From contig CALLDL010000027.1 in the NCBI GenBank assembly GCA_937998305.1, positions 1 to 51,790 of the forward strand: a stretch of DNA of 51,790 nt. The letters run 5' to 3'. The translations under genes were made by a program, and so were the position numbers. This stretch comes from an uncultured Desulfobacterales bacterium. Lineage in GTDB: Bacteria > Desulfobacterota > Desulfobacteria > Desulfobacterales > UBA11574. The notes below the pieces were generated by a model. That model worked only from the letters and a program-made list of their open reading frames with translations. It was not told the DNA's origin and did not search any database. Position 1 is the first letter of the stretch. Every line of letters begins with the position of its first letter. Below are positions 1 to 51,790 of the stretch, in pieces.

Positions 1-21
1 CCCATTGCCTGTCACCTGTTA

Positions 22-1896
22 TCATTTCAACTCGTCAAACATACAGGTCAATTCAACCACTTCTCCATCATAAACGGTTTTGGTTTTATAAGGCAGGCTT
101 TTGAACAGCTTTATCATTCCCCGATTTCTGGGCAACGTGTATGCCATCAGGCCGGAGATTCCGTTTTCTCTGGCAGCCTCTGATAACTTTTTCATGATTA
201 TCTTGCCCAAGCGTTTTCCCTGCCATTCTTTACTCACTGAAAAAGCGATTTCTGCTATATTTTTAGCAGGATCGAGAAGATATTCCCCCACAGCCACAAC
301 TTTTCCAAATCCGAATTCTCCAACCACAACTAAAAGCGTCAAATTTTTAACATAGTCTATCTGGAACATACCCTCCACATCGCCACGAACAAAACGGGTC
401 TTTGCCTGAAAAAACCTGGAATATATATCATCTTTATCCTGCGTATAAAAATGCTCCTGTATCCTTCTCTCATCCACTGGTTTGGCCGGCCTTATGGTGA
501 TCAGCTCACCATCCATTACCCTTGTCTCCTCCAACTTTATCGGGTAAATGCCCTGCACCGATTCCGATAGGGTCCGTTCTGCACCGAGCAGACCCATCTT
601 TCTGGCCTCAAAAAAAAGTTCCTCGCGAAAATCAGGGTGGGAAATGCTGATCATGGCCATGGCTCGCTCTTGAAGACTCTTGCCAAAGAGATTTACAGCC
701 CCGTATTCGGTGACCACATATTGAACATCACCCCTTGGCACAACGATGGCGGTATCATCAAGCATCGGGGTAATTCGGCTCTTTTTACCATCCACGGTGG
801 TTGATGTGAGCATGAGAATTGATTTGCCGCTTTCGGGCCGGGATGCGCCTCGAATAAAGTCGAGCATACCGGTTATACCGGAAAAATGGTTAAAGGAGAG
901 CGCATCCGCTGCAACCTGACCGGTGAGATCCATGGCCATGGGAACATTCATGGCAACCATTTTGTTATGTTGAGAAATAATACCCGGATCATTGACATAA
1001 TCTGACGGATAAAACTCAATAGCCGGATTATCATCAAGAAATTCATAAAGATTTTTTGATCCGATGGCACAGCTCGCGACCAGTTTTCCTTCGTTGAATC
1101 CTTTTTTTCGGTTCGTAATCACTCCCATTGAAACAAGGCGCATGATATCAGTGGTCACATACTGGGTGTGGACACCCAGGTCATTTTTCTCGGAAAGTGC
1201 AAGCAAGGTGGCCTGCGGTGTTGTACCAGGGCTAATCTGGATGGTTGAACCATCGTCAACTAGCCGGGCAATCAGCCGGCCGATATGATTGGCGGCATCG
1301 AGTTCCGGAAGTTCTTCTATGGTCAAAAGTTCTTCTTCATGCTCGACAATTGCAGTCACGTCGTTGACATGGATAAAACTACGACCCAGCACTCTGGGCA
1401 TTCTGGAATTCACCTGGGCAATGACAAGGTCGGCGGAAAGTGCCGCCGCCAGTGTGATATCTACGGAAATCCCCAGACTCATCCATCCGAAATCATCCGG
1501 CGGTGATACCTGAATGAGGGCCACATGAATCGGAAGACGGCGGGTTTTAAAAAGGCGGGGAATAGCCGAAAGGTTCATTGGAGTGATAAATCGTTTGTTT
1601 CTTGCCAGGCTTTTTGGTTTTGCCGATCCCAGATAAAATGACCGAATATTGAAACTTTGATCTTTGGTCTTATCAGCAATCAATGTTAAAGGTGTACTTT
1701 CCAGACTCAGTAGACGTACAATCTCAATATCTGTGAATGTATCCGATGCATCAGCGAGTTTTTTGATCAGATATTGGGGTTCTCCACAGGATGAACCGAT
1801 AAAGACCCTCTGACCTGCTTTAATCCGTCCGATCGCTTCTTGTGCAGAGCATCTTTTTTCAACATAATTGTCAGCCCAATAGGTTGATACGGCCAT
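22..1896 (-). CDS. Acetyl-CoA hydrolase/transferase-family protein fused to a GNAT domain
   Basis: 624 residues. Residues about 10-450 read as the acetyl-CoA hydrolase / 4-hydroxybutyrate CoA-transferase family, which moves CoA between acyl groups such as acetate, succinate or butyrate; the family blocks GSSCGEPQYL near the N-terminus, FHFSGITG-like text (FNHFSGITGMLDFIRGAS) and VVTEYGAVNLFGKSLQERA are visible. Residues about 465-624 form a GNAT acetyltransferase domain (ITIRPAKPVDE start, EWQGKRLGKIIMKKL acetyl-CoA loop). Start supported by AAGGGGGCACC just before the ATG. The fusion is known in delta-proteobacteria. The GNAT half may sense acetyl-CoA or acetylate a partner; this is inference. 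Substrate is not determinable from sequence. The gene stands alone with its 3' end 22 bases from the window edge. Confidence 0.85.
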   Translation of the reverse strand: MAVSTYWADNYVEKRCSAQEAIGRIKAGQRVFIGSSCGEPQYLIKKLADASDTFTDIEIVRLLSLESTPLTLIADKTKDQSFNIRSFYLGSAKPKSLARNKRFITPMNLSAIPRLFKTRRLPIHVALIQVSPPDDFGWMSLGISVDITLAAALSADLVIAQVNSRMPRVLGRSFIHVNDVTAIVEHEEELLTIEELPELDAANHIGRLIARLVDDGSTIQISPGTTPQATLLALSEKNDLGVHTQYVTTDIMRLVSMGVITNRKKGFNEGKLVASCAIGSKNLYEFLDDNPAIEFYPSDYVNDPGIISQHNKMVAMNVPMAMDLTGQVAADALSFNHFSGITGMLDFIRGASRPESGKSILMLTSTTVDGKKSRITPMLDDTAIVVPRGDVQYVVTEYGAVNLFGKSLQERAMAMISISHPDFREELFFEARKMGLLGAERTLSESVQGIYPIKLEETRVMDGELITIRPAKPVDERRIQEHFYTQDKDDIYSRFFQAKTRFVRGDVEGMFQIDYVKNLTLLVVVGEFGFGKVVAVGEYLLDPAKNIAEIAFSVSKEWQGKRLGKIIMKKLSEAARENGISGLMAYTLPRNRGMIKLFKSLPYKTKTVYDGEVVELTCMFDELK

Positions 1897-2241
1897 GGTG
1901 CCCCCTTTTACTGTTTGTTGAGGGAAATGACGGGTTTAAGGAAAAAGCGATATGAATCAATTTTTTAGTAAAACCTAATAGCGCTTCAATTGTTCTGCTG
2001 CCAGCAAAATATAAACTTAAAGACGTTAATTTGACCTGCTGAATAACGCGTATCTAAAATGTATTTTTTAACTTATTTGGTATATATTATCAAGACCTAA
2101 ATTGAGCGTTTCAAATTGCGCCATTTTATTATAAATCTAATATCATTAGGAAGTTATATTGCTATAAAGCATTAAACATCATCACCGATTCGGCAGATAG
2201 GAATCAAAACTATATTGTCACAATTTGAAACCCTTCGGGAT
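1897..2241. other. Non-coding stretch upstream of the CoA-transferase gene
   Basis: AT-rich gap with no supported gene. It presumably carries the promoter of the minus-strand CoA-transferase gene, but I could not pick one convincing -35/-10 pair. The rest of the gap, up to 2619, is taken up by two repeat elements listed separately. Confidence 0.4.
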
Positions 2242-2341
2242 AGCCGATTTTACCGAATCTGCTGCGTTATGAGGCATTTGCAGTAGTACACTACAGCTGC
2301 ATGTCTCATGCCTTGCATCTTCGGCAAACTCAACAATCGCT
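2242..2341. repeat. Imperfect 100-bp palindrome, interspersed-repeat type
   Basis: The two halves are imperfect reverse complements: left text ACCGAATCTGCTGCGTTATG pairs with right text CATGCCTTGCATCTTCGGCA, meeting at a TAGTACACTA centre. The core words CTGCGTTATG and CATGCCTTG also occur in the same order in the two 140-bp repeats at 27297 and 39166, so the three may share an ancestor. No coding capacity. Function unknown; possibly a REP/MITE-type element. Confidence 0.6.
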
Positions 2342-2418
2342 CAACTTAGGCAAGAGAAAGATGATATGTTTTTGCGGCTAATAGTTGGGAATCAAACAAT
2401 CAAAACGATGCTTTATGT

Positions 2419-2583
2419 GAGACCTTTGAAAAATGTTCAATTTTGTCTAAAGCCAAGGAAGGTGAAAATTTTAACCAAATGAATACATTGAGTGTTTTGA
2501 GGATTGAAATTTGAGCGTGTTGATAAATCCCGACCATCGGGGACACCGGAATTGGGCAAAAGGGAGCATTTTTCAAAGGTCTC
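2419..2583. mobile_element. 165-bp MITE with 17-bp perfect terminal inverted repeats
   Basis: The ends GAGACCTTTGAAAAATG (2419-2435) and its exact reverse complement (2567-2583) enclose 131 bases with no ORF. Flanking bases TATGT at 2414-2418 are repeated at 2584-2588, the expected target-site duplication. Inside lies a small hairpin CCCGACCATCGGG (2529-2541). This is the structure of a non-autonomous transposon whose transposase is elsewhere. The insertion-sequence family cannot be named with confidence from the ends alone. Confidence 0.85.
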
Positions 2584-2619
2584 TATGTATGGAAAATCGT
2601 ATGGTGGGAGAGGATTTTT

Positions 2620-3003
2620 CTAAACTTCGGGCCTTGTTGTGTATTTCTCAATAAACGTATCCAAATGAGCCAACTGGTGCAGACCTACTTCGCCGAATTG
2701 AACACCCAGTTGCCTCATTTCAAAAGTACTGAAAGGGACGAAATTATCTACATGGATATCTGAAATTTTTTGACACGGTATACCTTTTAAAATAAAACCA
2801 TAACCGCTTAAAAATATGTCAACCTCAGTCGGTTCATGTATTTGCTCTCCATCGTTAATGTACATAAAGGCAAGGCCGCCGCTACTGACATTTTTAATCT
2901 GGCCCAGTTTTGATGAACCATTTTTAAGCAGAGCATATACGCCTTGCTGAACCTGAAACCGTTCATGGAATCTTCGTTCAATTGCCTTTTCGCTATTTAT
3001 CAT
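2620..3003 (-). CDS. PilZ-domain protein (c-di-GMP binding)
   Basis: 127 residues, essentially one PilZ domain. The c-di-GMP binding signature is present: the RRFHER arginine stretch near the N-terminus and NVSSGG (the [D/N]xSxxG motif) about 28 residues later. The start at 3003 (MINSEKA) is preferred to the upstream ATG at 3018 because GGAGGTGA sits 5 bases before it. Expression is predicted from a consensus promoter at 3098-3126. PilZ proteins act as single-domain effectors that change partner activity (motility, exopolysaccharide) when c-di-GMP is bound; the partner is unknown. The nearby GT4 glycosyltransferase gene is divergent. Confidence 0.9.
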   Translation of the reverse strand: MINSEKAIERRFHERFQVQQGVYALLKNGSSKLGQIKNVSSGGLAFMYINDGEQIHEPTEVDIFLSGYGFILKGIPCQKISDIHVDNFVPFSTFEMRQLGVQFGEVGLHQLAHLDTFIEKYTTRPEV

Positions 3004-3097
3004 CTTCACCTCCATCACATAATATGATTAGATGATTTATTTTTATAATTTAAAGAATCGTTACATGTCGCATCTCTTGAAGCTTTAAATCATAGTT

Positions 3098-3126
3098 ATT
3101 ATAGGTTTATATATATTGTGTGTCAA
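3098..3126 (-). promoter_or_regulatory. Consensus sigma-70 promoter for the PilZ gene, overlapping a palindrome
   Basis: On the minus strand TTGACA (3126-3121), a 17-base spacer and TATAAT (3103-3098) match both hexamers perfectly. The leader to the PilZ start would be about 85-90 bases. A 10-bp perfect inverted repeat, ATATATTGTG (3111-3120) and CACAATATAT (3138-3147), brackets the -35 box and may be an operator. Confidence 0.75.
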
Positions 3127-3390
3127 GAAAAAAATAGCACAATATATTGACATTTATAGCCCGATAACCATTTAAGCTTAACGAAAAACACACAACCAAG
3201 TTTTGAATCCATTAAAACGTTGCTCATTTAAAAAGACGACCCGCCCAAAAACAAAAAATATAGATTGAAAAAATGGCCGATTTGTTGCATACAACACATT
3301 GTAAATGCAGATGGTTTCAGAAATATCTCTCAAACTATAGTTCCGCATCCTTAATTTTTACTACAAGCCATCTCAAAAGGAGCAAAAAAT
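3127..3390. other. Divergent intergenic region before the GT4 operon
   Basis: AT-rich region that must contain the plus-strand promoter of the four-gene operon starting at 3391. A TTGACA at 3147-3152 has no good -10 partner. A short palindrome TGTTGCATACAACA lies at 3283-3296. An 88-codon reading frame from 3273 overlaps the real gene in another frame and is not believed. Confidence 0.4.
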
Positions 3391-4695
3391 ATGCTTGCAT
3401 GTTCAATCTGCGGTTTAACACACAATGTTGGATTCATATCAACGCGTTTTGCAGGAACAGACGGCGTATCCCTGGAAACCACAAAATGGGCCGATGTTTT
3501 TCAAAAGGAAGGATTTTCCTGTTTCTATTTTGCCGGTGAACTGGATCGGTCTCCGGATTGTTCATATCTGGTGGAAGAAGCTAATTTTACACACCCGGAT
3601 ATAAAATATATCTACAATCATTGTTTTGGCGTTCATAAGCGCGAACGCAGCATTACACAAAAAATTCATGCCGCAAAAGAACGATTAAAAGATGAAATCT
3701 ACAGGTTTATCGAAAAATTCAGTATCGATCTTTTGGTGCCTGAAAATTCAATCACCATTCCATTGAATATACCCCTTGGGCTTGCCATAACTGAAGTAAT
3801 TTCCGAAACTGAAATCCCAACCATCGCCCATCATCACGACTTTTTCTGGGAACGACAGCAGTTTCTGACAAACGGGGTCTGGGAGTACTTGAATATGGCC
3901 TTTCCACCACATCTATCGTCCATACAACATGTGACCATCAACTCTTCCGGAGACAACCAGTTGAGCCTCAGAACAGGTATTTCCGGCACTATTATTCCCA
4001 ATGTTATGGACTTTGAAAACCCACCGCCACCCATTGACGATTATGCTTTGGATGTGCGAAAGGCACTCGGCATTGAAGATGATGAACTTTTTATCCTTCA
4101 GCCGACCCGGGTCGTAAAGCGAAAGGGGATCGAGCATGCCATTGAGCTTGTGCATCGACTGGGGAAAAAAGCCAAGCTAGTTATTTCACACGCTTCAGGG
4201 GATGAGGGTTACGACTACGAACAAAGGGTCAGGGAATATTCAAGGCTATTAAATGTTAACACCCTTTTCGTGTCGGATATCATTAATGAAAATAGAGGGC
4301 ATACCAAAAAAGGAAAGAAAATTTATACATTGAACGACATCTATCCGCATGCCGATCTGGTTACGTATCCATCCACTTTTGAAGGGTTTGGCAATGCCTT
4401 TTTAGAAGCCGTTTACTTTAAAAAACCCATCGTGGTAAACAAATATTCAATTTACACTTACGACATTGAACCCAAAGGATTTCTGACCATAGAGCTTGAC
4501 GGATTTGTTACGGAAGATGCTGTTCGATTGACCAGAGATGTTCTTGAAAATCCTGAGCTTTGCAAAAATATGGTTGAAAAAAACTATGGCATTGCAACAC
4601 GATGTTATTCTTACTCTGTCTTGAGGCAGAAACTTAAAAACCTCATTTATGACGGTATTGCCTGCAATCCTGAAAACTTTAAGCAACAATTATGA
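3391..4695 (+). CDS. GT4-family glycosyltransferase
   Basis: 434 residues with GT-B fold features of GT4 retaining glycosyltransferases: donor-site residues in RVVKRKG (R240, K245) and the EX7E motif EGFGNAFLE (E331, E339). The text IAHHHDFFWER (146-154) is an unusual acceptor-side block. No membrane segment, so cytosolic. AAAGGAG lies 8 bases before the ATG. The stop overlaps the next start (ATGA). Donor and acceptor sugars cannot be named; a compatible-solute or glycolipid product is possible but unproven. Confidence 0.85.
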   Translation: MLACSICGLTHNVGFISTRFAGTDGVSLETTKWADVFQKEGFSCFYFAGELDRSPDCSYLVEEANFTHPDIKYIYNHCFGVHKRERSITQKIHAAKERLKDEIYRFIEKFSIDLLVPENSITIPLNIPLGLAITEVISETEIPTIAHHHDFFWERQQFLTNGVWEYLNMAFPPHLSSIQHVTINSSGDNQLSLRTGISGTIIPNVMDFENPPPPIDDYALDVRKALGIEDDELFILQPTRVVKRKGIEHAIELVHRLGKKAKLVISHASGDEGYDYEQRVREYSRLLNVNTLFVSDIINENRGHTKKGKKIYTLNDIYPHADLVTYPSTFEGFGNAFLEAVYFKKPIVVNKYSIYTYDIEPKGFLTIELDGFVTEDAVRLTRDVLENPELCKNMVEKNYGIATRCYSYSVLRQKLKNLIYDGIACNPENFKQQL

Positions 4696-5663
4696 ATTCT
4701 GATCAAAATAAACTCCGATATGGCTTGAATTCCGGAATTCAAAAAGGATGGCGCGGATTTGTCTGGATGCTCAAAATTATCGTACCCATATCTTTTCTTA
4801 CCGTTCTACTAGAGTATAGCGGCTGGATACACAATATAGATTTTATTCTAAAGCCTGCCATGAACCTTTTGAACCTTCCGCCCATGGCTGTCCTTCCGCT
4901 GATCGTTGGAATGCTTACAGGAATTTATGGCGGCATCGCTTCCATGGTAGTCCTTCCACTGACGAATAATGAAATGACCCTGATTGCCATCTTTCTTCTC
5001 ATCTCGCACAACCTTATCCAGGAAGGAATTATTCAGGGTCAGTCCGGACTGAACCCTTTTAAAGCAACGCTTTTCCGCCTGACAGCTTCCATTGTTACGG
5101 TTATCATTGTCGCCAGATTCCTTGGATCCGAACCTGAACGTTTGGTCGAAAAAAATCTATCTGTTGCAATACAGCAGCCGCTGTTTATCATGATGAAAAG
5201 CTGGTTTATGGCAACATTATATCTTAGCCTAAAGATATTTATGATCATCATGGTCATCATGATTCTGCTAGAAATAATGAAAGTTTTTAATATTATTCAT
5301 CATATCGTTAAGGTTTTGAGCCCTCTTTTAAAGACCATGGGGCTCAATCAAAAAGTAGGGTTGTTATGGCTTACAGCCATTGTCTTTGGCGTCGCATACG
5401 GTGGCGCCGTCATTGTAGAAGAAGCAAAGGAAGAGCATATTAAAAAAGAAGAACTTGAAAAACTTCATCTTTCCATCGGAATTAATCATTCTATGATTGA
5501 GGACCCGGCGTTGTTTTTATCACTGGGGCTCAGTGCCTTCTGGCTCTGGGTACCCCGGTTTATCCTGGCAATCGTTGCCGTGCGTCTACTTGATATATAC
5601 TACAAACTCAAGATGATATATAAACCTAAACTGAGCATTTCAAAATTTGGGAGGAAATCATAA
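4692..5663 (+). CDS. Gate-domain (nucleoside-recognition-like) membrane protein
   Basis: 323 residues with about eight hydrophobic segments in two halves. The first half carries the polar Gate-type helix text GMLTGIYGGIASMVVLPL and SHNLIQEG; the second repeats it as FGVAYGGAVIVEEAKEE and GINHSMIEDP. This matches the nucleoside recognition/Gate family (relatives SpmA, SpmB, FeoB core), proteins thought to move small solutes or ions. Translationally coupled to the upstream GT4 gene by a 4-base overlap. Substrate unknown. Confidence 0.75.
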   Translation: MNSDQNKLRYGLNSGIQKGWRGFVWMLKIIVPISFLTVLLEYSGWIHNIDFILKPAMNLLNLPPMAVLPLIVGMLTGIYGGIASMVVLPLTNNEMTLIAIFLLISHNLIQEGIIQGQSGLNPFKATLFRLTASIVTVIIVARFLGSEPERLVEKNLSVAIQQPLFIMMKSWFMATLYLSLKIFMIIMVIMILLEIMKVFNIIHHIVKVLSPLLKTMGLNQKVGLLWLTAIVFGVAYGGAVIVEEAKEEHIKKEELEKLHLSIGINHSMIEDPALFLSLGLSAFWLWVPRFILAIVAVRLLDIYYKLKMIYKPKLSISKFGRKS

Positions 5664-5718
5664 ACTTCATCATTGCTCATAATAAATGCAGCCCCGGCAG
5701 CCAGGAGTAATATCCCCA

Positions 5719-6639
5719 ATGGCAGAAATATATCCCATCGGTGGTGGAAAAGGTGGTGTTGGAAAAAGTTTTATAACGGCCAGTCTCGGCACATTAATCG
5801 CCAAATGGGGTAAAAAAGTCGTGCTTATCGATTTGGATCTGGGCGCTTCAAACCTTCATACATTGCTGGGAATGAAAAGCCCGAAAATCGGTTTAAACAG
5901 CTTCTTAAACAAAACCGTGAAAAATCTTGAGAGCACGGCTGTTCCAACAATGATCCCAAATTTATTTCTTATCAGTTCTTTCCATTGCTACATGGAAATT
6001 GCAAATTTGTTTTATGCACAAAAGCTAAAAATAATTGATGCCATAAAAAAACTTCCTTTCGATTATATTCTTCTGGATCTGGGTCCAGGGACAAATTTTA
6101 ACACACTGGATTTTTTCTTAACTTCCAAGGAAGGAATCCTGATCTGCACACCCGAACCAACCTCCATCGAAAATTCTTTTCGTTTTATAAAGACAGTCTA
6201 TTTTAGAAAATTAAAACAAATGATGAAAAAAAACACTTTTGATTCGTTGTTCAAGAACACTTCTTCAGATTTAAAACGATCGGGAAATAATCCTCCTGAT
6301 ATCATAGAAATTGTTTTAAAACATGCCCCTGAAAAGGAAGAGTTTCTGAGAAACAAATTAAGCGAATTTAAATTCAAGCTTATTTTCAATCAATTTCGCA
6401 ACAATATAGATGCAACCCTTGGCGATCAATTTGAAAGCATATGCAATAGGCATTTTTATTCTATTTTTCAGTTTCTTGGTAATATTAGTTATGACAGTCG
6501 GATTCATGATGCAATTTTTTCAAAAATACTTTATATCCATAAATATCCTCATACACAATCTGCTGCCGATCTAAAAAAAATCACAGCACAGATAATGAGT
6601 AAAATACCATCTGCATCATTCGCGAAAGATATGTTATGA
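5719..6639 (+). CDS. MinD/ParA-superfamily P-loop ATPase
   Basis: 306 residues from the preferred ATG at 5719, which has AGGAG 11 bases upstream; an in-frame ATG at 5686 lacks a ribosome site. The deviant Walker A motif GGGKGGVGKS (residues 8-17) has the signature lysine K11, followed by LIDLDLGASN (switch I) and LLDLGPGTN (switch II). It resembles FleN/YlxH-type MinD relatives rather than plasmid ParA. An insert near residues 170-210 separates the C-terminal strands. The stop overlaps the start of the next gene (ATGA), so the J/HTH protein is its likely partner. Role may be polar placement or regulation; not determinable here. Confidence 0.85.
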   Translation: MAEIYPIGGGKGGVGKSFITASLGTLIAKWGKKVVLIDLDLGASNLHTLLGMKSPKIGLNSFLNKTVKNLESTAVPTMIPNLFLISSFHCYMEIANLFYAQKLKIIDAIKKLPFDYILLDLGPGTNFNTLDFFLTSKEGILICTPEPTSIENSFRFIKTVYFRKLKQMMKKNTFDSLFKNTSSDLKRSGNNPPDIIEIVLKHAPEKEEFLRNKLSEFKFKLIFNQFRNNIDATLGDQFESICNRHFYSIFQFLGNISYDSRIHDAIFSKILYIHKYPHTQSAADLKKITAQIMSKIPSASFAKDML

Positions 6640-7307
6640 AAAAATTTGACGGATTGAATTATTATGAAATCTTAAAAATTCCGATGACTTCATCTTATTT
6701 TGAAATAAAGCGGGCATATAAAGATACACTTTCGTTATATAACGAAGATTCTATTGTTACATATTCTTTATTCTCAAACGAGGAAAGGGACAAGATCATA
6801 GAAGATATCCAAAATGCTTTTTCAACGCTAACTGATGACCAAAAAAGAGCAGCATACGATCAGATGCTTGTCGATTCAGGGCAAGTGGAAACATCAATTC
6901 CATCCAGGGAAAAACAATACACATCAACTCCCCTATCCTCCACGCATGCAAGTGTAAATGAGAGCCATTTATATTCCAGGGTTAAAGAAAAATTTCTCGC
7001 GGAAGACGTCAAAACACTATCAGATGAAATTCTTTTAAAAGAGCGTCTTTCAGGAGATGATTTAAAAAAGCTAAGAAAAGCCGTCGATGTCAAAATACAA
7101 GAAATTCAAAACATTACTAAAATAAGAACCTCTGTTTTAAAGGCCATCGAAGAAAACCGGTTTGAAGAGCTCCCTCCGGATACCTATTTAAGAAGTTTTT
7201 TGAGATCCTATGCAAAAATTCTACAGATAAATCCTCAGAAAGTTATCGACGGTTATTTCAAAACCATTTCTCTTGATAAAAAAACAAATGACTTAGACTC
7301 AAAATGA
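6636..7307 (+). CDS. Degenerate J-domain protein with RodZ-type HTH
   Basis: 223 residues. Residues 8-78 follow the J-domain pattern (NYYEILKI, EIKRAYKDTLSLY, NAFSTLTDDQKRAAYDQML), but the HPD tripeptide is replaced by NED at about 36-38, so stimulation of DnaK is not expected. A polar linker (80-130) leads to a helix-turn-helix domain of the RodZ/HTH_25 kind (about 138-205; RTSVLKAIEENRFEELP then YLRSFLRSYAKILQI). No membrane helix follows, unlike RodZ. Coupled by 4-base overlap to the MinD-like gene. Likely an adaptor or DNA-binding partner of that ATPase; inference from context. Confidence 0.8.
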   Translation: MKKFDGLNYYEILKIPMTSSYFEIKRAYKDTLSLYNEDSIVTYSLFSNEERDKIIEDIQNAFSTLTDDQKRAAYDQMLVDSGQVETSIPSREKQYTSTPLSSTHASVNESHLYSRVKEKFLAEDVKTLSDEILLKERLSGDDLKKLRKAVDVKIQEIQNITKIRTSVLKAIEENRFEELPPDTYLRSFLRSYAKILQINPQKVIDGYFKTISLDKKTNDLDSK

Positions 7308-7652
7308 CGGAGACCCGCTTTGGGAGAATCAAAACGGTCAATAAATCCCTCCTTATCCTTGCATAGATGAAAAATTTTTAACTCAAGTTTAATTTTTAAA
7401 AACAATTTCTGTCAAAAATTTGGCACCTCAATACTCTTTCATTTCAACATACTTTCCCACACCTTCAAAAGCTTCACTTTTTATCTGCATATCATATTGA
7501 ATTAATATACTTTTTTAATATTTCATTAAACCCATCTCCATCATTCAAACTATGGCACATCTATTGCATCGAATGTTCATGTTTCACAGTAAGATCTGAA
7601 TTTTTTGAATAAATCTGGTTTGAAATATAGCCATTAGTCATAGCGCAAAGTT
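7308..7652. other. AT-rich regulatory region before the cNMP-PAS/Mla cluster
   Basis: 345 bases without a gene. No clear hairpin terminator for the upstream operon was found. The main content is the sigma-54 promoter candidate at 7553-7568, listed separately. Confidence 0.5.
7553..7568 (+). promoter_or_regulatory. Sigma-54 (RpoN) promoter candidate
   Basis: TGGCAC, five bases (ATCTA), TTGCA: this matches the -24/-12 consensus exactly, with GG and GC elements ten bases apart. It lies about 85 bases before the start of the cNMP-PAS sensor gene and on the same strand. An enhancer-binding activator would be needed; none is in the window. Confidence 0.7.
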
Positions 7653-8954
7653 ATGTTAGAAGACGTTATCAAAAATGTTAAAGTAAATCGATATCTCACC
7701 CCTTTTGAGGAAGGAAAGGCGATATTTCTGGAAGGAGATGATTCACAGGATCTATTTATTCTAATATCCGGACAGCTGAATGTCTTCAAGGGAAATACAA
7801 AAATAGCCGAAATCACCGAGAAGGGATCGTTGTTTGGAGAAATGTCTTTCCTTCTTAAAGCCAAACGAACGGCAACAATAAAAGCAGGGGCGAATGTAAA
7901 AGCGATCCGAATACCCAAGGATGAGATCACTGCCTTTATTCATGATTTTCCAGAAGTGGCTGGAGAAATATCAAAGCTTCTGGCCAAACGTCTTGATGAA
8001 ACCAGCCGAATTCTCTATGGGCTCAAAGAGTTTTGCGACCAATTGCCTGATGCGGTTATTGCAACCGACAAAGAAGGAAAAATCATCACATGGAATTCTG
8101 CAGCAGAAGAAGTATACGGCAGGTCCTGGGATCAGATGTGCAACAAGTCAGTGGAAGAAATCTACGAAAAACCTCAAATTTATAAAAAATTACTTGAAGA
8201 GGTAAAGAAAAAACACTCTGTAAGAGAAAAAATCCTTAGTATCAGACATCCTAAAAACGGCGCCCGGTTTATATCCACCAGCTCAACCCTCCTTCACGAC
8301 GATCACAACAACTTTCAGGGAATTCTTTCATTGGGTCGTGATGTCACATCTATTAAAACATTAGAAAAAAAATACCGTCAGACCCGTTACTGGCTTTTCC
8401 CATCCTTGATTTTAATTTTTTTTCTGGCCGTAGGTGTTTTTTGGGGTCATTCGCACTTCTCAAAAAAACCCCGGATAATGGATGTCAATCATCTGGGATT
8501 GAAAAACCGATTAAGCAAAGATTACCTTTTGTTGAAACCAATGTTGGTAAATCCTTTTGAATCCGGCGACCGGAAAAAAACAAACCAATTGATGAAGGAT
8601 TTTCTCAACATTCAAAAACCGGACAAAGTGCCGTATGACGGTCTCGTATTACTGGATAAAAACAAGACAGTATTTGATGCACGTTCAATAAACACCGGCA
8701 CAGATATTTCGCCGACAATAGAAAGCAGTTATAAAGGGATAGATTTTGAAGATGGCAAGAATTCTACCCACAGCGTACTAACCCTTTATCGAGCAGACAA
8801 AGATCATCCCATGGGCCAGAAAAGCCTTGAGGTTGCCTTTGAAATGAACAAAAACAATCGTCGAATCGGCTGGTTGATTTTTCAATTAGATCTTCATCGA
8901 TTGAAGACGGACTATGGTACGGATGTGTCAGGCTTAAAACAATTTATTTTTTAG
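7653..8954 (+). CDS. cNMP-binding/PAS/membrane sensor protein
   Basis: 433 residues. Residues 1-115 are a cyclic-nucleotide-binding-like domain (FLEGDDSQDLFILISGQLNV, then GSLFGEMSFL). Residues 125-235 are a PAS domain (LPDAVIATDKEGKIITWNSAAEEVYGRS, ILSLGRDVT). One membrane helix at about 246-265 is followed by about 165 residues that would lie outside the cytoplasm and look Cache-like (VLLDKNKTVF). No kinase, cyclase or HTH output domain is present, so it may act by protein contact. It precedes the MlaE-like gene by 61 bases and may control lipid transport; inference. Confidence 0.7.
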   Translation: MLEDVIKNVKVNRYLTPFEEGKAIFLEGDDSQDLFILISGQLNVFKGNTKIAEITEKGSLFGEMSFLLKAKRTATIKAGANVKAIRIPKDEITAFIHDFPEVAGEISKLLAKRLDETSRILYGLKEFCDQLPDAVIATDKEGKIITWNSAAEEVYGRSWDQMCNKSVEEIYEKPQIYKKLLEEVKKKHSVREKILSIRHPKNGARFISTSSTLLHDDHNNFQGILSLGRDVTSIKTLEKKYRQTRYWLFPSLILIFFLAVGVFWGHSHFSKKPRIMDVNHLGLKNRLSKDYLLLKPMLVNPFESGDRKKTNQLMKDFLNIQKPDKVPYDGLVLLDKNKTVFDARSINTGTDISPTIESSYKGIDFEDGKNSTHSVLTLYRADKDHPMGQKSLEVAFEMNKNNRRIGWLIFQLDLHRLKTDYGTDVSGLKQFIF

Positions 8955-9015
8955 AATCCTTAGAATCGGATTTATGGCGGAAGAAACATAATAATTTGAT
9001 AGGACAACGTCTTGC

Positions 9016-10152
9016 ATGGATGATTTTAAAGATATTCAGTCTTGCCAATATGAAATTTCAGAAAGCAATGATGGAGAAATTACGATCTATCTCCAGGGTA
9101 GAATCGATTCTACCAATGCGTCTCAAATGATCGAATTGTTCGGCTCGCTGATAAAAGATCGGAGACCTGTCGCACTAACCGTAGATCTTAAAAAGGTTAC
9201 ATATTTAGATGATTTCGGGGCGCTTGTCCTTGTTGAATTAAAAGATATGATCACCGCTGCAAAAGGTCAATTTAATCTAAAAAACGCTAGAGAAGAAGTG
9301 CTTTTTATTCTCAATTCGGGAGCGTTGAGTGAAACATCTCCATTGATCAAGGTTCGACCTCCTTCTATGTTCATCAGGTTTGGAGACGCTATTCTAAAGT
9401 TTGGAACAGAGGTTAAATATCAGATTTCATTTGTGGGATCTGTCTGTCTGGCATTTGTTTATTCCTTTCTTCATCCTAAAACATTGCGGATGGACGACAC
9501 GTTTCTTTACATGCAAAAAACTGGGGTTGATGCCGTTCCGATTGTGGGAATGATCAGTTTTATGATGGGCCTCATCATGGCCTTTATGTCATCAATTCAA
9601 CTCCAGATGTTTGGTGCCAATATTTATGTGGCTTCATTGGTAAGTTTGGCGATGACTCGAGAGTTAGGGCCCATTATGACGGCAATTGTTGTCGCTGGAC
9701 GCTCAGGTTCATCATTTGCCTCAGAGATAGGTACAATGAAGATATCCGAAGAAGTCGACGCTCTTTTTACCATGGGATTTGATCCCACACGGTATCTGGT
9801 CGTTCCCAAGATCATGGCTACTGTTTTTGTGGTTCCCATCCTGACCTTATTTTCCGACGTCTTTGCTATATTGGGAGGGTTGACGGTGGGTGTCTTCATG
9901 CTGGATTTGACCGCAAACGCATACATTTTACAAACACTTAAGACGTTGAGCCTTTTTGACATTTTTTTGGGAATCTTCAAAAGCGCTATTTTTGCACTCC
10001 TCATATCCTGGATTGGTTGTTTAAGGGGATTTCGCGTTAAAGGTGGGGCGGCCTCTGTAGGCCAGGCGACAACCTCTGCCGTTGTCAGCAGTATTTTTTT
10101 GATCATCGTTTTTGATTCAATTGTTGCGGTTATGTTGACGTTCTTGAGCTGA
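9016..10152 (+). CDS. mlaE: MlaE-type ABC permease with N-terminal STAS domain
   Basis: 378 residues. Residues 1-108 form a STAS domain (LQGRIDSTNASQMIELF, VTYLDDFGALVLVELKD), the MlaB-like module. Residues 120-378 are the MlaE permease with about five membrane helices and the family text REL GPI MTAIVVAGRSGSSFASEIGTMKISEEVDAL, split here only for length. In the Mla system this inner-membrane permease works with MlaF and MlaD to move phospholipids between membranes. Fusion explains why no separate mlaB is found; no mlaC was seen either. First gene of the transporter set proper. Confidence 0.92.
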   Translation: MDDFKDIQSCQYEISESNDGEITIYLQGRIDSTNASQMIELFGSLIKDRRPVALTVDLKKVTYLDDFGALVLVELKDMITAAKGQFNLKNAREEVLFILNSGALSETSPLIKVRPPSMFIRFGDAILKFGTEVKYQISFVGSVCLAFVYSFLHPKTLRMDDTFLYMQKTGVDAVPIVGMISFMMGLIMAFMSSIQLQMFGANIYVASLVSLAMTRELGPIMTAIVVAGRSGSSFASEIGTMKISEEVDALFTMGFDPTRYLVVPKIMATVFVVPILTLFSDVFAILGGLTVGVFMLDLTANAYILQTLKTLSLFDIFLGIFKSAIFALLISWIGCLRGFRVKGGAASVGQATTSAVVSSIFLIIVFDSIVAVMLTFLS

Positions 10153-10211
10153 TTTAGCGACTACACCATTGTATTTCAAAATGGGTATATTAATAAAGTG
10201 GAGATGACAAT

Positions 10212-10967
10212 TTGGAAAAACATAAAATAATCCAAGTCCGAGATCTAACTGTCGGCTATGGAACAGATATTATCCTTGAGAATATATCATTTGATATTCT
10301 GGAGGGCGAAATATTTATTGTTTTAGGGGGAAGTGGGTGCGGAAAAAGCACATTGCTCAAACACCTGATTGGACTAATCCCCCCCTTATCCGGTCAGATA
10401 CGCATTGATGGGGAAGACATATCCAACTGTAATGAGACGACATTCAAAAAGATTTTGAGAAAGATCGGGGTCCTCTACCAGAGCACAGCCCTTTTCGGTT
10501 CAATGACAATTGCTGAAAATGTGTCTCTTCCCATAAAGGAATACACCAACTTGCCTCAAAAATCAGTGGAGACACTGGTCAAAATGAAGCTAAATATGGT
10601 GAATCTAAAAGGGTATGAAAACCACTTACCGTCTGAAATCAGTGGCGGAATGAGAAAGCGGGCAGGACTGGCAAGAGCAATGGCCCTAAACCCAAAAATT
10701 CTATTTTTCGACGAGCCTTCTGCCGGACTCGATCCCGTAACATCTGTCGAACTCGACAACCTTATTATACATCTCAATAAGAGCCTCGGAACGACAATGG
10801 TCATCGTAACCCACGAACTGCAAAGCATTTTTAATGTAGCGCACAGGGTAATCATGCTGGACAAACAAACCAAAGGGATCATCGCCGAAGGTAATCCCAT
10901 GCATCTGAAAGATCATAGCGAAAATCCATTTGTTAGAAACTTTTTCAACCGTAAATCAGAAAATTAA
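10212..10967 (+). CDS. mlaF: MlaF-type ABC transporter ATPase
   Basis: 251 residues. Walker A GGSGCGKST, Q-loop VLYQSTALF, signature ISGGMRKRAGLARA, Walker B ILFFDEPSAGLDP and the H-loop VTHEL are all present, with the GGM variant of the signature usual in MlaF/Ttg2A. The start is TTG at 10212 with TGGAG eight bases upstream; no in-frame ATG sits nearby. It powers the permease encoded upstream and lies 59 bases downstream of it. Confidence 0.93.
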   Translation: MEKHKIIQVRDLTVGYGTDIILENISFDILEGEIFIVLGGSGCGKSTLLKHLIGLIPPLSGQIRIDGEDISNCNETTFKKILRKIGVLYQSTALFGSMTIAENVSLPIKEYTNLPQKSVETLVKMKLNMVNLKGYENHLPSEISGGMRKRAGLARAMALNPKILFFDEPSAGLDPVTSVELDNLIIHLNKSLGTTMVIVTHELQSIFNVAHRVIMLDKQTKGIIAEGNPMHLKDHSENPFVRNFFNRKSEN

Positions 10968-11014
10968 AAAAAGGAACCTGAAAAGTTTAATACAGCTTTT
11001 GTAAGGATATCTTA

Positions 11015-12031
11015 ATGGCCTCTCAAAAAACTAAATTTGCCCTTGGATTATTTGTGACCTGTGGTATCGGCATGATTTTTCTTGCCGTCATATGGTTGGG
11101 AATGTCACGATATTTTAAAAAGGGGCAGTATTACGCGACCTTTTTTAATGAGTCCGTTCAGGGGTTGGATGTGGATTCTCCGGTAAAATACAGGGGTGTA
11201 TCCGTTGGCCGGGTGGAACGTATTGTTGTTGCCCCTGACGCAAATTTGATACAAGTCGTATTAAAAATCGAGTCCTATCAAAAACTTGACAACAATATCT
11301 TTGCTCAGTTGAAATCCGTTGGGATTACCGGCAGTATGTTTGTAGAACTGGATCGCAAGAAAAATGGTGCACCTAATCTTTCACCACCTTTAAGTTTTCC
11401 TTCGGAATATCCCATCATCGCCTCAAAATCATCCAATATCTCCAAAATGTTACATAGCATAGATGACGCACTTAACCAGATCAGGGCAATGGATTTAGAA
11501 AAAATCTCTGAAAAAATTCAATTGACGCTCCACAGTATAGAGCAGGTGACAACCCATGCCAATGTAAAAGATATTTCTGAAAAAATTGAGAAATCGATTG
11601 ATCGTGCCGGTCAAATTTTGGATGATAAAAGATGGGACAGCATCATGGCATCTGCGGACGAAGCCGGTCAATCTCTTAATGACATAATGGAGAAAACCAG
11701 CAACAGCATGAATCATGTTGAAAACACCATTCTTCGAATGGAAGGGATCACCGTTGAAAAGGAAGAGAGCATTAAAACCGCCATTGAAGATTTTAGACTA
11801 TCCATGGAAAATGCCAACACACTTTTAAAGAAAGGTAATTTTCTGACAGACAAAACAGACGATTCAATATCGCAACTCAAGGGACAATTTTTAATCATTA
11901 CCCAAAATTTGGAAAAGGCAAGTGAAAACCTGAACAGATTAATCGAGATTGTTGCTGATCATCCGTCTCAAGTCATGTTTGGAGAACCGCCTGCTCCAAG
12001 AAAAGTGGATCAGACCGAAGGCGAAAGGTAA
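11015..12031 (+). CDS. mlaD: MlaD-type MCE-domain protein
   Basis: 338 residues. One membrane helix (about 8-28) and an MCE domain (about 38-115; VQGLDVDSPVKYRGVSVGRV is the family core) place it in the inner membrane facing the periplasm, where MCE proteins form hexameric lipid-channel rings. The remaining 200 residues are helical, rich in E, K, S and N, and probably coiled-coil. Longer than E. coli MlaD, as is usual for this branch. Confidence 0.9.
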   Translation: MASQKTKFALGLFVTCGIGMIFLAVIWLGMSRYFKKGQYYATFFNESVQGLDVDSPVKYRGVSVGRVERIVVAPDANLIQVVLKIESYQKLDNNIFAQLKSVGITGSMFVELDRKKNGAPNLSPPLSFPSEYPIIASKSSNISKMLHSIDDALNQIRAMDLEKISEKIQLTLHSIEQVTTHANVKDISEKIEKSIDRAGQILDDKRWDSIMASADEAGQSLNDIMEKTSNSMNHVENTILRMEGITVEKEESIKTAIEDFRLSMENANTLLKKGNFLTDKTDDSISQLKGQFLIITQNLEKASENLNRLIEIVADHPSQVMFGEPPAPRKVDQTEGER

Positions 12032-12041
12032 AAACAGTTTT

Positions 12042-12677
12042 ATGAAATGGTTCAATAAAATCTATTTTTTATTTCTCATATTTCTCAGTCTTCCCATACT
12101 CTTTGGGGCTTGCGTGAGTCTGAATAAACCGACAAATAAAATCGAGTACTATACGCTGGAATATCCTCCTCCACAAATGGAAACCTTAAATCCTTTACCC
12201 CATGTCATCCGAATGGACCGTTTTACAGCGACACCGCCATATAATACCACTCAAATCATTTACAGGGATCAATCTTTTAAAAGAAATGCATATGTTTATT
12301 ATAGATGGCAGACCAACCCCGGGACTACCGTAACCACGCTACTAAACCGTGACATTAAAAATTCAGGCCTTTTTAAAGCTGTGTTAAACCCCGGCAGTCG
12401 ATTTCCACCTTCGTATATGATTGAAGGAACGGTAGATGAATTTTTCGAATGGGATACTCAAAGTGCATGGAAAGCGATCCTTACGGTCAGCATTATTTTA
12501 ACTGAGAAAAACAAAAATGATGTCAATAATAGGATTTTATATCAGAAAACCTATCGGAAAGCAGAAATATGTCAACAGAAAAAGCCGAAAGAAGTGGCCG
12601 CAGCGATGAGTCAGGCACTGTCTAAAATTTCAGAAGAGATGATTAAAGATGTATATGATTGCCTAAAAGGTCTCTAG
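12042..12677 (+). CDS. ABC-transport auxiliary lipoprotein (PqiC-like)
   Basis: 211 residues from the ATG at 12042; the longer frame would start inside mlaD and bury the signal peptide. A lipoprotein signal ends in LFGAC (lipidated C24). The body (IEYYTLEYPPP, then YRWQTNPGTTVTTLLNRDI) fits the ABC-type transport auxiliary lipoprotein component family, outer-membrane lipoproteins that accompany MCE transporters. Begins 10 bases after mlaD, so the last gene of the set. Confidence 0.8.
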   Translation: MKWFNKIYFLFLIFLSLPILFGACVSLNKPTNKIEYYTLEYPPPQMETLNPLPHVIRMDRFTATPPYNTTQIIYRDQSFKRNAYVYYRWQTNPGTTVTTLLNRDIKNSGLFKAVLNPGSRFPPSYMIEGTVDEFFEWDTQSAWKAILTVSIILTEKNKNDVNNRILYQKTYRKAEICQQKKPKEVAAAMSQALSKISEEMIKDVYDCLKGL

Positions 12678-12727
12678 TTATCAGGATTGACCCTTTCAAC
12701 GGGCATTGATTTTATATAAATGCTGTC

Positions 12728-13690
12728 TCAGCAAACCAGTCCGTAAAACGCCGCCAAAACATCTTCCGGAGTTATTCTGTTAACGCATTCAATTTCTTCA
12801 CATCCAACCTTTCCTGTTTCAAAACAGGGGCTGCATTCAAGGTCAAGTCGGACAACCTTTACGGCTCGGCCCATTGGTTTCCATGTTTTAGGATCAGAAG
12901 GGCCGAAAACGACAACAGTAGGAAGGCCTATAAATGCTGCAAGATGGCTGACTCCGGAATCATTTCCAATAAAACCGCCGCCGGTTTTTAGCAGTCCGGC
13001 CAGTTCCGTCAACTTTTCTATTTTATGAACATTTGCGTTGAGCCTTTTGGACTGCATCAAAATTTCGTACAGATCATATTCTGCGGGACCGAGTATAAAC
13101 TCCGGCTGTTTGCCGTTTGCGTCGATGGACGAGGCAACTTTGACAAAATTGGAAATAGGCCAGCATTTTTTTCGGCTCCCGGATCCGGGATGGATAATAA
13201 TTTTTGACGGGTCGTATTGGGGGTTTCTCCGATCCGTATAAATGGATATAGACAACTTAATACGGGTATCTTTATCCGATTCTTCAAGGAGCCTACACCT
13301 GACAAGATTTGACAAAATGTGTTGAGTGACATGGATCCTTTGACCCAAATCCGGACGGGGTTGTATACGATAAACTTCATTTTCCGAAATTGAAAACAGC
13401 GTCTTCTCAAGCGGACGGGAACGGGAAAAAAGAATGATTTTACGATAAGAGAGCAGAATATTTTTTGCAATCGGATCGATATGACCCGAATAGAGGGATG
13501 CAAAGGCTGCAGCCTCCAAAGGAAACCATTTATCTACGATATCGAGCTCTTGGGCGAGTTGTCCAATGCTGCTTTGACAGATAATTGCTATGGAACCGTA
13601 TAATTTTTTAAGTCTTAAAAGTGCCGGGAAGGTGGAGACAACATCACCCAGTGCGCCGTGATGGATAACAAGAATGTGGTTTTCTGTCAT
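12728..13690 (-). CDS. GT9 heptosyltransferase-family protein
   Basis: 320 residues. HHGALGDVVSTFPALLRLKK at the N-terminus and HPGSGSRKKCWP plus GNDSGVSHLAAFIGLPTVVVFGPSDP in the C-terminal half are GT9 (ADP-heptose:LPS heptosyltransferase) hallmarks. It probably adds a sugar to the lipopolysaccharide core at the cytoplasmic membrane face. The C-terminus carries three cysteines (CSPCFETGKVGCEE), common in this family. Three bases separate it from the upstream Usp gene. Confidence 0.85.
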   Translation of the reverse strand: MTENHILVIHHGALGDVVSTFPALLRLKKLYGSIAIICQSSIGQLAQELDIVDKWFPLEAAAFASLYSGHIDPIAKNILLSYRKIILFSRSRPLEKTLFSISENEVYRIQPRPDLGQRIHVTQHILSNLVRCRLLEESDKDTRIKLSISIYTDRRNPQYDPSKIIIHPGSGSRKKCWPISNFVKVASSIDANGKQPEFILGPAEYDLYEILMQSKRLNANVHKIEKLTELAGLLKTGGGFIGNDSGVSHLAAFIGLPTVVVFGPSDPKTWKPMGRAVKVVRLDLECSPCFETGKVGCEEIECVNRITPEDVLAAFYGLVC

Positions 13691-13693
13691 GTA

Positions 13694-14533
13694 TTAACGA
13701 ATTGTCGTATAATTGGGTCCTGCGATTAACAGATTGTTGGAAATTGTGGACTGTATCTTCTCCATCTTGCTTCCAAAAACAAAGTTTCGAATGACACCGT
13801 GTCCAAAGGCACCCAGAATTACGAGTGCATCGTGTGGAACATCATAAAGGTTTTCTTCAAAGACCCTGTTTTCAAAAAAATGCCATTGCTTGACATAGAG
13901 GTCCATTTCTTCTTCTAGATTTCTGTCCTTAATCATCTGCTGGTAGTCTTTTTTGGAGAACTTCTCCGTCTGCGTGAAAACATCCAGCTGTATGCCTGAA
14001 GCTCTGGCGATATGGAACCCTAACCGGAGGGCCTTAATCGCATTGGCCGAACCGCCAAAGAAAACCGAGATGCTTTTCCACTCTTTATAAACAGGGCTTG
14101 TAATCAAAACCGGAAATCGGGCAGACCTCACAATCCGTCTCACACGGGGTCCGATATATCCAAGGCCGATTTTTGAAGACATGTCACTGATGCTCCTGGG
14201 ACAGCACATATAATCAAAATTCGTGTGTATGTCCGGCAGCGTTGAGGCCGTAAAGTGCTTTGGATCCAGAAATCGTGCACTTATTCCTCCCTGTTCAACC
14301 AATTCGGTTGCACGTTGTATAGCGGTTTCCGGGGATATGAGGTAAGATTTGTCAAGATCAACCTGGACCACATCGTTGTCAAAATACATCAAAAATTTTG
14401 TGGTTTTGGGAATGTATATCACCGGAGAAGCCCCTACCTTGTTGCAAAAATAGAGCGATTGAAGGAGCGTTTCTCTCCCAAAGGGATTATTTCTAAAAAT
14501 ATGAAGTAGTCGGTTCTCCATTTGGTTCTCCAT
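13694..14533 (-). CDS. Universal stress protein-like protein
   Basis: 279 residues, about twice a single Usp domain. The second half has the Usp ending VILGAFGHGVIRNFVFGSKMEKI followed by NNLLIAGPN, matching the G-x-G-H-G / S-x2-x nucleotide loop; the first half is more divergent and contains PVLIT. The start lies in a 12-base tandem duplication, so two ATGs (14533 and 14521) each have GGAG six bases upstream and both are plausible. Sits between a GT9 gene and a ClC channel gene. Role unknown; perhaps ATP- or ion-stress-linked. Confidence 0.7.
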   Translation of the reverse strand: MENQMENRLLHIFRNNPFGRETLLQSLYFCNKVGASPVIYIPKTTKFLMYFDNDVVQVDLDKSYLISPETAIQRATELVEQGGISARFLDPKHFTASTLPDIHTNFDYMCCPRSISDMSSKIGLGYIGPRVRRIVRSARFPVLITSPVYKEWKSISVFFGGSANAIKALRLGFHIARASGIQLDVFTQTEKFSKKDYQQMIKDRNLEEEMDLYVKQWHFFENRVFEENLYDVPHDALVILGAFGHGVIRNFVFGSKMEKIQSTISNNLLIAGPNYTTIR

Positions 14534-14585
14534 TTGGTTCTCCTTTTATCATTTTTTACTTTTTCATCCCATTTTCAATTCCAAT

Positions 14586-16310
14586 TTAGTGACTAGTTTG
14601 AACCATAAGCTCTTTACGATATTGATCCAGGATGGTCGCTTTGGAAATAAGACCCAAGAATCTGTTGTTTACCACCACCGGCATGGAAAACAGGCCTTTC
14701 ATATCCATTTTGCGAGCAACATCTAACAAATCATCATCCGGATGAACCACTTCGACCTGAGTATTCATGATTTGTCCTAAAATAACGGCATCATACATCA
14801 CCGGATCAAACAGGTATGGCCGAATATCATCCAAATGGATAATCCCCAGAAAATGACCGGTTTTGTCATCTTCCACCGGGAAAAAGTTCCGGTGTGATTT
14901 TTTAATAATAGCAATAAAATCCCTCAAAAGCATATTCTGATTGACGATAATACAATCCTTTTCAATAAGTTCCGGGACATTCAGATCTGACAAAACCCGG
15001 GCGTCGGTGCCGGGTCTTAATAGATGCCCGTGTTCCACAAGATCCTTTAGATAATAGGATGCCGGCTCGAAATAATGGCAGAGCGTGGTCGTCACCGCAG
15101 ACACAATAATCAAGGGGAGAATGACTTCCCATCCTCCGGTAATTTCGATGATGAGAAAAATTCCGGTCAACGGCGCCTGCAGCATGCCGCTGATCAGCCC
15201 CGCCATTCCCAGTAGTGCATAATATCCTTCGTTGACCCATGATGCGGACGGCCAGAACAGTGCAAGAAGATGATGATAGGTCACCCCGACAAGGCTCCCG
15301 ATAACCAGGCATGGTGCAAATATTCCGCCGGAACCTCCCCAGCCCAGGGTCAAGGCAGTGGCTGCAATTTTGGCAAATGACGCCAGTGCTAAAACGGCAA
15401 GCACCTGGCCGTATTCCCCTTCGATCAGAATTTTGACCGTATGGTACCCTTCCCCCAGTACCACAGGAAGAAAAAGGCCAATGACACCCACCGCGCATCC
15501 GCCCATGGCGGCCCGAATCCATACCGGAGCTGAAACTTTGTGTGATACAGTATGCATGGATCTGAGCATGCGCGTAAGGAGAATAGAGGCCGCTGCAGAC
15601 AGGACGGCTAACCCGAGACAGGCAAAGATATTTAGCAAATCGATATTGAAAAGGTGATGGCTAAACGGGATCTGATTCCCTTGAAGAAGACGACTGATTT
15701 CTGTACCGGCAACCGAAGCAATGGCAATGGGGACAATGTTGACCGATTTCCATTCACCCACAATAACTTCAATGGCAAAAACCATTCCGGCAATCGGTGC
15801 ATTGAAGATGGAAGATATGGCACCGGCGGCACCGCAACCCACCAAAGTTACCCGCTGCCGATCGTTTAAGGAAAAATACTTAGCGATATTTGAACCGATA
15901 GCCGCTCCGCTGATCACAACAGGTGCTTCAGGGCCCGCCGACCCTCCGGTGCCGATGGTCAAACAGCTCGATATCAGCCTGGAAAAGCTTGAGCGGAACC
16001 TCAAAAGACCACCGTAACGAGACACGCTGTAAATCACTTCCGGAACACCGTGTCCGGCGCCTTCGTTGACGACTTTTTCCAGAAACAAAGAAGAAAGGGC
16101 GGCACCGACGGCAGGAAGAACAAATACCCACCAGTAATGACGAAAATGATGAAGCCACTCGGACATCATCACAAGGCTCCGATTGAGCGCCACCGAAGCC
16201 AAACCGGAAAAATTCCCCACGATGGCGGCCATCAATATGAGCAGAAGTCGATCATCAAATCGGAAAATCGGCCAGTTTCCAGGATACCGCCATGATGTTA
16301 AAATCCGCAT
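14586..16310 (-). CDS. ClC-family chloride channel with CBS domains
   Basis: 574 residues from the ATG at 16310; a TTG at 16319 is an alternative. About ten membrane helices carry the anion-path motifs GHGVP (86-90) and GGIFAP, followed by two C-terminal CBS domains (about 440-565). At the GxEGP position the sequence reads GSAGP, so the gating/proton glutamate is alanine (A125). This favours passive chloride conduction rather than H+/Cl- exchange; inference from known ClC mutants. It follows the HTH-EIIA gene by a dozen bases and is probably co-transcribed. Confidence 0.92.
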   Translation of the reverse strand: MRILTSWRYPGNWPIFRFDDRLLLILMAAIVGNFSGLASVALNRSLVMMSEWLHHFRHYWWVFVLPAVGAALSSLFLEKVVNEGAGHGVPEVIYSVSRYGGLLRFRSSFSRLISSCLTIGTGGSAGPEAPVVISGAAIGSNIAKYFSLNDRQRVTLVGCGAAGAISSIFNAPIAGMVFAIEVIVGEWKSVNIVPIAIASVAGTEISRLLQGNQIPFSHHLFNIDLLNIFACLGLAVLSAAASILLTRMLRSMHTVSHKVSAPVWIRAAMGGCAVGVIGLFLPVVLGEGYHTVKILIEGEYGQVLAVLALASFAKIAATALTLGWGGSGGIFAPCLVIGSLVGVTYHHLLALFWPSASWVNEGYYALLGMAGLISGMLQAPLTGIFLIIEITGGWEVILPLIIVSAVTTTLCHYFEPASYYLKDLVEHGHLLRPGTDARVLSDLNVPELIEKDCIIVNQNMLLRDFIAIIKKSHRNFFPVEDDKTGHFLGIIHLDDIRPYLFDPVMYDAVILGQIMNTQVEVVHPDDDLLDVARKMDMKGLFSMPVVVNNRFLGLISKATILDQYRKELMVQTSH

Positions 16311-16322
16311 TTTTTTCAATAC

Positions 16323-17012
16323 CTAATAACCCTCTCCTTTCACGAGTCGGTTTTCGAAGTCGACAATGTTTGAAAAAAACGCCGTTGAATCAGGGGTTGT
16401 TTTTAAAAATTCCACAAATGCGTTTTCACGGATACAAAAAGAAAGCCTTGAAAGAAGATGGAGATGGATTTTCGTTGACGGACTTAAAAGGATGAACATA
16501 ACAAACACCGGTTTGCCGTCAACGGCCTTGAAATCGATGGGTTTTTCAAGAAAACAGGTGGATATTAAAGAGTTTTTTATCATATCCTTCAAGGGATCGT
16601 GGGGATGGGGGATGGCAACCCCTTTACCAATACCTGTTGATGTCAAATGTTCCCTTTCAAGCAAGCTTGAATAAAGTATTTCTTTGATGCTGCTGGATAA
16701 ATAATGGATGTTCTCAACAGCGTTTTTCAGCACCGTTTCAACACCATCCCCCTTTATATCATATAAAAGACCACCACGTTTCATTGAAGGCAGAAGGTTT
16801 TCCATTTTTATCTGCTGTGGTGTTGCATTCACTTTTTCAGGAAGTGAAAACGGGAGTTTATACATCGCAGCCCATTTTTCCAGCGTCGATTCATTAAATA
16901 GATATCTATTTCCGGTTTTTTGTATGGGTATCCTGCCCTGGCGAATCCATCGCTCCACGGTGCTAACCGGAAGACGAAGACACTGGGCAACTTCGTTTAT
17001 TGTGAGTTTCAT
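16323..17012 (-). CDS. HTH domain fused to PTS EIIA (PtsN-like) domain
   Basis: 229 residues. Residues 1-50 are an excisionase/MerR-like HTH (INEVAQCLRLPVSTVERWIRQGRIP). Residues about 85-225 are a fructose-type EIIA/PtsN domain with the phosphorylatable histidine in GVAIPHPH (H136) and the second histidine in STKIHLHLLSRLS. No sugar-PTS genes are nearby, so it is likely a regulatory EIIA-Ntr relative. Overlap with the ClC gene region suggests it regulates or is regulated with that channel. No strong ribosome site before the ATG. Confidence 0.85.
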   Translation of the reverse strand: MKLTINEVAQCLRLPVSTVERWIRQGRIPIQKTGNRYLFNESTLEKWAAMYKLPFSLPEKVNATPQQIKMENLLPSMKRGGLLYDIKGDGVETVLKNAVENIHYLSSSIKEILYSSLLEREHLTSTGIGKGVAIPHPHDPLKDMIKNSLISTCFLEKPIDFKAVDGKPVFVMFILLSPSTKIHLHLLSRLSFCIRENAFVEFLKTTPDSTAFFSNIVDFENRLVKGEGY

Positions 17013-17139
17013 AATAATAAAAACATGTTACGATTTTCATTTGAATTCATTCCGCGTTACCTTGAGAGGCAGGATCTTCTACAAGTAGCAGGGAAATTCA
17101 AATTTAAACTTTATTTAATAACTTGAATATCATTCTAAA

Positions 17140-18273
17140 TCAAGACGTTTTATCATTCGATGCATGTTGCCGGGTTTCTAATTCCGGTGCCGACCGATGG
17201 GTGATGGTAATGTCGCGTTTCGGATAGGGTATCTCAACACCTTGTTCATCAAAACCTGCTTTTATTTTGTCTGTGACATGGGAAATGGTATCCATTCGCT
17301 TTCTGGCATCATCAATCCATACCCTGAGCTGAAGATCCACCGACGATTCTCCAAAGTTTCTCACAACAACCTTTGGGGCCGGCGTTTTTGAAATCCAGTC
17401 TACAGTTTCTGCTACTTTTAAGATTAAATCCTTTGCCTTTTCAATATTCGCATCATATGCAATACCGACGTTGATGCGAACTCTGATATTCGTTGAAATA
17501 ATGGTGTAGTTGACGATATCCCGTTTCATGATTTCATTGTTGGGAATAATGATCACAATATTATCCGTCGTCTTGATCTTGGTAGCCCGCAGACCGATAT
17601 CGATGACATCTCCCCAAGAAGCACTTCCTGCCGGAGCACTCCACACTTCGATCCGGTCACCCACTTCAAACGGCCGATCGATAATCAAAAGCACACCGGC
17701 GATAAGGTTGGACAAGGTGTCTTTGGCGGCAAAGCCGATGGCAATACCGGCCACACCAGCACCTGCAATAAATGGCATAACATTAATGCCAAGAATGTCC
17801 AGTGCCAAAATGCCGGCTGTTGCATAAATGATCGCCCCTGAAAATTTATTGATAAGGTCGAAAATGATATCATCGACTTTGGTTTTTGTTTTGTCGATAA
17901 TATTTTTTTCAAAGTATTCCAGCAGGATTATCAAGAAATCTTTGGCTGGAGATGCCAGGAGTATGATCACGAGTGCATGAAAGATTTTTTCCAAAAGCAA
18001 AACATCGAAAAGTCTGATGAGATAGGTACCGGTGACAAGTATCAGACCATAGAAAAGCGCCTTTCGGGCAACGCTAAAAATCTCGATATTGATTTTAAGA
18101 AAATTGTTTTTTTGGGTCTTTTTCTCAAAAGAAATCAGAATGCGTTTTAATATGACCCAAATAATGTATGATCCAATAATAGCGGTCAAAGCCTTGAACG
18201 ATAGATGAAGGGATGTCGCCTTTATTCCGGATATCTCTGATATCTTATCTATAAAAACAAAAATATGGTCCAT
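17140..18273 (-). CDS. MscS-family mechanosensitive channel
   Basis: 377 residues with about five membrane helices. The pore helix reads GAGVAGIAIGFAAKDTLSNLIAG, then the beta-domain start IIDRPFEVGDRIEV and the C-terminal alpha/beta vestibule end GVEIPYPKRDITI. These proteins open under membrane tension and release solutes at hypo-osmotic shock. GAGGAAATT precedes the ATG. Confidence 0.92.
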   Translation of the reverse strand: MDHIFVFIDKISEISGIKATSLHLSFKALTAIIGSYIIWVILKRILISFEKKTQKNNFLKINIEIFSVARKALFYGLILVTGTYLIRLFDVLLLEKIFHALVIILLASPAKDFLIILLEYFEKNIIDKTKTKVDDIIFDLINKFSGAIIYATAGILALDILGINVMPFIAGAGVAGIAIGFAAKDTLSNLIAGVLLIIDRPFEVGDRIEVWSAPAGSASWGDVIDIGLRATKIKTTDNIVIIIPNNEIMKRDIVNYTIISTNIRVRINVGIAYDANIEKAKDLILKVAETVDWISKTPAPKVVVRNFGESSVDLQLRVWIDDARKRMDTISHVTDKIKAGFDEQGVEIPYPKRDITITHRSAPELETRQHASNDKTS

Positions 18274-18539
18274 AATTTCCTCAATATTGTATTATCTCCT
18301 AAAAACTTATAATTTGAGTTTAGCACCCTTCATTTTTAGCAACGCCTATACAGCGTAGCAGGCCGGGAAAACTTTTTAAGGTAAAATCATATGGATGCAA
18401 AACTTGAGTTAAAGACTAAATCGTTCGCCATTTTACAAATTCATCAAATATGACACTTTGCATTTATCCGTCAAGCCTCCTTTTACTAAATCGCTGAGTA
18501 TCTCACATGGAACAGGAATTAACCATTGAAAGAAAATAC
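18274..18539. other. Intergenic gap between MscS and cotransporter genes
   Basis: 266 bases, AT-rich. It should hold the mscS promoter and the cotransporter gene's 3' end signals. No clear hairpin or box was seen. Confidence 0.3.
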
Positions 18540-21104
18540 CTATGGGTTTTCTAATCCCTTTTTATCCACATCCGGTTTAAAGTCTTTAACTTTTTTGACG
18601 GCATCTTCAAATTGAGCCTTTGCCTTGACTGCCTGGCGAAAGGCTTTTTCAGCCTCCTTATCCGCCTGATCTGCTTCTGATCTCAATTTTAAAAATCGGT
18701 CTTGTTCTTCTTCTGAAATTGGCTTGCTCTCCAGTTCGAGCAGCTTTTCTCTGGCGGATTCGGCGATTTTTCGCGCTTTGATTGATTCTTTTTCGGCTTC
18801 ACCGGCTATTTTCTCGGCATCGTTAAGTGCATCCATGGCTGCCGCCATTTCGCCGGCAGCCCCCTCTTCGGGTTTGACATCAAGTTCGATGTCTTCTGCA
18901 GCCAGAACAAACGCAGTGAGTGGAAGCCGGGGAAGGATTTCCTCCACAGGCGCATTTATAAGGCAGTCTACTTGGTTTCCATATAGGCGAAACGGCAAAA
19001 AAACAATAGCAGCATCCGAGGAATATTCAAAAAGCTTTTTCGTATCGATGTCGGTGATAATGATCGGTTCCGCCTCGATTCTCGCTTCGTTTAGGCTGTG
19101 TTTCAGATCTTCCATAGCTTCCGGACTGTCTTTAGCATAACCGGCAGCCAAAACACGAATTTCAGCTTCTTCCCAAGGCTCGCTGCGAGTGATTAGATAC
19201 GCGAACAGCAGCATTAATCGGCTCGTGGCACCACCCCACCACCAGACATCGATACGCCGTTTCTTAACCGATGCTGTTTGAAACTGTTCCCATTTGTTAT
19301 CATCGGCACCCAAAATCACAATATTTTTCCCTATACCATATGCTGCTTTGAGGTTTCGGATGAAATAACGTTCTCGAAAGGCATCATGAGTTTTCGATTT
19401 TGGATCAAGCCAGTTCAAAAGAATGGTGTTGGCCTTCATCGGTCCGATACCGATCGACTGAATCAATGTGCTTAGAGCGACCTCAGAATCCGAACCAAGA
19501 ACCACCAGGGGAAATGCATCAAAACCTTGCTCGGAAATATCCGATCGAAATTCTTTTTCGGTTTCCTCCTGCATCTTGAGCATCTTCACACCCTTGCCTT
19601 CCAGTATTTTAACAACGGTTGTTAGACCGCTTTTTCCCTCCAGCCATGAGGCAAAACTCAACAACATTGATCTCCTATGGGCATCTTTGGAAAATGCAAG
19701 AATCTGGGGGCGCCAGTCACGATCATGTTCCGGCTCAATATAAGCATTTAAAAGATTCTCTCTGGCACGCTGTAAATAGTAGGATCGACGACTGTCGGCC
19801 CACCTCGCCGGACCGCTTGTTCGTTTGAGATACTGATGAATGGCAAGCAATATGGAAACGGCAATCAGTCCAACCTTAAAATCAATGGCCAGCATTACCA
19901 AAAGACAGGCCAGAAATCCCAAGAGGCTGAGACGCATGTCAAACCATTTGAAATTTGGACGAAAAGAGGGGCTGGCGGTCCGGGCTTCGTAAAAAGTTGC
20001 GTAATTTAGCAATCCATAGGAAATGAGAAAAAACATGGAGACGACACGAGCGATGAGATTCAGTTGCCCTAAACCAATGGTTCCAAGAGCGATGGATGCC
20101 GACAACAGCACCGCACGCCGTGGATTATCTAAAGGGCCATCCCCTTTGGCAAACGGCAGCAGAAAGGGAAAAATTCGATCCGAAGCCAGAGATTGAAGAA
20201 TTCGCGGTGCTCCCAAAAAGGAGGCCATGGCCGATGATAATGTGGCGGCCACTACTCCAGAATCAATCAGAAAGCCAAAACGTGCCACCCGTTTCATTGC
20301 GCTGTAATCTTGGATCATTATCTCCTTGGGAAGAACACCGGCAAACACTATGGCAGCCCCAAAATAAACTATAATCGAGATGCCCACCGCCATAAAAGTT
20401 CCCAGCGGTAAGCTGCTCCCGGGGTTCTTAAGATCTCCGGACATGCTCACCCCTTGTGTAAAACCGGTCACCGCCGGAAAAAAGATGGCAAACAACACCC
20501 AGATATTGAGACTTTCCGCTGGAGGTTTCCAGTTCTCAACCATGGTCGAAAACTCCCAGCGTGGGATACCGCCAACAAAAAAAGACAACAGCGCACCCAC
20601 CAGAAGCACCATGACAACATACTGGAAACGGGTTGCCCAATCGGCACCCAGCCAGGCAAAGATGAACAAAAAGGATATGGCTAAAACTGCTATAATCCTG
20701 GGATTGGCAAATATATTTTTCGGTAGCAGCACCGTCATGGCTTCACCGAATCCAATACAGTAAAAAGCGATTGAAACCGATTGCGCTAAAAATAGAACCA
20801 AACCAATGGCACCTCCGAATTCCGGGCCAAGGGTCCTTGAAATCAAGTAATAATCGCCGCCTCCCTTGACTTTAATATTGGTGGCAATTGCTGACAAAGA
20901 TATGCTGGTCAGAACCGAAATGGCATTGGCGAGGGTGATAATGATCAAAGCGCGTCCGAATCCTGCATTGCCGACCACATAGCCCAGTCGCAAAAATAGA
21001 ATGATGCCCAGAATGGTTAAAACGCTGGGCGTAAAAACACCGGCAAACGTTCCCAGGGTACCTCCTTTTTGGTGGTTTTCGGTCTTGGTACCGATGGTTG
21101 TCAT
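18540..21104 (-). CDS. SLC12/CCC-like cation-chloride cotransporter
   Basis: 854 residues. Residues about 15-430 hold twelve membrane helices of the amino acid/polyamine/organocation superfamily, with GTFAGVFTPSVLTILGIILFLRLGYVVG at the start (quoted in part in the family as the TM1 signature) and KVKGGGDYYLISRTLGPE after TM2, both typical of cation-chloride cotransporters. Residues about 440-760 form a cytosolic regulatory domain as in NKCC/KCC. A final Ala/Glu/Lys-rich coiled coil (about 765-840) is an unusual extension. Bacterial homologues are poorly characterised; coupling to K+ or Na+ with Cl- is inference. Lies among other ion-stress genes. Confidence 0.8.
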   Translation of the reverse strand: MTTIGTKTENHQKGGTLGTFAGVFTPSVLTILGIILFLRLGYVVGNAGFGRALIIITLANAISVLTSISLSAIATNIKVKGGGDYYLISRTLGPEFGGAIGLVLFLAQSVSIAFYCIGFGEAMTVLLPKNIFANPRIIAVLAISFLFIFAWLGADWATRFQYVVMVLLVGALLSFFVGGIPRWEFSTMVENWKPPAESLNIWVLFAIFFPAVTGFTQGVSMSGDLKNPGSSLPLGTFMAVGISIIVYFGAAIVFAGVLPKEIMIQDYSAMKRVARFGFLIDSGVVAATLSSAMASFLGAPRILQSLASDRIFPFLLPFAKGDGPLDNPRRAVLLSASIALGTIGLGQLNLIARVVSMFFLISYGLLNYATFYEARTASPSFRPNFKWFDMRLSLLGFLACLLVMLAIDFKVGLIAVSILLAIHQYLKRTSGPARWADSRRSYYLQRARENLLNAYIEPEHDRDWRPQILAFSKDAHRRSMLLSFASWLEGKSGLTTVVKILEGKGVKMLKMQEETEKEFRSDISEQGFDAFPLVVLGSDSEVALSTLIQSIGIGPMKANTILLNWLDPKSKTHDAFRERYFIRNLKAAYGIGKNIVILGADDNKWEQFQTASVKKRRIDVWWWGGATSRLMLLFAYLITRSEPWEEAEIRVLAAGYAKDSPEAMEDLKHSLNEARIEAEPIIITDIDTKKLFEYSSDAAIVFLPFRLYGNQVDCLINAPVEEILPRLPLTAFVLAAEDIELDVKPEEGAAGEMAAAMDALNDAEKIAGEAEKESIKARKIAESAREKLLELESKPISEEEQDRFLKLRSEADQADKEAEKAFRQAVKAKAQFEDAVKKVKDFKPDVDKKGLENP

Positions 21105-21207
21105 ATGTTCTCCAGCCTGATGAGAATAGATGTTTGGAAGTGTTGAAACCCTGAAGTCACTATCTGCGGTGTTGTCGCCGCATTATTTTAGTTTTACAAC
21201 AACCCTT

Positions 21208-22662
21208 CTATTTTTGTCTCAACAGGATGTGTCGGGTTACCAGGGGTGAAAGGACATAAAGAAACATATACGTTAACGCGACATATCCCAAATAGGGTGT
21301 AAATATGGAAATAATCAGCAATATCATATTAAAGCGACCAAACCAAAAATGCTTGTCCATAAAACGGCCGAGATGCAAATAGCGAATGGGATAAAAATTC
21401 ATTAAAATAGCTGTAAAAATCATTAGACCGAAACAGAAAACACCCCAGTGGCGAGCCCATTCCAAAGATCCTACAACGGCCTGGTTGAACATGATCAATG
21501 GGGCTGCAACCAGTAATGCTGCTGCCGGTGTCGGCATGCCTTTAAAAAATCCGGGAACAGGGGTGCGGTCAAAGGTAAAGTAAACCAGCCGGGCGCCCCC
21601 CATAAGTGCATAGAGTAATGCAACCCATCCAATCGGAAGTTGCCGGATCACGGGATCAGATGTATTTGCAAAAGACAAATAAAACATCCAGGCCGGAACA
21701 ATACAGAAACTGACGGCATCGGCAATGTCATCAAGAATACCGCCAAAGCTGATCCGAGGTATGCGTTCCTGATCGGGCAGGGGCTCTGTCAGGCCCAATT
21801 TTCGGGCCAGGGCTCCGTCGAGTTTGTCGAAAATGGCAGCGCCAATCAAACAAAGATAGGCCTCACGAAAACGATTCTGATAAGCAAAAAGAAGTGCCAG
21901 CAACCCCATCATTGCGTTCATGATGGTCAATGTGTTTGGGAAAAAAGACAAAATGTTTCGCCGTATGCGTTCATCCTCATCACAGATCTCGTCCAGGATA
22001 TAGGTCCCGTATTTCCGACAATATGCGGCGATAGATCCAAAATTTATGATCAAGAAGATGATCTCGATTAAAAACAAAACGCGCAGGGGTAGATTCCCCA
22101 GCCAGGAAATCCAGGTGTAAATCTTGAAATCCGGGCCTCCCGTTACAAAAAAAGCATGCGCATATAAGAGCGTGCCGACCGGAGCCGCCACTATGGTTCT
22201 GAGACGTGTAAACTCTTTTATTTCCGATTCCGGCCCTGCTCGCATGGCGAAAAAACGCATAAAATGGGCAAAATTATCACGAATTAAAACCGTTACGCAA
22301 AGAATCAAAACAAAAATGCTGTGCAACAATTCAGCCTTGGTGCCGGCAGCAGAGGTAAAAAGAAGACGCCACATGGCGCCCACGGCCACCAGTGGGAAAA
22401 TGAGCGAATATACAATCTTGTCCATGACCCGGTCGGCAAGATGCGCCAATGTGGAGTGTAGCTGAAAACGGGTGGCCAGCCATCCGTCGATCAGGTCAAA
22501 GCACATAGAAATAAGAAGCAGCATCACCCCCAAGGTGTAGAGCATCGGGTTGCGGGTCCACATGACCGCAAAGGCGCAAAGCATACCGCCAAAAACAAGC
22601 GGGGGCCTACCGTAAACCAGCAATGCTGAAAATTTTCTCTGAAAATTGAGTGTTGCCGACAT
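21208..22662 (-). CDS. Tandem CDP-alcohol phosphatidyltransferase fusion
   Basis: 484 residues with two complete CDP-alcohol phosphatidyltransferase domains. Domain 1 (about 10-190): D56-x2-D59-G60, R65, D77-x3-D81, resembling PgsA-like enzymes but with the motif glycine replaced by A73. Domain 2 (about 235-480): D279-x2-D282-G283-x2-A286-R287 and G307-x3-D311-x3-D315, with the PssA-like lead-in FPNTLTIMNAMMGLLALLFA; the AR-to-G spacing is longer than usual. Such enzymes join CDP-diacylglycerol to serine, glycerol phosphate or inositol in the inner membrane. Products of the two halves cannot be assigned. Confidence 0.85.
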   Translation of the reverse strand: MSATLNFQRKFSALLVYGRPPLVFGGMLCAFAVMWTRNPMLYTLGVMLLLISMCFDLIDGWLATRFQLHSTLAHLADRVMDKIVYSLIFPLVAVGAMWRLLFTSAAGTKAELLHSIFVLILCVTVLIRDNFAHFMRFFAMRAGPESEIKEFTRLRTIVAAPVGTLLYAHAFFVTGGPDFKIYTWISWLGNLPLRVLFLIEIIFLIINFGSIAAYCRKYGTYILDEICDEDERIRRNILSFFPNTLTIMNAMMGLLALLFAYQNRFREAYLCLIGAAIFDKLDGALARKLGLTEPLPDQERIPRISFGGILDDIADAVSFCIVPAWMFYLSFANTSDPVIRQLPIGWVALLYALMGGARLVYFTFDRTPVPGFFKGMPTPAAALLVAAPLIMFNQAVVGSLEWARHWGVFCFGLMIFTAILMNFYPIRYLHLGRFMDKHFWFGRFNMILLIISIFTPYLGYVALTYMFLYVLSPLVTRHILLRQK

Positions 22663-22793
22663 GCCTTCTTTTTTCTGTTGATATTTAAGGAAGTTCGAGT
22701 CTTAATGAACATGTTTGTTGCTCCGTTATATTATTCTCCACCCTTTGTTCAGTCAACCTAAATAATATGTTATAAGCATCCTATTTCTAAAAA

Positions 22794-22821
22794 TTGACAT
22801 TTAAAAATTTTAGGTTATACT
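22794..22821 (+). promoter_or_regulatory. Sigma-70 promoter for the second mscS gene
   Basis: TTGACA (22794-22799), a 16-base spacer, TATACT (22816-22821). Both hexamers are near consensus, and the predicted leader to the gene at 22918 is about 90 bases. Confidence 0.65.
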
Positions 22822-22917
22822 TATTCGAAGAAATTAACATTGATTTTATAATGTTGAATCCATTCTCCCGGAAGCCGCTTTAATGTTGAACAATCTTCAT
22901 ATGATGTAGGGTAAAAA

Positions 22918-24342
22918 ATGTATTTAAGATTGAAGTCTGTTTTAAGAACCCTCCTTTACTTTAGCATTATTTTCTGGGTACTGTCATCCGGTAGTCCTTT
23001 CGCCAAACCCGTTGCAAAGGGAGAGAGCCCTAAGGAATCTGTTTCAACCCAGACCGCCCAGACAAGCAAAAACAAGATAGATTCCCCTCAGGTCCATGCC
23101 GAAAAGAACGAAACCCACACCTCAAAAGAAACGGCCGTTGACAAAGCCGGCCAAAGAATTGGACAGCGTATCGACAAATTCAGTGATGCAGCATCTTCAA
23201 AACTTGGTAAATGGATAGATACCGAAGTTTTCTTAGGAATTACCTGGTTAAAACTGCTCTTTTGTCTTTTGTTGACCTTTCTGGTGATCCTTTTCGAGCG
23301 GATGCTTAGATGGGTGATCAATATTGCCATTCGAAAGACACCGCCGCATGAAAATATCATCTCATGGAGAAAGCAATTTCTGGAATCTCTCTCCAGGCCC
23401 CTTTCCCTGTTTGTCTGGTCGTACGGGATTTACGGCGCCTTATCACCCTTGTACATCCACTTCCATACAAAAACCGGAGAAAACCTGGTACATCTGGTGG
23501 CCCAGAAGGCTGCATATGTCGGTGCAACCATCGCCATTTTTTGGTTTATCCTCCGTCTGGTAGGGATCTTGGACGTATATCTGAAAAGATGGGCTGCTGC
23601 TACCGAAAGCACCATCGACGACATGTTGGTTCCCATTGTCGGCAAAACGATTCGCCTGTTTATTATTCTCATCGGTGCTATGATCATCATTCAGAATATG
23701 ACCGGGCTTAAAATAGGCCCCTTGCTGGCCTCTCTGGGCATCGGCGGTCTGGCCGTGGCCCTGGCTGCCAAAGATTCCATCGCTAACTTTTTCGGAACAC
23801 TCACTATCCTTTTCGACAAACCGTTTCAGGTGGGCCAACGAATCACCATTGACAAATATGACGGGACCGTTGAAAACGTCGGCTTTAGGAGTACCCAAAT
23901 ACGAACACTTACCGGTCATCTGGTGACCATTCCCAATGAAAAGCTGGTTAACTCTTCTGTGGAAAACATCGGCGAACGGCCCCATATCAGATGGTTAACC
24001 AATATCGGAATCACCTATGATACCCCGCCGGACAAAGTTGAAAAGGCCGTCCAAATCATCCGGGAAATTCTGGAAAATCACGAAGGGATGAAGGAAGATT
24101 TTCCGCCCCGAGTCTTTTTTAACGGCTTCAACGACTGGAGTCTCAACATTATGGTAATTATATGGTATCATCCGCCCAATTATTGGGATTATCAGGAATG
24201 GCTGCAAAAAATCTGCCTTGAAATCATGCGCCGGTTTGAAGCTGAGGATATCGATTTTGCCTTTCCGTCCCGCACAATCTACGTTGCCAACGACGATAAA
24301 CGCCAACTTAAATTAAAAATGCTCAAAGGTGAAAAATCCTGA
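22918..24342 (+). CDS. MscS-family mechanosensitive channel with signal peptide
   Basis: 474 residues. An N-terminal signal peptide and a polar periplasmic stretch (about 35-95, low complexity) precede four membrane helices (about 100-280). Pore helix ASLGIGGLAVALAAKDSIANFFG, then LFDKPFQVGQRITID and the C-terminal IDFAFPSRTIYV. Paralogue of the MscS gene at 17140 but of a different subfamily. Releases solutes on membrane stretch. Confidence 0.92.
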   Translation: MYLRLKSVLRTLLYFSIIFWVLSSGSPFAKPVAKGESPKESVSTQTAQTSKNKIDSPQVHAEKNETHTSKETAVDKAGQRIGQRIDKFSDAASSKLGKWIDTEVFLGITWLKLLFCLLLTFLVILFERMLRWVINIAIRKTPPHENIISWRKQFLESLSRPLSLFVWSYGIYGALSPLYIHFHTKTGENLVHLVAQKAAYVGATIAIFWFILRLVGILDVYLKRWAAATESTIDDMLVPIVGKTIRLFIILIGAMIIIQNMTGLKIGPLLASLGIGGLAVALAAKDSIANFFGTLTILFDKPFQVGQRITIDKYDGTVENVGFRSTQIRTLTGHLVTIPNEKLVNSSVENIGERPHIRWLTNIGITYDTPPDKVEKAVQIIREILENHEGMKEDFPPRVFFNGFNDWSLNIMVIIWYHPPNYWDYQEWLQKICLEIMRRFEAEDIDFAFPSRTIYVANDDKRQLKLKMLKGEKS

Positions 24343-24370
24343 TCTTTTTCTATCGGAAAGGAATGACGTT

Positions 24371-24484
24371 ATGCCGAGATTTATTAAAAGACAACTTAAG
24401 AAGGCGGGAGCATCTCCGGGAACACTGGTTCATGTTGGTGAACAAAAGGCTGACGCTGAATTCCAAACTTTCCTGTTATGCTAA
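24371..24484 (+). pseudogene. corA: 5' remnant of corA (Mg/Co transporter)
   Basis: A 37-codon frame starts MPRFIKRQLKKAGASPGT and continues LVHVGEQKAD, which matches the conserved N-terminus of bacterial CorA (MPRFIKK..KAG..PGTLVHIGE). It then loses similarity and stops. AAAGGA lies before the ATG, and the gene follows mscS by 28 bases. The rest of corA (about 300 codons, including GMN) is absent. A deletion between this stub and the sdh operon is the simplest explanation. Confidence 0.6.
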
Positions 24485-24604
24485 AAAATGAGCAGCCTTT
24501 CCCGGGTTCGATCTTTGTTATTTGTCTCTAAACCTAATGAAAAACAAATTTAATAATTCAGGTTAGGTGGCCTGGAATTTTTTAAAATCCATAACGGTTG
24601 TGTA

Positions 24605-25369
24605 TTACATGACTGCAGAGCCGATCCCGGCCTTGAAAAATTCCCGGTTCATTCGGGCGATATTGGAGATGGAAATCTCCTTGGGGCATTCTGCTTCACA
24701 TTCTCTTTCATTAGAACAGTTGCCAAAGCAGAGTTCGTCCATTTTTCGAACCATGGCCAGGGCCCGCTGGGCGGCTTCGGGTCTTCCCTGCGGAAGCAGG
24801 GCAAGTTGGGAAATCTTTGCCCCGGCAAAAAGCATGGCCGAAGCATTGGGGCATGATGCAACACAGGCGCCACATCCGATACAAGCAGCAGCATCCATTG
24901 CTTTTTCCGCGATTTCCTGGGAAATCGGTATGGCATTGGCATCCGGGGCGCCCCCGGTGTTTACAGAAATATATCCCCCTGCAACGATGATCTCATCAAA
25001 TGCGCTGCGATCCACAGCAAGATCCTTTAAAATGGGAAATGCCTTGGCACGCCAGGGCTCGATGACGATGGTATCACCATTGGAAAAATACCGCATGTGA
25101 AGCTGGCACAGTGTGGTCCCTTCTTCCGGGCCGTGTGCCCGGCCGTTGACCACAGCGCCGCACATGCCGCATATCCCCTCCCGACAGTCGTGATCAAATG
25201 CAATGGGATCTCTGCCGTCAAGGGTCAGCTGTTCGTTAACCACATCGATCATTTCCAAAAAGGACATGTCTGTTGAGATATTGGCGGCATGATAGGTTTC
25301 AAAACCGCCTTTCACCCCGGCGCTTTTTTGGCGCCAGACGTTTAAAGTGATGTTTATGCTTTTGGTCAC
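24605..25369 (-). CDS. sdhB: Succinate dehydrogenase/fumarate reductase iron-sulfur subunit
   Basis: 254 residues. [2Fe-2S] ligands C62, C67, C70 and C88 ([10 protein letters not shown], then TTLCQL), followed by [12 protein letters not shown] and [16 protein letters not shown] for the [4Fe-4S] and [3Fe-4S] clusters. The non-classical sequence resembles Bacteroidetes/delta-proteobacterial menaquinone-linked enzymes. Starts GTG at 25369 with AAAGGAG upstream, overlapping the sdhA stop by four bases (GTGA). Carries electrons between FAD and cytochrome b at the inner membrane. Confidence 0.95.
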
Positions 25370-27276
25370 TTGTAACTCCTTTGTGTTAATTCGACATTTT
25401 CAAAAACCAGCGGTTCCTTGTGGCGTCCGGGCTCCGTGTCATCCCCTTTATATTCCCATGCAGCCACATGACAAAAATTCTCATCATCACGCATGGCCTC
25501 TTGTTCCTCGGTCTGGTGGGCTTCGTTGAAGTGACCACCGCAGGATTCTTTACGTTCAAAGGCATCCATAACCAAAAGTTCTGCAAACTCGAGGAAATCG
25601 GCCACCCGCCCGGCCCGTTCCAGACTCTGGTTAAAGTCTTCTGACAAGCCGGGAACAAGTGCATTTTTCCAGAACTCTTCTCGAAGTTCCTGGATCAATT
25701 TTCTGGCTTTTAGAAGTCCGTCATCGTTTCTGGACATGCCGCAGTATTCCCAAAGGATGTTACCCAACTCACGGTGAAAGTCATCCACCGTCCGTTTTCC
25801 GTTAATGGACAGCAGCTTGCCGGTCTGCTCGTTGACATATTGGGTCGCTTCTTTAAACGCCGAATGATCGGTGGTCACTTCTGTATGGTCCATCTGTGCG
25901 AGATAGCCGCCGATGGTATATGGAATAACAAAGTATCCGTCCGCCAGTCCCTGCATCAATGCACTGGCACCCAGACGGTTGGCACCATGGTCGGAAAAGT
26001 TGGCTTCTCCCAAAACAAAAAGCCCCGGTAATGTACTCATGAGGTTGTAATCCACCCATAGGCCGCCCATAACATAATGAATTGCCGGATAGATCATCAT
26101 CGGATCTTCATAAGGGTTTGATGCAGTAATCTTTTCATACATTTGGAAAAGGTTGCCGTATTTTTGGGCGATGACGTCTTTTCCGTCTCTTCTGATGGCG
26201 TCCTTAAAATCAAGATACACCGCAAACCCTGTCTCGCCGACACCCTTTCCCATATCGCACTGGGCTTTGGCATTTCGCGATGCCACGTCCCTTGGGACCA
26301 GGTTGCCGAAACTCGGGTATTTTCTTTCAAGATAATAATTTCTTTCAGATTCGGGAATCTGGTTCGGCGGTCGTTTGTCTCCGGTCGCTTTCGGCACCCA
26401 GACGCGACCGTCGTTCCGCAAACTTTCACTCATAAGCGTCAGTTTGGATTGGTAGGTTCCATGTACGGGAATGCATGTCGGGTGAATCTGCGTATAACAC
26501 GGATTGGCGAAAAAAGCGCCTTTTTTATAGGCCCGATACGTTGCACTCACATTGGATGCCATGGCATTGGTTGAAAGGTAAAAGACATTGCCATATCCAC
26601 CGGTGCACATGACCACTGCATCGGCGGCGTGGCTTTCGATGTCGCCGGTAACCAGATTTCTTACAACAACGCCCCTTACCTGTCCGTTGATGACCACCAA
26701 ATCCAGCATTTCCCGGCGAGGGAACAGGGTGACCTGGCCGGCCCCCACCTGTCGCATCAATGAGCTGTATGCTCCTAATAGAAGCTGCTGCCCGGTCTGG
26801 CCCCTGGCGTAAAACGTTCTGGAAACCTGAGCACCACCAAAGCTTCGATTGGCCAGGAGCCCGCCGTATTCGCGCGCAAAGGGAATCCCCTGGGCAACAC
26901 AATGGTCGATAATATGATTGCTCACCTGGGCGAGGCGATAAACATTGGCTTCTCTGGCTCTGAAATCACCGCCCTTGATGGTATCGTAAAAAAGGCGCCA
27001 GATACTGTCGCCGTCATTCTGATAGTTTTTGGCAGCATTGATTCCGCCCTGGTCGGCAATGCTGTGGGCCCGCCGCGGGCTGTCCTGGATGCAAAAATTT
27101 TTTACGTAGTAGCCGAGTTCGGCCAGCGAAGCAGCAGCCGACCCGCCGGCAAGACCCGTACCCACCACAATAATATTATATTTTCTTTTGTTGGCCGGAT
27201 TAACCAGTTTGAGTTCAAAACGGTGTTTATCCCATTTTTCTGAAAGGGGGCCTGAAGGAATTTTTGCGTCAAGCAT
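25366..27276 (-). CDS. sdhA: Succinate dehydrogenase/fumarate reductase flavoprotein subunit
   Basis: 636 residues from the ATG at 27276, which has AAGGAG nine bases before it; an upstream ATG at 27303 lies inside the repeat element and has no ribosome site. FAD-binding [18 protein letters not shown], the histidine for covalent FAD in [15 protein letters not shown], and the catalytic-region text [15 protein letters not shown] are visible. Interconverts succinate and fumarate, used by complete oxidisers in the TCA cycle. Middle gene of sdhCAB. Confidence 0.96.
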
Positions 27277-27296
27277 GATGGTTATCTCCTTATCCG

Positions 27297-27435
27297 TATC
27301 CATCCATAAATGGTCTTTTTGTCCAATATCTGCGCTATACTCAAAAAATAATCCTCGGAATATCGATCATATGCCTGCGGTAATTTTTTTCGCATGCCTT
27401 GATCTTTAACAAAAATCCTCATTTATGGATAGACA
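27297..27435. repeat. Inverted-repeat element, copy A, between sdhC and sdhA
   Basis: 139 bases with imperfect terminal repeats (TATCCATCCATAAATG at the left, CATTTATGGATAGACA at the right) and inverted inner halves, aligning end to end with copy B at 39166-39305 in the same orientation, roughly four bases in five by eye. It directly abuts the sdhC stop codon and fills nearly all of the sdhC-sdhA gap, so the mRNA of the operon would carry a long imperfect hairpin here. A MITE or REP-type unit is likely. Confidence 0.85.
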
Positions 27436-28077
27436 CTATACTAATAGCGAAACATAAATCGGAATAAAACCAAACCCGATTCCGACAATCAGGCTGAATA
27501 CAAGACTCAATCCCTTTAGAAAAGGCGTGTATTTCGGATGATTGGCGCCAAGGGTCTGAAATGCACTCCAAAAGCCATGACTGACATGAACTGCCGCAAC
27601 GATCATGGCAAACGTATAAATCACGACATAGCTCGGCTTTGAAAATGCAGTCGATACAATCTGAAAAATGGTGGTATGGGTTTTATCCACAAAATGAAAA
27701 TTGAACAGGTGGTAAATGACAAACAACAGCAGAATAACACCGGTGTACGGCATGGTTGCCGACCCCAGGGTTCGCCCCCCGGCACGTTTATTAACGGCAT
27801 AGCGTTCGGGTCTTGCTGTAAAATTCTGATAAAAAAGGAGCAGGCCCGTACAAATATGGATCAAGGCAAAAAGCAACATGCCCCACTCAGCCGCCGTCAG
27901 CAGCGGTCCTAAAGAATGAAGATGCTCGGCATAGGAATTAAAAGCATCTTTACCGGCATAGATGGTGAGGTTGCCGACAAGGTGCAACGCCAGGAAAACA
28001 CAGAAAAAAAGGCCGGTAACCGCCATCAACAGCTTTTTCCCGACAGAAGTCCACAAAGTATTGGTGAACCAATTCAT
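27436..28077 (-). CDS. sdhC: Succinate dehydrogenase cytochrome b subunit (b558 type)
   Basis: 213 residues from the ATG at 28077, chosen because CGGAGG lies seven bases upstream; a longer frame to 28128 runs across the likely promoter. Five membrane helices with haem-ligand histidines in FLALHLVGNL, FALIHICTGL, VIYHLFNFH and AAVHVSHGFW, as in single-subunit di-haem SdhC/FrdC. Anchors SdhAB and exchanges electrons with menaquinone. Its stop TAG is immediately followed by repeat copy A. Confidence 0.93.
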   Translation of the reverse strand: MNWFTNTLWTSVGKKLLMAVTGLFFCVFLALHLVGNLTIYAGKDAFNSYAEHLHSLGPLLTAAEWGMLLFALIHICTGLLLFYQNFTARPERYAVNKRAGGRTLGSATMPYTGVILLLFVIYHLFNFHFVDKTHTTIFQIVSTAFSKPSYVVIYTFAMIVAAVHVSHGFWSAFQTLGANHPKYTPFLKGLSLVFSLIVGIGFGFIPIYVSLLV

Positions 28078-28099
28078 TTTGTCCTCCGATATGTTGAAC

Positions 28100-28128
28100 G
28101 TATTATGACATGAATAACGGCTGAACAA
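28100..28128 (-). promoter_or_regulatory. Possible promoter of sdhCAB
   Basis: On the minus strand TTGTTC (28128-28123), a 17-base spacer and TAATAC (28105-28100). The hexamers are only fair matches, but position just before sdhC suits. Confidence 0.3.
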
Positions 28129-28197
28129 AACCGTGTTTAATTTCTTCTTTTAAGGCATAAAAAACATATAAATGCTTGTTAAGATCAAACGAAAAAA

Positions 28198-28767
28198 TTA
28201 TTCTTTTTTAGCTGGGCTGTCAATATAATTCTCAAGCCACCAGGCATCCCATTCTGTTTTCATAATACTTTGGGCGATGGCCTGACCGGTTTTGGTCTCC
28301 AAACGCTTTAAAGCGAACGGAAGCCACTTGTTGGGGGGGTCGTATCCGATGTCCGAAAGGGCTTTTAAATCCAAAATCAGTGCCAACTGATCTGCATCAT
28401 GTGCAAGTTTGGACTCTAATGATCGACGTTCATTAAATTCAGCAATTAGACCATCGAGTGTTGTACCAAACGGTAAATTCTTGGTGATATGCTTCACGGC
28501 TTTATTTTCATTTGCCGTCACATATTTTTTCTGGACATAATTCAGGTCGCCGGTTTTTGCTTCCGGAAGATCGTGGACCAGACACATGGCAAGGAGTCTG
28601 AATGCATCCACATCAGGCTCCATTTGAGCCATGACAAAGGCAATGAATGAAACACTAAATGAATGTTCGGCCACGGATTCCTTGCCTGCACCCAGAAAAT
28701 GATAGCCCGACCGGGGAATATTTTTTAAAATGTTTGCTTGAAACAGTAGATTTGCGATATTTTTCAT
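28198..28767 (-). CDS. HD-domain 5'-nucleotidase-like protein (YfbR family)
   Basis: 189 residues. The HD phosphohydrolase metal motifs are present in the YfbR order: SVAEHSFSV, CLVHDLPEAKTGD and HDADQL. The family dephosphorylates deoxyribonucleoside monophosphates. Slightly shorter than some archaeal members; single gene, divergent from tolQ. Confidence 0.85.
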   Translation of the reverse strand: MKNIANLLFQANILKNIPRSGYHFLGAGKESVAEHSFSVSFIAFVMAQMEPDVDAFRLLAMCLVHDLPEAKTGDLNYVQKKYVTANENKAVKHITKNLPFGTTLDGLIAEFNERRSLESKLAHDADQLALILDLKALSDIGYDPPNKWLPFALKRLETKTGQAIAQSIMKTEWDAWWLENYIDSPAKKE

Positions 28768-28894
28768 ATAAGCACCCTTTCATTCTAATATAATTAAAAA
28801 ATAAAAGATTTCATATTCAGCTTTTATGTGTATTTGCAGGTTGTTCCAAAAGCAACCTAAAAATGAATGAAAATCGCCGGAATAACCAAATTTC

Positions 28895-28921
28895 TTGACA
28901 CCAAAACCAGGTTCATATAGT
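28895..28921 (+). promoter_or_regulatory. Possible tol operon promoter
   Basis: TTGACA (28895-28900) and TATAGT (28916-28921) with a short 15-base spacer, about 115 bases upstream of tolQ. A hairpin AGGTTG/CAACCT (28838-28858) lies just before it. Confidence 0.3.
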
Positions 28922-29034
28922 TCAGGGATCAGGTGTTTGTATTTGTTAAATCGTCCACAACGCTGACCAAAATACAACCCTTTGATGGCCAATGATTTAT
29001 TATAAAATAATTTTATAACCCACGGAGTTTTTAT

Positions 29035-29754
29035 ATGAATTCTACAAATATCGACATATTCAGTATGATAATGCATGCCGGCCCAATGGTTAAATTTGTT
29101 CTGCTTCTTTTGCTATTTTTTTCTGCCACATCCTGGGCAATCATGATCATGAAATATCGCTATATTAAAAAGGCATTTTCTCAATCATCTGAATTCATTG
29201 ATTTTTTTTGGAAGAGCAGGAATCTTTCCAACGCGTTTTCCAAAGCCAAGCAACTGCGCGGCAGCCCCGTAGCCAGAATTTTTCGCGTCGGGTATGCGGA
29301 ACTTAAAAATCTGAGCCGTTCCGACACTTCAAAGAAACAGGAATCGAAACGCTTATCAGAGAGCCAAAACACATCTTTGAGTGCAAGATTTACGGGAATC
29401 GACAACGTTAAACGTGCACTGCGCCGGGCGATTAACAGTGAAACGACCCGTATGATTCGAATGGTTCCTTTCCTCGCGACAACCGGAAACACAGCACCTT
29501 TCATCGGATTATTTGGAACCGTGTGGGGTATTATGAGTTCTTTTCATGGTATCGGACTTAAAGGTTCCGCCAGTCTTGCTGCCGTGGCTCCGGGAATTTC
29601 AGAAGCACTTGTCGCAACAGCGGCCGGATTGGCTGCTGCAATTCCTGCTGTCATCGCATTTAATCATTTTATGCAGAAGATAAGAATTATCGAATCTGAG
29701 CTTCACAATTTTTCCGCAGATTTCTTAAATATTATTGAACGTGATATAATGTAA
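29035..29754 (+). CDS. tolQ: TolQ, MotA/ExbB-family proton channel subunit
   Basis: 239 residues with three membrane helices: one N-terminal (about 12-36), two after residue 145 (ATTGNTAPFIGLFGTVWGIM and ALVATAAGLAAAIPAVIAF). These are the MotA/ExbB signature helices. TolQ forms the inner-membrane proton-driven motor with TolR that powers TolA for outer-membrane constriction and lipid balance. Contains a polar insert around 85-125 that is longer than in E. coli. GGAG upstream of the ATG; tolR follows after 18 bases. Confidence 0.93.
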   Translation: MNSTNIDIFSMIMHAGPMVKFVLLLLLFFSATSWAIMIMKYRYIKKAFSQSSEFIDFFWKSRNLSNAFSKAKQLRGSPVARIFRVGYAELKNLSRSDTSKKQESKRLSESQNTSLSARFTGIDNVKRALRRAINSETTRMIRMVPFLATTGNTAPFIGLFGTVWGIMSSFHGIGLKGSASLAAVAPGISEALVATAAGLAAAIPAVIAFNHFMQKIRIIESELHNFSADFLNIIERDIM

Positions 29755-29772
29755 CCCGCAAGGAGAGATACA

Positions 29773-30195
29773 ATGGCACTCGGATCCGAAAGCGATCGCC
29801 TGATATCTGATATTAATGTAACACCGTTTGTTGATGTTATGCTCGTTCTTTTGGTTATTTTTATGGTCACCGCGCCAATGATGATGCAGGGCGTGGACGT
29901 TTCACTGCCTGAAACCACGTCACAGCCGCTTGCTGCAAAAAAAGAAAATCTCGTCATCACCATCAACAACCAAAACCAACTATTTATTAACAATCATAAA
30001 GTCGCTGTCGATTTTCTTCAGGAGAAACTAAAAAAAATATTGGAAGGTCGAGATAACCGGGAGGTCTATCTTCGGGCTGACCGGGAAATATCTTACGGAT
30101 TTGTCGTCCATGTTATGGCCGAAATAAAAGCAGCAGGGGTTGACAAGCTGGGCATGGTAACAGAACCGATTCGTGAAAAAAAGAAAGGCCAATAA
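29773..30195 (+). CDS. tolR: TolR/ExbD-family subunit
   Basis: 140 residues. One membrane helix with the catalytic aspartate D21 in VTPFVDVMLVLLVIFMV, then a periplasmic domain typical of ExbD/TolR. Partner of TolQ in the proton-driven motor. AAGGAGAG precedes the ATG. Confidence 0.93.
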   Translation: MALGSESDRLISDINVTPFVDVMLVLLVIFMVTAPMMMQGVDVSLPETTSQPLAAKKENLVITINNQNQLFINNHKVAVDFLQEKLKKILEGRDNREVYLRADREISYGFVVHVMAEIKAAGVDKLGMVTEPIREKKKGQ

Positions 30196-30529
30196 CAAAA
30201 AAAGCCGATATCCTCGCCCAGAGGAGTATGCTTTGGTTATCCCCTGAAAGAGGCTGTTCTCCTGAAAACTGGACAAGTTATATGTGTCTAAAGTGAGCTA
30301 AAGTGCCTATTTATCCCGTATTAAGCGGGGAAGTTATGGAGTCGCCTTGCTCCACTGATCTTATATAATTGAAAGAATTCCTTAATTTTAGCTCACTTCA
30401 AACTCTTGCAACGTTTCTTCGGGCAGAGCCATCTATCTCTGACTCCCGCAATGCGGGACAGGCATGGCCCATCGAAGATCCCGCCTTGGCGGGGAAGAAC
30501 CAGGTTTGCAATGTTAAAAAAATAAACTG
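30196..30529. other. Repeat-rich gap between tolR and tolA
   Basis: 334 bases without a gene. It holds three small GC hairpins of one kind: ATCCCG-TATTAA-GCGGGGAA (30313-30332), TCCCGCAATGCGGGA (30444-30458) and ATCCCGCCTTGGCGGGGAA (30478-30496). A longer inverted pair AAGTGAGCTAAA / TTTAGCTCACTT brackets the first hairpin. Possibly a decayed mobile element. It does not end in a T-tract, so read-through into tolA is possible. Confidence 0.6.
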
Positions 30530-31381
30530 ATGAACAAAAGAACATATCCTCACACTTACCAAGACGAGGAAAACGAGCGCCGGAATTTTTTTTCTAATTT
30601 TGCTGTTTCTCTTTTATGCCATCTGCTTTTTTTCGTTATTTTGTTTTTTGCTCCCGGCTATGCTACCGATAGAAACCCCTCTCTTTCGGTCATAAATGTC
30701 AGCCTTGTGACATTACCTTCACAGAACAACGCACCGTTACCTGCTGAATTTAAAAAACAAACGGCCGTCATAAAAAAGGATCAAAAGGCAACGATTCCGA
30801 AAACCGATCATAAATCCCCAGAGTCGATTTCTTTAAAGCCAAAGAAAAAAAAGGTCAAACAGTCTCTTAAGAAAAAGACATTCAAAACTGACAAAGTTGT
30901 TAAAAGTGCCATCAGCCAAATTAAAAAAGACGTCGACGAATCGAGACCTGATCAGGTCAATAAGGCCATCGCCCGCCTGAAAGATCAAGTCGAAAAGACC
31001 GGTCCTCCGGACCTGATCAAACAGCAGGATACAAAAGGAACAGGCCCCCCCGGCGGAACCGCCACCGGCAGTAAAAAGGATTTGGAGCTCATGGTTATAT
31101 ATCAGGTCGAAATAGCCTTTCGGATTCAAAAAAACTGGTCATTCAACAAGCAACTGGCCGGGGGTCGTACGGATCTTGAAGCATGGGCAGCAATCAAAGT
31201 CATGCCGAACGGCGAAATAAAGGATACATGGTTTGATAAGAGATCCGGCAACCGCTATTTTGATGAACAGGCAAAAAAAGCAATTTTAAAGTCGAATCCG
31301 CTTCCACCCCTCCCAAAAGGGTATTTTCGCCCATACTTTGAAGCCGGTTTTCACTTTACGCCTTCAGGCATTAATCAATAA
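30530..31381 (+). CDS. tolA: TolA/TonB-like periplasm-spanning protein
   Basis: 283 residues. One membrane helix (about 22-42; SLLCHLLFFVILFFAPG), a Lys/Pro-rich linker (75-150) and a C-terminal TonB/TolA domain (about 185-283; FRIQKNWSF, EAWAAIKVMPNGEIKD, DEQAKKAILKSNPLPPLP). Transmits TolQR motor energy to TolB and Pal. Called TolA by position between tolR and tolB; a TonB role is the alternative. No clear ribosome site before the ATG. Confidence 0.85.
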   Translation: MNKRTYPHTYQDEENERRNFFSNFAVSLLCHLLFFVILFFAPGYATDRNPSLSVINVSLVTLPSQNNAPLPAEFKKQTAVIKKDQKATIPKTDHKSPESISLKPKKKKVKQSLKKKTFKTDKVVKSAISQIKKDVDESRPDQVNKAIARLKDQVEKTGPPDLIKQQDTKGTGPPGGTATGSKKDLELMVIYQVEIAFRIQKNWSFNKQLAGGRTDLEAWAAIKVMPNGEIKDTWFDKRSGNRYFDEQAKKAILKSNPLPPLPKGYFRPYFEAGFHFTPSGINQ

Positions 31382-31457
31382 TTTGTGTTTAAGGAATACG
31401 TTTTCAGGATGTAAAAAAAGTCGTTCTATTTAAGGATTAAAGGAGCTTGCTTCCGCT

Positions 31458-32780
31458 ATGAAAAGTTGTCGAACATTGATTGCTTGCTTGATCGCTTCAG
31501 TATTTATTCTAACGATACCCGGAGTGTCTCTGGCCGGATATGATTATATCGATATCACCCAACCTTATTTAAGAAAACTCCCTATCGCGGTCCCTTTTTT
31601 CAAAAAAATATCCGCTGGAGATGATGCTGCCCAACTGTCGAGAACATTATCTGATTTACTTTCTGATACGCTCGATTTTACAGGATATTTTAAAATTATG
31701 AACAGAGAAGCTTTTCTTGCAGATCCGCAAACGGATGCCGGTTTTGCCAATGTCACTTTTCACGACTGGACCAGTATCGGAGCGGAGCTTCTGGTTACCG
31801 GCGGTGTGTTGGTAAAAGACAATTTGCTCGAAGTTGAGCTTCGGCTCTACGATACCTTTAAGGAAAAACTGTTGATTGGAAAAAGATATAAAGGGGGGAT
31901 TAGTGATCAGAGAAGAATCATCCGTCGCTTCTGTAGCGATGTGATTTATAGTCTGACCGGCGACCGGGGTATTTTTAACACTAAAATTGCATTTGTTTCA
32001 ACAAGTTCTGGTACCAAGGAAATTTATATCTGTGAATTTGATGGATACAACATCAGAAGGGTGACGCACGCCAAAACTATTACCCTCACGCCTGCATGGT
32101 CATCGGACGGGCAATGGATTGCTTATACCTCATATGCCAGGGGCAAACCTGATCTTTATATAAAACATTTAAAAGAAAAGCGTGGCACTGTGGTTTCGAA
32201 AAAGGGGCTTAACATAACGCCTGCCTGGCTTCCAAACAAGTTCGATCTGTCGGCGACACTTTCATTTTCGGGTGATCCGGAAATTTATTTATTGACCGGA
32301 ACCGGAAAAGTTATTAAAAGATTGACCAATAACAAAGGTATTGATGTATCACCAGCTTGGTCTCCGGATGGTAAAAATATGGCCTTTGTTTCAAAAAGAT
32401 CCGGAACCCCACAAATTCACGTTAAAAATTTAGATTCCGGCCAGGTAAATAGATTGACGTTTCAGGGACGCTATAATACTCAGCCCAGCTGGTCACCCAA
32501 AGGAGATAAAATCGCATATTCTAGCATGGAGAAGGGTCGCAACAATATCTTCGTGATTGGTATTGATGGTCAGGGTCCGATTCAATTGACACACAACGAA
32601 GGCGACAACGAGTCACCGTCCTGGTCTCCGGACGGGAACCTTATCGTTTTTAGTTCAACACGGGAAGGGCCTTCCAGAATCTATGTCATGACAGGCTACG
32701 GGACCGATCAGAGGCGGTTACTTACCCTAAAAGGGCAGCAAACACAACCAAAATGGTCACCAAGAATGACTCGAAAATAA
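31458..32780 (+). CDS. tolB: TolB, Tol-Pal periplasmic beta-propeller
   Basis: 440 residues. Signal peptide ending around SLAG (residues 1-27), an N-terminal alpha/beta domain (30-165), and WD40-like propeller repeats, each with a TPAWSSDGQWIAYTS-type blade (also SPAWSPDGKNMAFVS, QPSWSPKGDKIAYSS, SPSWSPDGNLIVFSS). TolB docks on Pal and is released by TolA. AAAGGAG lies upstream of the ATG. Confidence 0.96.
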   Translation: MKSCRTLIACLIASVFILTIPGVSLAGYDYIDITQPYLRKLPIAVPFFKKISAGDDAAQLSRTLSDLLSDTLDFTGYFKIMNREAFLADPQTDAGFANVTFHDWTSIGAELLVTGGVLVKDNLLEVELRLYDTFKEKLLIGKRYKGGISDQRRIIRRFCSDVIYSLTGDRGIFNTKIAFVSTSSGTKEIYICEFDGYNIRRVTHAKTITLTPAWSSDGQWIAYTSYARGKPDLYIKHLKEKRGTVVSKKGLNITPAWLPNKFDLSATLSFSGDPEIYLLTGTGKVIKRLTNNKGIDVSPAWSPDGKNMAFVSKRSGTPQIHVKNLDSGQVNRLTFQGRYNTQPSWSPKGDKIAYSSMEKGRNNIFVIGIDGQGPIQLTHNEGDNESPSWSPDGNLIVFSSTREGPSRIYVMTGYGTDQRRLLTLKGQQTQPKWSPRMTRK

Positions 32781-32898
32781 ATATGAGTCTATGTCTTGCT
32801 TCTACAATCAAAAATTGTTAATCTTTTGTATTAGAGAAATATATCGTTTAGATTTTTACCATTAAATGCACATTTAAGGAACTAAAAAGGAGGCAACA

Positions 32899-33450
32899 AT
32901 GCGAAAAAAATTGTGGATCATTTTGGCTCTGGCATTTATTATCCCAGGATTGCTATTCACCGCTTCATGTGCAAAGAAGGCTGTAAAGGATGACGCTGCT
33001 TTAGCACAACAGGCCGAAGATGAGAAAGCTATGGCTGAAAAAGCCCGGCAGGAAGAGTTGGCGAGACAGCAGGCGATAGAAGAAGAACGACTCAAGGAGG
33101 CGCAAGAGGCCAGGGACATGTTCCTAAATGATGACATCTATTTTGAATTCGATAGTTCCATTTTAACCTCAGAGGCACAGCTACTTTTAAAGAAAAAGGC
33201 AGAATGGCTCCAGAATAATCCTGAAGCGATGTCAACCATTGAGGGGCACTGTGATGATCGAGGTACCAATGAATATAACCTTGCATTGGGAGATAGACGT
33301 GCAACAAGTGCAAAGACTTTTTTGGTTGACCTTGGAATTTCAGCATCGCGCCTAACCACGATAAGCTATGGTGAAGAGCGTCCGGTAGATCCCGGACAGA
33401 ATGAAGAAGCCTGGGCAAAGAACAGGAGATGCCGCTTTACCACAAATTAA
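32899..33450 (+). CDS. pal: Pal, peptidoglycan-associated lipoprotein
   Basis: 183 residues. Lipoprotein signal with lipobox FTASC (C24), an Ala/Glu-rich helix (30-75) and an OmpA-like domain (about 80-183; [37 protein letters not shown]). Anchored in the outer membrane, it binds peptidoglycan and TolB. AAGGAGG precedes the ATG; follows tolB by 118 bases. Confidence 0.96.
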
Positions 33451-33528
33451 TGTGCTTCTAATTGATCGTAAACAAAATAAGTCGTCAAAAAGATTGATGT
33501 TTAAGATCAGTTACATATAAAGTAAAAA

Positions 33529-33574
33529 GGGATATTGGGATATTTGATCGATGCCGATATTATCCCAATATCCC
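33529..33574. repeat. 14-bp perfect inverted repeat before cpoB
   Basis: GGGATATTGGGATA (33529-33542) and TATCCCAATATCCC (33561-33574) are exact reverse complements around an 18-base loop. No T-tract follows, so it is probably a REP-type unit rather than a terminator. It overlaps the extended but rejected start of cpoB. Confidence 0.7.
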
Positions 33575-33609
33575 CCACAGGGGTGGAACCCTTTAAGTGT
33601 AATCCTGCC

Positions 33610-34476
33610 ATGAAAAAAAAGGTGTTCATTTTATTGCTATGCTCGATCATATTGTCCGGATGCGCGATGCAAAGGGATGTCGTAACACTGGATGATCGAC
33701 TGGCTCAATCAGAACAACGCTATACGGAAGCAGAACAAAAAAATAAACAACTTGAATCAAAATTAGAGGAATACCGTAATGCTCGTGAGCAGTATGACCA
33801 AGAGCTTAGAAGCAAAACTGCAGGCCAAAATGCAACCCTCGATCAACTCCAGGAAGAAATCAGGATATTAAAAGGAAAACTTGAAGAGACAGATTATTTA
33901 TTGAAACAAAAAATAAACGCATTTGCAGAATTATCCGAAAAAAGAGAGATTAAATTAACGAGCATCGATAAGACCGCAAGTTTAAATAAAGACCGTATCA
34001 AACGTCTGGAGCAGTATCTGAATTTTGATTCAACAGCACCTATTCAAAAAAGAAAGCCGGTTTCAAATAAAACGTCTGCAAAACAAGCCAAACATAAACT
34101 TTCAGAAAATGATGTATACAGGTCTGCAAAACAGGCATATGATAAAGGTGATTTTAACACCGCCCGAGAAGGATTCCAAAAATTACTAAAAAAATTTCCC
34201 AAATCAGAAAACGCTGACAACGCCCAGTTTTGGATCGGTGAAATTTACTACCGTGAAAAATGGTATGAGAAAGCGATCTTGGAATATCAGAAGGTCATCG
34301 AAAATTACCCAAAAGGGAATAAAGTGACGGCTTCACTTTTAAAACAGGGATTTGCCTTTTTTAATTTGGGAGATAAATCAAATGCGCGTCTGATTTTATC
34401 AGAACTTATTAAAAAATATCCAAAATCAAATGAGGCAAAAATTGCCGAACGCAAATTAAAAGGAATTAAACCTTGA
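33610..34476 (+). CDS. cpoB: CpoB/YbgF-family Tol-Pal accessory lipoprotein
   Basis: 288 residues from the ATG at 33610; the frame extends upstream to 33535 but that would precede the lipoprotein signal (VFILLLCSIILSGC, lipidated cysteine at about 19) and cross a palindrome. An Arg/Glu/Gln-rich coiled coil (about 30-125) is followed by TPR repeats (about 160-280; YRSAKQAYDKGDFNTAREGF, NAQFWIGEIYY, ILEYQKVIENYPKG). CpoB links Tol-Pal to peptidoglycan synthesis. In E. coli it is periplasmic, not lipidated; lipidation here is read from sequence. Confidence 0.88.
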   Translation: MKKKVFILLLCSIILSGCAMQRDVVTLDDRLAQSEQRYTEAEQKNKQLESKLEEYRNAREQYDQELRSKTAGQNATLDQLQEEIRILKGKLEETDYLLKQKINAFAELSEKREIKLTSIDKTASLNKDRIKRLEQYLNFDSTAPIQKRKPVSNKTSAKQAKHKLSENDVYRSAKQAYDKGDFNTAREGFQKLLKKFPKSENADNAQFWIGEIYYREKWYEKAILEYQKVIENYPKGNKVTASLLKQGFAFFNLGDKSNARLILSELIKKYPKSNEAKIAERKLKGIKP

Positions 34477-34585
34477 CGGGTTGTTGCTTGATACCAGATG
34501 CTGGATTCAGAATACATGATACAAGAATTACGGACCGTATCTCTCTCTTGATACCCGGCACTTTGTATCAAGAAAAGAGCATGGA

Positions 34586-35125
34586 ATGATAAAAGTTATC
34601 GGTGTTGATCCAGGCCTATCTGCAACGGGTGTTGGAATTGTCAGAGGAATGGGGCTCAAAGTTGATGGCTTCTCCTTCGGTAGTATTCATACCTCAAAAA
34701 ATCTTCCTTTACCGAGTCGCCTTGATCAAATCTTTTCAAATCTTCTTACGGTTTTAAAAGACGAAACGCCCGACCTTATGGTTGTGGAAGATGTATTTTC
34801 CGTTGAAAAATTTCCGAATGCCGGAATTACATTAGGAAAGGTTACAGGTGTTATCCTCCTTGCAGGATGCCAGATGGAGGTGCCTGTCATCGAAGTTCCC
34901 GTTCGTGAATCCAAACAGGTCTTAACCGGAAACGGCAATGCAACTAAAATGCAGCTTGAAAAAGCCGTTAGAAGTTTATTGAACCTGACAACGCCAATCC
35001 GTCCTTACCACGCTTCTGATGCAATGGGTTTGGCGCTTTTGGGATTATTCCGTTACAATGATCGTTCCGCGCAAAGGACACCGTACAAAAGGGAAAAAAC
35101 AAAGTGCAATGATCGGTTATCTTGA
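34586..35125 (+). CDS. ruvC: RuvC Holliday-junction resolvase
   Basis: 179 residues. Acidic active-site residues visible: D8 in IGVDPGLSATG, the glutamate in LMVVEDVFS and the C-terminal YHASDAMGLALL. Cuts four-way junctions moved by RuvAB. First gene of ruvCAB; overlaps ruvA by 17 bases. Confidence 0.95.
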   Translation: MIKVIGVDPGLSATGVGIVRGMGLKVDGFSFGSIHTSKNLPLPSRLDQIFSNLLTVLKDETPDLMVVEDVFSVEKFPNAGITLGKVTGVILLAGCQMEVPVIEVPVRESKQVLTGNGNATKMQLEKAVRSLLNLTTPIRPYHASDAMGLALLGLFRYNDRSAQRTPYKREKTKCNDRLS

Positions 35126-35729
35126 GGGAAAACTTTTAAAAAAGGGAGATGATCGGATACTTGTTTTGGCAAATCAGGTCGGGTATGAAGTGTTGCTCCC
35201 TGCATTTGTAATGAATACCTTTAGGGCAAAGTCTGTGGGCGATCCGGTCGCTCTCTATATTTATCACCAGCAAACAGAACGGCAACCGAAGCCGGTTTTG
35301 ATCGGTTTTAATCTTGAAGTCGAAAAGGAATTTTTTCAATATTTCATTTCTGTTGAAGCCATCGGTGCCTTGAAGGCTGTTAAAGCCTTAGATTTTCCTG
35401 TTCGTGATATCGCAAGAGCCATCGAATCGAAAGATGTTCACAAGCTTAAACAGTTAAAAGGTATCGGCGATCGTACAGCGCGCAAGATTATTGCCACTCT
35501 TGAAGGAAAAATGGATAAATTTGCGCTCATCCGAAAATCTCAAAAGGAAGAGATTCCCATGGTCGAGGATTTGTCTCAACAGGTTCTGGATGTACTTGTT
35601 GATCAGTTGGGTTACAAAATAAAAGACGCGAAACAGATGATCACCGATGCCATGAAGCGCAACAGCAATATATCAACCCCGGAAGAGCTCTTTGAAGAAG
35701 TATACCGTGAGGAAGATGCTCGAAGCTGA
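35109..35729 (+). CDS. ruvA: RuvA Holliday-junction binding subunit
   Basis: 206 residues from the ATG at 35109 (MIGYLEGKLLKKGDD), the usual RuvA N-terminus; the longer frame from 35019 lies inside ruvC. Contains the OB fold (1-63), helix-hairpin-helix motifs (LKQLKGIGDRTARKIIATLEGK) and the C-terminal RuvB-binding domain (after 150). Guides RuvB on Holliday junctions. Confidence 0.95.
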   Translation: MIGYLEGKLLKKGDDRILVLANQVGYEVLLPAFVMNTFRAKSVGDPVALYIYHQQTERQPKPVLIGFNLEVEKEFFQYFISVEAIGALKAVKALDFPVRDIARAIESKDVHKLKQLKGIGDRTARKIIATLEGKMDKFALIRKSQKEEIPMVEDLSQQVLDVLVDQLGYKIKDAKQMITDAMKRNSNISTPEELFEEVYREEDARS

Positions 35730-35810
35730 CCCGCCTGCCATTTAAGGCACGAGCGGGCAGGTCGGTGACCATACCGTTAAACTGTCGTCGATGATAGTTA
35801 GGTGACGACA
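35730..35810. repeat. Two short palindromes between ruvA and ruvB
   Basis: CCCGCCTGCC (35730-35739) faces GCGGGCAGG (35753-35761), and TGTCGTC (35783-35789) faces GACGACA (35804-35810). Both are hairpin-capable without T-tracts. They fill most of the 126-base ruvA-ruvB gap. Confidence 0.5.
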
Positions 35811-35855
35811 TGGAAGCAATTGAACAAATAAACCCCCTACCCCTGAGTTAAGCAA

Positions 35856-36899
35856 ATGACGGATGACATACTCACACATTCTTCCGACAAACAGGGTATT
35901 CTTACAGGATCCTGCCTTCCGATGGATCAAGAGCCGGAGATCCTGTCTTTAAGACCTGAACAATTTGCAGATTATGTCGGCCAAACTGAAGTTGTGGAAG
36001 CGCTTAAAATTGCAATTGAAGCAGCGTTACAACGCGAGGAACCGGTTGATCACATCCTCTTTCATGGACCACCCGGTCTTGGAAAAACCACATTGGCACA
36101 CATTATCGCAAATGAAATGGGAGGTAATCTTACATCAACGTCCGGCCCTTCCCTTGAAAAAGGTGGAGATCTCATCGGTATTCTGACCCATTTAGAAGAC
36201 AGGGATATCCTGTTTATCGACGAGATTCACAGATCACCCAAGATTGTAGAAGAATTTTTATACCCTGCCATGGAAGACTTTGCCGTGGACTTTATATTTG
36301 ACAAGGGAATGCATGCCCGCAGTCACAGGTACCGTTTGAATCGCTTTACACTGGTTGGTGCTACCACCCGGGTGGGACTTTTATCTGCACCTTTACGCGA
36401 CCGGTTCGGTATCTTCAGAAGTCTTGATTTTTACAATGAAGCGGATTTGGCAAAAATCATCCGACGTTCGGCTGCTCTGCTGAAGGTCACGGTTGATGAT
36501 GAAGGAGCAAACGAGCTTTCAAGTCGATCCAGAGGGACGCCACGTATTGTAAACAGGCTTCTTAAACGTGTTAGGGATTATTCACAGGTTCGGGCAGACG
36601 GAATCATTACAAAAAAAACCGTTGAAGCAGCGCTGGTTTTAGAAGGTGTAGATGATAAAGGGTTAACCGATCTTGACCGTAAATATTTGAAAACAATCAT
36701 CGATTTTTATAAAGGCGGTCCTGTGGGAATTGAAGCCATCGCAGCGACCCTCCAGGAAGAATCGGATACGCTGGTGGATGTCATAGAACCTTATCTTTTA
36801 AAAATCGGGCTTGTCACAAGAACATCTTCAGGAAGAAAGGCTTCGGAAGCGGCGTACAAGCACCTCGGATTCAGCTTTCAAAAAAGAATGTTTCAATAA
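35856..36899 (+). CDS. ruvB: RuvB branch-migration ATPase
   Basis: 347 residues. Walker [12 protein letters not shown], Walker B LFIDEIHR, sensor 1 [18 protein letters not shown], and the C-terminal winged helix ([32 protein letters not shown]). Ring motor of branch migration. Start ATG at 35856 lacks a strong ribosome site; coupling to ruvA is by operon. Confidence 0.97.
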
Positions 36900-36909
36900 T
36901 GGATTCTTA

Positions 36910-37056
36910 CGAAGCCGTCACCACGAATTTAGGGGCTTCGCCTCAATTGGAATGATGGAGCAATGAAATGATGGGTTAGAAGGATTTTTTACAATTTAAT
37001 AGGTTATTTCACCTCTTATTCCCAATACTCCAGCATTCCAACATTCCATTCTTCCA
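36910..37056. repeat. Palindromic repeats downstream of ruvB
   Basis: First a 7-bp hairpin CGAAGCC/GGCTTCG (36910-36940). Then TTGGAATGATGGAG (from 36947) and CTCCAGCATTCCAACATTCC (37029-37048) form a loose long inverted repeat built from TGGAATG-like words, with the outer end at 37056. No gene, no T-tract. Decayed mobile or REP-type sequence. Confidence 0.5.
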
Positions 37057-37128
37057 TACGAGTGACATAAACTAAGGTTCCATTAAATGACTCGTGATTT
37101 CATTAGATTGTAGAATTCTCTATACGTT

Positions 37129-37926
37129 ATGTCGATTATTACACTCCTTACAGACTTTGGCACTGAAGATGCCTATGTCGGTGTCATGAAAGGTGCAATC
37201 CTTTCTATAAACCCTTCTGCCGTAGTTGTTGATATCTGTCATTATATCGATCCACAGGATTTGATCGAAGCTGCCTATCTCATCAAATCTTCATACAGAT
37301 ATTTTCCCAAAGGCACGGTACATATCATTGTTGTGGATCCAGGGGTTGGCGGGAACCGTTCAATCGTTGCCGTTGAATTGTCGGGTCATATTTTCCTTGC
37401 ACCTAATAATGGTGTTTTAACCCTTCTAATAGATGAAGGAGAGGTTGACGCAATTGTTCGCGTCGAGAACACCCATTACTTCTTAAATTCCATAAGCCAG
37501 ACCTTTCATGGACGGGATATTTTTGCGCCAGTTGGTTCCCACATATCCAAGGGTGTTCCCATTGAAAAATTAGGCCCACACCTGGGCATGCAAGATCTTA
37601 TCCGTCTGAGTATCCCTAAACCATATATTTCCAATAAAGATGAACTTATAGGGACGATTATATCCATTGATCGATTTGGGAACTGTATTTCTAATATTAA
37701 TGAAAATTGTCTCAATAAATTTATTAAAAACGGCTCTGAAAAAAGACTTGAAATCAAAACAGATAAAACTGTAATTAAAAGTTTGTCCCGCAGCTATACA
37801 GACGCAGGGTCGGGGTGCCCTCTTGCTATTATCGGGAGCTTCGGATACCTTGAAATTGCTCTGAATTGTGACAATGCCAGCCATCAGTTAAACGTTGAAA
37901 AGGGAGACACCATTACGTTGAAATGA
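37129..37926 (+). CDS. SAM hydrolase / SAM hydroxide adenosyltransferase family
   Basis: 265 residues. The DUF62 family signature is clear: ITLLTDFGTEDAYVGVMKG at the N-terminus, VVDPGVGG, APNNGVL and TFHGRDIFAPV. Members hydrolyse S-adenosylmethionine to adenosine and methionine; fluorinase is a relative. Soluble. Followed after 20 bases by bactofilin, probably same operon. Physiological role of these enzymes is unclear. Confidence 0.92.
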   Translation: MSIITLLTDFGTEDAYVGVMKGAILSINPSAVVVDICHYIDPQDLIEAAYLIKSSYRYFPKGTVHIIVVDPGVGGNRSIVAVELSGHIFLAPNNGVLTLLIDEGEVDAIVRVENTHYFLNSISQTFHGRDIFAPVGSHISKGVPIEKLGPHLGMQDLIRLSIPKPYISNKDELIGTIISIDRFGNCISNINENCLNKFIKNGSEKRLEIKTDKTVIKSLSRSYTDAGSGCPLAIIGSFGYLEIALNCDNASHQLNVEKGDTITLK

Positions 37927-37946
37927 ACTGTTGCAGGAGATAAATA

Positions 37947-38318
37947 GTGAAAAAAATATCGGAGGATTTTTCCATCATTGATAAAGAATTAACTATTGAT
38001 GGTACAGTCTCTACCACTGGAAGGCTTATCGTCAAGGGTATTTTGAAAGGTACGGTTATTGGAAAAAATGTTGTCATTACCGAAGAAGGATCTGTTTATG
38101 CGAATGCGAAAGTTGCAAGCATGACCATCGGCGGAACCTTTGAAGGGGAAATCAGAGCTTTGAAAAAATTGATCCTATTATCAACCGGAAAATGCACCGG
38201 TAAAGTTGTCTGTAAGGATTTGGTGATCGAAACCGGCGCAATTTTGAACGCTAAGGTAACTTGCCTCTCTGGTGAAGATACCGGTATAGACATCCAAAAC
38301 AAAGAGACGATATTGTAA
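37947..38318 (+). CDS. Bactofilin-family protein
   Basis: 123 residues starting GTG at 37947 with AGGAG upstream. Beta-helix core with short repeats (LTIDGTVSTTGRLIVKG, GTVIGKNVVITEEGSVYANA, GTFEGEIRALKKLILLSTG), as in bactofilins, which polymerise into filaments near the membrane and take part in cell shape and polarity. Confidence 0.88.
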   Translation: MKKISEDFSIIDKELTIDGTVSTTGRLIVKGILKGTVIGKNVVITEEGSVYANAKVASMTIGGTFEGEIRALKKLILLSTGKCTGKVVCKDLVIETGAILNAKVTCLSGEDTGIDIQNKETIL

Positions 38319-38340
38319 TTGATATTGATTGGACATCATA

Positions 38341-39165
38341 ATGCTTAAAAAAATTATCTCCGGCGGACAGACCGGTGCCGATCAGGCTGCTCTTGATGTT
38401 GCCATTAAGCTTGGAATTCCATATGGTGGATGGATACCCAAAGGGCGGTTAACAGAAGAGGGCGTTTTAGATAGTAAATATAAGCTCAAGGAGATGGAAA
38501 CCACCAACTATAATAAGCGGACCGAACAGAATGTCATAGATTCTGACGGCACCCTGATTATATCCCACGGCAGGCTCACCGGCGGATCAGATTATACCCG
38601 TGAAATGGCCCTCTTACATCATCGACCTTGGCTTCGCATTGATCTGAACAAAACCGGTGCCTTTCAAGCTGCTGGAAAGATCAAATCATGGATTACCGAA
38701 AATGAAATTAAGGTTTTAAATGTAGCAGGACCCAGAGCGAGCAAAAATCCGGCTATATATCAGGCTACAGTCGACATTATAGAAACTGTTTTTTATCTGG
38801 ATCTTATCGATGACACCATACCCGCCTCTTTTACCGTTACCCCTAAGCGTCGCGCTGAAATGGAAAAAGAAATCCTGCCTCAAACCGTTGAAGAGGCTAC
38901 GGATAAACTTCTATCAAAACTATCGCTGAGAGATAAAACCATGATTGCTAATATTCCCAAAGAAAATGTGATGGACCTTTATCACTCACTTGAGGAATAT
39001 ATGCAAAACGAAGTCAGTTTGTGGCTCACAAATGAATCGTTGTTAAAATCATGTCGTTCGATATCCGGTGATAAACATTTGAGTGAATATGGTGCGTCTT
39101 TGGTCATCGTTAAATTATTATGGGAAAAGCTTCAAAACACCAATGTACTGAAAATTGTGAGGTAG
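38341..39165 (+). CDS. cpYpsA/SLOG-family protein (putative molybdenum carrier)
   Basis: 274 residues from the ATG at 38341; a TTG at 38329 is the alternative. Residues 1-155 match the circularly permuted YpsA family annotated as putative molybdenum carrier: ISGGQTGADQAALDVAI, GGWIPKGR, TEQNVIDSDGTLIISHGRLTGGS, LNVAGPRASKNP. SLOG proteins bind nucleotides or their derivatives. Residues 170-274 form a second helical domain (PQTVEEATDKLLSKLSLRD, LWLTNESLLKSC) resembling DUF6794. The TAG stop is immediately followed by repeat copy B. Metal binding is from old annotation of the family; real ligand uncertain. Confidence 0.8.
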   Translation: MLKKIISGGQTGADQAALDVAIKLGIPYGGWIPKGRLTEEGVLDSKYKLKEMETTNYNKRTEQNVIDSDGTLIISHGRLTGGSDYTREMALLHHRPWLRIDLNKTGAFQAAGKIKSWITENEIKVLNVAGPRASKNPAIYQATVDIIETVFYLDLIDDTIPASFTVTPKRRAEMEKEILPQTVEEATDKLLSKLSLRDKTMIANIPKENVMDLYHSLEEYMQNEVSLWLTNESLLKSCRSISGDKHLSEYGASLVIVKLLWEKLQNTNVLKIVR

Positions 39166-39305
39166 TGTCCATCCATAAATGAGGATTTTTCCCCAATGTC
39201 TGCGTTATGCTCAAAAAATAAGCCTCGGAATATTAAACATATGCCTGCGATTATTTTTTTCGCATGCCTTGATTTTGAAGAAAAATCCTCATTTATGGAT
39301 GGACA
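39166..39305. repeat. Inverted-repeat element, copy B
   Basis: 140 bases with 26-bp perfect terminal inverted repeats beginning TGTCCATCCATAAATGAG and inverted inner halves (TTATGCTCAAAAAATAAG against TTATTTTTTTCGCATG). Same family and orientation as copy A at 27297-27435. Begins at the base after the stop codon of the cpYpsA gene. No coding capacity. Confidence 0.88.
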
Positions 39306-39433
39306 ATAGGTAGTTCTTTTCTTGTAATAGTATAGTCCTTTGAAACAAATCGATTTTAAAGAGTCGGCAATGTTTTCAAAAGGTTAACGTGTTATCTTTT
39401 CTCTTATTCCAATATGATATAGGGTTATGAATT

Positions 39434-39886
39434 ATGCCCCACATTATTTTTATATGTACCGGTAACATATGCCGGAGCCCCATGGCAGAAGGTTTTATGC
39501 TGCACAAATGCAAGGAAATGGGCCGTCATGATCTGACGGTTTCATCCATGGGAATTCACGGACTAAATGATTTTCCAGCTACCGAGTATGCCCAAAAAGT
39601 CTGTGGAAAAGACGGCTTTGACATCTCATCTCACAAGGCACGATATCTGGTAGGAGATGAGCTGCAAAAGGCCGATCTTATTTTATGCATGGAACCTGTT
39701 CACAAAAAATTTGTGCAAACCTTTTTCCCTTGGCTTCATAAAAAAATCTTTCTTCTTGGGGCCTGGCCTGAAAAACAAACTCGAAAAAGTGCCATCAAAG
39801 ATCCCATGGGCGGTTCGTACGAAAAATATCAAGTGGTGTTCAGTCTTATCAAAACCCATGTTGAACGCATCTTCCCTTTGCTATAG
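39434..39886 (+). CDS. Low-molecular-weight protein tyrosine phosphatase
   Basis: 150 residues. CX5R active loop ICTGNICRSPMAEG (C8, R14) and the general-acid aspartate in KDPMGGS. Family removes phosphate from tyrosines of proteins, often in exopolysaccharide control; arsenate reductase-type is less likely. 40 bases before the aminotransferase gene. Confidence 0.92.
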   Translation: MPHIIFICTGNICRSPMAEGFMLHKCKEMGRHDLTVSSMGIHGLNDFPATEYAQKVCGKDGFDISSHKARYLVGDELQKADLILCMEPVHKKFVQTFFPWLHKKIFLLGAWPEKQTRKSAIKDPMGGSYEKYQVVFSLIKTHVERIFPLL

Positions 39887-39926
39887 ACAAAAAGAAACGC
39901 AGTTTGAAAAGGGTAAAAAATACACC

Positions 39927-41069
39927 ATGAAACTACAATCAAAACTTCCGGATGTCGGTGTCACCATTTTCACGATTATGTCGAAGCTGGCAAATGACCA
40001 TAATGCCATTAACCTTTCTCAGGGCTTCCCGGATTTCGACGTTCATCCGGACCTTTTGACACTGGTAGACAAATTTATGCGCTCCGGACACAATCAATAC
40101 GCGCCAATGCAGGGTGTACAGGCACTGCGCGATCAGATTGCAGAAAAAATCTTGGATCTGTATCATGCCAGCTATGATCCTGATTCTGAAATTACCGTCA
40201 CATCCGGTGCTACTGAGGCATTGTTTGCAGCCATTAGCGCCGTTGTCCAACTCGGTGACGAGGTTATTATTCTTGAACCAGCCTTTGACTCGTATGTTCC
40301 GGTCATAAAGCTCAACGGCGGCATTCCCGTGTATGTCGAATACAAATTCCCGGATTACAGAATAGACTGGAATGATGTCAGAGATGTTCTGTCTTCTAAA
40401 ACCAGACTCATTATCCTGAATTCACCCCATAATCCCACAGGCACTGTATTTACGGATACAGACATATCCGAACTTAAAAACATTTTACAGGATACGGATG
40501 TGCTGATTTTGAGTGATGAAGTTTACGAGCATATTATTTTTGACGGTGTAAGGCATGAAAGTATTGCTCGGCATCCTGAGCTTGTTGAAAGGAGCTTTGT
40601 GATCAGTTCCTTTGGAAAAACCTACCACACCACCGGCTGGAAAATTGGATACTGCCTGGCACCAACCTCGTTGTCTAAAGAATTTCAAAGGGTGCACCAG
40701 TTTTTAACATTTGCATCCAATACTCCGATTCAATATGCTTATGCCCAATTCATGAAAAACAAGGAAATATATTTGAGCCTTTCAGAATTTTATCAGCAAA
40801 AGCGAAATAAATTTTTATCGTTCATTAAAAATTCGCGGTTTAAAGCCTTACCCTGCCGAGGCACTTACTTTCAAATGCTGGATTATTCCGCAATTTCTGA
40901 TGAATCCGATGTCGAATTCTCAAAAAGACTAACCACAGAGCATGGTGTGGCGTCGATTCCACCTTCTGTTTTTTACCACCATCAAGTTGATCATAAAGTA
41001 CTTCGATTCTGTTTTGCAAAAAAAGATGAAACTCTTGAAAAAGCTGCGGAGAGACTATGCAAGATTTAA
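39927..41069 (+). CDS. PLP-dependent aminotransferase (methionine/kynurenine type, YbdL-like)
   Basis: 380 residues from the ATG at 39927; the longer frame runs inside the phosphatase gene. Fold-type I residues: N165 in NSPHNPTG, D197 and Y200, and the PLP lysine K231 in ISSFGKTYHTTGWKIGY. Best read as YbdL-type methionine aminotransferase because it overlaps an omega-amidase by 13 bases. Would transaminate 2-oxo-4-methylthiobutanoate with glutamine. Confidence 0.88.
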   Translation: MKLQSKLPDVGVTIFTIMSKLANDHNAINLSQGFPDFDVHPDLLTLVDKFMRSGHNQYAPMQGVQALRDQIAEKILDLYHASYDPDSEITVTSGATEALFAAISAVVQLGDEVIILEPAFDSYVPVIKLNGGIPVYVEYKFPDYRIDWNDVRDVLSSKTRLIILNSPHNPTGTVFTDTDISELKNILQDTDVLILSDEVYEHIIFDGVRHESIARHPELVERSFVISSFGKTYHTTGWKIGYCLAPTSLSKEFQRVHQFLTFASNTPIQYAYAQFMKNKEIYLSLSEFYQQKRNKFLSFIKNSRFKALPCRGTYFQMLDYSAISDESDVEFSKRLTTEHGVASIPPSVFYHHQVDHKVLRFCFAKKDETLEKAAERLCKI

Positions 41070-41839
41070 AAGTTACACTGATTCAGAGCGAACTGGTCTG
41101 GGAAGATATTGAATCAAATTTAACCGGGTTTGATAACAAAATAAATGCCATTGAAGAAGACACCCATCTCATCGTACTACCGGAGATGTTTTCCACCGGC
41201 TTTACCATGAATGCCGCGGCCCTGGCCCAGGACATGAAAGGTTCTGCGGTCAAATGGATCATAGAAAAGTCAGCAGAAAAGAATGTAGACATGGTCGGAA
41301 GTATCATCGCCGATGACGGCGGCAAATTTTTCAACCGGCTGGTCTGGGCCAAACCCAACGGTGAAATCTTCACCTATGACAAAAAACACCTCTTTCGGAT
41401 GGCGGGAGAAGAAAAAATATACAGCGCCGGCACTAAAAATATGACTGTTGAGCTGAACGGCTGGAAGATCAGACCCTTTATTTGCTATGATCTACGGTTT
41501 CCGGTCTGGACACGAAATATTGCAAACCAGTTTGATGCAGCCATATTTATCGCCAACTGGCCTGAAAGACGCTCAGCCCACTGGAAAACCCTCTTGCAGG
41601 CCAGAGCTGTCGAAAATCAGTGTTACGTGATCGGCGTCAACCGTGTCGGGACAGATGGAAATGGCCTGTCCTACAGCGGCGATTCCTCCATCATCGATCC
41701 ATGGGGAAAAATTATTTTCCAAAAAAGCCATCAGGCATGTACATATACCAACGGGCTGTCCTATGAAACGCTCCAAAAGTCCAGAGAAACTTTTCCGGTC
41801 TGGATGGATGCGGATAATGATATCATCCGCTCACCTTAA
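41057..41839 (+). CDS. Omega-amidase (YafV/Nit2-like nitrilase)
   Basis: 260 residues. Nitrilase triad E43 (VLPEMFSTGF), K110 (YDKKHLF) and C143 (ICYDLRFP). Omega-amidases hydrolyse alpha-ketoglutaramate, the by-product of glutamine transaminases, drawing methionine salvage forward. Start overlaps the aminotransferase. The 3' end overlaps the convergent small gene by nine bases. Confidence 0.92.
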   Translation: MQDLKVTLIQSELVWEDIESNLTGFDNKINAIEEDTHLIVLPEMFSTGFTMNAAALAQDMKGSAVKWIIEKSAEKNVDMVGSIIADDGGKFFNRLVWAKPNGEIFTYDKKHLFRMAGEEKIYSAGTKNMTVELNGWKIRPFICYDLRFPVWTRNIANQFDAAIFIANWPERRSAHWKTLLQARAVENQCYVIGVNRVGTDGNGLSYSGDSSIIDPWGKIIFQKSHQACTYTNGLSYETLQKSRETFPVWMDADNDIIRSP

Positions 41840-42172
41840 TTCCCATTCAATTTGATTAAAGATGTCCTCAATCTGATACAGCGTCTTGTCGGCTTTGGCC
41901 AAGTCCCAATCCGCAATATGTTCTTCAACTTCCTTGTGAAGCTTGCGGAGTACGTCTTTGTGCTTAAGTAAAATCTTTCTAAAGGGCGGATTACCCTCCA
42001 GTTCGTAAAGGAGTTTGTCCAGCCTTCCAACGATGTCAAAGAGAGACGGTCCTTTTTCTACCCATGCCTCATGAATATAACTCAGGCCTTGGGCAATCTT
42101 GGGATAATCCGCCTTCAGACCCTTTTTGTAATATGGACGAACTTGGACGGTTAGTTGCATATGTTTGCTCAT
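41831..42172 (-). CDS. Hypothetical helical protein
   Basis: 113 residues, not recognised. Mostly charged amphipathic helices (IGRLDKLLYELEG-like text, VEEHIADWDLAKADKTLYQIEDIFNQIEWELR at the end, split in the source), with no signal peptide or membrane helix. It sits 52 bases after a DUF2959 lipoprotein gene on the same strand and may belong with it. Convergent overlap with the omega-amidase gene. Confidence 0.6.
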   Translation of the reverse strand: MSKHMQLTVQVRPYYKKGLKADYPKIAQGLSYIHEAWVEKGPSLFDIVGRLDKLLYELEGNPPFRKILLKHKDVLRKLHKEVEEHIADWDLAKADKTLYQIEDIFNQIEWELR

Positions 42173-42223
42173 GTACTTTCTTCTCCTAATGATGATGGAT
42201 CACAACATCTGTCGATTCTTGCC

Positions 42224-42889
42224 CTATTGTTTGATATCGGCAATAAACTTATTGGAAGTTTGAATGGCCTCATTCATATATTTGATCAAGCCGTCAATTT
42301 CTCCTTTCAGCGTGGAAAACTCCGACCGCAAAGAACCGATGGCCTGGGCATTGAGGTTGTGCTTGAGGAACAGGACATTGTCTCGAAAAGTACGCAAAAC
42401 CGGTGTCATGCTTTTTTCAGCCCGATGCATGCTGGCGAGCATCTCACGGTAGCGGGATTTGGTGCTTTGCAGTTTCTGTTTGCTTGACCGACGCAGATCA
42501 GCACTCTTATAAAGATTCAACTCTTCCTCCCACTCTTCAAACAGAGCATCGGCAACAGATTCCACCTTGTCAATCCGCTTGGAAACTTTTTTTGCAGCCT
42601 TCTCACTATCTTCATACTCTGCATTTAACTTGTCATACGCCTTCTTCAGGTCGGTATTTTCAATTTTGATAACCGCGCCAAACTGCTCTAAGGCGGACTT
42701 AAACTGTTCCTGCGCTTCAGATTGTGCGTCTCGGGCGTCCTCCACCCGGTCAACAAGAATATCGCGTTTATGAATCCCCACCTTTTCCATTGCCCCATAA
42801 TATGCCGTGGAACATCCCCCGAAAAAGGGAACCCATAAAATCGCAATCAAAACCAGCCAACCAGGCATAATGGTTGTTTTTCCCCCCAC
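42224..42889 (-). CDS. DUF2959-family lipoprotein
   Basis: 221 residues. Starts GTG at 42889 with AAGGAG seven bases before it. Lipoprotein signal ending FFGGC (C26), then the family text STAYYGAMEKVGIHKRDILV and long coiled-coil helices. Function of DUF2959 is unknown; probably an outer- or inner-membrane-anchored periplasmic protein. Confidence 0.88.
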   Translation of the reverse strand: MGGKTTIMPGWLVLIAILWVPFFGGCSTAYYGAMEKVGIHKRDILVDRVEDARDAQSEAQEQFKSALEQFGAVIKIENTDLKKAYDKLNAEYEDSEKAAKKVSKRIDKVESVADALFEEWEEELNLYKSADLRRSSKQKLQSTKSRYREMLASMHRAEKSMTPVLRTFRDNVLFLKHNLNAQAIGSLRSEFSTLKGEIDGLIKYMNEAIQTSNKFIADIKQ

Positions 42890-42920
42890 AATTTTCTCCT
42901 TATGTGACCCATATTATCAT

Positions 42921-43364
42921 TTATCGCTTAACGACCAGTATCGGTTTTTTGCATTTTCGTATGATATTTTCTGAAACCGAACCGAGGAGCATTTCTTCAA
43001 CATTGCTCTTTCCATGTGAGCCGATGACGATGATCGATATGTCTTTATTTTGTTCGGCATTTAATATTTCCTTTATCGGAACTCCTAATTTTACACTGGA
43101 TGATACTCTAAAACCCCAATCTTTCAATTTGCCTTCTATTTCATTCAATTCTCGTTCGGCGTCACCTTTCAGCTTCTGTTCAACGTTTCCGTCGGCATTA
43201 CTTTCATCAAAAAGATAGAGATAACTGAACTGGAGGTCCTTTTTATCAATTACATGAAGCACTAAAATTTCTTCCGCTCCGCTTTCTTTTAATTGCTTCA
43301 AATAGTTCAAAGCGATTTTTGATACGTCTGAAAAGTCTGTTGGATACAGGATTTTTCTGAACAT
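42921..43364 (-). CDS. Universal stress protein (UspA family)
   Basis: 147 residues, one Usp domain: ILYPTDFSDVSKIAL at the start, and the ATP-loop VIGSHGKSNVEEMLLGSVSENIIRKCKKPILVVK at the end (G-x2-G-x9-G-S/T pattern). AGGAG before the ATG. Cytosolic, probably nucleotide-binding. Confidence 0.93.
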   Translation of the reverse strand: MFRKILYPTDFSDVSKIALNYLKQLKESGAEEILVLHVIDKKDLQFSYLYLFDESNADGNVEQKLKGDAERELNEIEGKLKDWGFRVSSSVKLGVPIKEILNAEQNKDISIIVIGSHGKSNVEEMLLGSVSENIIRKCKKPILVVKR

Positions 43365-43483
43365 ATTTGTACTCCTTGCTCTGTACGATCTTGTTAATGA
43401 TCCTTTAATGGCCGGTGACCAGCATGCGATGATTCATGAATCCATAGTTTGCTATTGCGAGTACGCTTCAACAATTGTCGAAG

Positions 43484-43502
43484 ATCCCGAATCAGCGGGG
43501 AA
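43484..43502. repeat. Short REP-like hairpin
   Basis: ATCCCGAATCAGCGGGGAA is the same kind of small hairpin as those at 30313 and 30478. It lies in the gap between the ATP-grasp and Usp genes. Confidence 0.5.
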
Positions 43503-43541
43503 CTGCGGTACAATCGGCAATCCCGAAGGGTTTAAATTGTG

Positions 43542-45146
43542 TCATTTTTTGTTGTCAGATTTGCAGATGGCATAGTAGCTCAAGCAGTCTTGGAACCACT
43601 CTCGCATGTTTTCGACAAAGTCGGACCATCTCGTTCCCAGCGCCTGTCCTCTGGCTGTATCAGCGTTGCCTTCTCCTATTTTTCCATCAATAGGTGCGAT
43701 GTCCAATTGGCAGCGAACGGGGATGCGGCAGCGCGATTCGGGCTCCTGGGTAGTGACCAGCGCCGAAGCGGCAAGGCCACCTCTTTTGAGAAGATCCAAG
43801 AAAGCAGTTCGCCCCCCGACCGTATTAACCATGGTTTCTTTGATAGGCGTAAGCCGCACCGATTCGAGCACTCCGGTATGCTTGTTGGAAATATTGTCGG
43901 AACCGACATAACTCACCCCTTCTTCGGTCAGAGCCAACTGAAAAATCCTGGCGTATATGGACTCTAACTGTATACTCTGTTTGGTGAGGCGATAGTGAGC
44001 CCTAAGCCCCCATGCACCGAAGTCGATATGCTCGCAGAATACAGGGTCATACCGCTTTGAAAAATGTGCTTCATATCGTCTGACCGCCTCTTCAAGTTTT
44101 GCGCGCATACTCCCACGGTCAAGGCTCCTCTCTTCAGCTTTAGCTGTTTGCATGGCCGCTGTTTTTAAAAGATGTTGTCTGAGTGCTTCACGATCATCGC
44201 TGGTTTCATAACGATTTCTTAGCGTTTCTAAATTCACCCACATGTATTGCTTGCTGTAGTATGGGTCAGATGAAAACAAAGAGAAAATCCACAAAAGCTC
44301 TTCAAGTCGATGATCGTCCTGCGGATCCACATCCATGCGTATGGGAAGTATTTCTAAAGCATCTCCGGTGACTTTGGAAAGGTCGGGAACGAAATACCCC
44401 CTGTTTGTTTTTGAGATCCGGAATCCCCCGACTCCGCTGCCACCTGTGACCGGTTTTACAAAAAAACGGCTTCTATTCCAATGTTGAGAAAATTTATCAA
44501 CATTATCCAAAATAGTAGAAACGACCTGTGACGTGTCCATTTGTGATGCAGGAACAGTGACATAACGTGCCAGCAAGTCTTCCTTGTCCGCATCTTGCAG
44601 CATTTGGTAAGTTTTCCCCTTGTTTGAAAATATAGCCCCGGGTGCCGTGACCCGCCCGGGCAGCACGACAACTCCCATACCCTCGAGAATTTCCAGGACT
44701 TCGATGTTGTATGCCCTTGAATCAACACACTCACTGATAACCAAAGTAGACTTTGGGTTTTTATTGACAGCCGCCATCAGTTCTTCTTTGGTATTCACGA
44801 GCAGACAATAAGCGTTAACACCTAACCGTTTGATTTCATCTTGCAATACCCGAAAGGATTCAGGGCCGGTTGGAAGCCGGTCGTTAGAGGCATCAATCAA
44901 GACGATGGTGTCTGGAAAATGTGTGGCATTCGGAAGATCTAAGGCGTATTTGGAAAGTTCTTCGTCTTTTTGTGCCAGTTTGTTGAAAGATGAGATGAGT
45001 TCTACTCCAAATTTGCCAGGTTCGCTGTCGAAGCCAAGGGCGTGAAGATAAAACGGCGCCTCAGTTATAAGCCCCTTGTGGCCAAGGGAGTACAGCTCGA
45101 CAAAACGCTGCTCTATGTCGTAAGTATCCGGTGAAAAAAGTTTCAT
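43542..45146 (-). CDS. ATP-grasp-like protein 2 of the DUF1704 operon
   Basis: 534 residues. A Rossmann-like first third (VLIDASNDRLPTGPE, TLVISECVD) is followed by SNKGKTYQMLQ and FFVKPVTGGSGVGGFRI (K231 and glycine loop to 241), as in ATP-grasp ligases. The metal-binding D...ExN set is not obvious, so a partly degenerate member is possible. No membrane segment. Translationally coupled by ATGA overlap to the upstream ATP-grasp gene. Predicted to make an amide or peptide bond; substrate unknown. Confidence 0.6.
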   Translation of the reverse strand: MKLFSPDTYDIEQRFVELYSLGHKGLITEAPFYLHALGFDSEPGKFGVELISSFNKLAQKDEELSKYALDLPNATHFPDTIVLIDASNDRLPTGPESFRVLQDEIKRLGVNAYCLLVNTKEELMAAVNKNPKSTLVISECVDSRAYNIEVLEILEGMGVVVLPGRVTAPGAIFSNKGKTYQMLQDADKEDLLARYVTVPASQMDTSQVVSTILDNVDKFSQHWNRSRFFVKPVTGGSGVGGFRISKTNRGYFVPDLSKVTGDALEILPIRMDVDPQDDHRLEELLWIFSLFSSDPYYSKQYMWVNLETLRNRYETSDDREALRQHLLKTAAMQTAKAEERSLDRGSMRAKLEEAVRRYEAHFSKRYDPVFCEHIDFGAWGLRAHYRLTKQSIQLESIYARIFQLALTEEGVSYVGSDNISNKHTGVLESVRLTPIKETMVNTVGGRTAFLDLLKRGGLAASALVTTQEPESRCRIPVRCQLDIAPIDGKIGEGNADTARGQALGTRWSDFVENMREWFQDCLSYYAICKSDNKK

Positions 45147-46570
45147 TCACTACCTCCATTAAAGGGGAGCACTCTGCAGCGGCTCTGTAATTCATTTACA
45201 AAAGTCGCAGCATAAGACTCGAGTTGTTTTAAGTGGCTGTCCAGAACGCTTTCAGTTGTTTGTATCATGGCAAAACGGGCTTCCTGAAAAATTTTAGTCT
45301 CTATTTCAGGGAGATTGCCCAGGATACACCACTCACCAGGACTTTTGATGTCACGGTAGGTCGTTCCATTTCGAACCCGTTCGATGGAGTTGTTCACAAG
45401 GGTGTAAATGCCCGCTTTCATATCATGCTCGATACAATAAGGTTCATCTTTCAAGCTGTGGACAATTAAGTGAGCGCCTTTATAAGGAGTCCGGTACATC
45501 TTTTTGGACTGCTCTAAAAAATCTTGGGTAAATTCTTCTATAAGGCCCATGAACTGCATCACGTGAAGAGCTGTCATGGGAACTTCACCCCTGTCCACTT
45601 GTAGTAATGATAAAAGCATGGTCGATCCCTGAAACCTCGGGTTTATCTCCAGAGCCAGCACCTCGTCGCCATTTAGGAGAAAATCCATACCAAAGAGACC
45701 CAAAAAGCCCTCGGTGCCCATGAAAAGGCCGATTTTTTCCATAATTGTACAGATTTCTTCTCTTATGGATTTCGGCACTCTATTGGCAGCTGAAAAATCA
45801 TTTCCGCAGTAAATTTCAGCCCGGTTTGTGCATCCGTAGGTACCTACTATCTGAACCGACGGACAGGCAGCAATTGACCGCAATCCTTCACGTGTTTTCA
45901 GGACGACGCAATGTCCGTTTAAAGACGGCACCGGCAAATATTTAGATAGTTTTACGCGTTGTGAAGGTTCAAGTATATCTTCGACTCTCTCGAAGTCGGT
46001 CTCATTGTTCACAAAGTAAGTGTTTTCCCCGGAAGATCCCACCGGGGGCTGTACTACAAACGGGCCATCCAAAATATCGCTGGCCTTGGAAAAGGTTGTT
46101 TCAGCCAAAGGGCATACAAAAGTCGCCGGCGTCTTTACACCCAATATGGAAAACAGTTCCAGTTGCCGCAACTTGTCGTCAAACAGGTCCTTAAGCATCA
46201 AGGGGGGCGCCAAAACACGAAAACGTCTGTCATTTTCTAACACCTTAAGGGAACGGTAGCAAACCGTATTGATAGGTTCCTTCACACCACTGATGTATGT
46301 TTCAATCCGTTTCCGTGTCGGCTCTTCCCACAGCATTTCAAGATCCTGATTTCCCCAGTTTTCCCGCCTCCCGAGATCTTTTTCCACAGAAAACAGGGAC
46401 TTTTCTGTCCAAAGTCTTGCATATTCCTCACCAAAATCACAACAAAATCCAGCATCTACGGAAACAAAGTCAAGCATCGTAAACGCATCGATGCCCCTCT
46501 GTCCTACCCAGGCCCAGGTTCCCCGGCATTTGCTCAGAGCATCCTTAAGTTTGCTCAGATTCTTTATCAT
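45143..46570 (-). CDS. ATP-grasp ligase 1 of the DUF1704 operon
   Basis: 475 residues. ATP-grasp signs: DDKLRQLELFSILGVKTP (131-148), the glycine loop FVVQPPVGSSGENTYFV (171-187), and metal ligands in FGMDF (293-297) and ALEINPRFQGST (E308, N310). A further helical C-terminal part (about 340-475) is not recognised. Such enzymes activate a carboxylate as acyl phosphate and join it to an amine. The start lies 26 bases inside the upstream peptidase gene and the stop overlaps the next start. Confidence 0.8.
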   Translation of the reverse strand: MIKNLSKLKDALSKCRGTWAWVGQRGIDAFTMLDFVSVDAGFCCDFGEEYARLWTEKSLFSVEKDLGRRENWGNQDLEMLWEEPTRKRIETYISGVKEPINTVCYRSLKVLENDRRFRVLAPPLMLKDLFDDKLRQLELFSILGVKTPATFVCPLAETTFSKASDILDGPFVVQPPVGSSGENTYFVNNETDFERVEDILEPSQRVKLSKYLPVPSLNGHCVVLKTREGLRSIAACPSVQIVGTYGCTNRAEIYCGNDFSAANRVPKSIREEICTIMEKIGLFMGTEGFLGLFGMDFLLNGDEVLALEINPRFQGSTMLLSLLQVDRGEVPMTALHVMQFMGLIEEFTQDFLEQSKKMYRTPYKGAHLIVHSLKDEPYCIEHDMKAGIYTLVNNSIERVRNGTTYRDIKSPGEWCILGNLPEIETKIFQEARFAMIQTTESVLDSHLKQLESYAATFVNELQSRCRVLPFNGGSE

Positions 46571-47651
46571 TGTTCATTTCCACCGGAAAAATCCAATTCG
46601 AGGTATCCACAAAACCCTTTTGTACAAACCTGACTATTAATTTAGCATGTTTGAAAGCTATTTTTCCACCCATAAGCATTTTAAGATTACCTTTAGTGTG
46701 AAGGAACGACTGAACCCTATTGGGTCCGGTAAAGTAATGAAATTCCTTTGTAAGCGCGCCTGAACGTGAGGTGTCGGCCAATCCCCGTTTCACCCGCTCT
46801 ACAATCGTATATGCTGTCTCTTCATCGAAATACACCAAGAGTTCTTCAAAAACTTCTGTAAATCCGGCCGAAAGAGACAGGTACACCGCCAAGCAGCGCC
46901 CAGCGTAAATTTTCTCCTGGAAGGGATAAAGGTGATCCGAATAGCGTTCAAAGTGAACCGCAAGGCCTTCTTCGGCTTCTCGGTAGCCTGCTGTACCCAT
47001 GGAAAAAATACCCCATGGGAAGCAAGAACCATTGTGAATACGAACGGCGTGAACATCGATCTCGTGCACCAGAAGGCGTTTTACTTCCTGGGGTGCAAAT
47101 AAGGCATTTCGATTAAGATGAATTACGCGGGAAACGCTGTCTACCGAAATTTTTGTGGCCATGGAAGAAACCAGCTTGATATCCATGGAAATACCAAGTT
47201 TTTCTAAGCGAGCCTCAAGGAACTTTGCAAAGTCTTCTGCTGAGCAGTTTCGTTCAGGTGGTATAACATTCGAAAATTTTTCTAGAACCCGGTGAGCCTG
47301 CTGGGCGTCTTCAGCGGTCGGAGCGCCGAAAATTTCAATAGCATACTGTGTAAATTTATCGCTACCAACCGCAGCGAACATATTTTTAGTCCTGTCCAGC
47401 TCAAGCTGTTTTTCCCGGTAGATTTCAACGACTTCATCCGGAGCATCCATGGATTCAAGAGGCAAAATCGGCTTAAAATCAATCCAGTTTGAAGGTGTAT
47501 TTTTATATTTAAACGAAGGAGATTTTTTCTTGTTTGAAAAACGAGGGTGCAGAAAAGCTTTTTTTTCCTCGAGTAAGTTTGTCGGCTTCACCACCTGACC
47601 CAGTGTGAGTTGTTGCAGCAAACTTCTAAGCTTCTTATCCGTGGCGTTCAT
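46545..47651 (-). CDS. DUF1704/MATCAP-like zinc metallopeptidase (QEGLP-motif family)
   Basis: 368 residues from the ATG at 47651, ten bases after the gltA stop; a longer frame would run into gltA. HExxxH zinc motif in LLVHEIDVHAV (H196, E197, H201), followed by the EGLA block EEGLAVHFE (E227-E228), the family hallmark. DUF1704 proteins are the bacterial relatives of the eukaryotic tyrosine carboxypeptidase MATCAP; bacterial members are often labelled flavohemoglobin-modulating QEGLP proteins. No signal peptide, so cytosolic. Operon with two ATP-grasp genes suggests removal of a residue those enzymes add; inference. Confidence 0.85.
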   Translation of the reverse strand: MNATDKKLRSLLQQLTLGQVVKPTNLLEEKKAFLHPRFSNKKKSPSFKYKNTPSNWIDFKPILPLESMDAPDEVVEIYREKQLELDRTKNMFAAVGSDKFTQYAIEIFGAPTAEDAQQAHRVLEKFSNVIPPERNCSAEDFAKFLEARLEKLGISMDIKLVSSMATKISVDSVSRVIHLNRNALFAPQEVKRLLVHEIDVHAVRIHNGSCFPWGIFSMGTAGYREAEEGLAVHFERYSDHLYPFQEKIYAGRCLAVYLSLSAGFTEVFEELLVYFDEETAYTIVERVKRGLADTSRSGALTKEFHYFTGPNRVQSFLHTKGNLKMLMGGKIAFKHAKLIVRFVQKGFVDTSNWIFPVEMNNDKESEQT

Positions 47652-47661
47652 CGATATAGGA

Positions 47662-48942
47662 CTATCGCTGTTCGATGGGAATATAATCGGTTTTGATAGG
47701 TCCGGTGTAAATCTGACGAGGTCGTCCAAGTTTCCATTTGGGATCATCGACACTCTCTTTCCATTGAGCGATCCAGCCCGGCAACCGGCCGATGGCAAAC
47801 ATGACCGTAAACATGTTGGTGGGAATGCCCATGGCTCGCAGGACTATGCCACTGTAAAAGTCGATGTTTGGATACAGATTGTATTCAATAAAATAATCAT
47901 CTTTTAATGCCGCTTCTTCGAGTTCCTTGGCAATATCGAGTAACGGATCGCTAATTTTGAGCTTGGCAAGAACCTTATCACACATCTTTTTCATGATTTT
48001 GGCCCGCGGATCATATGCCTTGTAAACGCGATGACCAAAACCCATGAGTCGAAACGAATCGTTTTTATCTTTGGCGCGTTCAATAGCCCGGCGATAGTTC
48101 CCACCGTCATTTTGAATATCGGTAAGCATTTCGATGACCGCCTGATTGGCTCCCCCATGAAGGGGACCCCATAGGGCCGCTATACCGGCGGAAATAGCCG
48201 CATATAGATTAACTCTCCCACTCCCCACCAGCCTTACCGCTGAAGTAGAACAGTTCTGCTCATGGTCAGCGTGAAGAATCCAGAAAACATCCAGTGCCTT
48301 TACCAGGTCTTCATCAATGGGATACGGCCTAACCGGTGTATCAAACATCATGTTTAGAAAATTTGCACTGTATTTTAGATCAGGTCGTGGATAAACGACT
48401 TTGTGACCTCTCGATATCTTATAAGACATGGCTGCCATCGTCCGAACTTTTGATAATAGACGAGTAACCGTGATATTGATTTCCTCTTCAATGGTCTCAA
48501 GCTCCGGATAAAAACTCCTTAAAGCATTCACCATAGATGAGAGTATTCCCATGGGATGAGAAGCCCTGGGAAAGTTCTGATAAAAAATCTGCATGTCCTC
48601 ATGCACAAGTGAGTTGTCATTAAACAGAACCGACATGTTGTTGAGTTCCTCTTTGGCAGGCAACACGCCGTTAATTAACAGATAGACGGTTTCGATAAAA
48701 CTCGAATGTTCAGCCAGCTGTTTGACCGGGATACCTCGATACCGTAAAATTCCTTTTTCACCATCCATGAACGTAATGGAACTGGTGCAGCTGCCGGTGT
48801 TGGCATATCCCGGATCCAGGGTAATTAGGCCTGTTTTTTGGCGAAGGTTTGAAATGTCGATGGCCTTTTCGCCTTCACTGCCGGTAACAATTGGCAGTTC
48901 ATATGTTTTGCCTTCAAATATAAGTTTAACCTTATCTTTCAT
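47662..48942 (-). CDS. gltA: Citrate synthase (type II, hexameric-like)
   Basis: 426 residues from the ATG at 48942, with AGAGGTGGG just upstream; a longer frame to 48999 lacks a ribosome site. Active-site histidines in LHADHEQNCS and GPLHGGANQAV, catalytic aspartate region NIDFYSGIVLRAMGIP. Joins acetyl-CoA and oxaloacetate. First gene of a four-gene transcription unit and 10 bases before the metallopeptidase. Confidence 0.96.
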   Translation of the reverse strand: MKDKVKLIFEGKTYELPIVTGSEGEKAIDISNLRQKTGLITLDPGYANTGSCTSSITFMDGEKGILRYRGIPVKQLAEHSSFIETVYLLINGVLPAKEELNNMSVLFNDNSLVHEDMQIFYQNFPRASHPMGILSSMVNALRSFYPELETIEEEINITVTRLLSKVRTMAAMSYKISRGHKVVYPRPDLKYSANFLNMMFDTPVRPYPIDEDLVKALDVFWILHADHEQNCSTSAVRLVGSGRVNLYAAISAGIAALWGPLHGGANQAVIEMLTDIQNDGGNYRRAIERAKDKNDSFRLMGFGHRVYKAYDPRAKIMKKMCDKVLAKLKISDPLLDIAKELEEAALKDDYFIEYNLYPNIDFYSGIVLRAMGIPTNMFTVMFAIGRLPGWIAQWKESVDDPKWKLGRPRQIYTGPIKTDYIPIEQR

Positions 48943-49405
48943 ATCCCACCTCTGTGTTTCAAATGAGTGATTACCGTTTAGTATTCCCAGTTTAAACAAA
49001 GTGATTAACCTCCTATTATATCAGCTGCATTGGCATGCCAATAAACTGCGTATAATCATACGTCTGAACAGGACGGAAACGCTTTTATATTGACTTGTGG
49101 AATTGCCACATCTCCATTTATCGAAGCTGCGTTAATTTGAAAAAAACTTTTGTATACATGAATATCAATATAACGTCAAGAAACCGTTGAAAAATATTTA
49201 CAAACTATCGTTTACATGTGCTCTTAAGGTATGATAAATTTAGAATTCAAGTTTTTCACCCAATTATTGCGAAAAAGCCTTTGAAGCACCGAGCCGAAAG
49301 AAATTTTTTGCGTGTTCACGGAGTGTACTTCCTCGTGTGACGATATTGGCGGAGTGGCTTCGTCATTACGCATCCTTTATCCTGTACTTTGTATGAGGAG
49401 GCATT
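48943..49405. other. Divergent regulatory region between gltA and the CheD-HDOD pair
   Basis: 463 bases. Contains the gltA promoter at 49151-49179, a small inverted repeat TGTGG/CCACA (49096-49110) in the gltA leader, and further on an imperfect palindrome CACGGAG/CTCGTG (49318-49338). A plus-strand promoter for 49406 is expected but not clearly seen; TTTACA near 49212 lacks a good partner. Confidence 0.5.
49151..49179 (-). promoter_or_regulatory. Sigma-70 promoter for gltA and its operon
   Basis: On the minus strand TTGACG (49179-49174), a 17-base spacer and TATACA (49156-49151). The transcript would have a leader of roughly 200 bases before gltA, long enough to hold control elements. Confidence 0.6.
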
Positions 49406-50212
49406 GTGTCTTTTAAAGAAAATCTTTTAAAAAAAATCAAACTAGACAAAATGGGGCGACAGGTCATTGCTTCCATCGGTCCTGTAGACAGTAGTCGCAA
49501 GATAGACAAGAAAATCATGCGTAAACTTCTCGATCTAGCCGATTATACTTACAAAAGAAAACGGGATCTCGATCTTTATATCGAGAATATCGATGCCGAA
49601 AAGACCCGGATTCTGGTGCTCGACAATGATCTGGCCATTTACAATACTTCTGTCTACGATGTTGCCATGCGCAAAAGTCCCACCGTAAAAGAGATGATGA
49701 ATCCTTTCAATGTGGTCAAAATATTAAAAGATACCGACGTGGTCATAAGCAAAAAGGAAGACTCCGTTAAGACCGTTCAACAGGAATGCATCGCAAAACT
49801 GAACCTATCCTTTAACGCATCCGATCTCGATGAAATAGCCAAAGACGGCTTGGCGTCTTTTGAAAACGGATACTCGGACGGCGTCATTGAATGCCTTGAT
49901 CTTTTTGCAGAAATTTTACATTACAGAAACGCACCCAAAGCCTTTAGAGTTGGCCACCACAAAATTACCGGAGCATTGGCCAAAAAAGAAAACGGGGAAG
50001 AAATGTTCGGCCCCATGGTCCTTTACAGTATGATTCACAACACTCTAAAATTGATCGATCAGCAGATCGGCCGTTTTGATAGAGAAGGGATAGAATTTAT
50101 TCAGCACGTTGCAGAAGGAAAGGAGAAGGCCTCGGCAGAAGGCTCGGATGTTTTTCAATATCTCAAAGAAGCTGCGGTTGATCTATTGGAGTTGGAGATT
50201 AATGAGAAATGA
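49406..50212 (+). CDS. Hypothetical protein coupled to CheD-HDOD
   Basis: 268 residues, not recognised. Starts GTG at 49406 with GAGGAGG upstream. The sequence is cytosolic and mixed alpha/beta with a helical end (LKEAAVDLLELEINEK). A possible metal or acid cluster is HYRNAPKAFRVGHHK. Its stop overlaps the next start by four bases, so the two proteins probably act together, perhaps in signalling. No family named. Confidence 0.7.
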   Translation: MSFKENLLKKIKLDKMGRQVIASIGPVDSSRKIDKKIMRKLLDLADYTYKRKRDLDLYIENIDAEKTRILVLDNDLAIYNTSVYDVAMRKSPTVKEMMNPFNVVKILKDTDVVISKKEDSVKTVQQECIAKLNLSFNASDLDEIAKDGLASFENGYSDGVIECLDLFAEILHYRNAPKAFRVGHHKITGALAKKENGEEMFGPMVLYSMIHNTLKLIDQQIGRFDREGIEFIQHVAEGKEKASAEGSDVFQYLKEAAVDLLELEINEK

Positions 50213-51546
50213 AAAAAGAAATTGTGACCTCAGGTGCATCTGTTATTAGTAAGAAAAAAAAAGAAAGCCTTGAAGCATATCTGGGGAGTTGTGTAGGGGT
50301 CACTCTGGTTGATCGCCAGGCAAATGTGGGAGGATTACTTCACCTTCTTTTGGCCGAGGCTACAGGGATGGATATGTCTTTTCAACCTGAAAGTTATGCG
50401 ACCACCGGCATGCCGCATTTTTTTAAGAAGTTGATTGATGCTGGTGCTTCGAAAGAGAGGCTGGAAGCATGCGTAGCCGGAGGTGCTCTGATCGGGCCCG
50501 TGTCAGATCAAGACCTGTCTTTAGATATTGGAGGGCGAACAGCCGAAGTGGTTCAAACGTATCTTGAGGATCAGGGGATTCCAATAAATGAAAGTGAAAC
50601 CGGCGGATATTCTGGGCGCAAAATGAGTCTCGATCTTTATTACTGGAACACGACCATTCAACCTGCATTTCAAATTGAAAGGCCGTCGATGAGTCCTTTT
50701 CAAACTGATGTTGTTTTCACCATTGATGAAGCGATTCAGAGAGTTAAGCCAATACCTCAGGTGGCACTGAAGGTCATCCGTATGATACACCAAGACGATT
50801 GTACAATGAAGGAAATAGGGCGTGAAATCCGCCAAGACCAGGTGATCAGCGGAAGAGTTTTAAATCTTTGCAACTCTGTTATCATGGGACTAAAAACGGT
50901 CGTCGATTCCATTGATCGAGCACTGATATTGGTAGGGGAAAAGCGCCTTTTAAAACTCGTCGTTACGGCATCTGTCAAATCGCTTTTCCCCCAATCATCT
51001 CAAGGTTATTCCCTGTGCAAGGGGGGAATCTTCCAGCATTCAATTGGAACTGCCCTGATTGCTCAAGAACTTGCCGTTTTTACTAAGAAGGCAGCACCCG
51101 ATGTTGCTTATACAGCCGGCCTTTTGCATGATATAGGAAAAATTCCGATGGATCAGGTTATGGCGGCAAACGCCCCTTTTTTCTATAGATATACGCAGGA
51201 AAAGGGTGCTGAATTGTGCGAGGCGGAAAAATTGAAGTTCGGTATAGATCATACTGAAGCAGGACGGCAGTTGGGCAAGAGATGGGCCCTGCCGGACAAT
51301 TTGATCAATGTGATTGCAAACCATCATTATCCCGAAACTGCGACTGAAGACAAAAAACTTGTAACGCTGGTGTATCTTGCTGATCTATTGATGTCAAAAT
51401 TTCAAGCACACTACGAGTTGGAGCAAATCAATACGGAAAAATTATTACACAGACTGAATCTATTGGACCTGAATTCCGATCATCTTCCAATTCTGATTGA
51501 TATTATCCCGAAAAACCTTTTTCAATCTGCATCCATGCCGATCTGA
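50209..51546 (+). CDS. CheD-like deamidase fused to an HDOD domain
   Basis: 445 residues. Residues 1-150 are CheD-like: GSCVGVTLV with the nucleophile C28, HLLL with H45, AGGALIGP and GYSGRKMSLDL. Residues about 165-400 form an HDOD domain (IQRVKPIPQVALKVIRMI, GRVLNLCNSV, QHSIGTALIAQEL, GLLHDIGK); the HD pair is kept. CheD deamidates glutamines of chemoreceptors and binds CheC; HDOD modules join signalling proteins. No chemotaxis genes are near, so targets are unknown. Confidence 0.85.
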   Translation: MKKEIVTSGASVISKKKKESLEAYLGSCVGVTLVDRQANVGGLLHLLLAEATGMDMSFQPESYATTGMPHFFKKLIDAGASKERLEACVAGGALIGPVSDQDLSLDIGGRTAEVVQTYLEDQGIPINESETGGYSGRKMSLDLYYWNTTIQPAFQIERPSMSPFQTDVVFTIDEAIQRVKPIPQVALKVIRMIHQDDCTMKEIGREIRQDQVISGRVLNLCNSVIMGLKTVVDSIDRALILVGEKRLLKLVVTASVKSLFPQSSQGYSLCKGGIFQHSIGTALIAQELAVFTKKAAPDVAYTAGLLHDIGKIPMDQVMAANAPFFYRYTQEKGAELCEAEKLKFGIDHTEAGRQLGKRWALPDNLINVIANHHYPETATEDKKLVTLVYLADLLMSKFQAHYELEQINTEKLLHRLNLLDLNSDHLPILIDIIPKNLFQSASMPI

Positions 51547-51551
51547 ATACT

Positions 51552-51586
51552 AAAAAGGGGATCTCCATTAGAGACCCCCTTTTTAT
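51552..51586 (+). terminator. Rho-independent terminator after CheD-HDOD
   Basis: AAAAAGGGG-ATCTC pairs with GAGA-CCCCCTTTTT around a six-base loop, followed by more T residues. It lies six bases after the stop codon and could also serve the minus-strand gene ending at 51661. Confidence 0.85.
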
Positions 51587-51660
51587 AATTTTTCTTAGTG
51601 GTTATGCCTTGCAGTCACACATTGGTCGTTAAACCTGCTGATATTTAGCCTCCATATTTT

Positions 51661-51790
51661 TTATCCATCAAGGGCCTGACGATCCGCCATGTCCATGAGG
51701 ATTCTGTCTCTGGCCTTGTCGATACCCAGGGCCTTTCGCTTTTTGTCGATATGGGCGATCATCTTATGGGCATGTTTCACCGGATCCGGT
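51661..51790 (-). CDS. C-terminal fragment of a gene cut by the window edge
   Basis: The last 42 codons of a minus-strand gene; it reads PDPVKHAHKMIAHIDKKRKA, then LGIDKARDRILMDMADRQALDG and stops at TAA. The KHAHKMIAHIDKKRKALGI text resembles the C-terminus of carbon monoxide dehydrogenase catalytic subunits, which would suit acetyl-CoA metabolism here, but 42 residues are too few to be sure. Confidence 0.5.
   Translation of the reverse strand, partial: PDPVKHAHKMIAHIDKKRKALGIDKARDRILMDMADRQALDG

Follow-up and report, generated by a model that had tools for sequence, protein, structure and literature searches.

What does a CheD protein modify when it is fused to an HDOD module and encoded away from any chemotaxis operon? 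CheD is seen as an enzyme that acts on chemoreceptors. Here, we analysed such a locus in an uncultured Desulfobacterales bacterium; the stretch of DNA analysed (the window, 51,790 nucleotides) is the entire contig C27 of a 3.35-Mb draft genome that is 88.6% complete. The original prediction, made from the letters alone, had described the fusion as a possible glutamine-deamidating switch for another signalling system, coupled to an unrecognised protein encoded directly upstream.

A conserved CheD-HDOD fusion with an invariant cysteine and histidine

The open reading frame at 50209-51546 (forward strand) starts with ATG and encodes a protein of 445 amino acids, in which Pfam matches and an alignment with Thermotoga maritima CheD (2f9z_C) place a CheD domain at approximately residues 1-150 and an HDOD domain at residues 176-395. 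The alignment with T. maritima CheD covers residues 4-142 (50218-50634, forward strand), and the CheD family PF03975 matched residues 55-148 (E = 2.2e-20, 73.2 bits against a gathering score of 25). The HDOD family PF08668 matched residues 181-375 (50749-51333, forward strand; E = 6.6e-47, 160 bits against a gathering score of 22.9), and the HD family PF01966 was also matched (E = 2.6e-15). Among PDB sequences, several solved HDOD proteins align with residues 176-395; compared with 3hc1 and 3m1t, the HDOD match is full-length with the HD metal residues in common, while the fusion adds an N-terminal deamidase domain. The same architecture was found in 119 loci, counting other genomes and this one, which confirms that CheD precedes HDOD in one reading frame, rules out an assembly artefact or chance as the origin of the fusion, and shows that CheD-HDOD is a real, conserved variant of CheD.

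The CheD half is homologous to T. maritima CheD, with the motifs around LGSCV and GG..H common to both. Cys28 (codon 50290-50292, forward strand) aligns with Cys27 of T. maritima CheD and His45 (codon 50341-50343, forward strand) with His44, and both are invariant in 119 of 119 aligned fusions. The original prediction had named these two residues as the catalytic pair, and the alignment agrees; since the fusions are divergent, such invariance makes selection for chemistry likely. The position of T. maritima Thr21, proposed as the third residue of the catalytic triad, is occupied by Glu22 in the window's protein and mostly by Glu or Gln, also Lys or Asp, across the fusions; it is Thr in 18 of 24 standalone CheD matches. 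In the HDOD half, the HD doublet is formed by His307-Asp308 (51127-51132, forward strand), and the other expected HD ligands are H277, H348, H372, H373 and D392. Each of H277, H307, D308, H348, H372 and H373 is kept in 113-117 of the 119 fusions, the exceptions being mostly truncated or deleted copies, and the D392 position is Asp in 94 fusions and Asn in 19. The best NCBIfam CheD equivalog score of the window's protein was 83.6 bits against a cut-off of 240, and it falls far under all such cut-offs. AlphaFold models of CheD-HDOD and the upstream protein, built from shallow alignments, had pLDDT values of 45 and 35, which is too poor for use.

When the CheD part was used as a query, strong matches were found in 113 of 291 genomes of the order, and for most of the matches listed the surrounding open frame was 400-530 amino acids long; standalone CheD proteins of about 160-200 amino acids formed a separate set of weaker matches. 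The fusion is also present in further families of the phylum, so the statement that CheD normally stands alone understates how often it is fused. Two candidate fusions, L289 and L292, turned out to be standalone CheD genes inside longer reading frames, and the tree excludes them. One genome carries two tandem CheD-HDOD copies (L238; G070:C77:269-694 and 1670-2101). None of the papers searched names both CheD and HDOD. In Leptospira interrogans (NZ_CP020413.2, 62502-63865), separate cheD and HDOD genes adjoin, so that the domains follow each other as in the fusion, and the catalytic Cys and His are present; this pair differs from the fusion in being two genes, which are followed by a shikimate kinase gene, and no che gene is annotated within the 19 kb shown. 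The adjacency is an independent link of the two domains. A paper on c-di-GMP in Leptospira held nothing useful on a link to HDOD.

Gene neighbourhoods of the fusion

Upstream of the fusion lies P0002, an orphan reading frame of 268 amino acids with a GTG start (49406-50212, forward strand), whose TGA stop codon overlaps the ATG start of CheD-HDOD by 4 bp (ATGA, 50209-50212, forward strand). CheD-HDOD is followed by a strong hairpin and a T tail (51551-51585, forward strand; -18.2 kcal/mol, z -4.3) that resemble a rho-independent terminator; the overlap and the hairpin together indicate a unit of two genes, with P0002 as the first. Within the genus, the overlap also occurs in G003, and the other three genomes have gaps of about 13, 26 and 67 bp. 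Searches of Pfam, NCBIfam and the PDB by sequence and profile gave no convincing match for the window's P0002, and no Pfam domain was common to the 27 family members scanned; that this protein is unrecognised was correctly noted in the original prediction. Divergent to P0002 is a neighbour outside the system, a gene named by eye as citrate-synthase-like (47662-48999, reverse strand). Beside it, three adjoining reading frames occupy 43542-47798 (reverse strand), two of them ATP-grasp-like by eye, and the frame at 46545-47798 (reverse strand) contains a HEIDVHAVR motif, by eye like that of DUF1704/QEGLA proteins.

The expected conservation of this partnership did not hold up in the neighbourhood survey. 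P0002 is an order-wide family, present in 53 of 60 relatives and also in a small number of genomes from other parts of the phylum, nearly always without a fusion alongside; the relatives found through it carry the titles Desulfobacteraceae, Desulfobacterales or Deltaproteobacteria. A citrate-synthase-like gene often lies divergent to P0002, and the genes downstream of it vary by lineage. P0002 adjoins CheD-HDOD in the window's genus only (5 of 5 sampled genomes), and 117 of the 119 fusion loci in the main survey adjoin other genes, both exceptions belonging to this genus. P0002 as a dedicated partner was therefore rejected, and it is most likely a local, co-transcribed neighbour of CheD-HDOD and not its substrate.

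The commonest neighbour of the fusion is selA, which lies directly downstream in 56 of 90 surveyed loci of the order (for example L105, L106 and L119; the selA of L105 scores 625.7 bits against a TIGR00474 cut-off of 267.9). A TPR gene usually comes next, often along with a gmhA-like gene, and selA offers no obvious link to motility. Among the papers searched, one mentions both CheD and selA, and its title is unrelated. A second, flagellar group consists of 10 loci with GGDEF, HD-GYP-type and FlaG-type genes around CheD-HDOD. In the tree of fusions, the selA-linked proteins form a clade of 67 rows (SH-aLRT 100), among which most of the receptor-less genomes described below fall; a weaker clade of 19 rows (SH-aLRT 85) unites the window's genus with fusions in flagellar, GGDEF and HD-GYP contexts. 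The selA-linked CheD-HDOD proteins share the architecture and the invariant residues of the window's fusion and differ from it in tree position and in being followed immediately by selA and a TPR gene.

Chemotaxis genes in the window's genome and its relatives

No che gene was recognised beside CheD-HDOD, so its placement outside a chemotaxis operon is correct; yet a che cluster is present on a separate contig of the genome (C39). This cluster contains a STAS gene, a 1084-amino-acid CheA with several CheW-type pieces, two receptors, CheW, CheB, CheR, a receiver and Hpt (MCP and CheW were named by profile and the remaining genes by eye), and no cheD. CheD-HDOD is the sole CheD match in this 88.6% complete genome, so that canonical receptor deamidation is possible in the window's organism. 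Both receptors carry Gln-containing methylation-type sites (ATAAEQMIAT and ATAAEQMTST), and the same site is EE in two related genera, g4 and g6. CheC (PF04509) had no match in this draft genome and a weak one in G003 of the same genus; FlhA was likewise not found in the draft and is present in G003. A standalone HDOD-like gene (L157, 217-1068, by eye) lies near the che cluster and adjoins a hybrid histidine kinase gene.

Across the order, CheW was found in 95 of 113 genomes with the fusion and in 128 of 178 genomes without it, a mild association (Fisher p 0.02, uncorrected for species kinship). In the other 18 genomes with the fusion, CheW was not found at E 1e-5, and 17 of them also have no MCPsignal domain (PF00015, E 1e-3). 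Among the receptor-less assemblies, G050, G109 and G209 are 97% complete, G025 is 92% complete and G170 is a single contig. The flagellar gene flhA is kept in 12 of the 18 (G025, G050, G097, G109, G137, G145, G161, G170, G178, G186, G205 and G207), all without CheW and the chemoreceptor domain, and these are probably flagellated bacteria without chemotaxis. The six without flhA include two with a broken HDOD half (G088 and G209); these copies (L219 and L228, respectively) are truncated or deleted there, in genomes that also lack CheW and receptors. This hints, from few genomes, that CheD-HDOD is tied to motility. The sister species G004 (89% complete) gave no match for CheW, MCP, flagellin or FlhA and keeps the P0002/CheD-HDOD pair with its residues intact; retention of the pair after an apparent loss of chemotaxis is suggestive only.

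Retention of the fusion in the 17 receptor-less genomes makes a target other than chemoreceptors likely, at least in those lineages. The window's protein differs from the CheD chemoreceptor deamidase in its HDOD domain, its location outside a che operon, the replaced Thr of the proposed triad, its score under the equivalog cut-offs and the retention of the fusion where no receptor was found. The proposed switch in another signalling system is partly supported, by the invariant Cys and His and by these 17 genomes; the part that gave P0002 as its partner is not.

Possible targets of CheD-HDOD

With moderate confidence, we propose that CheD-HDOD belongs to a phylum-wide family and is a catalytically competent glutamine deamidase in a signalling branch linked to motility, serving receptors where these are present and one or more further targets. 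The CheD half, through Cys28 and His45, would dock on helical signalling proteins and deamidate their glutamines, and the HDOD half may provide the output or the localisation, perhaps by acting as a metal phosphohydrolase. As the sole CheD of the window's organism, the fusion probably acts on the two receptors encoded in the remote che cluster. Its retention in relatives without receptors points to at least one further target, and its tie would be to motility and not to chemoreceptors alone. Against this proposal stand the replaced Thr21, the NCBIfam score below cut-off, the association with CheW and the position of selA as the commonest neighbour. A broader version, held more tentatively, is that CheD-HDOD could be a phylum-wide family of signalling glutamine deamidases that has left chemotaxis. 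Its target would be something other than a receptor, such as a flagellar, c-di-GMP or selenium/housekeeping protein, and the family would be maintained with its catalytic residues intact in bacteria that have flagella and no chemoreceptors.

An ordinary chemoreceptor deamidase whose fusion is incidental, acting on the two receptors of the remote cluster with HDOD as a tether or regulator, would account for the single CheD, the che cluster without cheD and the E-Q sites of the receptors. The relatives G009, G013 and G016 are in keeping with it, as they too have only a fused CheD, together with che genes and a flagellar context. Such a reading is possible for the window's organism itself and less likely than the proposal above; the 17 receptor-less genomes and the pair kept in G004 speak against it. 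In addition, the C39 cluster has its own CheB, and CheB is also able to deamidate receptors in E. coli.

It is improbable that the CheD half is a non-catalytic binding or scaffold domain and that signalling is left to HDOD. The replacement at Thr21 would fit this, as would B. subtilis CheD, which binds CheC and receptors in a role separate from its catalysis (PMC3513319); however, the unbroken conservation of C28 and H45 over such divergent fusions would be hard to explain if the chemistry were dispensable. Still less probable, indeed very improbable, is a dedicated switch in which P0002 is the substrate or regulator of CheD-HDOD. In favour of such a switch, the two genes overlap or lie close together in each of the five genomes sampled from the genus, one of them seemingly without chemotaxis, but P0002 occurs in most relatives and beyond the order with hardly any fusion beside it, and nearly all fusion loci have other neighbours.

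Taken together, these results favour a motility-linked CheD-HDOD deamidase with a target beyond the receptors. If this is true, glutamine deamidation would serve bacterial signalling in a second way, through a CheD with invariant catalytic residues in receptor-less genomes. The genomes without receptors, several of them flagellated and of high quality, would be the place to seek the new substrate, as there is no receptor there to mask it.
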